This document shows positions 1 to 51,136 of a DNA stretch of 51,136 nucleotides, in pieces. The stretch's first letter is position 1; each line of letters begins with the position of its first letter. The translations under genes were made by a program, and so were the position numbers. Under the pieces are notes generated by a model. That model was not told where the DNA came from. It was given only the letters and a program-made list of their open reading frames with translations, and made no database searches. Source of the DNA: a bacterium CG_4_9_14_3_um_filter_65_15 (lineage in GTDB: Bacteria > Krumholzibacteriota > Krumholzibacteriia > LZORAL124-64-63); contig PFVX01000068.1 of the NCBI GenBank assembly GCA_002790835.1, positions 1 to 51,136 of the forward strand, written 5' to 3'.

Positions 1-1
1 G

Positions 2-25
2 ATGTCTCCTTTCAAGAGGAGACAT
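2..25. repeat. Short perfect hairpin at the window start
   Basis: Arms ATGTCTCCT (2-10) and AGGAGACAT (17-25) are exact inverted repeats around the loop TTCAAG. It lies in the 94-base stretch left of the IS3 element, where I see no gene. It could be a transcription terminator stem or the end of another mobile element; the sequence does not decide. Confidence 0.4.
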
Positions 26-94
26 TATGCCGGACACACCATGCACAAGATAGATGCGGTTGCTTAGACGCTTACAGATGACCGGACAGCGGAT

Positions 95-123
95 TGAACC
101 GCCCCGGGATTGCCGGAGACTCC
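95..123 (+). repeat. IS3 left terminal inverted repeat
   Basis: It starts TGAACCGCCCCGGG and pairs with 1375-1403 over 29 bases with four mismatches. Confidence 0.9.
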
Positions 124-144
124 ATTCTTTGAGAGGATGGGGTC

Positions 145-1373
<1,229 letters not shown>

Positions 1374-1374
1374 C

Positions 1375-1403
1375 GGAGGCTCCGGAGAACCCGGGGCGGT
1401 TCA
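1375..1403 (-). repeat. IS3 right terminal inverted repeat
   Basis: Its reverse complement begins TGAACCGCCCCGGG and matches 95-123. It begins just after the orfB stop and ends inside the interrupted DUF1828 gene. Confidence 0.9.
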
Positions 1404-1564
1404 AACCCTCCGTTGCCCCGCTTGGCGTAGATCTGCACATAGTCGTTGTGCCGATCGAGGTAGGGCGTCGTGATCTCGACCCACTCATCGATCTGGCGCA
1501 GGGCAGTCTTGTCCTTGAGCCAGACGTGGTAGGCATCGAGCAGGTTCTGGATATCCCGAGTCAT
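1404..1564 (-). pseudogene. DUF1828 protein, truncated by the IS3 element
   Basis: Reading leftwards from ATG 1564, 54 codons survive ([20 protein letters not shown] ... [15 protein letters not shown]). They match the N-terminus of the DUF1828 family, known from defence and restriction-modification neighbourhoods but without a settled function. At 1403/1404 the frame runs into the right end of the IS, and everything beyond GGF is IS sequence. The rest of the family domain is not found to the left of the IS, so it was deleted rather than simply split. Its ATG overlaps the stop of the upstream DUF6978-like gene (ATGA), pointing to one operon. Confidence 0.8.
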
Positions 1565-2010
1565 GTGAACAGTCCCCGTTCGATGTACGGCGGCTGCGTG
1601 ACGCTGCAAAACCGCATGAACTCCTCCAGCGTGACCCAGATGTCAGCAAGGTTGCTGAAACGATCCGCCGGCACCGGCACAGCCCATTTGTCACCGTAGC
1701 CCTCGCGGTACAAGTGCAAGTGCGGAACAGGGATCTCTTCGTCGTCCGGGTTGCGATGCGGCGCCCCTCCGAGATCGAGTCGTACCAGCACGACAACCTG
1801 ACGTCCCCGATTCTGCATCTTCACTTTGAGCAGGTCGATGCGCCCCCGGCCCAGGTCGAGCAGAAACTGCTCGCGCTTATCGTCCGACTAGAGCGGCAGG
1901 ACCGCCGACTGCCCGCCCATCGGGAAGTCGGCGTGCTCCTCGCTCGCGCGATGCTTCTCCATCGCGATCAAGGCATCCGCCTCGGCTTGTGTCAGGTTGA
2001 TGTCCGCCAT
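1561..2010 (-). pseudogene. DUF6978-like protein with in-frame amber stop
   Basis: From ATG 2010 the frame reads [20 protein letters not shown] and so on for 40 codons, meets TAG at 1888-1890, then continues as [20 protein letters not shown] ... [15 protein letters not shown] to a TGA at 1561. The full frame would be 149 residues. The part after the stop is clearly coding and resembles the small DUF6978-type proteins often found beside DUF1828 genes (family name from memory). The TAG is most simply a nonsense mutation; a restart at ATG 1824 would give only 87 residues. It starts 7 bases after the DUF3644 stop and overlaps DUF1828 by ATGA, so it belongs to the restriction-modification operon. 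Confidence 0.7.
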
Positions 2011-2017
2011 CGCGTTC

Positions 2018-3097
2018 TCAGTCCTTGATCTTGCTTTGGCTTGCAGCCTTGCGTTTCTGCCAGATCTCGTCCGCGGACTGACGCTTCAGCGCCTCCTTGA
2101 TCGCCTCGATGGCCTTCTGGGAGTACCGCTTGAACACGGTTCTTCCGATCTTGATCTCCTTGTAGCACTCGCTCTGTTCCCGCAGGCGAAGATGATCCAC
2201 GACCGCCAGTGCCTTCGGCATGGTCAGACCGACCTTCTCCGCAAGCTGCTTCGCGCCGAGGTTGTAGAAGCCCAACTCATCGACGCGCTTCACGGCGACG
2301 ACCGAAGCGCCGGGCGTTCCCTCGGCGACGCGTTGGATCGGGGTGCCTTCCTTCTTCGACAACCGCAGGGACAGGCTCGGCCCTGTGCCATCTGCTGCAA
2401 TCTCGACGGCCGCAGCACCCCGGAAGACGTCGGGCCAGGCAGTGCCCCCCGACACTTCCTTGCCGATTCGACGCAGGTCCGCGTCGCTGGGCTGACCCTT
2501 CTCGCCTTGGATCGTGGCGTCCAGAATCGCCAGCGGACGAAGGCGGGCCAAGGCTGCGACCTGGCGTCGCCGGCCCGGCTTCAAGAGCTTCTTGACCTCG
2601 GCGACCTCGGACTCGAAAAGCGTCGTCAGGTCCGTGGGAGGCGAGGTCGAGACCGGAAGCACGCGGGTCGGCAGGTGGCAGTTGAGGTCCTGGTCGAAGA
2701 CGCTCTTCAACAGGTCCCGGAACAGCGTGACGCCCGACTGGACGTGCACGTAGAGCTGACCTTCGGAGATGTCGAGCAAGTGGTGCTGGGCCGCGTCCCG
2801 CAGCCCGTTGATCGTCTGGAGGACGAGAGCCTGCTCCTCGGACAGGTACTTGATCGCCCCGTCGCTCAAGGAGCGCCGTACGCAGGCGTCGAAGCCGATC
2901 GTTTCCTTGGCGCGCTTCTCGCGGATGCGCCCTCCACGATGCAGGATCGCAGCTTTCATCAGCATCTCGAAGCCATGATCGAGCTGGATCAACGTGCTGC
3001 TGACCCGCCCGCGGTCGTGGGGGCGGTTGAAGAGCTCGATGGAAAGCACCAGCGCGTCGCAAGCCTTTTCGAGCAGGAGCTTGGCTTCGCGCTTCAT
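2018..3097 (-). CDS. DUF3644 domain protein
   Basis: This 359-residue soluble protein matches DUF3644 over its first ~130 residues ([59 protein letters not shown]). The family is common in restriction-modification and defence loci, but its biochemical role is unknown. The C-terminal third has a helical region that could be a winged helix ([20 protein letters not shown], about residues 285-304), which would suit DNA binding; that is inference. Its ATG overlaps the stop of the preceding hsdS-tail ORF (ATGA), so it is translationally coupled to the type I system. Confidence 0.8.
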
Positions 3098-3261
3098 GGG
3101 CTGGCCGCCTCCAGGAACCTCTCCGCATCCGCTACCCGCAGCTCGCCGGAGATCAGCTTGGGCAGGAGCGTGTCGCGCAGGGTGGCGAGGGTGCGAGACT
3201 CGCGTTCTCCCTCAGCCATGTCCGCAATCAGCCGGGTCACGCTCGTGGCGACGATCGTCAT
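3094..3261 (-). pseudogene. Detached duplicate of the HsdS C-terminus (55 codons)
   Basis: Reading leftwards from ATG 3261 gives a 55-residue ORF whose segment [20 protein letters not shown] plus LRVADAERF matches the last residues of HsdS (ESRTLAALRDALLPKLVSGE, LRVEDAERF), 25 of 30 aligned positions being identical. This is the C-terminal conserved helix region of a type I specificity subunit without any target-recognition domain. It overlaps both neighbours by ATGA, so it may still be translated. It looks like the 3' scar of an hsdS gene. An insertion or recombination could have left one copy on each side of the zinc-ribbon gene. Confidence 0.75.
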
Positions 3262-4225
3262 GGGCTCGTCCCCAACCCTTGGAGGTCATGCGACAAGCGC
3301 AGAGCCAGCTTGCTGATAATCCTCGCGAGCTGTCTCACCTCATCAGCTCCGATACCAATCTTCCGCCCGACCACTGCGCGGGTGTCGCCCGTCTTCGTGA
3401 TGTAGTCTTTATCTACGACTCCCGTTTTGTGCGCGACGAGGTGACGCTTCTGAAAGCCCGCGCCAGCTGCACGCCATTCGTCTGGCTCTACCTCGGCCGA
3501 CAGGTCGATTCCGAATGCCTCCAGGACGTTCGCTCTTGCGCCTTCGAGATTCTGAAAGCTCATCTTCTCTACCCTGGCGGGGTTCCGTGCCCTGTTCGCG
3601 TGGACCCGACATAGTTCACGCCCGAACCCGTCGAAGGCCGAAACGCAATCCTCAAGTGCGTTCTCAAGGAGCTTTTCAGCAAGCTCTTTCTCCGCCTCCG
3701 CTGCCAGGTCCAACATCTTTCCGACCACTTCGAGGTTTTTGTCGAGAATCTGGAGCGAGTTGTGCTGGCCGCAATCCGGGCAGAAGGCGAAGACACCGTA
3801 GACCGAGTATCGGAGCGTGCAGTTGACGCAGACGACCTCGGTTTCGAGCTGCTTCTCCCTGTAGTAGTGGATGGGCGTCGGGCGTCCCGGCTTGACCTTC
3901 ATCGATATGCCTATGCCGAACGCGCCTTTCGGCTTGTGGTCAAACTCCAGCTTCTTCAGGTCCTTGTGGAGCGCGTCGGTAATCTTCCGCATGGCGACCG
4001 ACTTGGCGTACTCGATTTGTTCCTTTGTCCAGAAATGGTCGTGGCCAGCGGTGTGACCACAATACGGGCAGTGACAAGGGAGCCCTCCGCCTTTGAGGCC
4101 CGTACCAAGTTCGATCTTGAAGTACCCCTCGCATTCCGGTTGCGGGCACTCGCGCCCCGTGAAGGCGTTCTCGTCCGCCGGGATCGGGATCGAAATGCTG
4201 TTGCCGAGCCTCCGAATGTGATCCA

Positions 4226-4226
<1 letters not shown>
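3258..4226 (-). CDS. Uncharacterised zinc-ribbon protein in the type I RM operon
   Basis: I do not recognise this 322-residue protein. The N-terminal half has two cysteine-knuckle pairs. The first includes CPQPEC (28-33) and CHCPYCGH (51-58); the second combines CVNC (133-136) with CPDCGQ (153-158). Both look like zinc ribbons. The middle is acidic and helical ([20 protein letters not shown]), followed by a basic C-terminal domain containing [14 protein letters not shown], which recalls HEPN/Swt1-like helical folds; that is a weak impression. It starts in the hsdS stop (TGATG) and ends overlapping the hsdS-tail ORF, so it is cargo inside the hsd operon. Its base composition is less GC-rich than that of hsdM. 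Confidence 0.6.
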
Positions 4227-7121
<2,895 letters not shown>

Positions 7122-7175
7122 TGTCTACCTCATTCGATCGTTTCGCTGCGGCGGTGTCTTGGGGCGTCAACGTGA

Positions 7176-7228
7176 GTTTCACCGGTTGCCGAAAGCGCGC
7201 TAGCGCTGTAGGCAATCCGTGTGCAAAC
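7176..7228 (-). repeat. attC-like imperfect palindrome B
   Basis: GTTTCACCGGTTGCC (7176-7190) pairs with GGCAATCCGTGTGCAAAC (7211-7228). The 15-bp arm is perfect except for three single unpaired bases, T7216, T7220 and C7224, all in the arm nearest the lipoprotein gene. The middle contains AGCGC/GCGCT. It lies 20 bases beyond the stop of the 7249-7740 gene. Its outer ends (GTTTCAC and GTGCAAAC) are the same as in palindrome A at 7774-7862. The bulges in one arm and the position after a small gene are typical of integron attC sites, but the GTTRRRY core is not present. Confidence 0.6.
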
Positions 7229-7248
7229 TATGGTTCGACGACATGGTT

Positions 7249-7740
7249 TCACTCCTTCCGGATAGCATCTGCAATGGCCTTCGCTGCGTACCTAGCAAAG
7301 TCATCGTCATCCTTGAATGTCCCTGTCCGGTCGCCGTTTTCGATCTTTATTCTCGCAAGCGGTTCGCCCTGCCTGTCGACCAACGTGACCGTGAGGAGTT
7401 TGAAGCCCCCAGAATAGAAATGGATGGGGTGTATCTGTATTCGCCCTGATGATTCTGATCCTGACCTTGCCAGCGGGACTGCGTACTCATCTTTCAGGGT
7501 ATAGTAAAGGTCATCTCTCATTTGGAGGTCTCGGGGAAGATGGCCCTCACTGACGACCTTCACTTCCGAATCTCCGCTGCTCTTCTGTAGCTGTTCAACT
7601 GAACCTGATTCATAGGCGAATTCCAATACCCATGTATCGACGGCGTTCAGTCGAGCTGGTTCGTATAGTTTCGTGTTTACGGACGCACAGCCAGCAAGTA
7701 AGAGCAGGCAAATGGCACAGATAGTTGTCATCGTTCGCAT
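7249..7740 (-). CDS. Small lipoprotein, unknown function (cassette-like)
   Basis: This 163-residue protein begins with a lipoprotein signal peptide (MRTMTTICAICLLLLAGC, lipobox LAGC, lipidated Cys18), so it should be anchored in the outer or inner membrane facing the periplasm. The mature part has a mixed alpha/beta pattern with FYSGGFKLLTVTLVDRQGEP and ends in an acidic helix (KDDDDFARYAAKAIADAI). I do not recognise the family. The gene is noticeably AT-richer than hsdM or the downstream housekeeping genes. An attC-like palindrome lies on each side of it, as for a gene cassette. AAGGAG lies 14 bases upstream of the ATG. Confidence 0.75.
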   Translation of the reverse strand: MRTMTTICAICLLLLAGCASVNTKLYEPARLNAVDTWVLEFAYESGSVEQLQKSSGDSEVKVVSEGHLPRDLQMRDDLYYTLKDEYAVPLARSGSESSGRIQIHPIHFYSGGFKLLTVTLVDRQGEPLARIKIENGDRTGTFKDDDDFARYAAKAIADAIRKE

Positions 7741-7773
7741 GAGCCTTTTTTCTCCTTTGTCGTCTAGACGTTG

Positions 7774-7862
7774 GTTTCACCTGCAAGGACAGGCCGCGAA
7801 GCGGCCAGGGCGCACCGCTTGCCCCGCAAGCGGCGTGTCCGGTGGCCTTGTCAGGTGCAAAC
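7774..7862 (-). repeat. attC-like imperfect palindrome A
   Basis: GTTTCACCTGCAAGG (7774-7788) pairs with CCTTGTCAGGTGCAAAC (7846-7862), with two unpaired bases, T7851 and C7858, again in the arm nearest the upstream gene. Inside are two strong hairpins, GGCCGC-GAA-GCGGCC (7792-7806) and CCGCTTGC-CCC-GCAAGCGG (7815-7833). It lies 31 bases beyond the stop of the 7894-8466 gene. Its outer ends match palindrome B (7176-7228), but the interior differs in length and sequence, as in attC families. Confidence 0.65.
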
Positions 7863-7893
7863 TTATGTAAAATTCCTTTGGCCCAAGAACACT

Positions 7894-8466
7894 CTATTTG
7901 CACGACACATAGCCGATTTGACGACCACTCTCAATTAGAAACGCCCAGATTTGAATATGGCCCGCCCGGACTGGACTCGGCATACCCTCGTCGTCATACG
8001 ATCTACCGCTCTCCCACAAACAGGGGATTGCCCATACTTTCTCACCACGTTGCTTGGCGATGAATGCCCCAAACGGAAAAATTTGCTTTTCCGTGACCAA
8101 CCATTCTTTCTGCCTCGCAATTTCGTCAAGCGCGCCCGCAAGAGACTCCGAGTTGCGGCCGGCGGCTTTCGCCGCTTCAATCAGTCGCCCACGAAACACC
8201 GGCCAAGCTGATACGCCGGCCGGGATCTCGATTTGGGAATACCTCAGAGCCAGCTCGCGATTCGCGAATGTACCCCAGAGCTGCTGCTTTATGTCACCTG
8301 GATCTTCCGACAGGAGGAGACTGATTGGGGCCACCTGCAGCGAATCTAAAAGAGCTGTGGCCAGCGAATCATCCGACTTCGGCCAGTCGAACTGCGCAAC
8401 GTGGTCGCGGAGGTCGCAACCGCACAGCAGCAGAACAGTCACCAGAACCCAGATCGTGCGTTTCAC
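7894..8466 (-). CDS. Small lipoprotein, unknown function (second cassette-like gene)
   Basis: I start this 190-residue protein at GTG 8466 because AGGAG lies five bases upstream and the first residues (MKRTIWVLVTVLLLCGC) make a lipoprotein signal peptide with the Cys at position 17. A longer reading from 8643 has no such support. The mature protein has no family I recognise; a stretch EWLVTEKQIFPFGAFIAKQR followed by VWAIPCLWESGRSYDDEG lies in the C-terminal half. Like its neighbour it is AT-richer than the rest of the window and is followed by an attC-like palindrome. The 219 bases upstream to 8685 show no gene. Confidence 0.7.
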   Translation of the reverse strand: MKRTIWVLVTVLLLCGCDLRDHVAQFDWPKSDDSLATALLDSLQVAPISLLLSEDPGDIKQQLWGTFANRELALRYSQIEIPAGVSAWPVFRGRLIEAAKAAGRNSESLAGALDEIARQKEWLVTEKQIFPFGAFIAKQRGEKVWAIPCLWESGRSYDDEGMPSPVRAGHIQIWAFLIESGRQIGYVSCK

Positions 8467-8685
8467 AAAAACTCCTGTGGATAGGTACAAATACCCCGCC
8501 CAGGTTACCCGACAGCCCCCATCCCCGGCCAGGATATCCCAAACGTCTCTCTCGATGGTCGCCCGGAAGTCGCGGTGTTTCCTCGTATAGCGTAAAAAAA
8601 CTCGCTTGGGTACATGATATCCCGCGGCCCCATCCGACCTCAAAACCCTACCACAAGCGCCCCCCGCTGTCCACGAAACCGTCCC

Positions 8686-9534
8686 CTACCCCCGCTTCCC
8701 AACCGGCGGCACCGCCACCCACAACCCCGCCACCAGCAGCGCCAGGCCGGCCAGGGCCCGCCCATAGGGAGCGGATTCCCCGAAGACCGACCAGGCCACC
8801 AGCACCGCCAGGGGGATTTTCAGGTTGTTGGCCACGGCCAGGCGACCGCGGCCCACCAGGACGGCGCCCTTGTTCCACAGATAGAATCCCGCAGCCGTGG
8901 GCACCAGGCCCAGGTACAGCAGGACCAGCACGGATTGGCCGGTCCAACCTACGGTGCTCGAGCGGGTCGCCAGGGTCGCCGCCACAGCCACCAGTGCGGC
9001 CCCCTGGTACAGCCAGGCCATCAGACCCAGGTCGTGACCGCCGCTGCGCATTTTCAGGTCGGGATAGAACACCTGCCCCACGGCGAAGCACACGTTGGCG
9101 CCCTGCAACGCGAGCACGCCGCGCCAATCCGCCCCCGCGGGCAGACCCCGGCTCATGACGACCGCCGCCCCGGCCACCGCCAGCAGGGCCGCCAGAAGAT
9201 GACGCACCCGGAAACTGCGCTGACGGAAATCGGCCAGGATGATCACGTATAGCGGGGTGAAGATGGTGAGCATGGCCACCAGCCAGGCCGGCAACCAGCG
9301 AAAGGACATGATGTAGAGCACATACATGGCGCCGAATTGCAGCCCACCCAGGCCCAGAGCCATCGGAACCAGGCGGCCGCGAAGCCGGGCGCGGACCAAG
9401 AACGGCGCGAAGACCGCCGCAGCCAGCACCAGCCGGACCGCAGCGACCAGCACCGGGTCCAGATCCGCCAGGTAGGCTTTGATCAACCCGAAGGAGAAGG
9501 CCCACAGCACCGAAGCGGCCAGCAGATAGACCAT
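8686..9534 (-). CDS. DMT-superfamily (EamA) transporter
   Basis: This 282-residue inner-membrane protein is made of about ten hydrophobic segments arranged as two EamA repeats (roughly 1-130 and 145-275), the usual length and layout of drug/metabolite exporters. The first segment (MVYLLAASVLWAFSFGLIKA) and the family-like FTPLYVIILA and NNLKIPLAVLVAWSVFGE segments support the call. The substrate cannot be told; amino acids or small metabolites are usual. Its ATG follows the M1 aminopeptidase stop by three bases, so the two are co-transcribed, which would fit export or handling of peptide products; that is inference. Confidence 0.88.
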   Translation of the reverse strand: MVYLLAASVLWAFSFGLIKAYLADLDPVLVAAVRLVLAAAVFAPFLVRARLRGRLVPMALGLGGLQFGAMYVLYIMSFRWLPAWLVAMLTIFTPLYVIILADFRQRSFRVRHLLAALLAVAGAAVVMSRGLPAGADWRGVLALQGANVCFAVGQVFYPDLKMRSGGHDLGLMAWLYQGAALVAVAATLATRSSTVGWTGQSVLVLLYLGLVPTAAGFYLWNKGAVLVGRGRLAVANNLKIPLAVLVAWSVFGESAPYGRALAGLALLVAGLWVAVPPVGKRG

Positions 9535-9537
9535 TGC

Positions 9538-11586
9538 CTAACGAACCAGGGTCAGGCGATTGACGGCGTGGGTCTCGCCGGCGGTCATCCGGACGAAGTA
9601 GGTGCCCGAAGCGGCCTCGCGTCCGGTCTGGTCACGCCCGTCCCACAACACGTCGTGCTCCCCTGCGGAGAGAAGCCCCGGCGCCAGATCCCGGACCCGG
9701 CGACCGGCGAGGTCGTAGATCACCAGCCCCACCTCCTGGGCGGTCGGCAGACTGAGACGGATGGAGGTGCGGGGGTTGAAGGGATTCGGCACCGCACCCA
9801 GAAGACTCACCTCGGCAGCCGGAGCCACGACCCCGCTGATGCCCAGGTCGGTTTGCTCGCAAAGCACCCAGGCGTCGGGGTCGACCAGGACGTCTTCGGG
9901 CTCATGCGCCACCATGAAATGGTACCACTGGACTTCGTCCTGGTTCTGGACCACGAATGCCTCGTCGCCCAGGGGGGTGGTCACGCGGATGTCCAGCGGC
10001 ATGCTGAACAAGCCGGCGTTGGTCTGGGTCTGCTTGATCCGCAGATCCACCCGCCAGTTGGGGCCCACCGGTGTCTTGGTCCAGGAGATCCCGTACTGGG
10101 GGTAGTACTCGCCGTAGATCCACTGGCTCATGAACTGGCCCAGGTCCAGACCCGATACCTGCTCGCAAACCGCCTGGAACTGCTCCGTCGTGGCGGAGGA
10201 ATCGCCGTAGGCGGCGCGATAATCCGCCAGGGCGGCGAAGAAATCGGATTCGCCCATGACGTGCCGGAGCATGTGCACCACCCACGAGGCCTTGGCGTAC
10301 GTGGTCCAGTAATTGAAGATCCCGTTGAAGTTGCTGACATCGTAAACGTAGACCGAGCCGGCGCCGAGATACTTCTGCTGGTTCATCCGGCCCTTGTAGG
10401 CCAGTTCTCCCTGGCTCTGTTCGAGCCAGTAGGCCTCCGACCAGGTGGCGAAGCCTTCGTTGAGCCAGATGTGATGGAAATCTGCGCAGGTGATATTGTC
10501 GCCGAACCACTGGTGGGCCAACTCGTGGGCCACGAAGGTCTGGTTGTAGTAGTTGAACCCCATGCTGGAACAGGTCTGATGCTCCATGCCGCCGCCCCAC
10601 AGGAAATGGGCGTGGCCGTACTTCTCGTCCAGGAAGGGATACTCTCCGTAGGCCAGGGCAAAGGTATGGATCATGTCGGCGGTCGGGGCATAGCCCGCCG
10701 TCGCCTCGGCGACCTTGTCGGCGACCACGTAGTGCTGCAACGGCATGGTCTCGCCCAGGAGACCGGTGTAGGTGTCTTCGATCAGGGTGTAGGGATGCGC
10801 CGTGGCGGACACCAGATAGGTGGCGATGGGGTGGCGCTCCCGCCAATGATAGGTGGTCTTGCCGGGTTCGGGGGTGTCGGTGCCCATCAGCAGGCCGTTG
10901 CCGGCCACGACCAGGGAATCCGGTACGGTCACGTCGACCGCCACCGAGTCGGCCTTGTCGGAGTTGAGGTCCTTGCAGGGCCACCACTCGCGCGCGCCGT
11001 AGGGTTCGCTCAGGGTCCAGATCAGGGGGGCGCCGTTGTAGGAGGACCAGCCGAAATAATCGCCTGCCGGATTGCCGGCGTAATCCACCTCGATCGTGAA
11101 CGATTCGCCCTGGAGGTAGGTGCGGTCCAGAGTCACGTCCAGCAGATCGAATCCGTGGGTCCAGGCGACAGCCACCCCGCCCGCGCGCGTTGCGGAAACC
11201 AGCATCCCGTTGTCCAGATGCAATTCCGCCTCGGTCAGGGAATCGGCGACCACGGTGGCGGCCATGGCCACCGTTGCGGTCAGGATGTTGACGCTGGGAT
11301 CCAGGTCGAGATCCAGAAAGTAGAAGTGGGCGTCGTAGGCGTCCATGGCCGCGGTTTTGGCCGGGTCCCCCGCAAACGCCTTCTGGAGGCCGAGGGAGCG
11401 CGCCCGGGCCTCGTAAACGGCCCCTTGGCGGGCCTTGTAGGCCTCCGACCAAACGGATTGGTCGGGCAGCGGCGCCAGGGGTATGGTATCGGGCGTGCGG
11501 GCGAGCCCCAGAGGCGCGCCGCAAACCGTGATCATCAGAATCAAGACAGGGCACAACCGCAGGCACGCCACGCACCTCAAGCCCAT
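9538..11586 (-). CDS. Secreted M1-family aminopeptidase with C-terminal sorting domain
   Basis: This zinc metallopeptidase trims N-terminal residues from peptides. I start at ATG 11586 (GGAGGGAG upstream), giving 682 residues and a signal peptide (MGLRCVACLRLCPVLILMIT). The catalytic signature is complete: HELAH at 354-358 and E377 (WLNEGFATW), the HExxH-x18-E zinc site, with GGGMEHQ as the exopeptidase motif in place of GAMEN. The C-terminus (LGAVPNPFNPRTSIRL ... YDLAGRRVRDL ... WDGRDQTGREAASGTYF) is a FlgD-like sorting module, also seen on the two proteins at 46413-51136. It should therefore be exported across or anchored to the outer membrane. It is first in an operon with the DMT transporter. 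Confidence 0.93.
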   Translation of the reverse strand: MGLRCVACLRLCPVLILMITVCGAPLGLARTPDTIPLAPLPDQSVWSEAYKARQGAVYEARARSLGLQKAFAGDPAKTAAMDAYDAHFYFLDLDLDPSVNILTATVAMAATVVADSLTEAELHLDNGMLVSATRAGGVAVAWTHGFDLLDVTLDRTYLQGESFTIEVDYAGNPAGDYFGWSSYNGAPLIWTLSEPYGAREWWPCKDLNSDKADSVAVDVTVPDSLVVAGNGLLMGTDTPEPGKTTYHWRERHPIATYLVSATAHPYTLIEDTYTGLLGETMPLQHYVVADKVAEATAGYAPTADMIHTFALAYGEYPFLDEKYGHAHFLWGGGMEHQTCSSMGFNYYNQTFVAHELAHQWFGDNITCADFHHIWLNEGFATWSEAYWLEQSQGELAYKGRMNQQKYLGAGSVYVYDVSNFNGIFNYWTTYAKASWVVHMLRHVMGESDFFAALADYRAAYGDSSATTEQFQAVCEQVSGLDLGQFMSQWIYGEYYPQYGISWTKTPVGPNWRVDLRIKQTQTNAGLFSMPLDIRVTTPLGDEAFVVQNQDEVQWYHFMVAHEPEDVLVDPDAWVLCEQTDLGISGVVAPAAEVSLLGAVPNPFNPRTSIRLSLPTAQEVGLVIYDLAGRRVRDLAPGLLSAGEHDVLWDGRDQTGREAASGTYFVRMTAGETHAVNRLTLVR

Positions 11587-11634
11587 GGGGATCTCCCTCC
11601 ATAGCGATGTCAGGGCGAGTCGGGAAGTCATCTT

Positions 11635-11664
11635 ATTATACATCATTTATGTGCCGAAAAGCAA
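11635..11664 (-). promoter_or_regulatory. Sigma70-type promoter for the M1 aminopeptidase
   Basis: On the minus strand, TTGCTT (11664-11659), an 18-base spacer and a perfect TATAAT (11640-11635) lie about 50 bases upstream of the ATG at 11586. Confidence 0.6.
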
Positions 11665-11762
11665 ATAGGCAATCGGGCATCCGGTTGGCGGAGCGCCGCT
11701 TCACGGCCCATATTAAGGGCCATCGCAGATGTCGTCCCGTAACCCCCGGCCCGAGGAACAAC

Positions 11763-12023
11763 ATGCCCACGTATGAATACGAATGCAGCGGATGCGAACT
11801 CGTCTTCGAAGAAGAACGCCCTATCACCGCCCCTGCGCGGCAGCGCTGCCCCCAATGCCGCCACAAGGTTCGTCGAATCATCAGCGGCGGATCGGGAATC
11901 CTCTTCAAAGGCTCGGGCTTCTACATAACCGATTCCCGTGGTAAAAGTGGAGACGGCAAAGCCCCTCCAACGACTCCCCCCGCGTCCGGGTCCTCCGGTG
12001 AGACCACCTCCTCCGGCGACTGA
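11763..12023 (+). CDS. FmdB-family zinc-ribbon protein
   Basis: This 86-residue protein starts MPTYEYECSGCELVFEEERP and has the paired CxxC knuckles CSGC (8-11) and CPQC (31-34) of the FmdB zinc ribbon. After GSGILFKGSGFYITDS it ends in a Ser/Thr/Pro-rich, probably disordered tail. FmdB proteins are called putative regulators, but their role is not settled. The ATG at 11763 was chosen because the family begins exactly at MPxYEY and a longer upstream reading is unsupported. It lies 25 bases before the kinase gene on the same strand, so they probably form an operon, and it is divergent from the M1 aminopeptidase. Confidence 0.9.
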   Translation: MPTYEYECSGCELVFEEERPITAPARQRCPQCRHKVRRIISGGSGILFKGSGFYITDSRGKSGDGKAPPTTPPASGSSGETTSSGD

Positions 12024-12048
12024 ATCCGATGCCGCGAAAGGAAACGCC

Positions 12049-13719
12049 ATGAAGCAGGAAAACCTCGCCATCGAGATCGAGGGAAAGGAAGTTTCCGTCG
12101 AGCCCGGGACTCCCATCCTGCAATACCTCCAGGAAGAGCGCCCCGCAGACCTGACCGGTCCCGACCCCGTAGCCATCGCCTCGGTGAACGGCCGCCGTGC
12201 CAGCCTCCACGAACCGGTCGCCCCCGGGGATCGCATCCGTTTGATCCGGCTCAACAACCGCCAGTGCCAGACGACCATCCAGCGCACCGTCCTGTTCCTG
12301 CTGGCGGCGGCGGCGGAAGACGTCTTTCCCCAAAACCGCATCTGCGTGGAGTTCAGTTACGGCGGCGGCATCTTCTGCGAACTGGACCGCGCCGACCCCC
12401 TGACCCCCGACGAGATCGCCCTCCTCGAGAATCGCATGCGGGAGATCGTCGCCGAGGACCGGCCCCTGACGCCCCAGACCTTCGGCCTGCGCGCCCTGCT
12501 GAAAATCTATCGCCGCCAAGGGGACGACCGCAGTTACCGCACCGCGCGCTACCTGCGGCGCGACGCCCTGACCTTCTACCGCATGGAAAACAGCCCCCGG
12601 CTCTACTTCGGGCGCCAGCTGCCCTCGACCGGATATGTGCGGGATTTCAGCCTTGCGCCGGACAGCCCGGGGTTCGTCCTGTTGACCAACCTGAAGGGCC
12701 GTCCGGAGGTATCGGCGGTCCATCAGCCCCAGCCCCGCTTCCTGGCCACCCTGCGGGAATACACCCACTGGGCCGATGCCATCGGACTCCAGGATACCGG
12801 CTGCCTCAACGAGTTCATCGTGAACGGGCGCACCGCCCAGCTGATCCAGATCGCCGAGGCCCGCCATTCCCAGTTCTTCGTCGACGCCGCCCGCCGGGTG
12901 GCCGACCTGCCGCCCGACGGCCGCCTGGTGCTGCTGGCCGGTCCCTCCAGCTCCGGCAAGACCACCAGCGCCAAGCGCATCATGGTCCACCTGCGCGTGC
13001 TCGGTTTCCAGCCCTTCGCTCTTTCGCTGGACAACTACTTCGTGGATCGCGAGCAGACGCCCCTGGCCGAGGACGGCGACTACGACTACGAGGCTCTCGG
13101 CGCCCTGCGCATCGACCATTTCAACGAGGACCTGCAGGGCCTGATGGCCGGGCGGGAGGTCTACCTGCCCCGCTACGACTTCGTGAGCGGGACCTCGCGC
13201 CGGGATGAAATACCCACCCGGCTCCAGCGCGGCCAGCCCCTGATCGTCGAGGGGATCCACGCCCTGAATCCCGACCTCACTCCCGCCATTCCGCGCGACG
13301 AGAAGCTGCTGATCTACGTGTCGGCCCTCAGCCATCTGAACATCGACCGCTTCAGCTACATCAAGACCACCCACAGCCGCCTGTTTCGGCGCATCGTGCG
13401 CGACGCCCAGTTCCGCGGCTACACCGCCGCCCAGACCCTGGCCCGCTGGCCCAAGGTGCGCCAGGGCGAGGAGAAGCACATCTTCCCCCACCAGAACAAC
13501 GCCGATCTGTTCTTCAATTCGGGATTGATCTACGAATTGCCGGTGCTGAAGCTTTGGGCCGAACCCCGGTTGGCTGCGGTGAACTCGGATGATCCGCATT
13601 ACGGTCTCGCGCGCACGCTCATCGACCTGTTGTCTTTGTTGCTGCCCATGGACGCCGGCAGCGTCCCCCCCACGTCGTTGCTGAGGGAGTTCATCGGGAG
13701 CTCGGGATTCGATTATTGA
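12049..13719 (+). CDS. TGS-domain nucleoside (uridine-like) kinase
   Basis: This 556-residue cytoplasmic protein joins an N-terminal TGS-like domain (about 1-68) and a threonyl-tRNA-synthetase-like second domain (about 70-200) to a C-terminal phosphoribulokinase/uridine-kinase domain. The P-loop GPSSSGKTT is at 298-306. It is followed by SLDNYFVDREQTP and YDFVSGTSR, which match the nucleoside-binding regions of the kinase family, and IVEGIHALNP gives the Walker-B-like strand. The expected reaction is ATP-dependent phosphorylation of a nucleoside, most likely uridine or cytidine, but the substrate of these TGS-fused kinases is not certain. The ATG at 12049 has AAAGGAAACGCC upstream. Confidence 0.88.
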   Translation: MKQENLAIEIEGKEVSVEPGTPILQYLQEERPADLTGPDPVAIASVNGRRASLHEPVAPGDRIRLIRLNNRQCQTTIQRTVLFLLAAAAEDVFPQNRICVEFSYGGGIFCELDRADPLTPDEIALLENRMREIVAEDRPLTPQTFGLRALLKIYRRQGDDRSYRTARYLRRDALTFYRMENSPRLYFGRQLPSTGYVRDFSLAPDSPGFVLLTNLKGRPEVSAVHQPQPRFLATLREYTHWADAIGLQDTGCLNEFIVNGRTAQLIQIAEARHSQFFVDAARRVADLPPDGRLVLLAGPSSSGKTTSAKRIMVHLRVLGFQPFALSLDNYFVDREQTPLAEDGDYDYEALGALRIDHFNEDLQGLMAGREVYLPRYDFVSGTSRRDEIPTRLQRGQPLIVEGIHALNPDLTPAIPRDEKLLIYVSALSHLNIDRFSYIKTTHSRLFRRIVRDAQFRGYTAAQTLARWPKVRQGEEKHIFPHQNNADLFFNSGLIYELPVLKLWAEPRLAAVNSDDPHYGLARTLIDLLSLLLPMDAGSVPPTSLLREFIGSSGFDY

Positions 13720-13747
13720 GACGGTCGGACCGGCAGGCAGCGTGCCT

Positions 13748-14224
13748 TCATGGCACCAGGAAGTATTCCCCCAGCTTAGCCACCGCGGCATCGGCGCACT
13801 GTTCATCGGTCAGAAAGGTAACCGTCGAAAACGAGGTGCTGATCATGTTCACCGGCACCTGGGCCTCGGCGGTTGCCTGGAAGATGGTGCCGGCGATGGC
13901 CGGCCGCTCGCTGAAGTGTGGGCCGTAGATGGAAATGGCGCTGCAACCGCGCTGATAGTCGATCTCCCGCGCCTGGATCTCCTCACGGTCCGATTGCAGC
14001 AATCCCAGGGCCTGATCCAGGTCCCGTTCTCCGATGGCGAAACAGATGTTGTTGAGACCTTCGCCGTCCACGAAGGATGTCACACACACGATGTTGATGC
14101 CGGCCAGCCCCAGACTGGACAGGGATTTCCCCGCCAGATCGTTCCCCGCCCGCGCACCCAGGATCCGGACCAGGACCAATTCGTCCTTCCGGGTGATTCC
14201 CCCCACCGCGATCTTCCCTGTCAT
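13748..14224 (-). CDS. Stand-alone tandem ACT-domain protein
   Basis: This 158-residue protein resembles the regulatory tail of aspartate kinase without the kinase. Two ACT folds can be seen: DELVLVRILGARAGNDLAGK ... GINIVCVTSF (about 14-80) and CSAISIYGPHFSERPAIAGT ... VNMISTSFSTVTFL (about 94-150). ACT pairs bind amino acids and usually control enzymes allosterically; the partner enzyme is not in the window. It is convergent with the kinase gene and has its own upstream region, shared divergently with elbB. A separate ligand sensor or an adaptor role are both possible. Confidence 0.75.
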   Translation of the reverse strand: MTGKIAVGGITRKDELVLVRILGARAGNDLAGKSLSSLGLAGINIVCVTSFVDGEGLNNICFAIGERDLDQALGLLQSDREEIQAREIDYQRGCSAISIYGPHFSERPAIAGTIFQATAEAQVPVNMISTSFSTVTFLTDEQCADAAVAKLGEYFLVP

Positions 14225-14337
14225 TGCGCACCAATCCTTCGCCGCGTCGCATCGTGGACTTCAACCTTGGGATCGGGTTCAAAGCTAGCTGTTGGGGACC
14301 GGGAAACCAAATTTTCCTCCGTTTGGCCAGGGCCCGG

Positions 14338-14366
14338 TTGACAGCCGGTTTACCATGGGTTAAAAG
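14338..14366 (+). promoter_or_regulatory. Sigma70-type promoter for elbB
   Basis: A perfect TTGACA (14338-14343), a 17-base spacer and TAAAAG (14361-14366) lie about 43 bases upstream of the elbB ATG. Confidence 0.55.
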
Positions 14367-14408
14367 CGGATAAGGGTCTTCTCGGAGCGATAACCAAGGA
14401 GCAGGGCC

Positions 14409-15086
14409 ATGCCCAGAGTTGCAGTCATTCTCAGCGGTTGCGGGGTGTTCGACGGGTCGGAAATCCACGAGGCCTGCGCCGCCCTGCTGGCCCTCGATCG
14501 CGCCGGCGCCGAAGTCGTGATCGCGGCCCCGCCCGGACCCCAGCTGCACGTCGTGGACCATCTGGCCGGTGAAGCCTCTGCGGGCGAGAGTCGCGACATC
14601 CTGGTGGAATCCGCCCGCATCGCCCGCGGCGAGATCCGCTCCCTGCCGGACGTCGACCCGGCCACCGTGGATGCGGTGCTGATGCCCGGCGGCTTCGGCG
14701 CCGCCAAGAACCTCTGCACCTTCGCCGTCGATGGCGCCGACTGCACGGTGAATCCCGCGGTGACGGAATTCCTGAACAAGGTCCACGATCTGGGGCGCCC
14801 CATCGGAGCCATGTGCATCGCGCCGGTTGTCCTGGCGCGGATCTTCGGGCCGAACCTTTCGCCCCGGGTCACCATCGGCAACGACCCGACCACTGCGGCT
14901 CTGGTCAACCAGATGGGAGCCCGGCACGTCGACTGCGCCGTCGAGGGTGTGGTGGTTGACCGGGCAAATCTCATGGTCACCACCCCGGCCTACATGCTGG
15001 CCGGCTCCATCAAGGAGGTCTTCGCCGGGGCCGAGACCTTCGTGCAGGAACTGCTGGGTCTTTGCGCCCAGGACTCCCAGCGGTAG
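14409..15086 (+). CDS. elbB: ElbB-type DJ-1/PfpI family glyoxalase
   Basis: This 225-residue cytoplasmic protein has the ElbB pattern throughout: MPRVAVILSGCGVFDGSEIH at the start, MPGGFGAAKNLCTFA (92-106), and IGAMCIAPVVLARIF with the nucleophile-elbow cysteine C136. The family has glyoxalase activity in vitro and has been linked to isoprenoid biosynthesis in E. coli; its cell role is poorly defined. The length is normal. AAGGAG lies 8 bases before the ATG, and a sigma70-like promoter is at 14338-14366. No operon partner is evident on the same strand before parA. Confidence 0.92.
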   Translation: MPRVAVILSGCGVFDGSEIHEACAALLALDRAGAEVVIAAPPGPQLHVVDHLAGEASAGESRDILVESARIARGEIRSLPDVDPATVDAVLMPGGFGAAKNLCTFAVDGADCTVNPAVTEFLNKVHDLGRPIGAMCIAPVVLARIFGPNLSPRVTIGNDPTTAALVNQMGARHVDCAVEGVVVDRANLMVTTPAYMLAGSIKEVFAGAETFVQELLGLCAQDSQR

Positions 15087-15101
15087 GATGGTTGAGGATT
15101 C

Positions 15102-15116
15102 GGGGGTTGATCCCCC
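15102..15116 (+). terminator. Hairpin after elbB, weak terminator candidate
   Basis: GGGGG-TTGAT-CCCCC lies 16 bases beyond the elbB stop. There is no clear T-run after it, so intrinsic termination is uncertain. Confidence 0.3.
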
Positions 15117-15235
15117 ACCCGGAATGTCTTAATTTCCCCGCACCGGCAAACGGGCTTCGGGGTGGCCCGACGAGCTGGATTCCCATGCGTTTACCCTAAT
15201 AGCGGCAACCTTCCGATCATCACAGGAGCGACATC

Positions 15236-16435
15236 ATGGACGACATCCAAGGGCGAGATTCCGACAATTCATTCCCCTTCCACGACCCCGGCCACACGAG
15301 CCCGCGCAACCGCACCCCCTGGGACACTGTGGCGGGCCGGGTTCTGAGCCTGATCAGCCGCAAGGGCGGCGTGGGCAAGACGACCTCGGCGGTCAATCTC
15401 GGCGGGGCCCTGGCGCTGTCCGGCCACACCGTCCTGATCGTCGGCCTGGATCCCCAGTGCGGAGTCTGCCGCTCTCTGGGTGTGGCCCAGGACGACCTCG
15501 AAACAGGACTGGGTGAGATCTTCTCCGCCAACACCCCCCTGACCGAACTCGTCCAACCTTCGCCCCTGGAGAACCTGTTCTTCGTCTCCCCCCGCATCAC
15601 CAGCCTGGCGGACGAGGAGTCCTTCCTGGCCGACATGAACCGGCGCGCCGACGATTTCGCGCGGGAGATCGACCGGGCCCGCAATCTTTACGACACCATC
15701 CTCGTCGACTGCCCGCCCAGCCTGGGCGCCCCCACCCGGGCGGCGCTGCAGGCCGCCGACGCCTTCCTGGTCCCGATCCAGGCCGAGGAACTTTGCCGCG
15801 GCTCCCTGGCTCCCCTGATGGACTTCGTCGCCGATTTCCGGCGCCGCCAGCTGCCGGGCGCCGGTCGGGAGACCCCGGTTCTCGAGGGACTCTTCCTGAC
15901 CATGGTCAACGGGCGCACGCGCATGGGACGGCACGTCACCGACCAGGTCGCCGAGGATTTCGGGCCCGATCTGCTGGAAACCTCCGTGCCCCGCACGACC
16001 CGGTTGACGGAAATGGCCCTCAAGGGCAAACCGGCGGTCATCTATGCGCGGACCACTTCCGGCAGCCGGGCCTATTTCAACCTGGCCGACGAACTGGTCA
16101 GCCGCTTCCTCGCCCGGTCGGATGCTTTCGAGTCCGGCGCCGAGGAGCGGGACTCGGCCGCGGAACCGAATTCGGCAACCGAGCCCTCCACCGCCGAACC
16201 CATGCACGCCCGCCCGACCGACTCAGCCCTCGGCGGCCTCGATCGATTCCTTGCCGATCTGGGCGGAACCAATGACATTAACCCCGTCAGAGGCGCCGCT
16301 CCGGAAGCGGGGCCGCCGGAAATGGTCTCCCTCGACGACCTCCTCGCGGAGGAGGAACGGGATTCCGGATTCCGCGGCGAGCGCGATGACGATGGATGGG
16401 CGTACGGCATCGATCCGGACGACACCTTGAACTGA
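15236..16435 (+). CDS. Orphan ParA/MinD-family ATPase
   Basis: This 399-residue cytoplasmic protein has a deviant Walker A motif, KGGVGKTT (43-50), with the signature lysine, a Walker A' region (LIVGLDPQ, about 72-79) and VDCPPSLG as Walker B. It is therefore a ParA-type ATPase that positions a cargo (chromosome, plasmid or protein complex) on the nucleoid. About 35 N-terminal residues and an acidic, Ser/Ala/Pro-rich C-terminal tail of ~110 residues ending near DGWAYGIDPDD extend beyond the core. No parB or parS-like partner lies next to it, so the cargo is unknown. AGGAG precedes the ATG. Confidence 0.85.
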   Translation: MDDIQGRDSDNSFPFHDPGHTSPRNRTPWDTVAGRVLSLISRKGGVGKTTSAVNLGGALALSGHTVLIVGLDPQCGVCRSLGVAQDDLETGLGEIFSANTPLTELVQPSPLENLFFVSPRITSLADEESFLADMNRRADDFAREIDRARNLYDTILVDCPPSLGAPTRAALQAADAFLVPIQAEELCRGSLAPLMDFVADFRRRQLPGAGRETPVLEGLFLTMVNGRTRMGRHVTDQVAEDFGPDLLETSVPRTTRLTEMALKGKPAVIYARTTSGSRAYFNLADELVSRFLARSDAFESGAEERDSAAEPNSATEPSTAEPMHARPTDSALGGLDRFLADLGGTNDINPVRGAAPEAGPPEMVSLDDLLAEEERDSGFRGERDDDGWAYGIDPDDTLN

Positions 16436-16513
16436 GCCCGGAATCCCGGAACGACCCCACGGCCGGCCGGGCTCTCCCGGCCGGCCGTTGACTTCGGGCG
16501 CGGAGGTTGCTAA

Positions 16514-17689
16514 GTGAATTCCCCTACCATGCAATGTCTGGTCTACGATAAATCCACGATGCCCTGGGAGAAGACCCGCGGGTTCGTGAAGCGTGAACTC
16601 CCCCAACCCACCCTCGACGAGGCCCACGACCCGACCGATGCCGACTCGGTCCTGATCAAGGTCATCTTCGCCGGATTCTGCGGCAGCGACCGCGGCATCT
16701 GGAACCGCACCGCGTTCAAGGGGATGATCTTCGACAGCCTCAAGCGTGAGCACAATACCCAGCGCATCATCGGGCACGAGATGGTGGGCGAGGTCGTGGC
16801 CGTGGGCTCCCGCGTGCAGGCCCGCTGGGGCTTCGGCCCCAAGGACATCGTTTCGACCGAGAGCCATATCATCTGCGGCACCTGCTACCAGTGCCGCATC
16901 GGCCAGACCCACATCTGCAGCCAGGACGTCATCATCGGCCTGGGACGCAACGGCTGCTTCGCCGAATACATCAAGCTGCCCGCCAACGTGCTGTGGCCGA
17001 CGGACCCGCGGCGGATCGGCATGAAGGTCGCCGCGCTGCAGGAGCCGTTCGGCAACGCGGTCCACGCCTGCACCACCTGCGACCTGCGTGGCAAGACCGT
17101 GGCCATTTTCGGCTGCGGTACCATCGGCCTGTTCACGATCATGACCGCCCGCGCCCTCGGCGCCACCCGCATCATCGGCGTCGAGCCCAATCCCGCCAAC
17201 CGGGAGATGGCTCTCAGGCTGGGCGCCGACGAGGTCATTCCCTTGCCCATCGACACGGACCGCCCCCATTCCTGGGCCGCGAACAAGCCGGTGGTGAAAC
17301 AGGTGCGCAAGCTGTGCCGCGGCATCGGCGCCGACGTCTCCATGGAAATGGCCGGGTTCAATTCCAGCGTCAACAACGCCATCCAGTCCACCCGGCGGGG
17401 CGGCGAGGTCATCCTCTTCGGCCTCAAGCAGGGCAACTTCCACATCCAGGCCTTCGACCGGGTGATCGTCAACGGGTTGAAGCTCCACAGCGTTATCGGT
17501 CGCCGGATATTCGAAACCTGGTATATTACCAGGAACCTCCTGGAGGATCGCAGCAACGGCATCCAGGACAACATCCACGACATCATTCTCGGCGGCGGGG
17601 ACGAAGCGGTGGTTCACATCAACGACTTCGAGCCGAAGTCCTTCGAGGACACCCTGGCCGCCTGGCCCAAGCCGCTCATCCAGTTCTGA
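16514..17689 (+). CDS. Zinc-dependent medium-chain alcohol dehydrogenase
   Basis: This 391-residue NAD(P)-dependent MDR enzyme has the catalytic zinc ligands C56 (AGFCGSD) and H88/E89 (IIGHEMVGEV). The structural zinc cysteines are C121, C124, C127 and C135, and the Rossmann motif is GCGTIGLF. The pattern is closest to threonine/glucose/polyol dehydrogenases, but the substrate is not clear. The GTG at 16514 is preferred because GGAGG is seven bases upstream; an ATG at 16529 would be too far. The SelW-like selenoprotein follows 34 bases after its stop with its own Shine-Dalgarno site, so the two probably form a redox-related operon. Confidence 0.88.
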   Translation: MNSPTMQCLVYDKSTMPWEKTRGFVKRELPQPTLDEAHDPTDADSVLIKVIFAGFCGSDRGIWNRTAFKGMIFDSLKREHNTQRIIGHEMVGEVVAVGSRVQARWGFGPKDIVSTESHIICGTCYQCRIGQTHICSQDVIIGLGRNGCFAEYIKLPANVLWPTDPRRIGMKVAALQEPFGNAVHACTTCDLRGKTVAIFGCGTIGLFTIMTARALGATRIIGVEPNPANREMALRLGADEVIPLPIDTDRPHSWAANKPVVKQVRKLCRGIGADVSMEMAGFNSSVNNAIQSTRRGGEVILFGLKQGNFHIQAFDRVIVNGLKLHSVIGRRIFETWYITRNLLEDRSNGIQDNIHDIILGGGDEAVVHINDFEPKSFEDTLAAWPKPLIQF

Positions 17690-17723
17690 CGACGATCGGC
17701 ACAGAGCAAGAAGGGAGACATCC

Positions 17724-17951
17724 ATGAAGATGACCATCGAGTACTGCCAGGTTTGAAACTACGAGCCACGAGCCGCCGGTCTGGCGGCAGCCATCAAGCA
17801 GGAATTCGGCAGCGACCCGGAAATGATCCCCTCCAGCGGGGGCGTGTTCGAGGTGAGTCTCGACGGAGAGTTGATCTTCAGCAAGAAAGCCCTGGAGCGA
17901 TTCCCCGAAGATGGTGAGATCCAGGAACTGATCCGCTCACGATCCGGCTGA
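17724..17951 (+). CDS. SelW-like (Rdx family) selenoprotein, UGA-encoded Sec
   Basis: Read with TGA 17754-17756 as selenocysteine, the frame gives 75 residues beginning MKMTIEYCQVU and continuing NYEPRAAGLAAAIKQEFG, then SSGGVFEVSLDGELIFSKK and ERFPEDGEI. This is the SelT/SelW/SelH thioredoxin-like family with its N-terminal CxxU redox motif (Cys8, Sec11), and both the length and the GGVFEV/FSKK strands fit. A bacterial SECIS-like hairpin lies at 17772-17788. AGGGAGACATCC precedes the ATG. Taken as a plain stop the gene would be ten codons, yet coding sequence clearly continues. The genome must therefore carry selA, selB, selC and selD, which are outside the window. The role is presumably thiol/selenol redox chemistry in the cytoplasm. 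Confidence 0.88.
17772..17788 (+). promoter_or_regulatory. Bacterial SECIS-like hairpin of the SelW gene
   Basis: GCCGCC pairs with GGCGGC over six base pairs around the loop GGTCT. The loop begins 22 bases after the UGA and starts with GG then U, as bacterial SECIS elements require for SelB binding. Confidence 0.75.
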
Positions 17952-17962
17952 TACGCAGAAAA

Positions 17963-18019
17963 TCCCCCTCACTGCGCGTGCGGCCAAGGGGGTAGACCGC
18001 AAAATGCGCCGGAGGGGGA
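17963..18019. terminator. Possible bidirectional terminator stem
   Basis: TCCCCCTC (17963-17970) is complementary to GAGGGGGA (18012-18019) between the convergent selenoprotein and 18068-20983 genes. The 41-base loop and lack of a T-run make this weak. Confidence 0.25.
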
Positions 18020-18067
18020 ATTCTCAAGAGGTCATACGTCCCGGCTTCGAGGATGTTCCCCGCCGGT

Positions 18068-20983
18068 CTAAAAAACCGCTGCCAGATCGGGCAGAACCAG
18101 TTGCCGCCACACTCCCGCATCGATCCCGACAGCCACGCTGCCGGCCTCGGACTGCAGGGGCCGCACGAGGGCCCCGGGTCCCGCCTGTTCCTGCAAGGAG
18201 GGGCACACCACTTCCAGCAGCACGTCCGCCGTGCCGCTCTTGCGGACCCTGAAGGTGACCCAGCTGGTCGGCGCCCATTCCAGGTTCCAATCCAAGGGCA
18301 CGGGAATCACCTTCCGGCCGCTTTCCACCGCCGGAACCGGCGCCCGCACCGTCGTCATCTGCGGCATGACCACCGCTTCCAGCACGAGATCAGCCCCCGG
18401 AGGGATGGCTTCCAGCTTCAGGGTGGCGGCAGTCACATGCACGTTCACGGGTTCATTCATGGCTTCGAGCAGGTGGGCCGCGGCGGCCATCTGGGCGCGA
18501 CAAACGGGGTCGTCCCCGAAGGCCAGAACGTAGCGATCCAACAGATCCAGGGTGGCGCCCTGGAGGTTCCGCCATTCCCCACTCCAATCGTTCCCGGCCG
18601 CGGCCCGGGAACGCACGACCGAGGCCGCGGTCGTCATCCGGTCCCAGGCGCCGCCGAAGGCCACCAGCTGATCGCGCGCCTCGGCGCCGTAGGTCGTGGC
18701 CAGATACCGGGCCCACCGGTTCAGGAAGGGGTCGGTCACGTCCCCGGAGAATCCGGCCCAACCCACATTCGAGGTTGAGGTCGCCAGCATGCCGTAGAAT
18801 TGCAGGATCCCCGGAGCGGCGGCCAAGGTGGTCAAATGGGTGGGCCAGGTGGCCGGCGGATCTCCCCGGTCCAGATACGGTCGCAAGGCCTCGAAACGCA
18901 GACGGCTCAGCACATCCTCGAAGACGACGGGATCGAAAGCCACCGCCGGGTTGGCGTTCAGATCCCGCCAGTACGCCGGATCATCGCCGGCCCGAACCGC
19001 CGCCGCCCCGGATTCGGCGATCAGGGCGTAGATCTCCACGATACTCGCCACCACCAGCGGTGCCTGGCCCTGGCGGAACATCCCTGCGGTTCGTCGCAGA
19101 ACCGGCAGGGTCTCGCGGACCTCGGCGCTTGGCCAGCCACCTCGGGACCATCCGCCGCCGAACGGCAAGCCGAGGGCGGCGGGGAGATGCTCGGCCGCCT
19201 TGAGCCGAGCCAAAGCGAAGGCGCTGTTGCGATAGGCCCGGGTCACCGGACTTGCGGCCGGCGGGACCTTCTCGGCGGCCGCCTGCAATTCCGCCTGCCA
19301 TTGGGGACTCCAGGACGTCGCCTGGAAGAGCCCGAGCAGGCGGCTCATGGCGCCGGCGGCCACAACGGCCTGACGCTGGTGGAGCGCCAAACCGGAGATG
19401 TTCAGGTTTTCGGCGGCCCGGGTCCGCCACGCCGGACGCAACGCGCTCAGGGAATCGCAGCGAGCCTGGACACCCTTGTCCGAGAGGCTGGCGACATCCT
19501 GCCAGCAGATCCGCTCCGTCAGGGAGAACCAGGCCAGTTCCAGCCGCGCCAGGTCACCCGTCAGGTTCTTACCCTCGGCCACCAGGGCTTCCAGCCGTCG
19601 GATCTCCCGCTCGGGCCGTGAGCCCTGTCGAATTCCCCCCGCCACCACGTCCAGATAGGTGGCCACCTGCCCGGCCAGCGGCTGGGCTGCGCCTCTGCCC
19701 AGTTCATCGAGGGCCCCCTGCCGGGCCTTGTCGGCGTCGCCGCCGTTGGCGAGGATCCGGTTTTGGTACCGGGTCAGCACCGATTCGTAGATCCGGCCCA
19801 CATCAACAACCGTCAAAAGAGGCGCCTCCTGGGGGACGGCGCCGTTTCCCCAGGCCGGGATCAACCGTTCCGCGAGGGACTTCACCGACAGCCCGGGAAT
19901 ACCGCCGAGGAACCATCCCCCCAGCATGACGGCCAGGAAGACGAACATGGAGATGACCTGGCCCGGTAGGCGGCGCGAGCGGTGGGTATCGGGCATGACG
20001 AGGGGACGCAGGCGGCGCCGTTCCAGAACGACCTTCCTGGCGGAGCGCGGAAAGGCGCCCTCATCCCGGCTCCCGGTCAAAACAGAGGCGGCCGGCTGGC
20101 CGGTTGCGGCGGGACGAGGCTGGCTGGGGACGGCGGCTGCCGGAGAGCGCCCCATGGATAGTGATTCCGGCATGGGTGTCCGCCCCGGAGAAGTCGTGCG
20201 GCGACCAACCTCGAGGGATGGTTGGTAGTGGGTTGTCCGGGCCAGTTCCTCCAGGCCCTGGATATCCCCGATGCTCAGGCGGCCGGTCACCGATCGGAGG
20301 TAGGCCGTCGCGGACTTGCCGGGGTCATCCTCCAGGAGGTTCAGGACCCGGCGTTTCCAGTCCACCAGGGATCCGCCCGGCTGGTGCACCGCAGCCAGAT
20401 TCCACTGCCAGGGTTCACCGGGGCAGAAGGATGTGTAGCGCAGGCTGGCCCGGGTTTGTCTCGGGATCGCCGTCAGCAGGAACGACAGGATCCTGTCGCT
20501 GGCGGAATCGGGTCCCGACAGGGGAAGGTGGAGTTCTCCTCGCACCAGGAGCTGCTGCAGGCCTTCGACCACCAGGTTGCTGGTGTCGGGATTCAGGTCT
20601 GCGCCCAGGAACCCCGTAGGCCGGACCTCGTCCGGGAGCACTTCCCGTCCCCGCCCGTCCAGCAGACGATAGGGGTTGAAGCCGAACCGGGAGTACTCCT
20701 GCTCGGTGACCAGACAACACAAGTGCCGCACGGAATCGTCCCGCCAGGTGACGGAAACCGCGTGTCGGGAACCTGAATCCGAACGGCTGGAAGACTTCAG
20801 GGGAAACGAGGCGATCACCGGCTGATCGGCTGGAGGGGCAAGGGCGACCGTCCAGCCGTCGTGGGCCATGACCAGCTGTTCCAGGATCTCCGGCGGACAG
20901 CGGTCTTGACCACAGACCACGCGTGGCCCGGAGCCCGGAGAACCCGAGCATGACACCAGTTCGATCATGCCCAACACGGACAC
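18068..20983 (-). CDS. Large single-pass membrane protein, unknown function
   Basis: I do not recognise this ~971-residue protein. A cytoplasmic-looking N-terminal domain starts MIELVSC near residue 6 and includes AIPRQTRASLRYTSFCPGEP, faintly reminiscent of GTPase-associated (GAP1-like) domains. A Pro/Ser/Ala-rich linker follows, then one transmembrane helix (VISMFVFLAVMLGGWFLGGI, about 341-364). The rest is an Ala/Leu/Arg-rich helical region of about 600 residues and an immunoglobulin-like C-terminal strand region. The start is GTG 20983, five bases after AAGGAGG; ATG 20968 is the alternative. An N-in, C-out topology resembles type VI-associated or nanomachine scaffold proteins, but no such genes lie nearby. 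It is transcribed alone, downstream of a strong terminator. Confidence 0.6.
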   Translation of the reverse strand: MSVLGMIELVSCSGSPGSGPRVVCGQDRCPPEILEQLVMAHDGWTVALAPPADQPVIASFPLKSSSRSDSGSRHAVSVTWRDDSVRHLCCLVTEQEYSRFGFNPYRLLDGRGREVLPDEVRPTGFLGADLNPDTSNLVVEGLQQLLVRGELHLPLSGPDSASDRILSFLLTAIPRQTRASLRYTSFCPGEPWQWNLAAVHQPGGSLVDWKRRVLNLLEDDPGKSATAYLRSVTGRLSIGDIQGLEELARTTHYQPSLEVGRRTTSPGRTPMPESLSMGRSPAAAVPSQPRPAATGQPAASVLTGSRDEGAFPRSARKVVLERRRLRPLVMPDTHRSRRLPGQVISMFVFLAVMLGGWFLGGIPGLSVKSLAERLIPAWGNGAVPQEAPLLTVVDVGRIYESVLTRYQNRILANGGDADKARQGALDELGRGAAQPLAGQVATYLDVVAGGIRQGSRPEREIRRLEALVAEGKNLTGDLARLELAWFSLTERICWQDVASLSDKGVQARCDSLSALRPAWRTRAAENLNISGLALHQRQAVVAAGAMSRLLGLFQATSWSPQWQAELQAAAEKVPPAASPVTRAYRNSAFALARLKAAEHLPAALGLPFGGGWSRGGWPSAEVRETLPVLRRTAGMFRQGQAPLVVASIVEIYALIAESGAAAVRAGDDPAYWRDLNANPAVAFDPVVFEDVLSRLRFEALRPYLDRGDPPATWPTHLTTLAAAPGILQFYGMLATSTSNVGWAGFSGDVTDPFLNRWARYLATTYGAEARDQLVAFGGAWDRMTTAASVVRSRAAAGNDWSGEWRNLQGATLDLLDRYVLAFGDDPVCRAQMAAAAHLLEAMNEPVNVHVTAATLKLEAIPPGADLVLEAVVMPQMTTVRAPVPAVESGRKVIPVPLDWNLEWAPTSWVTFRVRKSGTADVLLEVVCPSLQEQAGPGALVRPLQSEAGSVAVGIDAGVWRQLVLPDLAAVF

Positions 20984-21049
20984 GTGCGCCTCCTTGTGGG
21001 TATTCGTCCACCACTTTCCCATCGGCAAAACGGCCCCGATACTTGAGAA

Positions 21050-21080
21050 AAATGCCCGGCGCAGGAGGCGCCGGGCATTT
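21050..21080 (-). terminator. Rho-independent terminator of the cytochrome gene
   Basis: A perfect 13-bp stem (21050-21062 with 21068-21080) closes the 5-base loop 21063-21067, and the minus-strand transcript continues in a T-run. It separates the cytochrome gene from the next leftward gene. Confidence 0.85.
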
Positions 21081-21106
21081 CGTTCGGTGGCGGATCGGAG
21101 GCGGAA

Positions 21107-23023
21107 TCAGATCTCCCGGTCCCAACCCATCCGCTTGATCTTGTCCACGTTTCCGGGCGAGATGGCCGCGGGGTGCTCGTGTTCGAACATCTCCTTGGGC
21201 ATCTTGCCGTTCAGCCAGGAGGGATTCATGGGGTACACGTGGGGATTGAACAGGACCCCGTACATGTGCCAGATGAGAATGGCCAGGAAAGCCAGCCAGG
21301 CCTCGTAGTAGTGGACGACCTGGAAGGCATTGATGATTTCCTTGGAGACCAAGGTGCTGACATACGGCTCGAACCACAACGAGGCCCCGGTCAGCACCAT
21401 GACCACCGTTCCCCAGATCAGGGCCCAGTACTCGGCCTTCTCCACGAAACTGAAGCGGCGCATCTCGGGGACCTTGTTGGTCATTCCGAGGTTGTAGCCG
21501 AACATGCCCATGGCCTGCTTGGCGTCGAGAATGGACGGCGCGATGTCCCTCAGGAACACCCGACCCTTGCGGGTAAAGAGATAGCCCAGGTGCCAGAAGG
21601 AACCGAACACCATGACCCCGGCGGCGATCCGGTGGATCAGCCCGCGCATGTAGGCTCCGCCCTCGTGGCCGAAAATCAAGTGCGCCCACCAGGCATCGTA
21701 AAAGCGCAGGGAAAAACCGGTGACCACAAGCACGGTGAAGGAAATGGCCAGGGTAGCGTGCTGCAGGACCTCGTCGACCTCCATGCGGCGCACCTGTTGC
21801 TTGGCCAAGACGTTGCGGACCTGCCGCAGCCAATCCAACAGGCAGTAGAAGAACATCCCGCCGATGACCAGGAAGATCAGGATCTGGTAGATCCGCTTGA
21901 TCATGAAGGGCAGGCCCGAGTCTTCCGCCGCCAGAGGAGCGTGAATGCGCGTGTTGGCGGCCGTCTCCTCCGTGATGCCCGGATGGCAATTCCCGCAGGT
22001 CTTGGCCACGTTGGCCGGGTTGACCGAGGATTCGGGGTCATTGGACGGCAGGATCAGGTGAGCCGTGTGGCAGGAGGCGCAGTTGGCAACCTTGGTGTCG
22101 CCGCTCATGCTCTTGAGACCGTGGTAGGAATCGACCCGGGATATGTCGCTGCCCGTGGGGACCTCGTAGCGCTCGTTCAGGTTGGCCGAGTCGTGGCAGG
22201 GGGTGCAGGTGGCCTCGGCAACACGGTAAGGACTGACCGGGCTGCGCGGATCGCTGTGCGACAGGATGCCGTGCTCGCCGTGGCAGTGGGTGCAGGTCGG
22301 AGCGTCCACTTCGCCACGGGCGATCAACTGCCCGTGGATCCCCTTTTCGTACTGCGCACGGATGGCCTGGTGGCAATTCCCGCAGGTACTGGAAATGTTG
22401 AAGAAGTTGATGGCCGACTGGATGTTGCCCGGAGGCAGGATCCGGTGGGGATTGTGTTTCGTGCCGTGGCAATCGGTGCAAGAGGCGGCGGAGGACTTCA
22501 CTCCCGGCAGCTCATGGCCGTGCACGCCCTGGTGATAGACCTCCACCGGGTGCTTGAAACGAATGCCCACCTTGGCCAGGAATTCCTGGTTCTCGTGGCA
22601 TTCGGCGCACATGCCGGGCATGTTGGCGGGATGGACCAGGGATTCGGGATCGCTCGGGGGCAGGATGTGATGCCCGCCGTGGCAATTGGAACAGGTCGGA
22701 ATGTTTGGCGACTCCCCCACAATGCCCTGGCCGTGCTGGGTGTAATCTGCGGCCACGTCGTCATGGCAATCGGCGCAGGCGGGCGGTCCGAGCTCGATGT
22801 CCTCATGGGGCAGGTCGGTGACCCCGGAATGGCAATCGGTGCAGGCCAGATCCGCATGAATGCTGCCCGCCAGAGCCGTCAGTTCCACGAAGGGCCCGTC
22901 CCCATCGGGGTCGCCGTGGCAATCGAGGCAATCGGAATCCGGGTATTCGTCGGCCAAGGCGGCCGCAGCGGCCAGGATGACGATCAGTGCCATCATCAGG
23001 ACCGGCAGGAGTCGTCTGGTCAT
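21107..23023 (-). CDS. Eleven-heme c-type / b-type cytochrome fusion (CbcL-like)
   Basis: This 638-residue protein has a signal peptide (MTRRLLPVLMMALIVILAAA) and a periplasmic half of ~350 residues with eleven CxxCH haem-c sites (CLDCH, CTDCH, CADCH, CSNCH, CAECH, CTDCH, CGNCH, CTHCH, CTPCH, CASCH, CGNCH). From about residue 375 a membrane half follows with several hydrophobic helices and histidines in them (HATLAISFTVLVVTG, HRIAAGVMVFGSFWH, HYYEAWLAFLAILIWH), as in formate-dehydrogenase-gamma/b561-type di-haem cytochromes b. It should take electrons from menaquinol and pass them into the periplasm, like CbcL of Geobacter; the function is inferred. A strong terminator follows, and a barrel gene is divergent upstream. 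Confidence 0.88.
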   Translation of the reverse strand: MTRRLLPVLMMALIVILAAAAALADEYPDSDCLDCHGDPDGDGPFVELTALAGSIHADLACTDCHSGVTDLPHEDIELGPPACADCHDDVAADYTQHGQGIVGESPNIPTCSNCHGGHHILPPSDPESLVHPANMPGMCAECHENQEFLAKVGIRFKHPVEVYHQGVHGHELPGVKSSAASCTDCHGTKHNPHRILPPGNIQSAINFFNISSTCGNCHQAIRAQYEKGIHGQLIARGEVDAPTCTHCHGEHGILSHSDPRSPVSPYRVAEATCTPCHDSANLNERYEVPTGSDISRVDSYHGLKSMSGDTKVANCASCHTAHLILPSNDPESSVNPANVAKTCGNCHPGITEETAANTRIHAPLAAEDSGLPFMIKRIYQILIFLVIGGMFFYCLLDWLRQVRNVLAKQQVRRMEVDEVLQHATLAISFTVLVVTGFSLRFYDAWWAHLIFGHEGGAYMRGLIHRIAAGVMVFGSFWHLGYLFTRKGRVFLRDIAPSILDAKQAMGMFGYNLGMTNKVPEMRRFSFVEKAEYWALIWGTVVMVLTGASLWFEPYVSTLVSKEIINAFQVVHYYEAWLAFLAILIWHMYGVLFNPHVYPMNPSWLNGKMPKEMFEHEHPAAISPGNVDKIKRMGWDREI

Positions 23024-23386
23024 TTCGGATCAGCCTTTCGGTGGCGGGTGTCAGCGAAATAACGACTGGGGCCTGCATATTCCGACCCCGGATAAAATTC
23101 GACAGAGGAATCTTCCCGGTTCAAGGAACAGACCGACGAGGAAAATTTAATCATCCGTTCCGCCGGATCAAAGTTTAATCATCATAACTTCAATATTTTG
23201 AAATAGTTAAAACATACCAAACTAGTTGGCTTTTGAGCGATTCCCCAACCCTGCGGCAACCGTCGGGAAAGTCGAGAGCTGGAGTTTTCGACAAATGCTT
23301 CTTAATATCAACAATTTGCAACCCCATGCATGGACTTGAATTAACAGGATAGAATAGATGCCCAACTTGTTTAGGGGGAATAAGTT
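23024..23386. other. AT-rich divergent intergenic region with repeats
   Basis: This 363-base stretch between the cytochrome and the barrel gene has no ORF I can support and is far AT-richer than its surroundings, as expected for a shared regulatory region. It contains the ten-base direct repeat TTTAATCATC at 23146-23155 and 23174-23183, and the inverted repeat TTCAA-TATT-TTGAA just after it. These may be operator sites. I could not identify a convincing -35/-10 pair. Confidence 0.5.
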
Positions 23387-24369
23387 ATGAAGTTTTTCTT
23401 AAATTTCCTTGCCCTGCCCGCCACCTCTTATGCTGCAACGCAGCCAGACCTTAGGCAGAAGGCTTGGAGTGGCCGCCCAACTAAGAAGAATGCCGGTGCC
23501 CCACGGCGGCCTGCGAAAGCAGCCTCGACGGGACCAACAGCGCCCACCCCGACGGCGGAGCCACCGGCGGAGCCACCGGCCGGATTTACTACTTCCAGCG
23601 GGAGCGCTACGGCAACGGGACATCCATGCCGAACAAGGCCCACCAGGTCGCTCTGCGCATGTCCTATCAGCTGTCGCCGCGTTCGTCGGTGTCGGCTTTC
23701 GTCAACTATTCCCACGACAAGAACGATGACCTGAACGTGTACGAGTACACACGGGACATGTTCTCGCCGGGCATCAACATCTGGACGGCGCCGACGGATC
23801 GCCTTCTATTCACCCTGGGCTGGGACAACATGTCGCTGAAATCCAACGCGAACCTGTGTCCGCCCTTCTTCGACGGCTGAGCGGGTCACCTCGAAGGCTC
23901 CGGTGCGGAGCTTCAATCCTACGACTCGACCAGCGCCCAGTCCGATTACACGACGACGAGCAACGTGTTCTTCGTCAACGCCAACCTGAGGGCCTCGGAG
24001 AAGGTCAACTTCTACCTCGAAGGCGTATATTCCCTCGCCAACGGCGGCTTCGATCCCTTCGATCTGCCCCTGCCCGAGGATATCCCCGCCGATGAGCCCC
24101 TCAGCCCCGACCACGTGGGCAACTCCAAGGGCGCGTACGACTTCACCGTGATCAGCGACTACAGTGACCTGGAGTCCAAGACCCTGGAGGGCACCTTCGG
24201 CCTCAACTACAAGCTCGACAGGAAGGCCAGGCTCTACGCTTCGGTCAATATCGTCGACCTGCAGGACGACCAGGTCTACGTCTACGGCGACCTGACCGGG
24301 AAGATCCTGACCTATGCCACGGGGATGACGGTGGACTTCTCGTCCCGGAATCGTTCCCGCCGCCCATAG
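23387..24369 (+). pseudogene. Damaged MtrB/PioB-like outer-membrane barrel gene with internal UGA
   Basis: A start with RBS (GGGGG before ATG 23387) and a short signal-like peptide (MKFFLNFLALPATSYAATQ) opens in one frame, but the family-like sequence lies in another, from about 23485. Only the C-terminal ~290 residues of a barrel are present: amphipathic strands such as VALRMSYQLSPRSSVSAFVN and LLFTLGWDNMSLKSNANLCP, then FFDG, TGA (23878-23880), AGHLEGSGAELQ and strands to MTVDF. Such porins usually exceed 600 residues. The frame shift and missing N-terminus argue for a pseudogene. Yet a SECIS-like hairpin follows the TGA at the same distance as in the SelW gene, so Sec is possible. A 12-bp tandem repeat lies at 23554-23577. 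The cytochrome is divergent. Confidence 0.6.
23893..23914 (+). promoter_or_regulatory. SECIS-like hairpin after the UGA of the barrel gene
   Basis: GAAG-(G)-CTCC pairs with GGAGCTTC with one bulged G (23897), leaving the loop GGTGC, in which the outer G and C can also pair. The loop begins 22 bases after the TGA at 23878-23880 and starts GG-U, the same as the SelW element. Confidence 0.45.
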
Positions 24370-24378
24370 CGGAATGCG

Positions 24379-24404
24379 AAGAGGGAGCCCAACGGCTCCC
24401 TCTT
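24379..24404 (+). terminator. Terminator hairpin after the barrel gene
   Basis: AAGAGGGAGCC (24379-24389) and GGCTCCCTCTT (24394-24404) pair perfectly over 11 bp with a 4-base loop, nine bases after the TAG. The T-run after it is short and interrupted. Confidence 0.65.
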
Positions 24405-24459
24405 CTGCCTCCCATACGTCTCTACCTCACCGACCGGTTCGGCATCATGTCCGCGGGCG

Positions 24460-24535
24460 GGCACACCCTCGTTCGCGTCGCAATAATCCGCAGCCCGCAG
24501 GGCGAGGACATTTGCGACGCGAACGAGGGTGTGCC
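24460..24535. repeat. Perfect 24-bp inverted repeat between barrel gene and pstB
   Basis: The arms 24460-24483 and 24512-24535 are exact reverse complements (outer end GGCACACCCTCG, inner end CGTCGCAA) with a 28-base spacer. It lies 13 bases beyond the pstB stop, between convergent genes. It could end transcription from both sides, but no T-run follows. A dispersed repeat or a small mobile palindrome is also possible. Confidence 0.75.
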
Positions 24536-24548
24536 TGTCTGCGGGAAA

Positions 24549-25430
24549 TCAGCCGAACCGGCCGGTGATGTAGTCCTCGGTCTCCTTGAGATGGGGATTG
24601 GTGAACAGCCGCACCGTGGGACCGTACTCGACCACCTGCCCCAGATACATGAAGGCCGTGTAATCACTCACGCGCGAGGCCTGCTGCATGTTGTGGGTGA
24701 CGATCAACACGGTGTAGTCCCCTCGCAGGTGCAGGATGAGTTCCTCCACCTTGGTGGTGGCGATGGGATCCAGGGCGCTGCAGGGTTCGTCCATGAGCAG
24801 CACCTCCGGCTCGGCCGCAATGGCGCGGGCGATGCACAGGCGCTGCTGCTGACCACCCGACATGCCCAGGGCGCTTTCATCCAGGCGGTCCTTGACCTCA
24901 TCCCACAGGGCGGCGCCCCGCAGGGCCTTTTCGCACACCGAATCGAGCACGCGGCGATTCCGTTCCCCGTTGATCCGCAGGGCGTAGACCACGTTCTCGC
25001 GAATGCTCATGGGGAACGGGTTGGACTTCTGGAAGACCATGCCCATGCGCCGGCGCAACTCGATGACGTCCACCCCGCGGCCGTAGACGTCGTCCTCGGT
25101 CAATCGGATGCCCCCGGAAACCGAGACGGTGTCGATGAGGTCGTTCATGCGGTTGACCGAACGCAACAGCGTGCTCTTGCCGCACCCCGACGGCCCGATC
25201 AGGGCCGTGACCTTGCCGCGGGGAATGGGCAGGTCGACATCGAACAGCACCTGCTTGGCCCCGTAGCTGAGGTTGAATTTTTCCACGCGGATCAGCGGGT
25301 CCTCCGCACGGACCTCGGCGTGAATATCCGCCGGCACCACCTGGCCCGACGCGATGGCCGCCAGACGGTCCGAGGCGGCAGGGGAGGTGGAATCGGCCGG
25401 GATATTGCGCTGGAATTCAGGTGCGTTCAT
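24549..25430 (-). CDS. pstB: Phosphate ABC transporter ATP-binding protein
   Basis: This 293-residue ATPase drives the high-affinity phosphate importer. Walker [10 protein letters not shown] (79-87), Q-loop region FQKSNPFP (133-140), signature SGGQQQR (191-197) and Walker B LLMDEP (211-216) are all present, and [18 protein letters not shown] is typical of PstB. About 40 extra residues precede the usual start. Its ATG overlaps the pstA stop (TGATG), so it is translationally coupled as the last gene of pstSCAB. phoU is not here but follows phoR on the other side. Confidence 0.97.
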
Positions 25431-26932
25431 CAGAATCTCGACCCCGTGTACTTGCGCGCCAGGCGGGTGCGCAGCATGATCGCCGCCGCATTGAGGAAGA
25501 GCACGATCCCCATCAGCAGCAACGTGGTGGTGAAAACCATGGGCTTGGCGGCTTCCGAGTTCTGGCTTTGGAAGCCCAGGTCGTAGATGTGGAAGCCCAG
25601 GTGCATGAAGCTCCGTTCGGGATGCAGGAACGGGAAGTGCAGATCCAGCGGCAGGTCGGGAGCCAGCTTGACGGCTCCGACGAGCATCAGGGGCGCCACT
25701 TCCCCCGCTCCCCGCGCCATGGCCAGGATCGCACCGGTCATGATGCCGGGCAACGAGCGCGGCAGCACGACCCGCCGGATGGTCTGCCACCGGGTCGCGC
25801 CGCAGGCGAACGATCCTTCGCGCATGGAATCGGGCACCGCGGACAGGGCCTCTTCGGTGGCCACGATCACCACCGGCAGGGTCAGCAACGCGAGAGTCAA
25901 CGAAGCCCACATGATCCCGCCGGTGCCGAAGGTCGGATTGGGCAGCTTGTCGGCGAAAAAGAGCGCGTCGATTCCGCCGCCCAGGAAGTAGCTGAAGAAT
26001 CCCAGCCCGAAAACGCCGAACACGATGCTCGGCACCCCGGCCAGGTTGTTGATGGAGATGCGCACCACGCTGGTCAGCCAGCCCTGTTTGGCGTATTCGC
26101 GCAGGTAGAGCGCTGACATCACCCCGAACGGGACCACGAGGATCGTCATGCCCAGGGTCATCAGGACCGTCCCGAAGATCGCCGGAAAAACCCCGCCCTC
26201 GCTGTTGGCTTCGCGCGGCTCCGCGGTCAGGAATTCCCACCACCGGCCCAGGTAGAGCCCCGCCTTTTCCGCGAGCGAAAGCCGGTTGGCCGGGTAGGCC
26301 CGCACGATGTCGTTCAGAGCGATGTCCTTGACCTGGCCGGCGGCGGTAGCCGTGCGAATCGCGAACTCGCCCGCGTCGTCGTCGTGACGATGACGGCGGT
26401 ACAGATTCCAGATCTCCTGCGGATCGGTGGCGATCAGCGAATCGCCGGCCACGAAACCGGCAGGGGTCCCGTAAAACCGCCCCCAGGCCCGGCGCTCGTA
26501 GACGATGGCCCACGCCGGACGCGTTTCGCCTTCCGGGGAAACGCCGAAGTCCTCCACCCAGCGAAAATGCTCCCCCGTCAGTTCGAAATTTCCCGTGCGC
26601 ACCAACCGTCGATGCAGCCGGCCGTCCCGCCGGGCCATTTCCGCCCGGGCCGCCTCCTGCGCCTCCGCGTCCAATCCCGCGACCAGGGAAGGCTCAGGGC
26701 GAAAAGTCTCGCTACGGGTCACTTCGCCCATGACGACGGCGCCGTCTCGCGTGGTGATTTCCACCACCGGGGCCGGCCAGAAGGTCGTCAATCCCTGCCA
26801 GAAGACCAGGACCACCAGGGACGTCACCATGACCAGCCCCATGACCAGACCGAATGCCGACAGCCACACCATGGGCTCGCCTTGCGCCAGCAGGGAAATC
26901 GCGCGCACGGAACTGCGACCGGAAGCGGCCAT
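25430..26932 (-). CDS. pstA: Phosphate ABC transporter permease PstA with periplasmic insertion
   Basis: This 500-residue inner-membrane permease is about 200 residues longer than a standard PstA. A first transmembrane helix ([20 protein letters not shown], about 22-41) is followed by a ~190-residue hydrophilic region rich in charged residues ([20 protein letters not shown]). Only then does the permease core with its remaining helices begin, with the EAA-type loop [20 protein letters not shown]. The insertion should lie in the periplasm. The family core is intact, so transport function is expected. It overlaps pstC upstream and pstB downstream by single-base TGATG junctions. Confidence 0.95.
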
Positions 26933-29544
26933 CACAACCTCTTGGTCTTGCTGCGGAAATGGAGTCGAACGCCTTCGGCCGCGGTGTTGAGGACGAAGGT
27001 CATGGCGAACAGGGTCAGCGCCGCCAGGAACAGCACGCGGTAGTGGGTGCTGTCCTTGACCGCCTCGGGCAATTCGACGGCGAGATTGGCCGACAGGGTC
27101 CGGAATCCGTTGAAGATGTTCAGGTCCATGATGGGCGTGTTGCCGGCGGCCATCAACACGATCATGGTCTCGCCCACCGCCCGGCCGATTCCGATCATGG
27201 CGGCGGAGAACAACCCGCTCATCGCCGGCGGGATCACCACCCGGACGGCGGTCTGCCAGGGAGTCGCGCCGGCCCCCATGCTCGCGGCCCGCAGATGGTC
27301 GGGAACCGAGACCAGGGCGTCTTCGCTGATGGAGTAGATGAGGGGAATGATGGCGAAGCCCATGGCGATCCCCACCACCAGGGCGTTGCGCTGCACGTAC
27401 GTGCCCAGCACCGATCCCCGCGGATCCCACCCCACGGAATCCAGCAACCATCCGACGAACAAAGCCAGCGCCACGGTCGCCAGGGCCGAGACGAGAAAAC
27501 GGCCCAGATCGAGCAGGGCCACGGACCGGTGGGTCCAGGCGGAGCCCACCCCCCGGATAAGACCGTCCCCGTAGACCAGGTTCAACCAGCCGACCGCCAT
27601 GCCCGCCAGCGGCAGCAGCAGCACCACCCAGCCGGGCGTACCCGATCCGATCTGCCCGTCCAACCAGGATTTGAGGTCCCCGCCGAACAGGGTGCGTTCA
27701 AAAATCGGGCCCAGCTGCCAGGAGACCGCACAACCCAGCGCCATGGACAGCAGGACGGCCACCGGCCGCCATTGCTCCAGCCGCGCGGCGGTTTCCCGGG
27801 GCAGCAACTGCCACAGGTGGGCGCTCAACAGCACGCAAGCCGGAGTCAGAACCAGGACGGCGATGACCTGCACGGCCACCTGCTCCACGAGGGGCGCGAT
27901 GACCAGGGCGGCCAGGAATCCCAACACCACGCTGGGCAGGCTCGCCATGATCTCGATTACGGGTTTGATGCGACCCCGCTGCTCACGGGGTAGGAATTCG
28001 CTGGTGTAGAGGGCCGCGAGGATCGCCAGGGGCAGCCCGAACAACAGGGAATAGAACGTCGCTTTGAGCGTGCCGGAGATCAACGGCACCAGACTCATCT
28101 TGGGTTCGAAACTGTCGGAGGCCGAACTGGACTGCCAGACGTAGGTGGGCCCCGCGTAACCCTCGTACCAGACCTTGCCCAGCAAGGTGTGCAGGCTGAC
28201 TTCCCCGTAGGGAGCTTCCAGGGCCAGCAGGGCCACGGCGGTTTCCCCACCGACGAGAATCCGGTCTTCGCGCGGCGCGACGGCCAGATCGGCAACGGAC
28301 CCGCCTCCGGAGTCCGTAACCCCCAGAACGCGCTCGGCCGTCACGTTGTAGACCTTGACCGTGCCGTCGGCGAAACCGGCCGCGAGCATGCGCGACCGTC
28401 CCGATCCGGCCAGGGCGGTCACCGCCGCCGGACCCGGTTCCAGGACGTGGGCCCGCACCAGCCGGGAAGGCTTGCCGTCCGTACCGGCTACCGGGAACCA
28501 GATCGCGATCCGGCCCTTGCTGTCCCCCACAGCCAGCGAGACGTTGCCCGCCAGGTACCCCACGGCCGTGACCCGCGCTTCGCCGACCGCCTCGCCTTCG
28601 AGCAGGCTGCTTGTTCCCTGCAGCAGCATCTCGCCGTCGTACTCGACGAGCAGGATGGCCCGGCCCGACCGCGAGACCAGGACGATTTCGCGCCCGGTGT
28701 CGTTGAGTTTCAAGCCGGCCAGGGCGCCGGGATCCTTCAGACCGAATTCACCCAGCTGCGCGCTGGAACCCTTGCTGCTGAGGTGCTTTTGCCCCGTCAA
28801 CATGTTGGTGCGGACCTTGAGCTTGCGGTAGAGGAAGGTGCCGGAGGCGTCGACCGCCGCCAGGACGTACCCGGATCCGGTGCTGGTGACATCGACCTTG
28901 ACCACGGCGGTGTCGCTGATCGCCACGGGCTCCTGCGCCTCCAGAGCGAAGCGTTGCCGGCGCAGTTGGCCTTCCGGGGTGCGCGCGATCACGCCCTGCC
29001 GCCAGGGACGGCTCTGGCCCGGCGCCAGAGCCTTGATCTCATCGGGCACGTCGGCCTCGGTGAGGAATTCCAGTTTGAAGGCGAAATCGGCGAGGACCAC
29101 GGTGCCGTCGGCAAAACCCAGGGCCACGCCCTTGTTGCCCGCAGAGGAATTGCTGGTCAGAGGCGCCTGCCCGACGACCGAGACCTCTTCCAGGATCCTG
29201 CCTGCGGCCATTTCCTGCACCACCACCCGGCCGTCGCTCATCAGGCTCCAGGCCATGGAACCGTATCCGTCAAGTGCCTGGGCCAGGACGTGCGCTTCGC
29301 TGGTCCCGGCCGAAGGGGCGGGCAGAACCGCTTGCCGCTCCACATGAGTCGGCAACAGGAGGGGCAGGGCGACCCAGAGCAGGAACAGACCCACCAGCGA
29401 CACGGCGAGAATCCCGCCGATGCCGCTGGCCGTGATGATCCGGCCGGCCCACCGGTCGGCTAGCAGGACCCGCATGGCGGGTTTCCTGCTGAACTTCATG
29501 CCGGTGTAGCTCTGCCGCGATTCGTCTGTCTGTTGGTCGGACAT
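26932..29544 (-). CDS. pstC: Phosphate ABC transporter permease PstC with beta-propeller-like insertion
   Basis: This 870-residue protein is far longer than the ~300-residue PstC of E. coli. After the first membrane helix (IGGILAVSLVGLFLLWVALP, about 43-62) there are about 400 residues of repeating beta-strand units of WD40-like type (GFADGTVVLADFAFK, AVGDSKGRIAIWFPV, LAAGFADGTVKVYNV, VAPREDRILVGG), which would form a periplasmic propeller. The permease core follows (about 485-870), with extra hydrophobic segments and the EAA-type loop ALVSVPDHLRAASMGAGATP. Propeller-bearing PstC proteins are known in other bacteria; the propeller may contact PstS or a sensor. It lies 17 bases after pstS. Confidence 0.94.
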   Translation of the reverse strand: MSDQQTDESRQSYTGMKFSRKPAMRVLLADRWAGRIITASGIGGILAVSLVGLFLLWVALPLLLPTHVERQAVLPAPSAGTSEAHVLAQALDGYGSMAWSLMSDGRVVVQEMAAGRILEEVSVVGQAPLTSNSSAGNKGVALGFADGTVVLADFAFKLEFLTEADVPDEIKALAPGQSRPWRQGVIARTPEGQLRRQRFALEAQEPVAISDTAVVKVDVTSTGSGYVLAAVDASGTFLYRKLKVRTNMLTGQKHLSSKGSSAQLGEFGLKDPGALAGLKLNDTGREIVLVSRSGRAILLVEYDGEMLLQGTSSLLEGEAVGEARVTAVGYLAGNVSLAVGDSKGRIAIWFPVAGTDGKPSRLVRAHVLEPGPAAVTALAGSGRSRMLAAGFADGTVKVYNVTAERVLGVTDSGGGSVADLAVAPREDRILVGGETAVALLALEAPYGEVSLHTLLGKVWYEGYAGPTYVWQSSSASDSFEPKMSLVPLISGTLKATFYSLLFGLPLAILAALYTSEFLPREQRGRIKPVIEIMASLPSVVLGFLAALVIAPLVEQVAVQVIAVLVLTPACVLLSAHLWQLLPRETAARLEQWRPVAVLLSMALGCAVSWQLGPIFERTLFGGDLKSWLDGQIGSGTPGWVVLLLPLAGMAVGWLNLVYGDGLIRGVGSAWTHRSVALLDLGRFLVSALATVALALFVGWLLDSVGWDPRGSVLGTYVQRNALVVGIAMGFAIIPLIYSISEDALVSVPDHLRAASMGAGATPWQTAVRVVIPPAMSGLFSAAMIGIGRAVGETMIVLMAAGNTPIMDLNIFNGFRTLSANLAVELPEAVKDSTHYRVLFLAALTLFAMTFVLNTAAEGVRLHFRSKTKRL

Positions 29545-29561
29545 ATCCCTCGCCTGGTGAT

Positions 29562-30557
29562 CTAGGAACCCGGGGTGATGTTCACCGCCGCCAATTCCTC
29601 GCGGGCGACCGCCGCCGGAACCGGCAGGTATCCGTCCTTGATGACGACTTCCTGGCCCTGCTTGCTGAAGACGAAGCGCACGAACTCGGCGCGCAGGTCA
29701 TCCAGCTTGCTGCCGGGCTTGGCATTCACCGCCAGGTACAGGAAACGGGCCAGGGGGTACTCGCCGGAGTAGGCGTTCTCGGGCTCGGCGGGAACGAATT
29801 CCGCGTCGGAACCGGTCTCGCTGGACAGGGGCACGACCATCACGTCGGAGGTCCGGTAGCCGATGCCGCTGTAGCCGATGCCGTACTTGTCCGAAGCGAC
29901 GCCCTGGACCACGGAACTGCTGCCGGGCTGCTCCTTGACCTCGTCCTTGTAGTCGCCCTTGAACAGCGCGTGTTTCTTGAAGTAGCCGTAGGTGCCGGAG
30001 GCGCTGTTGCGACCGTAGATGCTGATGGGCTTGTCCTGCCACTCGCCGGTCAGTCCCAGGTCGCCCCAGGTGCGGATGTCCTGGGGATAGCCACCCTTGC
30101 GGGTCTTGCTGAAGATGGCGTCGACCTGTTGCAGAGTCAGTCCCTTGATGGGGTTGTCCTTGTGCACGTAGACGGCCAACATGTCGATGCTGGTGCGCAG
30201 CTGGACCGGCTTGTAGCCGAACTTCTTCTCGAAAGCGTCGACTTCCTGGCTCTTCATCTTGCGGCTCATGGGACCGAAGTTGCTGGTGCCCGCGATGAGG
30301 GCAGGAGGTGCGGTCGAGGAGCCCTTGCCCTCGACTTCCACCTTCACGCCGGAATGGAAGGCGCGGAAGCCCTCGGCCCACAGGGCCATCTCGTTGTTCA
30401 TGGTATCGGAGCCGATGCTTTTGATGCTGCCGGAGACCTGGCCCTTGGGCGCATAGTCGGGCAGGGCGGGGTCGACGACGACGCCCGCCAGGGCGACCGT
30501 GGACAGATAAAGGGTGCAGGTCAGGGTCAAGACCCACTTCAAAGCCGTGCGGTTCAT
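29562..30557 (-). CDS. pstS: Periplasmic phosphate-binding protein
   Basis: This 331-residue protein has a cleavable signal peptide (MNRTALKWVLTLTCTLYLST, cleavage after ALA). The phosphate-binding loops are typical: IGSDTMNNEMALWAEGF, GKGSSTAPPALIAGTSNFGP and YGRNSASGTYGYFK. It captures phosphate for PstCAB. It is first in the leftward operon, with a Pho-box-like site about 100 bases upstream and the phoB-phoR-phoU genes divergent. Length and layout are normal. Confidence 0.96.
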   Translation of the reverse strand: MNRTALKWVLTLTCTLYLSTVALAGVVVDPALPDYAPKGQVSGSIKSIGSDTMNNEMALWAEGFRAFHSGVKVEVEGKGSSTAPPALIAGTSNFGPMSRKMKSQEVDAFEKKFGYKPVQLRTSIDMLAVYVHKDNPIKGLTLQQVDAIFSKTRKGGYPQDIRTWGDLGLTGEWQDKPISIYGRNSASGTYGYFKKHALFKGDYKDEVKEQPGSSSVVQGVASDKYGIGYSGIGYRTSDVMVVPLSSETGSDAEFVPAEPENAYSGEYPLARFLYLAVNAKPGSKLDDLRAEFVRFVFSKQGQEVVIKDGYLPVPAAVAREELAAVNITPGS

Positions 30558-30655
30558 CGCAACCTTCCTTTGCTGGTAACGAAGTTACCCGGTCGGGGCA
30601 ACATGGTCATGCGGGCCACACGGTAGGCGCCTCGTGTAAAAATATTACGACGGGT

Positions 30656-30673
30656 TTGTTAGGAAATTGTAAA
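30656..30673 (-). promoter_or_regulatory. Pho-box-like site facing pstS
   Basis: On the minus strand the site reads TTTACAATTTCCTAACAA, two 6-7-base half-sites one helical turn apart. It lies ~100 bases upstream of pstS and matches the site at 30716-30733 in 14 of 18 positions. Confidence 0.5.
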
Positions 30674-30715
30674 TTGGGTGTATGCCGTTGCCGGATCCCC
30701 TTCCCGGAGAGCCGG

Positions 30716-30733
30716 TTTACAAAGTCCTAACTT
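30716..30733 (+). promoter_or_regulatory. Pho-box-like site facing phoB
   Basis: On the plus strand the site reads TTTACAAAGTCCTAACTT, the same two-half-site pattern as 30656-30673 but in the opposite orientation, ~90 bases upstream of phoB. PhoB probably controls both operons and itself. Confidence 0.5.
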
Positions 30734-30824
30734 GCGGTTCTCGGGGTTTGTGTCCACCGTCTGCCGTGGTGGAGATTTACCGCATCCGTGCTAGGATGCC
30801 AGCAGCCGAAAAGGTGGATTCGCC

Positions 30825-31511
30825 ATGCCCAAACCCGTGATCCTGATCGTCGAGGACGAGGAAGACATCGCCGAATTGCTGGACTACAACCTGCAGCGCG
30901 GCGGATACCGGACCGTGAAAACCCACACCGGTGAGGACGGGCTCGACCACGCCCTGGACGAGGGCTGCGATCTGGTCCTGCTCGACCTGATGTTGCCCGG
31001 CATGGGCGGCCTGGAGGTGTGCCGCCGGCTCAAGGAAGACAAGCGGGCGGCCGAGATTCCCGTGATGATGCTGACGGCCAAGGGCGAGGAAGATGACATC
31101 ATCGCCGGCTTCGCCGCCGGCGCCGACGACTACATCACCAAACCCTTTCGCCCCAAGGTGTTGCTTGCGCGTGTCAATGCGGTGTTGCGGCGGGGACCGG
31201 CGCGCCGGGTATCCGAGGACGACGTCCTGGAAATCGGCGAACTGCTGATCCATCCCGGCCGTCACGAGGTCACCGCTGCCGGCCAAGGCCTCGATATGAC
31301 CCGCACCGAGTTCCAGATCCTGCACTTCCTGGCCTCCCGGCCCGGTTGGGTGTTCACGCGACGCCAGATCGTGCGCGCGGTGCACGGGGAAGACTATCCC
31401 GTGACCGGTCGCTCGGTGGACGTCCAGATCGCCGCCGTACGGCGCAAGCTCGGCCCCCACGGCAGCATGATCCAGACCGTCCGCGGGGTCGGCTACAAGA
31501 TGGGCGAATAA
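30825..31511 (+). CDS. phoB: Phosphate-regulon response regulator (OmpR/PhoB family)
   Basis: This 228-residue regulator has a receiver domain with the phosphorylated Asp54 (LVLLDLMLPG), acidic residues 10-12 (VEDEED) and the conserved Lys106 (YITKPF). A winged-helix output domain follows (TRTEFQILHFLASRPGWVFT ... GRSVDVQIAAVRRKLG ... VRGVGYKM). It is activated by the kinase encoded one base downstream and binds Pho boxes such as those upstream. AAGGTGG precedes the ATG. The pst neighbours make the phosphate assignment firm. Confidence 0.95.
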   Translation: MPKPVILIVEDEEDIAELLDYNLQRGGYRTVKTHTGEDGLDHALDEGCDLVLLDLMLPGMGGLEVCRRLKEDKRAAEIPVMMLTAKGEEDDIIAGFAAGADDYITKPFRPKVLLARVNAVLRRGPARRVSEDDVLEIGELLIHPGRHEVTAAGQGLDMTRTEFQILHFLASRPGWVFTRRQIVRAVHGEDYPVTGRSVDVQIAAVRRKLGPHGSMIQTVRGVGYKMGE

Positions 31512-31512
31512 T

Positions 31513-33287
<1,775 letters not shown>

Positions 33288-33291
<4 letters not shown>

Positions 33292-33962
33292 AGATTCATC
33301 TGCAGAAGGAAATCGACCAGCTCAAGAAGCGGCTCTTCCACCTCAGTTCGCTGGTGGAGGAAAACCTGGAACAGGCCATCCGGGCCGTGGTCCAGGGCGA
33401 CCGGGACCTGGCACGCACGGTGCGCAAGGGCGATCACGAAATCGATCTGCTCGAGGTGGCGGTCGAGGAGGATTGCCTCAAGATCCTGGCCCTGCACCAA
33501 CCGGTGGCGGTTGATCTGCGTTTCCTGATCGCGGTCCTGAAGATGAACAACGACCTCGAGCGCATCGGCGACCTGGCCGTGAACATCGCACGGGGCAAGG
33601 GTTGCCACCGCGGCCGTCCCCTGCCGCCGGCCCTGGGCGAAGCCTTTCGCGAATTGGGCCTTTTGGCCCGCACCATGCTGCGCGACAGCCTGGATGCGTT
33701 GATGAACCTGGACGCAGCCAAGGCCCACTCCATCCTGGTTGCAGACGACGAGGTCGACGCCAAGTATCACGAGCTGTCCCACAAGCTGTCCGGATCCATT
33801 GCCGACGACCCCGAGGAGGCCGAGACCATGGTCTGCTGGCTGCTGGCGGCAAAGAGCGTGGAAAGGGTGGCCGACCTGGCCACCAACATCGCCGAGGATA
33901 CCATCTACACCATCGAGGGTAAGATCATCCGGCACCGCAGCACCGAAGAGACCGAGAGCTAA
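33288..33962 (+). CDS. phoU: Phosphate signalling protein PhoU
   Basis: This 224-residue cytoplasmic helical protein consists of two PhoU repeats, each a three-helix bundle with the acidic metal-binding motif: NDLERIGDLAVNIA (about 86-99) and KSVERVADLATNIAED (about 190-205). PhoU links PstSCAB to PhoR and keeps the kinase off when phosphate is plentiful. Its ATG overlaps the phoR stop, so the three genes are one operon. Its stop overlaps the stop of the convergent YkgJ gene by four bases. Confidence 0.96.
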
Positions 33963-34498
33963 GCGTCGAACAGATTCCGTAAGGTGATCCGGACCTGGGC
34001 GAACTCCCCGGCGGCCTCGGCCTGAAGCGAGGCCAGGCGCCCTTCGGTCTCCCCCAGGGTCCACAGCTGCGCCGAATCCAGATCCACCAGAGGCCTGCCG
34101 GCCGCCACGAATTCCGCTTCGTTCAAGGGGCAGATGCTCCGTCCGGCCTCCGCCGATCCCGCGTCATCCAGCCAGCGCAAGGGCAGGCCCTGGGTGCGGC
34201 AAACGAAGGGCCGCCAGCGGTAGATGCGGCAGGCGCCGTCCGAGTCCAGAAAGGCGCAGCGGCCGACCGGGTGGGGTCCCGCATCCGGATCTTCCCAGCG
34301 GTCCCGATGGGGCATGATCCAGGCCGCCTCGATTTCCAGCACGGTGAGACCATCCTGGCAACAATCGCAGCAACCGCGGCGGCAAACGAGGTGGGGAGCG
34401 TGACGGGCCGCCAGCGCGGCGGCCCGGGTGTCGGTGGCGGCGTGGATGGCCGCCAACTGTTCGAGATATTCCCCGGCGATGGTGCGAGGCGGAATCAC
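33959..34498 (-). CDS. YkgJ-type cysteine-cluster protein
   Basis: This 179-residue cytoplasmic protein belongs to the YkgJ/CxxCxxCC family of putative Zn or Fe-S chelating proteins. The cluster is C39, C43, C44, C46 and C47 (CRRGCCDCC), followed by C81 (GRCAFLD), C90 and C100 (ACRIYRWRPFVC) and PLR/CPL residues. The start is GTG 34498, which overlaps the stop of the upstream aminotransferase (GTGA), so the two are coupled. The role is unknown; the cysteines suggest a bound metal cluster. Confidence 0.85.
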   Translation of the reverse strand: MIPPRTIAGEYLEQLAAIHAATDTRAAALAARHAPHLVCRRGCCDCCQDGLTVLEIEAAWIMPHRDRWEDPDAGPHPVGRCAFLDSDGACRIYRWRPFVCRTQGLPLRWLDDAGSAEAGRSICPLNEAEFVAAGRPLVDLDSAQLWTLGETEGRLASLQAEAAGEFAQVRITLRNLFDA

Positions 34499-35703
34499 TT
34501 GCGGAACGTCCGGTCCCCGGCGACCAGTTCGGCGGGGCTGTCCGGATCCAGCAACCAGCGCAAACGGAGCACGCCCTCACGGATGTCCTCCACCGAACCG
34601 CAGAAACTCAACCTCAGGTGGCCGTCCATGCCGAAGGCGGCCCCGGGCACGGTGACGACCTGGACCTTCTCGATGATATGGGCCGCGAGTCGCACCGAAT
34701 CGGTGTCGAAGGCGGAGCAATCGCAGAAGCAGTAGAAGGTGCCGCCCGGTACGTTCACTTTCAGACCGGGGATCCCGCGCAGCAGGGACACCATTTCATC
34801 GCGGCGCAATTCCAGGTCGGCGCGCAGTTGCGCCACCGAGTCCTGCTTCCCCTCCAGCGCCGCCACGGCGGCGACCTGGGACAGACTGCAGGGTCCTCCG
34901 GACTGGTGGGACTGGATGCTGCTCATGGCCTGGATCAGGTCCTGCGGGCCCACCGCCCAGCCGATCCGGAACCCCGTCATGGCGTACTGCTTGGACACCC
35001 CGTTGAGCACCACGATGGGCGACTCGTCGATGCCGCGATCGGTGCAATCGTAGACGTTGGCGGCCCGACCGCCGTCGAAGACCAGGCGGTGGTAGATGTC
35101 GTCCATGAGCAGGGCGATCCCGCGCTGCTCGCACAGGGTGACCATGGCCCGGATGAATTCCTCGCTGAGGACCATACCGGAGGGATTGTTGGGGCTGTTC
35201 AGAAGGATGGCCCGGGTGCGCTCGGTAAGCGCGGCCTGCATCTGATCGATGGTCGGTTCGTAGCGACCGGCCGGCGGTTCGACGGGCACGGGAGTGCCCC
35301 CCGCCAGGCGGACCATGTCCGGGTAGCTGACCCAGTAGGGCACGGGGAAGACCACTTCGTCTCCCGGATCGACCAGAGCCAGCAGGGCGACCATGATGGC
35401 CTGTTTGGCGCCGGCGCTGGCCATGACGTTTTCCCGCGCCACCTCGCGCCCGTAGAACCGGGCCGTATAGGCCACGATGGCGTCGCGCATGGCGGGTGTC
35501 CCGGCTGCGGGTGTGTAGCGAATCCGGCCGGTTTGCAGCATGTCGATTCCCGCGGCCACGGCGGCATCCGGGGCCAGGGATTCCGGCTCCCCGCCGCCCA
35601 GGTGCATGACGGGTTCACCGGCCGTGCGCATGCGGGCGGCCTGGGCGTTGAGCTTCAGTGTCACCGAGGGGGCAATCGCGGCGGCGATCTGGCTGAATTG
35701 CAT
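34495..35703 (-). CDS. Class I/II aminotransferase (AspC-like)
   Basis: This 402-residue PLP enzyme has the usual AspC subclass Ib motifs: YTPAAGTPAMRDAI, SAGAKQAIMVALLALVDPGD, the NSPNNPSG cofactor loop, DDIYHRLVFDG, and the PLP lysine in VLNGVSKQYAMTGFRIGW. It probably transfers amino groups between aspartate or an aromatic amino acid and 2-oxoglutarate. I start at ATG 35703 (AAGGA eight bases before) rather than the longer frame from 35742. It is co-transcribed with the YkgJ-like protein. Confidence 0.9.
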   Translation of the reverse strand: MQFSQIAAAIAPSVTLKLNAQAARMRTAGEPVMHLGGGEPESLAPDAAVAAGIDMLQTGRIRYTPAAGTPAMRDAIVAYTARFYGREVARENVMASAGAKQAIMVALLALVDPGDEVVFPVPYWVSYPDMVRLAGGTPVPVEPPAGRYEPTIDQMQAALTERTRAILLNSPNNPSGMVLSEEFIRAMVTLCEQRGIALLMDDIYHRLVFDGGRAANVYDCTDRGIDESPIVVLNGVSKQYAMTGFRIGWAVGPQDLIQAMSSIQSHQSGGPCSLSQVAAVAALEGKQDSVAQLRADLELRRDEMVSLLRGIPGLKVNVPGGTFYCFCDCSAFDTDSVRLAAHIIEKVQVVTVPGAAFGMDGHLRLSFCGSVEDIREGVLRLRWLLDPDSPAELVAGDRTFRK

Positions 35704-35794
35704 GGCAGCGTCCTTGACTCGATTGAACACGATGGGCTTCAAGGCAAATCTATATCCTGGGTGGGACCCATGCCATGGGATTTTGGCGAGCCCC

Positions 35795-36553
35795 TCAGCC
35801 CATTTCCAGGGTGATGGGACAGTGATCCGAACCCAGGACCCCGGGCAGGATTCCGGCCCGTTTGAGCTGAGGCTTCAGGTCACCGGAAACCAGGAAGTAG
35901 TCGATGCGCCAGCCGATATTCTTTTCCCGGACTCCCTTGCGGTTGCTCCACCAGGTGTAGTGCCCACCACCGCTCTCGAACTCCCGGAAGGTGTCGACGA
36001 ATCCCGCCTTGAGCAGGCGGTCGAAACCGGCCCGCTCCTCGTCGGTGAAGCCGGCGTTGCCGCGGTTGGCCTGGGGATTGGCCAGGTCGATCTCCCGGTG
36101 GGCGACGTTCAGATCGCCGCAAAAGACCACCGGCTTGATCTTCTCCAGCTTGCGCAAGAACCGCAGGAAATCCGGATCCCACTGCTCGGACCGGTACGGC
36201 AGGCGTGCCAGCGCCCGCTGTGCGTTGGGGGTGTAGACGGTGACCACGAAGAACTCGTCGTACTCGACCGTCAGCACGCGCCCTTCGCTGTCGTGCTCGG
36301 CCAGCCCCAGGCCCGGGAAGACCTGCAGCGGCTTTAATCGCGTCAAAATGGCCGTGCCGCTGTATCCCCGCTTCAGCGCGGGATTCCAGTGCATGGTGTA
36401 GCCGGGCACTTCCAGCCGCAGCTGCTCCGGCAGGGCACGCACCTCCTGCAGGCAGATCACGTCGGCGCCGCAGGAAACGGCGAAATCCCGGAAACCCTTG
36501 TCCACGCAAGCGCGCAGCCCGTTGACATTCCACGATATGAGCTTCATCGGCAT
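35795..36553 (-). CDS. xth: Exodeoxyribonuclease III (AP endonuclease)
   Basis: This 252-residue Mg-dependent DNA repair nuclease removes 3' blocking groups and cuts at abasic sites. The EEP-family motifs are in order: WNVNGLRA with N11, LQEV with E37, YTPNAQRALARL, GDLNVAHREIDLANP, WRIDYFLVS and GSDHCPI with the catalytic Asp-His pair. ATG 36553 is preferred, with GAGGGG five bases upstream. It stands alone, divergent from the metal-efflux operon. Confidence 0.94.
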   Translation of the reverse strand: MPMKLISWNVNGLRACVDKGFRDFAVSCGADVICLQEVRALPEQLRLEVPGYTMHWNPALKRGYSGTAILTRLKPLQVFPGLGLAEHDSEGRVLTVEYDEFFVVTVYTPNAQRALARLPYRSEQWDPDFLRFLRKLEKIKPVVFCGDLNVAHREIDLANPQANRGNAGFTDEERAGFDRLLKAGFVDTFREFESGGGHYTWWSNRKGVREKNIGWRIDYFLVSGDLKPQLKRAGILPGVLGSDHCPITLEMG

Positions 36554-36681
36554 TGGGTCCCCTCGAGCGGTCCTTTGGTGACAACGGAATGTCCAACATA
36601 ACATCATTGGCGCCGGAAATCACCCACCCGTCCACCCCCAAGGAACGCCACGGAAACGCCCAAGGCGGATCGGTTTTGAAC

Positions 36682-36712
36682 AATATTCTCCACTAAGACT
36701 GACGAATATTCT
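36682..36712 (+). promoter_or_regulatory. Paired AATATTCT sites upstream of the sigma54 promoter
   Basis: AATATTCT occurs at 36682-36689 and 36705-36712, the second inside the perfect palindrome GAATATTC (36704-36711). They lie about 65-95 bases upstream of the GG of the sigma54 promoter, where an enhancer-binding regulator would sit. The regulator at 44975-46348 is the obvious candidate. Confidence 0.45.
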
Positions 36713-36775
36713 TCATTTTCCGGAAAGTCCAGCCGACAAAATCCTGTAAATTCTTTGTTGGTAACAGATTTTATC

Positions 36776-36791
36776 CGGCACCCTTCATGCA
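36776..36791 (+). promoter_or_regulatory. Sigma54 (-24/-12) promoter of the metal-efflux operon
   Basis: CGGCACCCTTCATGCA has the invariant GG (36777-36778) and GC (36789-36790) exactly ten bases apart, and matches TGGCAC-N5-TTGCA in 9 of 11 positions. The first gene starts at 36842. Confidence 0.65.
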
Positions 36792-36841
36792 TTGGGATCC
36801 TCGTGTTGAAATTTCCCAGTCCCCGAGCGAGGATATGTTCC

Positions 36842-38194
36842 ATGATTCCCGTGAAAAGGCGCCTGGCCATCCTTTTTCTGCTGCTTGCCCTGGCGGATGT
36901 CGGGCTCTTGCCCGCCGCTGCCGCCGACTCGATCCCCTCAGCCCTGCGTGAATCCCCCGTGTTCAAACGGTTCGATCTGGGCGAGGATCCCCCATCAGAG
37001 CAGACCCTCGCCGGTCTGGTCGCCTTGGGCATTCAAAACAATCGCGGACTGCGATCGGCCGCAGCGGAAGTTGCCGCGGCCACCGAGGAAATTGCCCAGG
37101 TCAAGGCCCTGCCCGACCCGACGGTGGGATTGACAACCTACCTGGAGCCGGTGGAAACCCGGGTCGGCCCCCAGCAACTGGGGCTGCAGGCCTCCCAATC
37201 CTTCCCCTGGTTCGGGACCCTCGGCGCCAAAGGTGACATGGCCGCCGAAACCGCCCTGGCCAGCCGGGAGAAACTCGACGCCATGATCCTCGAGGTCATG
37301 ACCAGCATCCGCACCAAGGCCCTGGAGATCGCCTACCTCGACAGCAGCATCGCCGTGACCCGCAGCCACCTGGATCTGCTCCGGCAATGGGAGCGATCGG
37401 CCCAGGACGCCTACGCCGCGGGCCGGGGTTCCTATCGCGCCCTGATCAGGGCCCAGATGGAAATCGGCCAGGTGGGCAACCGTCTGGAATCCTTCCGCGG
37501 CCGACGCGGCCCCCTGGTGGCCACCCTCAACGCCGAACTCGACCGGGAACCCGGCGCCCCGCTGGCCGAAATCCGGCTGCCGGCCGCGCCGTCGCGGGAT
37601 GCCGACACGACTCGGATGACCGCCCTGCTGGAAGAAACCAACCCGCGCCTGCTGCGCTGGAACCATCTGGCCGCGTCCGCCGTCCTCCAGGGTAAGATCG
37701 CCGGCAAAATGGGGCTGCCTGGTTTCACCGTGGGCGTGACGATGATCCGCACCGGAGAAGCCCGCATGTCCGGCGTGGACGACAGCGGCAAGGACGCCCT
37801 CATGGCCACCTTCGGTATGCGGGTGCCCCTGTGGAGGGGAAAGACCAACGCCGCCAAGGACCAGGCCCGCCAGAATATGTTGCGGGCCGCTGACGCGCGG
37901 GCCCAGGCCCTCAACGACCTGCGCGCCGAACTGGCGATGACCCTCTACCGCCTGGATGATGCCCGTCGCCAGGTCGATCTCTACGCGTCCGCCTTGATCC
38001 CCAAGGCCGAGCAGTCCCTGGCTGCATCCCTGGACGCCTTCGCGGCCGATCAGGCCGATTATCTGGATGTCATCGACGCCGAGAAAATGCTCCTGGAATT
38101 TCGTCTGGCGTTGGCCCGGGCCCGCACCGACGAACTGATCCAGGCTGCCCGGCTGGAAGCCCTGATCGCCACTCCCCTGGGAATGGCGTCCTGA
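36842..38194 (+). CDS. TolC-family outer-membrane efflux protein (CusC/CzcC-like)
   Basis: This 450-residue protein has a signal peptide (MIPVKRRLAILFLLLALADV) and two long coiled-coil-rich TolC repeats (RSAAAEVAAATEEIAQVKAL, AADARAQALNDLRAELAMTL). It is the outer-membrane channel of a tripartite metal pump. ATG 36842 fits the signal peptide and has GAGG upstream. It is first of five same-strand genes: adaptor, pump, kinase, regulator. A sigma54-type promoter lies ~50 bases upstream. Confidence 0.9.
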   Translation: MIPVKRRLAILFLLLALADVGLLPAAAADSIPSALRESPVFKRFDLGEDPPSEQTLAGLVALGIQNNRGLRSAAAEVAAATEEIAQVKALPDPTVGLTTYLEPVETRVGPQQLGLQASQSFPWFGTLGAKGDMAAETALASREKLDAMILEVMTSIRTKALEIAYLDSSIAVTRSHLDLLRQWERSAQDAYAAGRGSYRALIRAQMEIGQVGNRLESFRGRRGPLVATLNAELDREPGAPLAEIRLPAAPSRDADTTRMTALLEETNPRLLRWNHLAASAVLQGKIAGKMGLPGFTVGVTMIRTGEARMSGVDDSGKDALMATFGMRVPLWRGKTNAAKDQARQNMLRAADARAQALNDLRAELAMTLYRLDDARRQVDLYASALIPKAEQSLAASLDAFAADQADYLDVIDAEKMLLEFRLALARARTDELIQAARLEALIATPLGMAS

Positions 38195-38225
38195 ACCGAC
38201 GGGTGTCGCACCCAAGGAGAAGCGC

Positions 38226-40004
38226 ATGAAACGCATTCTGATCACCGTGGCCTTCGTCGCCGTCTTTGCGGCGGGATTCATCCTGCGGGGCGGAAGCCAC
38301 ATCGGGGTCGGCAACCAGGTCGAGTCGCCCACCGAGGCCGAGGCGACCATCTGGACCTGCTCCATGCACCCTCAGATCCAGTTGCCCAAGCCCGGAAAGT
38401 GCCCCATCTGCTTCATGGATCTCATCCCGCTGGAACACGGCCACGAGGAGGATCTGGGGCCGCGCAGCGTGCAGATGTCTCCGGGGGCCGCCGCCCTGGC
38501 CGACATCCGGACCACCGTGGTGCGGCGTGGCCAGGCTCGGAGCGAGCAGCGCCTGATCGGCAGGATCGATTTCGACGAGACCATGGTGCGGACCATTCCC
38601 GCCTGGATCGGCGGCCGCATCGACACCCTCTTCGTCGATTCGGGGGGAGCCCGGGTTGCGCAAGGGGACCCGGTGGCGTCGATCTACAGCCCTGAACTCT
38701 ACGCCGCCCAGGCCGAACTGCTGTCCAGCCTCGAGGCTCTGGACCGAATCAGCGGCAGTTCCGATGCCTTCATGCGCAGCAGCGCCGAGGCAACCATCGC
38801 TTCGGCCCGTCGACGCCTGTCTTTGTGGGGGTTGAACGATCGCCAGATCCAGGCCGTCGAAAAGCGGGGCCAACCGTCGGATCATCTGCGTATCTTCGCC
38901 CCGCTGAAGGGAACGGTCGTCCACAAGATGGTCGACCAGGGCCAGTACGTGACCGCCGGCCAGCCCCTGTTCAAGGTCGCCGACCTGTCCCGGGTGTGGC
39001 TGTTGCTCGAAGCCTACGAATCCGACTTGCCCCTGCTGGCGGTGGGCCAGGATGTCGCCTTCACCGTGGCATCCCTGCCGGGCCGGAAATTCTCCGGACC
39101 CATCATCTTCATCGACCCGGTGCTGGATCCCCGGACCCGCACGGCCGACGTCCGTGTCGAAGTGGACAACGCCGACGGCCGCCTCCTGCCCGGCGTATTC
39201 GCCGACGCGATCCTCCGGGCCATCCTGGACGACGAGGGCCGTCCGAGCTCCGACTCTGCCGATTCGCCGCTGCTCATCCCCGCCTCCGCTCCCCTGATCA
39301 CCGGCAAACGGGCCCTGGTCTACGTGCGGGATCCCGGCCACGAAAAGCCCACTTTCACCGGAAAGGAAGTCGTCCTGGGTCCGCGTGCCGGCAACGACTA
39401 CATCGTGCTGGACGGCCTGCAAGCGGGCGAGCTCGTGGTCACCAACGGCAATTTCAAGATCGACAGCGCCCTGCAGATCCAGGCCAAGCCCAGCATGATG
39501 AATCCAGGCACCGAGTCCGCCAATCCGGCCCAGGGGTCATCCCCCGAATTCCGCAACCAGCTCGGCGGGGTCCTGGCGGCCTATCTCCGCATCCAATCCG
39601 CCCTGGCCGGCGACCGGGGGGACCAAGCCGCATCCGCGGCCAAAGATTTCCTGTCCCGCCTGGAGGCCGTGGACATGACCCTGCTGGGACATGACGACCA
39701 CCAGGTTTGGATGCCACTGCTGACCCGCCTGACCGCAAACGGCAACGCCCTGATGTCCAACCTCGACCTGGGTCGCCAGCGGGCCGCGCTCCTGGACCTG
39801 GGCCCGGCCCTGTGGAACGCCCTGGACCGTTTCGGCTACGACGGCCCCGACACCTTGCGCCGCTTTCATTGCCCCATGGCCAACGAGAACAAGGGTGGCG
39901 ACTGGATCCAACTCAAAACCACCACCGCCAACCCCTACTTCGGCCCGTCCATGCTGCTCTGCGGGAGTCAGACCGATTCCCTGACACCGAACCCGGGGAG
40001 ATAA
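38226..40004 (+). CDS. RND periplasmic adaptor, CusB-like, with metal-binding domain
   Basis: This 592-residue membrane-fusion protein links the pump to the outer-membrane channel. An N-terminal membrane anchor (ILITVAFVAVFAAGFIL) is followed by a heavy-metal-binding domain (TCSMHPQIQLPKPGKCPICF, 44-63). Hairpin and lipoyl-like domains come next (VAQGDPVASIYSPELYAAQA, APLKGTVVHKMVDQGQYVTA), then beta-barrel domains. The C-terminal ~130 residues form a DUF3347-like helical domain, and the end carries CPMANENKGGDWIQ and NPYFGPSMLLCG, a probable second metal site. Cu or Ag is the likeliest cargo, but Zn/Co/Cd cannot be excluded. Confidence 0.9.
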   Translation: MKRILITVAFVAVFAAGFILRGGSHIGVGNQVESPTEAEATIWTCSMHPQIQLPKPGKCPICFMDLIPLEHGHEEDLGPRSVQMSPGAAALADIRTTVVRRGQARSEQRLIGRIDFDETMVRTIPAWIGGRIDTLFVDSGGARVAQGDPVASIYSPELYAAQAELLSSLEALDRISGSSDAFMRSSAEATIASARRRLSLWGLNDRQIQAVEKRGQPSDHLRIFAPLKGTVVHKMVDQGQYVTAGQPLFKVADLSRVWLLLEAYESDLPLLAVGQDVAFTVASLPGRKFSGPIIFIDPVLDPRTRTADVRVEVDNADGRLLPGVFADAILRAILDDEGRPSSDSADSPLLIPASAPLITGKRALVYVRDPGHEKPTFTGKEVVLGPRAGNDYIVLDGLQAGELVVTNGNFKIDSALQIQAKPSMMNPGTESANPAQGSSPEFRNQLGGVLAAYLRIQSALAGDRGDQAASAAKDFLSRLEAVDMTLLGHDDHQVWMPLLTRLTANGNALMSNLDLGRQRAALLDLGPALWNALDRFGYDGPDTLRRFHCPMANENKGGDWIQLKTTTANPYFGPSMLLCGSQTDSLTPNPGR

Positions 40005-40008
40005 CATC

Positions 40009-43000
40009 ATGGGAAACCGATACCCCCACGAATCCCGGGTGGACAGCCTGCTGGCCTTCTGCCTGGACAACAAGCTGATCGTCTTCCTCGGCGTCATGGC
40101 CGTGCTGGCCATCGGCATCATGGTGGCCCCCTTCGACTGGAATCTGGGCGGACTGCCCCGCAGCTCCGTGCCCGTGGACGCCATTCCGGACCTCGGGGAG
40201 AACCAGCAGATCGTCTTCACGGAATGGATGGGTCGCTCACCCCAGGATATCGAGGACCAGATCACCTATCCCCTGACCGTGTCACTGCTCGGCTTGCCCG
40301 ACATCAAGACCGTGCGCAGCTACTCCATGTTCGGATTCTCCACCATCTACGTGATCTTCAAGGAGAAGGCCGACTTCTACGACTCACGGTCGCGCATCCT
40401 GGAAAAGCTCAGCAGCCTGTCCCCGGGCACCCTTCCGGTGGGCGTCCAGCCGGTGCTCGGTCCGGATGCCACGGCCCTGGGCCAGATCTTCTGGTACACC
40501 CTGGAAGGGCGGGACGAAAACGGAAACCCCACCGGCGGTTGGGACCTGGACGAACTGCGCAGCATCCAGGACTGGTATGTGCGGTACGGGCTGATGTCCG
40601 CCGAGGGAATCTCCGAGGTCGCCTCGGTGGGCGGTTTCGTGCGGGAGTACCAGATCGACGTCGACCCGGACGCCATGCTGGCTTTCGGCGTGACGCTGGA
40701 TCAGGTCTTCAGCGCCGTGCGCCGCTCGAACATCGACGTGGGCGCCCGGTCCATCGAGGTCAACAGCGTCGAGTACGTGATCCGGGGCCTGGGCTTCCTC
40801 AAGAGCGTGGGCGACCTCGAGAAGTCGGTGATCATCGCCCGCGACGGGTCGCCGGTGACCGTGGCCGATGTGGCCCACGTCTCCACCGGGCCCGCCTTGC
40901 GCCGGGGAGCCCTGGACAAGGGAGGCGCCGAGGCCGTGGGCGGTGTCGTGGTGGTCCGCTACGGTGAAAATCCGCTGGCGGCGATCAAGAACGTCAAGGC
41001 CAAGATGGCCGAACTGGCCCCGGGACTTCCGCGCAAGGTCCTGCCCGACGGCCGCACCAGCCAGGTCACCATCGTGCCATTCTACGACCGCAGCGGCCTG
41101 ATCTACGAAACCCTGGGCACCCTGAACACCGCCCTGACGGACGAGATCCTCATCACCATCATCGTGGTGATCGTGATGATCATGCACCTGCGCAGCAGCA
41201 TCCTCATCTCGGGGTTGCTGCCCTTGGCGGTGCTGATGGCCTTCATCGGCATGAAGGTGTTCCGCGTAGACGCCAACATCGTGGCTTTGTCGGGCATCGC
41301 CATAGCCATCGGCACGATCGTGGATATGGGTGTGATCATGTGCGAGAACATCCTGCGACACCTGAAGGAAGCCGGGCCGCAGGAGGACCGGGGCCAGGTG
41401 ATCTTCAGGGCCGCCTCCGAGGTGGGCGGAGCCGTGGTGACCGCCGTCTCGACCACGATCATCAGCTTCCTGCCGGTTTTCACCATGCAGGCAGCCGAGG
41501 GCAAGCTCTTCAGGCCCCTAGCCTACACCAAGACCTTCGCGTTGGTGGCCTCGGTCATCGTGGCCCTGACCGTTCTGCCGCCGCTCGCCCATCTGCTCTT
41601 CACCCGCAAACTCGAACAGACGGGCGCCAAACGGGTTTCGGGTCTGCTGCTCGTCGTGGCGGGGATCTTCAGCCTGCGGGCGTTACCGATGGTGGTGGGG
41701 ATCGCCCTCATCCTGTGGGGACTGTTCAACATCAGCGAACGCTTCTGGCCCACGCGCTTGCGCCGGATCGGCGACCGGGCGGGGAACTGGATCGCGGTGG
41801 TCATCGTGGCCTTCATTCTGGCCGGACACTGGACGCCCCTGGGCCCCGGCAAGGGTTTGCTGCTGAACTTCCTGTTCGTGGCCCTGATCCTGGGCGGGCT
41901 GCTGCTCGGGTTCTACGCCCTCGGCCGCTGGTACGCCCGCCTCCTCGGATGGTGCCTCGCCCACAAGCTCCTGTTCCTGTCCATGCCCTTGATCCTGATC
42001 TTCATGGGGCTGTCCGTATGGCAGGGGTTCGGAACCATTTTCGGATTCATCCCCGGCGCAGACGGGACCGGTCCGGCTCCCTTGGTGAAGGTTTTTTCCG
42101 GACCGCGCCACGCCCTGCCCGGCCTGGGCAAGGAGTTCATGCCGCCCCTCGACGAGGGTTCCTTCCTCTATATGCCGACCACCATGCCCCACGCCTCCAT
42201 CGGCGAAGCGCAGGATGTCCTGTCCAAGCTGGACATGGCCATCGCCGGCATCCCCGAAGTGGCCGGGGTGGTGGGCAAGCTGGGCCGGGCGGACTCCCCG
42301 CTGGATCCCGCCCCCATCTCCATGATCGAGACGGTGATCAACTACATTCCCGAGTTCCGCACCGACCGGGACGGCCACCGGATTCGCTTCCGGTACGACA
42401 GGGGAAAGGGCTCATTTGCGCGGGACGAACAGGGGGAACTGATCCCCGATCCCCACGGACGCCCCTTCCGGCAGTGGAGGGAATCGATCCACAACCCCGA
42501 CGATATCTGGCGGGAAATCGTTGCCGCCACCCGCCTTCCCGGCACCACCTCGGCCCCCAAACTGCAGCCCATCGCCGCGAGGCTGGTCATGCTGCAAAGC
42601 GGGATGCGCGCCCCCCTGGGCGTGAAGGTCAAGGGCGCCGACCTGGAGACCCTGGAGAAGGTCGGCCTGCAGATCGAGAGATACCTGAAGGAGGTTCCCT
42701 CGGTTGAACCCTCTGCGGTGTTCGCCGACCGCATCGTGGGCAAGCCCTATCTGGAGATCAAGCTGGACCGGGACGCCCTCGCCCGCTACGGGCTGCCGGT
42801 CGGCAAGGTGCAGGATGTCATCGAAGTGGCCCTGGGCGGAAAGCCGGTCACCTGGACCGTCGAGGGGCGGCAGCGGTACGCCGTGCGCATCCGCTACGCC
42901 CGCGAGTTGCGGGATTCCTTCGCGGACATCGGCAACATCCTCGTGCCCGTGGACGGAAAAACCCAGATCCCACTGACCCAGCTCGCCGAGATCAACTACG

Positions 43001-43788
43001 TGCGCGGCCCCCAGGTCATCAAGAGCGAGGACACCTTCCTGGTGGGTTACGTTCTTTTCGACAAGAAGGACGGCAAGGCCGAAGTGGACGTGGTCCGGGA
43101 AGCCGAGGCCTACCTGAAGCAGAAGATGGCCGCAGCAGAATTCGTCCTGCCGGCCGGCGTCAGCTACACCTTCGCCGGCAGTTACGAAAACCAGGTGCGC
43201 TCCGAAAAGCGTCTGATGATCGTGCTGCCGCTGGCCCTGCTCCTCATCTTCCTGATCCTCTACTTCCAGTTCCATTCGGTGGTGACCACCTCCATGGTGT
43301 TCTCCGGCATCTTCGTGGCCTGGGCCGGTGGGTTCCTTCTGATCTGGCTCTACAGCCAGCCGTGGTTCCTGGACTTTGCCCTGTTCGGGGTGCCCATGCG
43401 GACCCTGTTCCAGATCCACACCATCAATCTGAGCGTGGCGGTGTGGGTGGGGTTCATCGCCCTGTTCGGCATCGCCTCGGACGATGGCGTGATCATGGCG
43501 ACCTTCCTGGACCAGACCTTCGCCGCCCGCAAACCCGGGTCCCCGGACGAAATCCGGCAAGCCGTTCTGGAGGGAGCGTCGAAGCGCATCCGGCCCGCCC
43601 TGATGACGGTGGGGACCACCATCCTCGCCCTGGTTTCGGTGCTGACCAGCACCGGCCGCGGCTCGGACATCATGGTGCCCATGGCCATCCCCTCCTTCGG
43701 GGGAATGATGGTCGTGTTGCTGACGGTCTTCACCGTACCCACCCTGTACTGCGGCTGGGAGGAACTGAAGCTGAGGTGGCAACGTTGA
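40009..43788 (+). CDS. CusA/CzcA-family heavy-metal RND pump
   Basis: This inner-membrane proton-driven exporter is 1259 residues long, about 200 longer than CusA. Family motifs include VPVDAIPDLGENQQIVFTEW, GLPDIKTVRSYSMFGFSTIY and GIAIAIGTIVDMGVIMCENI in the proton-relay helix. The extra length is mainly a central insertion (about 545-635) with several additional hydrophobic segments (LLLVVAGIFSLRALPMVVGI, LLNFLFVALILGGLLLGFYA). The C-terminal half has DDGVIMATFLDQTF and SKRIRPALMTVGTTILAL. It starts five bases after the adaptor stop. The substrate is a soft metal ion, Cu(I)/Ag(I) being likeliest. Confidence 0.93.
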   Translation: MGNRYPHESRVDSLLAFCLDNKLIVFLGVMAVLAIGIMVAPFDWNLGGLPRSSVPVDAIPDLGENQQIVFTEWMGRSPQDIEDQITYPLTVSLLGLPDIKTVRSYSMFGFSTIYVIFKEKADFYDSRSRILEKLSSLSPGTLPVGVQPVLGPDATALGQIFWYTLEGRDENGNPTGGWDLDELRSIQDWYVRYGLMSAEGISEVASVGGFVREYQIDVDPDAMLAFGVTLDQVFSAVRRSNIDVGARSIEVNSVEYVIRGLGFLKSVGDLEKSVIIARDGSPVTVADVAHVSTGPALRRGALDKGGAEAVGGVVVVRYGENPLAAIKNVKAKMAELAPGLPRKVLPDGRTSQVTIVPFYDRSGLIYETLGTLNTALTDEILITIIVVIVMIMHLRSSILISGLLPLAVLMAFIGMKVFRVDANIVALSGIAIAIGTIVDMGVIMCENILRHLKEAGPQEDRGQVIFRAASEVGGAVVTAVSTTIISFLPVFTMQAAEGKLFRPLAYTKTFALVASVIVALTVLPPLAHLLFTRKLEQTGAKRVSGLLLVVAGIFSLRALPMVVGIALILWGLFNISERFWPTRLRRIGDRAGNWIAVVIVAFILAGHWTPLGPGKGLLLNFLFVALILGGLLLGFYALGRWYARLLGWCLAHKLLFLSMPLILIFMGLSVWQGFGTIFGFIPGADGTGPAPLVKVFSGPRHALPGLGKEFMPPLDEGSFLYMPTTMPHASIGEAQDVLSKLDMAIAGIPEVAGVVGKLGRADSPLDPAPISMIETVINYIPEFRTDRDGHRIRFRYDRGKGSFARDEQGELIPDPHGRPFRQWRESIHNPDDIWREIVAATRLPGTTSAPKLQPIAARLVMLQSGMRAPLGVKVKGADLETLEKVGLQIERYLKEVPSVEPSAVFADRIVGKPYLEIKLDRDALARYGLPVGKVQDVIEVALGGKPVTWTVEGRQRYAVRIRYARELRDSFADIGNILVPVDGKTQIPLTQLAEINYVRGPQVIKSEDTFLVGYVLFDKKDGKAEVDVVREAEAYLKQKMAAAEFVLPAGVSYTFAGSYENQVRSEKRLMIVLPLALLLIFLILYFQFHSVVTTSMVFSGIFVAWAGGFLLIWLYSQPWFLDFALFGVPMRTLFQIHTINLSVAVWVGFIALFGIASDDGVIMATFLDQTFAARKPGSPDEIRQAVLEGASKRIRPALMTVGTTILALVSVLTSTGRGSDIMVPMAIPSFGGMMVVLLTVFTVPTLYCGWEELKLRWQR

Positions 43789-43862
43789 GAAAAGGCGACT
43801 TTGCAGGCTCGGTGTTATCCGTAACAATGAGCGTGCCGCCTGAGTACCGACCGGAGGACACC

Positions 43863-44990
43863 GTGATCGCCAGTTCCGATAATACAGCCTCGGGGCCATC
43901 ATTCTGGGTCCGCTACCGCCTGGTCATCGGACTCGTGCTGCTGGTTTCCTTCCTGCATTACAACACGGCCGTCCACATCCATGCCCTGCACGGCATCTAC
44001 CGCCGGCTGTACTACTTCCCCATCATCATCGCCGCCTTTCGCGGAGGCCGCCGGGCCGGATTGCTTTCCTCGCTTCTGGTGGCCGCGCTCTACATCCCCC
44101 ACTCCCTGGGCTGGATCGGGTTCGACCCCGCGCCGGGAATCGAGAAATTTCTGGAGATGGGCCTGTATCTCGCGATGGGCGTGCTGACCGGCACCCTGGT
44201 GGACCGCATCAACACTTCACGTCGCGAACTGGCCATCACCGCACGGGATCTGCGCAAGGCGCTTGACGAAAAGAGCCGCATGGAGGCCGAACTGGTGCGC
44301 ACCGCCCGGCTGGCCGCAGTCGGCCGCTTGTCCGCCGGTCTGGCCCACGAGATCCGCAACCCCCTGGCCAGCATCCAGGGGTCGGCCGAGGTGCTGGGTG
44401 ACGAATTTCCCGCGGACCACCCCAAGGCCGGGCTGACCCGGATCCTCCTGCAGGAATCCCGGCGGCTGAACGACGTGTTGACGCGCTTTTTGGCCTTTGC
44501 GCGCAACGAACCGGGAGAGACCGCGGTCTTCGATTTCGCGGCCGAAATTCGCGCCGTGGCTCACCTGCTGGACCACCGGCCGGACGGCCCGCACCCGGTG
44601 ATCCGAATCGAGGCTCCCGCTCCCGTCCGCGTACGGGGCAACCCGGAACAGACGCGGCAGATTCTGCTCAACCTGGGTTTGAACGCGGTGCAGGCGGCGG
44701 ACACCGGCGGCGAAGTCACCCTGACCGTCGATGTCACCGACCGAAGCGCCCGCTGCGAGGTCCGCGACAGCGGTCCCGGGTTCGATCCCGACGCCCTGGA
44801 GAATTTCGGCACCCCCTTCTATTCCACCCGACCGGGAGGAACCGGTCTCGGACTGGCCACAAGCCTGCGCCTGGCCGAAGACATGGGCGGCCGCCTGGAG
44901 GCCCGGACCGGTCCGGGTGGTCGGATCTCTTTTTCCCTGCCCTTGGCACCGAGGCCTGAGTCCGAGGAGACGGCATGGCTCGCATCCTGA
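43863..44990 (+). CDS. Membrane sensor histidine kinase (NtrB/ZraS-like)
   Basis: I start this 375-residue kinase at GTG 43863, five bases after GGAGG. Upstream readings have no good ribosome site, and one overlaps the pump. The N-terminus has hydrophobic helices (LVIGLVLLVSFLHYNTAVHI, YYFPIIIAAFRGG, YLAMGVLTGTLVDRI). A coiled linker and the kinase core follow, with the phosphorylated H162 (SAGLAHEIRNPLASIQGSAE) and the ATP motifs NLGLNAVQAADTG, DSGPGFDPD and GGTGLGLATSLRLA. The HEIRNPL type pairs with NtrC-like regulators, and one follows, overlapping by 16 bases. His residues near the helices (HIHALHG) could bind metal; that is inference. Confidence 0.9.
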   Translation: MIASSDNTASGPSFWVRYRLVIGLVLLVSFLHYNTAVHIHALHGIYRRLYYFPIIIAAFRGGRRAGLLSSLLVAALYIPHSLGWIGFDPAPGIEKFLEMGLYLAMGVLTGTLVDRINTSRRELAITARDLRKALDEKSRMEAELVRTARLAAVGRLSAGLAHEIRNPLASIQGSAEVLGDEFPADHPKAGLTRILLQESRRLNDVLTRFLAFARNEPGETAVFDFAAEIRAVAHLLDHRPDGPHPVIRIEAPAPVRVRGNPEQTRQILLNLGLNAVQAADTGGEVTLTVDVTDRSARCEVRDSGPGFDPDALENFGTPFYSTRPGGTGLGLATSLRLAEDMGGRLEARTGPGGRISFSLPLAPRPESEETAWLAS

Positions 44991-46348
44991 TCATCGACGA
45001 TGACGACAGCCTGCGCGAGGTGGTGCGCTTCATCCTGACCGAGGCCGGCCACGAGGTCACCCCCGCCGCCGGGGGCGAGGAGGGTCTGGCCGTTCTCGAC
45101 CAGGGGTTCGACCTGGTGGTCACGGACATCCGCATGCCCGGCATCGACGGCATGCAGGTGCTGGCCCGGGTGCGCGAGAATCCCGCCCCCGACGCCCCGC
45201 CCGTCATCGTGCTGACGGCTCACGGAACCGTGGAGCAGGCCGTCGAGGCCATGCGCCTGGGCGCCTACACCTATCTGTTGAAGCCCTTCCAGCGCGAAGA
45301 TCTTCTGCGCACGGTGGAACAGGCCCTGCACACCCGCAATCTGGAACGGGAAAACCTGCGCCTGCGTCGGCTTCTCAAGCAGAGCGGCCCCGTGCCCGGC
45401 CTGATCTGGCGGTCTCCGGTGATGAAACAGCTGGTGGAGGACCTGCAGAAGGTGGCACCGAGCGACGCCACCGTCTTGCTGAGCGGAGAAAGCGGCACGG
45501 GCAAGGAATTGGCCGCCCACGCCCTGCACGACCTCTCGCCCCGTTGGAACCGGCCGTTCGTGGCCGTGAATTGCGGTGCCATTCCCGCCGAACTGATGGA
45601 ATCGGAGCTGTTCGGGCACGCCAAGGGAGCCTTCACCGGCGCGGTTGCCGCGTCCGTGGGACGACTGCGGGCCGCAGCCGGCGGCACCCTGTTCCTGGAT
45701 GAGATCGGGGAACTTCCCCTGGCCCTGCAGCCCAAACTTTTGCGCGTGCTGGAGACCCGGCAGGTGGATCCGGTGGGCGGCAGCGGCCCGGTGGAGACCG
45801 ACTTCCGGCTGGTCTGCGCCACCAACCGCAACCTCGAGGCCGACGTCGCGTCCGGACGCTTCCGGGACGACCTGCTCTACCGCATCCGCATCGTGGAGAT
45901 CGCCCTGCCTCCCTTGCGCGACAGGACCGGGGACATCCCTCTGCTTTGGGAGCACTTCACCCAGCTGCACGACGGCGACGAGCTGGTGAGCGAACCGGAA
46001 TTGCTGGCGGAACTGGAGCGGCGCCCCTGGCGCGGCAACGTGCGCGAATTGCGCAATTTGAACCAGCGGCTGGTGCTGATGCGCTCGCAAGAGGCCTTGA
46101 CCCTGGCCGACCTGCAACGGCTCGCTCCGGAAGACGGCAATGCGCAGCAGCCGACAATTGCGGCCGACTCGGCAGGGCTCCCCCTGGGCGCGCTCCCGCC
46201 CGATGGCCTGCCCCTGATCGAGCTGGAAAAGGAAGTGATCCGCCGCGCCCTGGATCTGTGCGGCGGCAACCGCACCAGAACCGCCGAGTACCTCAGCATC
46301 CCCCGACATGTTCTGATCTACCGGTTGTCGAAATACGAACTGGGTTGA
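44975..46348 (+). CDS. Sigma54-dependent response regulator (NtrC/ZraR-like)
   Basis: This 457-residue enhancer-binding protein has a receiver domain (Asp51 in VVTDIRMPG, Lys103 in LLKPF) and an AAA+ domain with Walker A GESGTGKE (171-178), the sigma54-contacting GAFTGA loop (218-223) and Walker B TLFLDE (238-243). The C-terminal Fis-type helix-turn-helix is GGNRTRTAEYLSIPRHVLIY. Phosphorylated by the kinase upstream, it should activate a sigma54 promoter, and one lies at the head of this operon (36776-36791). It is the last gene before a strong hairpin. Confidence 0.95.
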   Translation: MARILIIDDDDSLREVVRFILTEAGHEVTPAAGGEEGLAVLDQGFDLVVTDIRMPGIDGMQVLARVRENPAPDAPPVIVLTAHGTVEQAVEAMRLGAYTYLLKPFQREDLLRTVEQALHTRNLERENLRLRRLLKQSGPVPGLIWRSPVMKQLVEDLQKVAPSDATVLLSGESGTGKELAAHALHDLSPRWNRPFVAVNCGAIPAELMESELFGHAKGAFTGAVAASVGRLRAAAGGTLFLDEIGELPLALQPKLLRVLETRQVDPVGGSGPVETDFRLVCATNRNLEADVASGRFRDDLLYRIRIVEIALPPLRDRTGDIPLLWEHFTQLHDGDELVSEPELLAELERRPWRGNVRELRNLNQRLVLMRSQEALTLADLQRLAPEDGNAQQPTIAADSAGLPLGALPPDGLPLIELEKEVIRRALDLCGGNRTRTAEYLSIPRHVLIYRLSKYELG

Positions 46349-46349
46349 A

Positions 46350-46386
46350 CGATTGTCGCCCGACCCATGGGGCCGGGCGACAATCG
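46350..46386. terminator. Bidirectional hairpin terminator
   Basis: A perfect 13-bp stem (46350-46362 with 46374-46386) with inner CCCATGGG lies between the convergent regulator and secreted-protein genes. A T-run is lacking on both sides. Confidence 0.55.
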
Positions 46387-46412
46387 GGATGAATCCCGCA
46401 AGATGATGCGGA

Positions 46413-48815
46413 TTACTTCAGCATTACCATCCGCTTGGCCACCGACTGGGCGCCGACTTCCAGGCGGTAGAAGTACACACCGCTGGACACGCTGCGGCCG
46501 GTGTCGGCCCGGCCGTCCCAGATGGCTGAACCCGGCCCCGCGGAGATTTCCCCGTTCAGCAGGGTGCGCACCAGCTGGCCGCGCAGATCGTAGATCCGCA
46601 GGCTGCCCTGGCCCGCCTTGGCCACCGAGAAGCTGATTTCCGTGGTGGGATTGAACGGGTTGGGGATGTTCTGGTCCAGCTGCAGACCCTTGACCAGCGC
46701 ACCCGGAACGTCGCTGGGCAGGTTGCAGATCTGGAACACATCCACCGGCAGGATCTGCGGGTTGCCGACCGCGTCGTAGGTGTCCGGATCCAGGGAGGCG
46801 GTCCGGTTGGACTGCGTCGAGCACTCGTAAATGTCGTTGTACAGGAACTTGTACTCGATGTTCTGCTGGCTGGTGTCCGGGAAGACCACTGCAACAGTGT
46901 AGATCTTGTCCCCGGCCACCAGATCGGGCGCGATGCCGTCATCGTGCATGTTGGTCAGCGAAGGCACCGTCCAGTCGAAGGTCGGCGGCTGGGCGTTGTT
47001 GGCCGTGCCGTTGACCGATATCACGTCCGAGGGGCGCACGTTGTCCCACCCGGGGTTGTTCATGTCCACGCTGAAGACCACCTCGACGGCCTGCCAGATG
47101 GAATTGCAGAAATCATAGTGCACCACGGGCAAGGTGAGAGCCCCCAAGCCGCCACCCACGGTGTCGTAGGCCGCGTCGTTGAGGAACAGGCTGCGGTCGC
47201 CCTGGCTCGAGCACTCGTAGTTGCTGTTGAGCAGGAACTTGTAGGCCACGTCCTTGAGCGAACCGGCGGGGAATCGCACGCGGGTGGCGTAGATGCCGTC
47301 GCCGGCGGCCGGATCGCTGCCGGTGCCGTCATCGACCATCTCGGTCACCGAAGGCACGTTGAAGTTCAACGGGGCCACGGAGCCGTTGAGGGAAACCGTA
47401 TCGCCCGGGGCAATGGCGGAATTGTTCATGTCCACGAAGAACTCGACGTCGATGGCGTGGGCCAGGAAGGCCGTGGGATCCTGGTCGTTCCAGTAGGCTT
47501 CCAGGGTATCGATCGCACCTGTTGCCAGATCCAGGTTCGCCACCCGGTTGCCGGCCAGAGGCTCGTAGGTACCGCATTCGAACACGAACTTCCACTCGAA
47601 GCTGGTGCTGGCGGTACCGGCACCACAATTGCCGGGCACCAGGAACATCGTGGTGTATTCCCAGATGTCGTCGAGACCGGTGTCGGTCATCATGGCGTTA
47701 TCGCACAGGCTCCAGGTCAACGGAGCGCCGCCGCCTTCCACCGAGAACTGGTAGGTGCCGGGCACCAGGGTGCTCAGATAGGGCCCGAACAGGCCGCGGA
47801 AGACCACCTGCTTGAGCATGAAGCATTTCACGTTGCCCACGCCGTCGGCCACGATGGTATTGCCTGCAAGGTCCTTCACGCCAGTCACGGTGATGGTGTA
47901 CAGGGAGGCGGAGGCCGACTGGGCCGCGCCCAGGGTCAGGTGAACGATGCTGGGGTTCCCGCCGTCCCGCACCGCCGAGGTGACCGTCGCGCCGGTGAAG
48001 GTGTAGTTGGCGGCGTTCTCGGCCGTGGTCTGATCAACGGGCTCGTTGAAATACACATCGAAGAAGGAATCGATGGGATAGGCGGTCGCCTGAACACTCG
48101 ACACCAGGGGTGGATTGGCGTCAGCCGAGGCCTGCACCGTGTAGGCGAACATGTCGGTCATGGGGATGGGCACGGTGGTGTCCCAGATGGTGGTGGTGGT
48201 CGTGGACATCTGCACGCCGTCTCCGGCTGCCGCGTCCAGGGGACCCTTGGTCGCCCCGTCCTGGGTGGTCCAGGTCTCGATGTTGATCACGTCGCTCGCG
48301 GAGACGCCGAGGGTGCCGAGCATGATGCCCAGCTCCTTGAACGCCGTGCCGGTCTGCCAGCTCAGGGCGCCGGTCCCTTCCGTCAGAGTAACCCAGGCCA
48401 CCCCGTCCCACTGGTAGCCGGCCTGCCAGTTGTTGGCCAGATTGACGTAGAACATGAAATCGGGCTTCTTCGGCGCCAGGCTCCACTCGAGCTTGCGACC
48501 CCAGGGGTCGGTGTCGCCCCCGGCGGCGGTATTCACGTCGATTGCCACGCCGATCTGCACCCCCCAGCCGGCGGGATCCTGGTCCATGCCCAGGTAGAGA
48601 TTCACGGCATCGTTGGTGAGATAGAAATCCCCCAGATCGATGTTGGGGAACTGGGTGTCCCCGCCGTCGGCATCCAGCAGGTTGCCGGGCAGGAAGTCGT
48701 TCACCCCGTCCAGGACGATGGTCTGGGGGGTCTGGGCCATTGCCAGACCGGCGCTCAGGATCGCGATGCCCAGCACCGCGAGCATCCTGACTGCCATGAC
48801 GTTCCGCAGTTTCAT
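46413..48815 (-). CDS. Secreted multidomain protein with repeats and sorting domain
   Basis: From ATG 48815 (GGAGGAG upstream) this is 800 residues with a signal peptide (MKLRNVMAVRMLAVLGIAIL). An N-terminal CBM9/DOMON-like domain (DGVNDFLPGNLLDADGG ... LYLGMDQDPAGWGVQIGVAI) is followed by a Big_5-like domain (VYFNEPVDQTTAENAANYTF ... ITVTGVKDLAGN). Three related ~110-residue units follow; the last two share FSVDMNN or FFVDMNN, DDG, AGDGIYATRVRFP/AGDKIYTVAVVFP, YKFLxNxxYECS, SLxxDxYDxVG and FCN/ICN. It ends in a FlgD-like sorting domain (NIPNPFNPTTEISFSVAKAG ... YDLRGQLVRTL ... SSGVYFYRLE). It lies 11 bases after the glycosidase-like gene and may bind polysaccharide for it; that is inference. 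Confidence 0.75.
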   Translation of the reverse strand: MKLRNVMAVRMLAVLGIAILSAGLAMAQTPQTIVLDGVNDFLPGNLLDADGGDTQFPNIDLGDFYLTNDAVNLYLGMDQDPAGWGVQIGVAIDVNTAAGGDTDPWGRKLEWSLAPKKPDFMFYVNLANNWQAGYQWDGVAWVTLTEGTGALSWQTGTAFKELGIMLGTLGVSASDVINIETWTTQDGATKGPLDAAAGDGVQMSTTTTTIWDTTVPIPMTDMFAYTVQASADANPPLVSSVQATAYPIDSFFDVYFNEPVDQTTAENAANYTFTGATVTSAVRDGGNPSIVHLTLGAAQSASASLYTITVTGVKDLAGNTIVADGVGNVKCFMLKQVVFRGLFGPYLSTLVPGTYQFSVEGGGAPLTWSLCDNAMMTDTGLDDIWEYTTMFLVPGNCGAGTASTSFEWKFVFECGTYEPLAGNRVANLDLATGAIDTLEAYWNDQDPTAFLAHAIDVEFFVDMNNSAIAPGDTVSLNGSVAPLNFNVPSVTEMVDDGTGSDPAAGDGIYATRVRFPAGSLKDVAYKFLLNSNYECSSQGDRSLFLNDAAYDTVGGGLGALTLPVVHYDFCNSIWQAVEVVFSVDMNNPGWDNVRPSDVISVNGTANNAQPPTFDWTVPSLTNMHDDGIAPDLVAGDKIYTVAVVFPDTSQQNIEYKFLYNDIYECSTQSNRTASLDPDTYDAVGNPQILPVDVFQICNLPSDVPGALVKGLQLDQNIPNPFNPTTEISFSVAKAGQGSLRIYDLRGQLVRTLLNGEISAGPGSAIWDGRADTGRSVSSGVYFYRLEVGAQSVAKRMVMLK

Positions 48816-48826
48816 GTTACTCCTCC

Positions 48827-51136
48827 TCATTTGACCAGGGAAAGCGGACGGGTCACGACCAGTCCGCGGCTTTGAATTCGGGTGAAATAGGTTCCGGCCG
48901 AGACCGGGGTTCCATCGGCCGCGCAACCGTTCCAGACGACCTTGTGTTCGCCGGGGCTGACGACTCCGCGCAACAGTGAGGCCACCAGGCGGCCCCGAAG
49001 GTCGTAGACGGCCAGATCCACCTGCGCGGCCTGGCTGCCTCCGACGGAGAATCGGATCGTGGTCAGGGGATTGAAGGGGTTGGGCACGTTCGGCAGCAGG
49101 CTCACCGCGGGGACGGCCGGCAGGGGGGCCGCGCTGGCATGACCGTCGGGCACGCCGTTGCCGTCGGAATCAACGAGGACGGTCCAGGCGCCGTCGACCA
49201 CCGGCAGAGTGGCCACCGAGTTGTTGGGAGCCACGTCGCCGCCCAGCTCGCCGCCGGGTTCGGGATCCCAGCAGATCGACGCGACCACCGAGATCGCGGC
49301 ACCGGACGGGACCGCCCCCTGCCCCAGGCCGTAGAGGGTGTTCCAGGGAATGGCGATCTCGCTGCCGGAAGCGGCGCCGAAGGTGTGGTAGGAATCGAAG
49401 GCGGACTGGATCTCACCGCTACGGTCCTGGGTGGTGGTCGGCGACAGCAGCTGCCAGAAGCCGTCGCCGTCATAGACCGATTGGTGCTGGTAGCATCCGT
49501 ACTGGAAATCCGGGGCGAAGCCCGCCGCGGTGAAGGACGCCCCCCGCTCCCAGGCGTCGGTGGCGGTCAGGTCGGTCTGGCCGAGTCCGGATCCCGGGTC
49601 CACATCCAGGTACAGCAACCAGCTGTTGCCGCTGACCTGGCCGTCGATGGCCAGGTAGAGGTAGTCCTGGTCCCAGTCCACCAGGAGGCGGTCGATCTCG
49701 TTGCTGGAAGTCCAACCCGAATCGTTGCTGTCGGCCAGGGCCTCGGCCTGGGCCCACTCGGTGGCCTCCACGTTGCCGTCGATGGCGATGGTGGTGGTGG
49801 CCACATCGATGAGCAGGCTGTCGCCCAGGGTCAGCGCAACGCCGGCCACACTGTTCTCGTCCACCGCCGCGCCGGCGGCCAACTCCAGGTACAGGTCGCC
49901 GCTCATGGCCTCGACGGCCGCCGCGGTGGCGCCGTCCAGTTCGAAGGTCCGAGTCACGGCCGGGCCGGTCTCGCTCACGGGAGTGGCGCCGGGCAGGGTG
50001 ATCGAACTGGTCGCGCCCAACCCCTCGACCACCGTCACCCCGGCGGGGTCGCATGCGGACACGGTCTGATCGAAGGTCAGCTGAAGGCGACCCGAAGCCG
50101 GGTAGTAGACCGCTGCGGTCACGGCCGGGCCGATGGTGTCCTGGACGGCGGGCACCAGGGCGCGCAGTTCGGGGATGTCTCCGGTGCCGTCCGGCGCGCT
50201 GGTCAGGCCGGCGAACAGCCGCATCTGGAACACCCCGCTCCCCTTGACCTCATCCCCCTTCATCAGGGTGCCCGAAAATTCGGTCTGGTGCGTGGCGCCG
50301 CCGCTGCCGAGGACCCAGGCGGCCGCCACGCCGGTGTTGGGATTCCGCTGCCCCATGTACGCCGCGTCGGTGGGCCAGACCCGATCCATCTGCGCGTTCC
50401 AGACCAGATCCACCAGGGACGGCGAGAAACCCGACTGGATCCAGTGGGTGGCCGGGCCGACCCGGTAGACCACGTCGAAGAAGGAATCGCCTTCGGCCAG
50501 GGAGATCTCCTTGGTGACCTCGTTGTGGACCGCGCGCACGCTGACGGTGGCCCCCGAGCCCTGGACGATCTGCAGATCGTAGGCGTCGTGCTGGTAGTTG
50601 GGGCTCACGTCGCTGAAGGCGCCCACATGGTTGGCGTCGTTGTAGTCGGCGTTGCCGTTCCAGTTGGTGTTGTCGCACCCGATGGCCGTGTCGTTCAGGC
50701 CGGGGCCCTTGATGAAGAGGTTCACCAACCGCCCGCCGGCTCCTTCGAAGACGGCGAACAGATGGTCGTTGTGCATGACGAGTTCGTCGTAGCCGTCGTT
50801 GTCGATGTCGCTGGTGAACGCCGCCGTGGTGGTCGCGTACTCGCCGGCGGCCCAGTGGGAAGCCTCGGCGGAGATCATGGCCTGCTTCATGTGCCCGGAA
50901 TAGTTGTGTTCCCAACCGGAGATGGGGCCGCCGAGACCGTCGTGCCAGCCGGTCTCGTAGAGGTTGGTCATCAGCACGTACCAGCCGGCCTGCGAGACGT
51001 TGTTGTCCGGGGCGGCCATCAGGGCGACATAGGCGTCGTTCCAGAGGGTGCCGTAGTTCTTGCAGTTGCCGCCGCCGGCGCAGGTTCCGTTGCCGTCGCC
51101 CCCGTTGGCCCAGGGGATCCAGCCGGCCCAGTGGGT
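48827..51136 (-). CDS. Secreted GH57-like glycoside hydrolase, N-terminus outside the window
   Basis: The frame is open to the window edge, so the N-terminal catalytic part is missing; 769 residues are visible. The first part (HWAGWIPWANGGDG, LMTNLYETGWHDGLGGPISG, WEHNYSGHMKQAMISAEASH) resembles the end of a GH57 amylase/pullulanase, followed by the strand-rich DIDNDGYDELVMHNDHLFAV domain. A CBM9/DOMON-like domain (IDGNVEATEWAQAEALAD) and a FlgD-like sorting domain (NVPNPFNPLTTIRFSV ... YDLRGRLVASL ... WNGCAADGTPVSAGTYFTRI) complete it. Starch or glycogen outside the cell is a plausible substrate. The GH57 call is from memory of conserved motifs. It probably shares a transcript with the next gene. 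Confidence 0.6.
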   Translation of the reverse strand, partial: THWAGWIPWANGGDGNGTCAGGGNCKNYGTLWNDAYVALMAAPDNNVSQAGWYVLMTNLYETGWHDGLGGPISGWEHNYSGHMKQAMISAEASHWAAGEYATTTAAFTSDIDNDGYDELVMHNDHLFAVFEGAGGRLVNLFIKGPGLNDTAIGCDNTNWNGNADYNDANHVGAFSDVSPNYQHDAYDLQIVQGSGATVSVRAVHNEVTKEISLAEGDSFFDVVYRVGPATHWIQSGFSPSLVDLVWNAQMDRVWPTDAAYMGQRNPNTGVAAAWVLGSGGATHQTEFSGTLMKGDEVKGSGVFQMRLFAGLTSAPDGTGDIPELRALVPAVQDTIGPAVTAAVYYPASGRLQLTFDQTVSACDPAGVTVVEGLGATSSITLPGATPVSETGPAVTRTFELDGATAAAVEAMSGDLYLELAAGAAVDENSVAGVALTLGDSLLIDVATTTIAIDGNVEATEWAQAEALADSNDSGWTSSNEIDRLLVDWDQDYLYLAIDGQVSGNSWLLYLDVDPGSGLGQTDLTATDAWERGASFTAAGFAPDFQYGCYQHQSVYDGDGFWQLLSPTTTQDRSGEIQSAFDSYHTFGAASGSEIAIPWNTLYGLGQGAVPSGAAISVVASICWDPEPGGELGGDVAPNNSVATLPVVDGAWTVLVDSDGNGVPDGHASAAPLPAVPAVSLLPNVPNPFNPLTTIRFSVGGSQAAQVDLAVYDLRGRLVASLLRGVVSPGEHKVVWNGCAADGTPVSAGTYFTRIQSRGLVVTRPLSLVK

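Follow-up and report, generated by a model that had tools for sequence, protein, structure and literature searches.

Does the in-frame TGA at 23878-23880 (+) of the window, by which we mean the whole 51,136-nt stretch of contig PFVX01000068.1 analyzed here (bacterium CG_4_9_14_3_um_filter_65_15, Krumholzibacteriota), encode selenocysteine (Sec), and is the barrel gene that carries it still a working gene? We read the locus as what is left of a selenoprotein gene of the GSU2204 family, which encodes the barrel of a two-gene porin-cytochrome conduit: the 3′ third persists in a decayed state, while the 5′ part and the cytochrome gene have been deleted (probability roughly 0.88). It is a Sec gene caught in the course of decay, for which intact sister copies exist.

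The UGA Codon and Its Hairpin

As the initial annotation stated, the TGA interrupts a barrel frame that is otherwise open: it is the sole stop inside 23587-24366 (+). The peptide around it reads LCPPFFDG-U-AGHLEG. The annotation was also right in placing a Cys seven residues N-terminal of the UGA (TGT, 23857-23859, +); this Cys is conserved in all homologues except one divergent fragment (L038, see below). A second conserved Cys codon, that of a C-E motif (23512-23514, +; equivalent to Cys486 of L040), lies near a deletion junction. The hairpin at 23895-23913 (+), which is of the SECIS type by the rules given for bacterial SECIS elements (PMC13188914), has a 7-bp stem (23895-23901 paired with 23907-23913) and the loop GGUGC (23902-23906), which is separated from the UGA by 21 nt and opens at base 22 past it. 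The MFE of the 45-nt segment is -13.8. A bulged G had been described in this hairpin, but the apical stem has none.

The window provides an internal comparison. A SelW-like selenoprotein gene at 17724-17951 (+), a member of the Rdx family (PF10262, E = 3e-22) with a CxxU motif, has its UGA at 17754-17756. The hairpin that follows has a GGU loop at a spacing identical to that of the barrel gene, just as had been noted. Among the 1,225 TGA triplets on both strands, a GGU-initial 5-nt loop, a 21-nt spacing, and a stem of 5 bp or more coincide at two, the barrel and SelW genes, by a rule that was defined only after both hairpins had been seen. From the window sequence alone, the fold of the barrel hairpin is not beyond chance (z = -0.39), and an Rfam search returned no family at this hairpin.

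The genome carries the Sec machinery, with all components above cut-off: SelB (308 bits), SelA (446 bits), SelD (361 bits), and tRNA-Sec (69.6 bits). The SelD gene (L100, G000:C8:31606-32523) has an in-frame TGA of its own; therefore, the selenophosphate synthetase of this genome is probably a selenoprotein too.

Conservation of the UGA among Homologues

The window copy is truncated, and with a fold score like the one above, the UGA could be taken for nothing more than a nonsense mutation in a defunct gene, with the hairpin arising by chance. We give this reading almost no credence. It is refuted by the homologues, for all intact ones keep the UGA together with a covarying hairpin and raised synonymous conservation.

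We surveyed 80 genomes of the phylum; 13 carry the barrel gene, the window's own included, each with an internal TGA. The 15 sequences used below come from these 13 genomes (the window and 12 others) and from two metagenome-assembled genomes (MAGs) labeled Gemmatimonadota; the named records of other homologues belong either to Candidatus Krumholzibacteriia or to unclassified bacterial MAGs. We looked among the homologues for arbitrary residues at the Sec column and for loss of the hairpin, and saw neither. All 15 sequences have UGA at this column, with neither Cys nor any other residue in its place, and the flanking protein is conserved on both sides. When 8-codon windows are ranked by excess synonymous conservation, the peak at the hairpin is first of 714, and the top eight all start one to eight codons past the UGA. 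The hairpin itself covaries: six of its seven pairs show double-sided changes, 92% of stem cells are paired, and the covariation score is 0.66 compared to 0.22 after shuffling (0/500), slid registers scoring far lower. Because the free MAFFT alignment misregistered some hairpins, these were re-cut by hand around the loop, so the pair counts favor structure; the codon-level conservation is independent of the hand-set register.

It is this comparative evidence (the UGA column, the covariation, and the synonymous conservation) that is decisive, whereas a single fold is not. Judged by it, the UGA of the window is a genuine selenocysteine codon, kept in every relative found, and the earlier proposal of selenocysteine, to which the Sec machinery of the genome also speaks, is borne out.

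One of the 13 phylum genomes (G047) contributes a divergent fragment (L038/L096, G047:C1:3871219-3872298) of 26% identity. Most of the barrel is absent and there are two TAA stops; the GUAGH motif is kept, along with a different 7-bp hairpin. This is possibly another decayed copy.

Membership in the GSU2204 Family

What kind of protein carries this Sec? The 97 residues ahead of the UGA match the end of the NCBIfam model NF041027, “GSU2204 family CXXCH-containing (seleno)protein.” The cut-off of this model is 350 bits, and the five intact relatives that were scored all exceed it, at 486-593 bits. The window fragment reaches 124.6 bits and covers profile positions 457-580 only; it stays under the cut-off because the copy is truncated. 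Both the profile and the window's match to it come to an end at the residue just ahead of the Sec column. The initial annotation considered a Sec-containing barrel unusual, but such a family is already known and named, and GSU2204 appears in two selenoproteome reviews among the selenoprotein families, given as an MtrB/PioB family outer membrane beta-barrel (PMC9312934, PMC13188914). In Geobacter, GSU2204 was reported to be up-regulated with iron oxides (PMC4070692). While the reviews merely list the family, comparative evidence for its Sec now comes from Krumholzibacteriia and Gemmatimonadota-labeled genomes.

The family has a partner. In 12 of the 13 loci fetched, a homologue of the partner cytochrome lies directly upstream of the barrel gene, and the remaining locus begins inside the barrel gene. 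The partner gene tested scores 377 bits against NF041028 (GSU2203-type decaheme cytochrome; cut-off 325). Beside the window copy this cytochrome is absent, and the best match elsewhere in the genome is just 37% identical. A CXXCH motif at about residues 198-202, conserved in the intact relatives, is likewise deleted from the window copy.

Probable Deletion and Decay of the Window Copy

Positions 23499-24369 (+) hold a 3′ remnant of the barrel gene, matching residues ~482-757 of the intact same-genus proteins. The stop after the terminal Phe has been lost, and the frame continues beyond the ancestral stop to a TAG at 24367-24369. The window is collinear with a locus of the same genus (L045) at 21109-23063, 23178-23223, 23499-24360, and 24553-30477. 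Between the second and third of these blocks lies a deletion scar (23224-23498), where 275 nt stand in place of ~2.86 kb (L045 4584-7446). The net loss relative to L045 is about 2.6 kb and comprises the entire GSU2203-type cytochrome gene (L045 4973-5974) and barrel codons 1 to ~481; therefore, no working conduit would be expected from the window locus. The direct repeats found that could have mediated the deletion are all short. An upstream frameshift had been suspected here. We find none; the upstream barrel sequence is missing because it has been deleted relative to the relatives. The accompanying suggestion, a decayed copy with a selenoprotein ancestor, fits: the 5′ two thirds and the cytochrome are gone, and intact Sec-bearing gene pairs are present in two genomes of the same genus.

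What remains is under relaxed constraint. Nine of 140 family-invariant residues are altered in the window, whereas two same-genus copies have each kept all 127. A 12-nt tandem duplication of CGGCGGAGCCAC at 23553-23576 adds four loop residues in the window copy only. The dN/dS of the remnant against the same-genus copies is still about 0.25-0.28, which, together with the lack of any further frameshift, suggests that the decay is recent or mild.

Could the join at about 23223-23512 be an assembly artefact, with both the barrel selenoprotein gene and the cytochrome gene intact in the organism? The window is a contig of a MAG, and two same-genus genomes do have intact pairs. However, both flanks of the join are collinear with relatives, and the remaining 93 contigs of the assembly (95% complete) contain neither the N-terminal part of the barrel nor a close homologue of the cytochrome. 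In the piece that is left, moreover, constraint is relaxed, the stop codon is lost, and the tandem duplication is present. We therefore consider an artefact unlikely.

It is also conceivable that a short selenoprotein, still functional, is made from the remnant, with translation starting at a downstream ATG such as the one at 23626: from there the frame is open save for the UGA, and the UGA-SECIS unit is preserved. Such a product would have no signal peptide, less than half of the barrel strands, and no partner cytochrome, and its sequence is under relaxed constraint. This makes a functional product very improbable, and a decaying remnant remains the reading that we prefer.

Predicted Fold and Location of Sec

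To place the Sec in a structure we turned to AlphaFold models of two relatives, which are 31% identical to each other (pLDDT 67-68). Counted from the listed elements, both models are predicted to have 26 strands. In a fold search with an intact relative, the best match is MtrB (6r2q_B, E = 1.6e-20), with the next nearly ten orders of magnitude worse. MtrB is reached by fold search only: a profile search of solved structures gave one weak, chance-like match. Likewise, the Pfam family MtrB_PioB (PF11854) gives 14.1 bits for the fragment (E = 0.018), below the gathering cut-off of 23 bits, and no match to the intact relatives at E = 0.01. The MtrB/PioB-like assignment of the initial annotation thus stands at the level of fold, but not at that of the Pfam family.

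Both models place Sec (residues 604 and 582) in a long loop that follows strand 21. The CXXCH motif is predicted to occupy the turn that follows strand 7, and the Cys-Glu pair the loop that follows strand 17; all three share one face. Confidence is low in the loops that carry Sec and the Cys residues (pLDDT < 50). Outer membrane barrels usually have both termini in the periplasm and end in a C-terminal Phe. With this topology, the face bearing Sec, CXXCH, Cys-Glu, and the second Cys is probably the cell exterior.

Gene Neighborhood and a Possible Electron Conduit

An intact divergent neighbor at 21107-23023 (-) encodes 11 CXXCH motifs and a cytochrome b561 domain, and this gene adjoins the conduit genes in several relatives too. 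It is plausibly the electron donor on the quinol side. The 3′ flank is anchored by convergent phosphate ABC transporter genes at 24549-30557 (-), encoding the ABC ATPase, permeases, and PstS, which are collinear with the relatives. Two other features of the window may be recorded. An IS3-family insertion sequence at 54-1403 has HTH_Tnp_1 and rve transposase open reading frames and an Rfam ALIL pseudoknot (423-539), and is ~73% identical to IS3 elements of Xanthomonas citri plasmids over 77% of the query. A 986-amino acid open frame at 18068-21028 (-) is partly conserved at the DNA level in the same-genus locus and has no match in Pfam or NCBIfam.

How might the intact system work? In the relatives, SelB and tRNA-Sec would read the UGA as selenocysteine by means of the downstream hairpin. 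The conduit would consist of two gene products, a GSU2203-type decaheme cytochrome sheathed by the predicted 26-strand, MtrB-like barrel of the GSU2204 type. Electrons may pass from the b561/multiheme protein to the decaheme cytochrome within the barrel and then across the outer membrane, a route from quinol to the exterior. At the outer end, in the predicted exterior loop, Sec most likely has a redox role: it might form, e.g., a selenylsulfide with a nearby Cys, or serve as a terminal site for electron exit or for a ligand. A more specific proposal, that in the intact relatives Sec on the outer face, near the CXXCH and the Cys residues, has a direct part in passing electrons out or in the reduction of an extracellular acceptor, is tentative and less likely than not. 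The predicted exterior location of Sec in an MtrB-like conduit makes its function testable.

Comparison with Known Systems

The closest known system is the GSU2204 family itself (NF041027). The intact relatives agree with it in their scores, in the end of the profile at the Sec column, and in the GSU2203-type decaheme cytochrome upstream; the window copy differs in having lost the N-terminal two thirds, the CXXCH, and the partner gene. ExtKL (NF040886), a Sec-containing multiheme cytochrome of Geobacter, is also a selenoprotein of extracellular electron transfer (PMC5877670, PMC13188914), but ExtKL is a c-type cytochrome whereas the GSU2204 family is a barrel. The relatives resemble MtrB of the Shewanella Mtr complex (PDB 6r2q, chain B) in fold (TM-scores 0.60/0.70), in the predicted 26 strands, and in having a decaheme cytochrome as partner. 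The two share just 9% identity, however, and it is in the GSU2204-family relatives that Sec and CXXCH are predicted to lie in loops.
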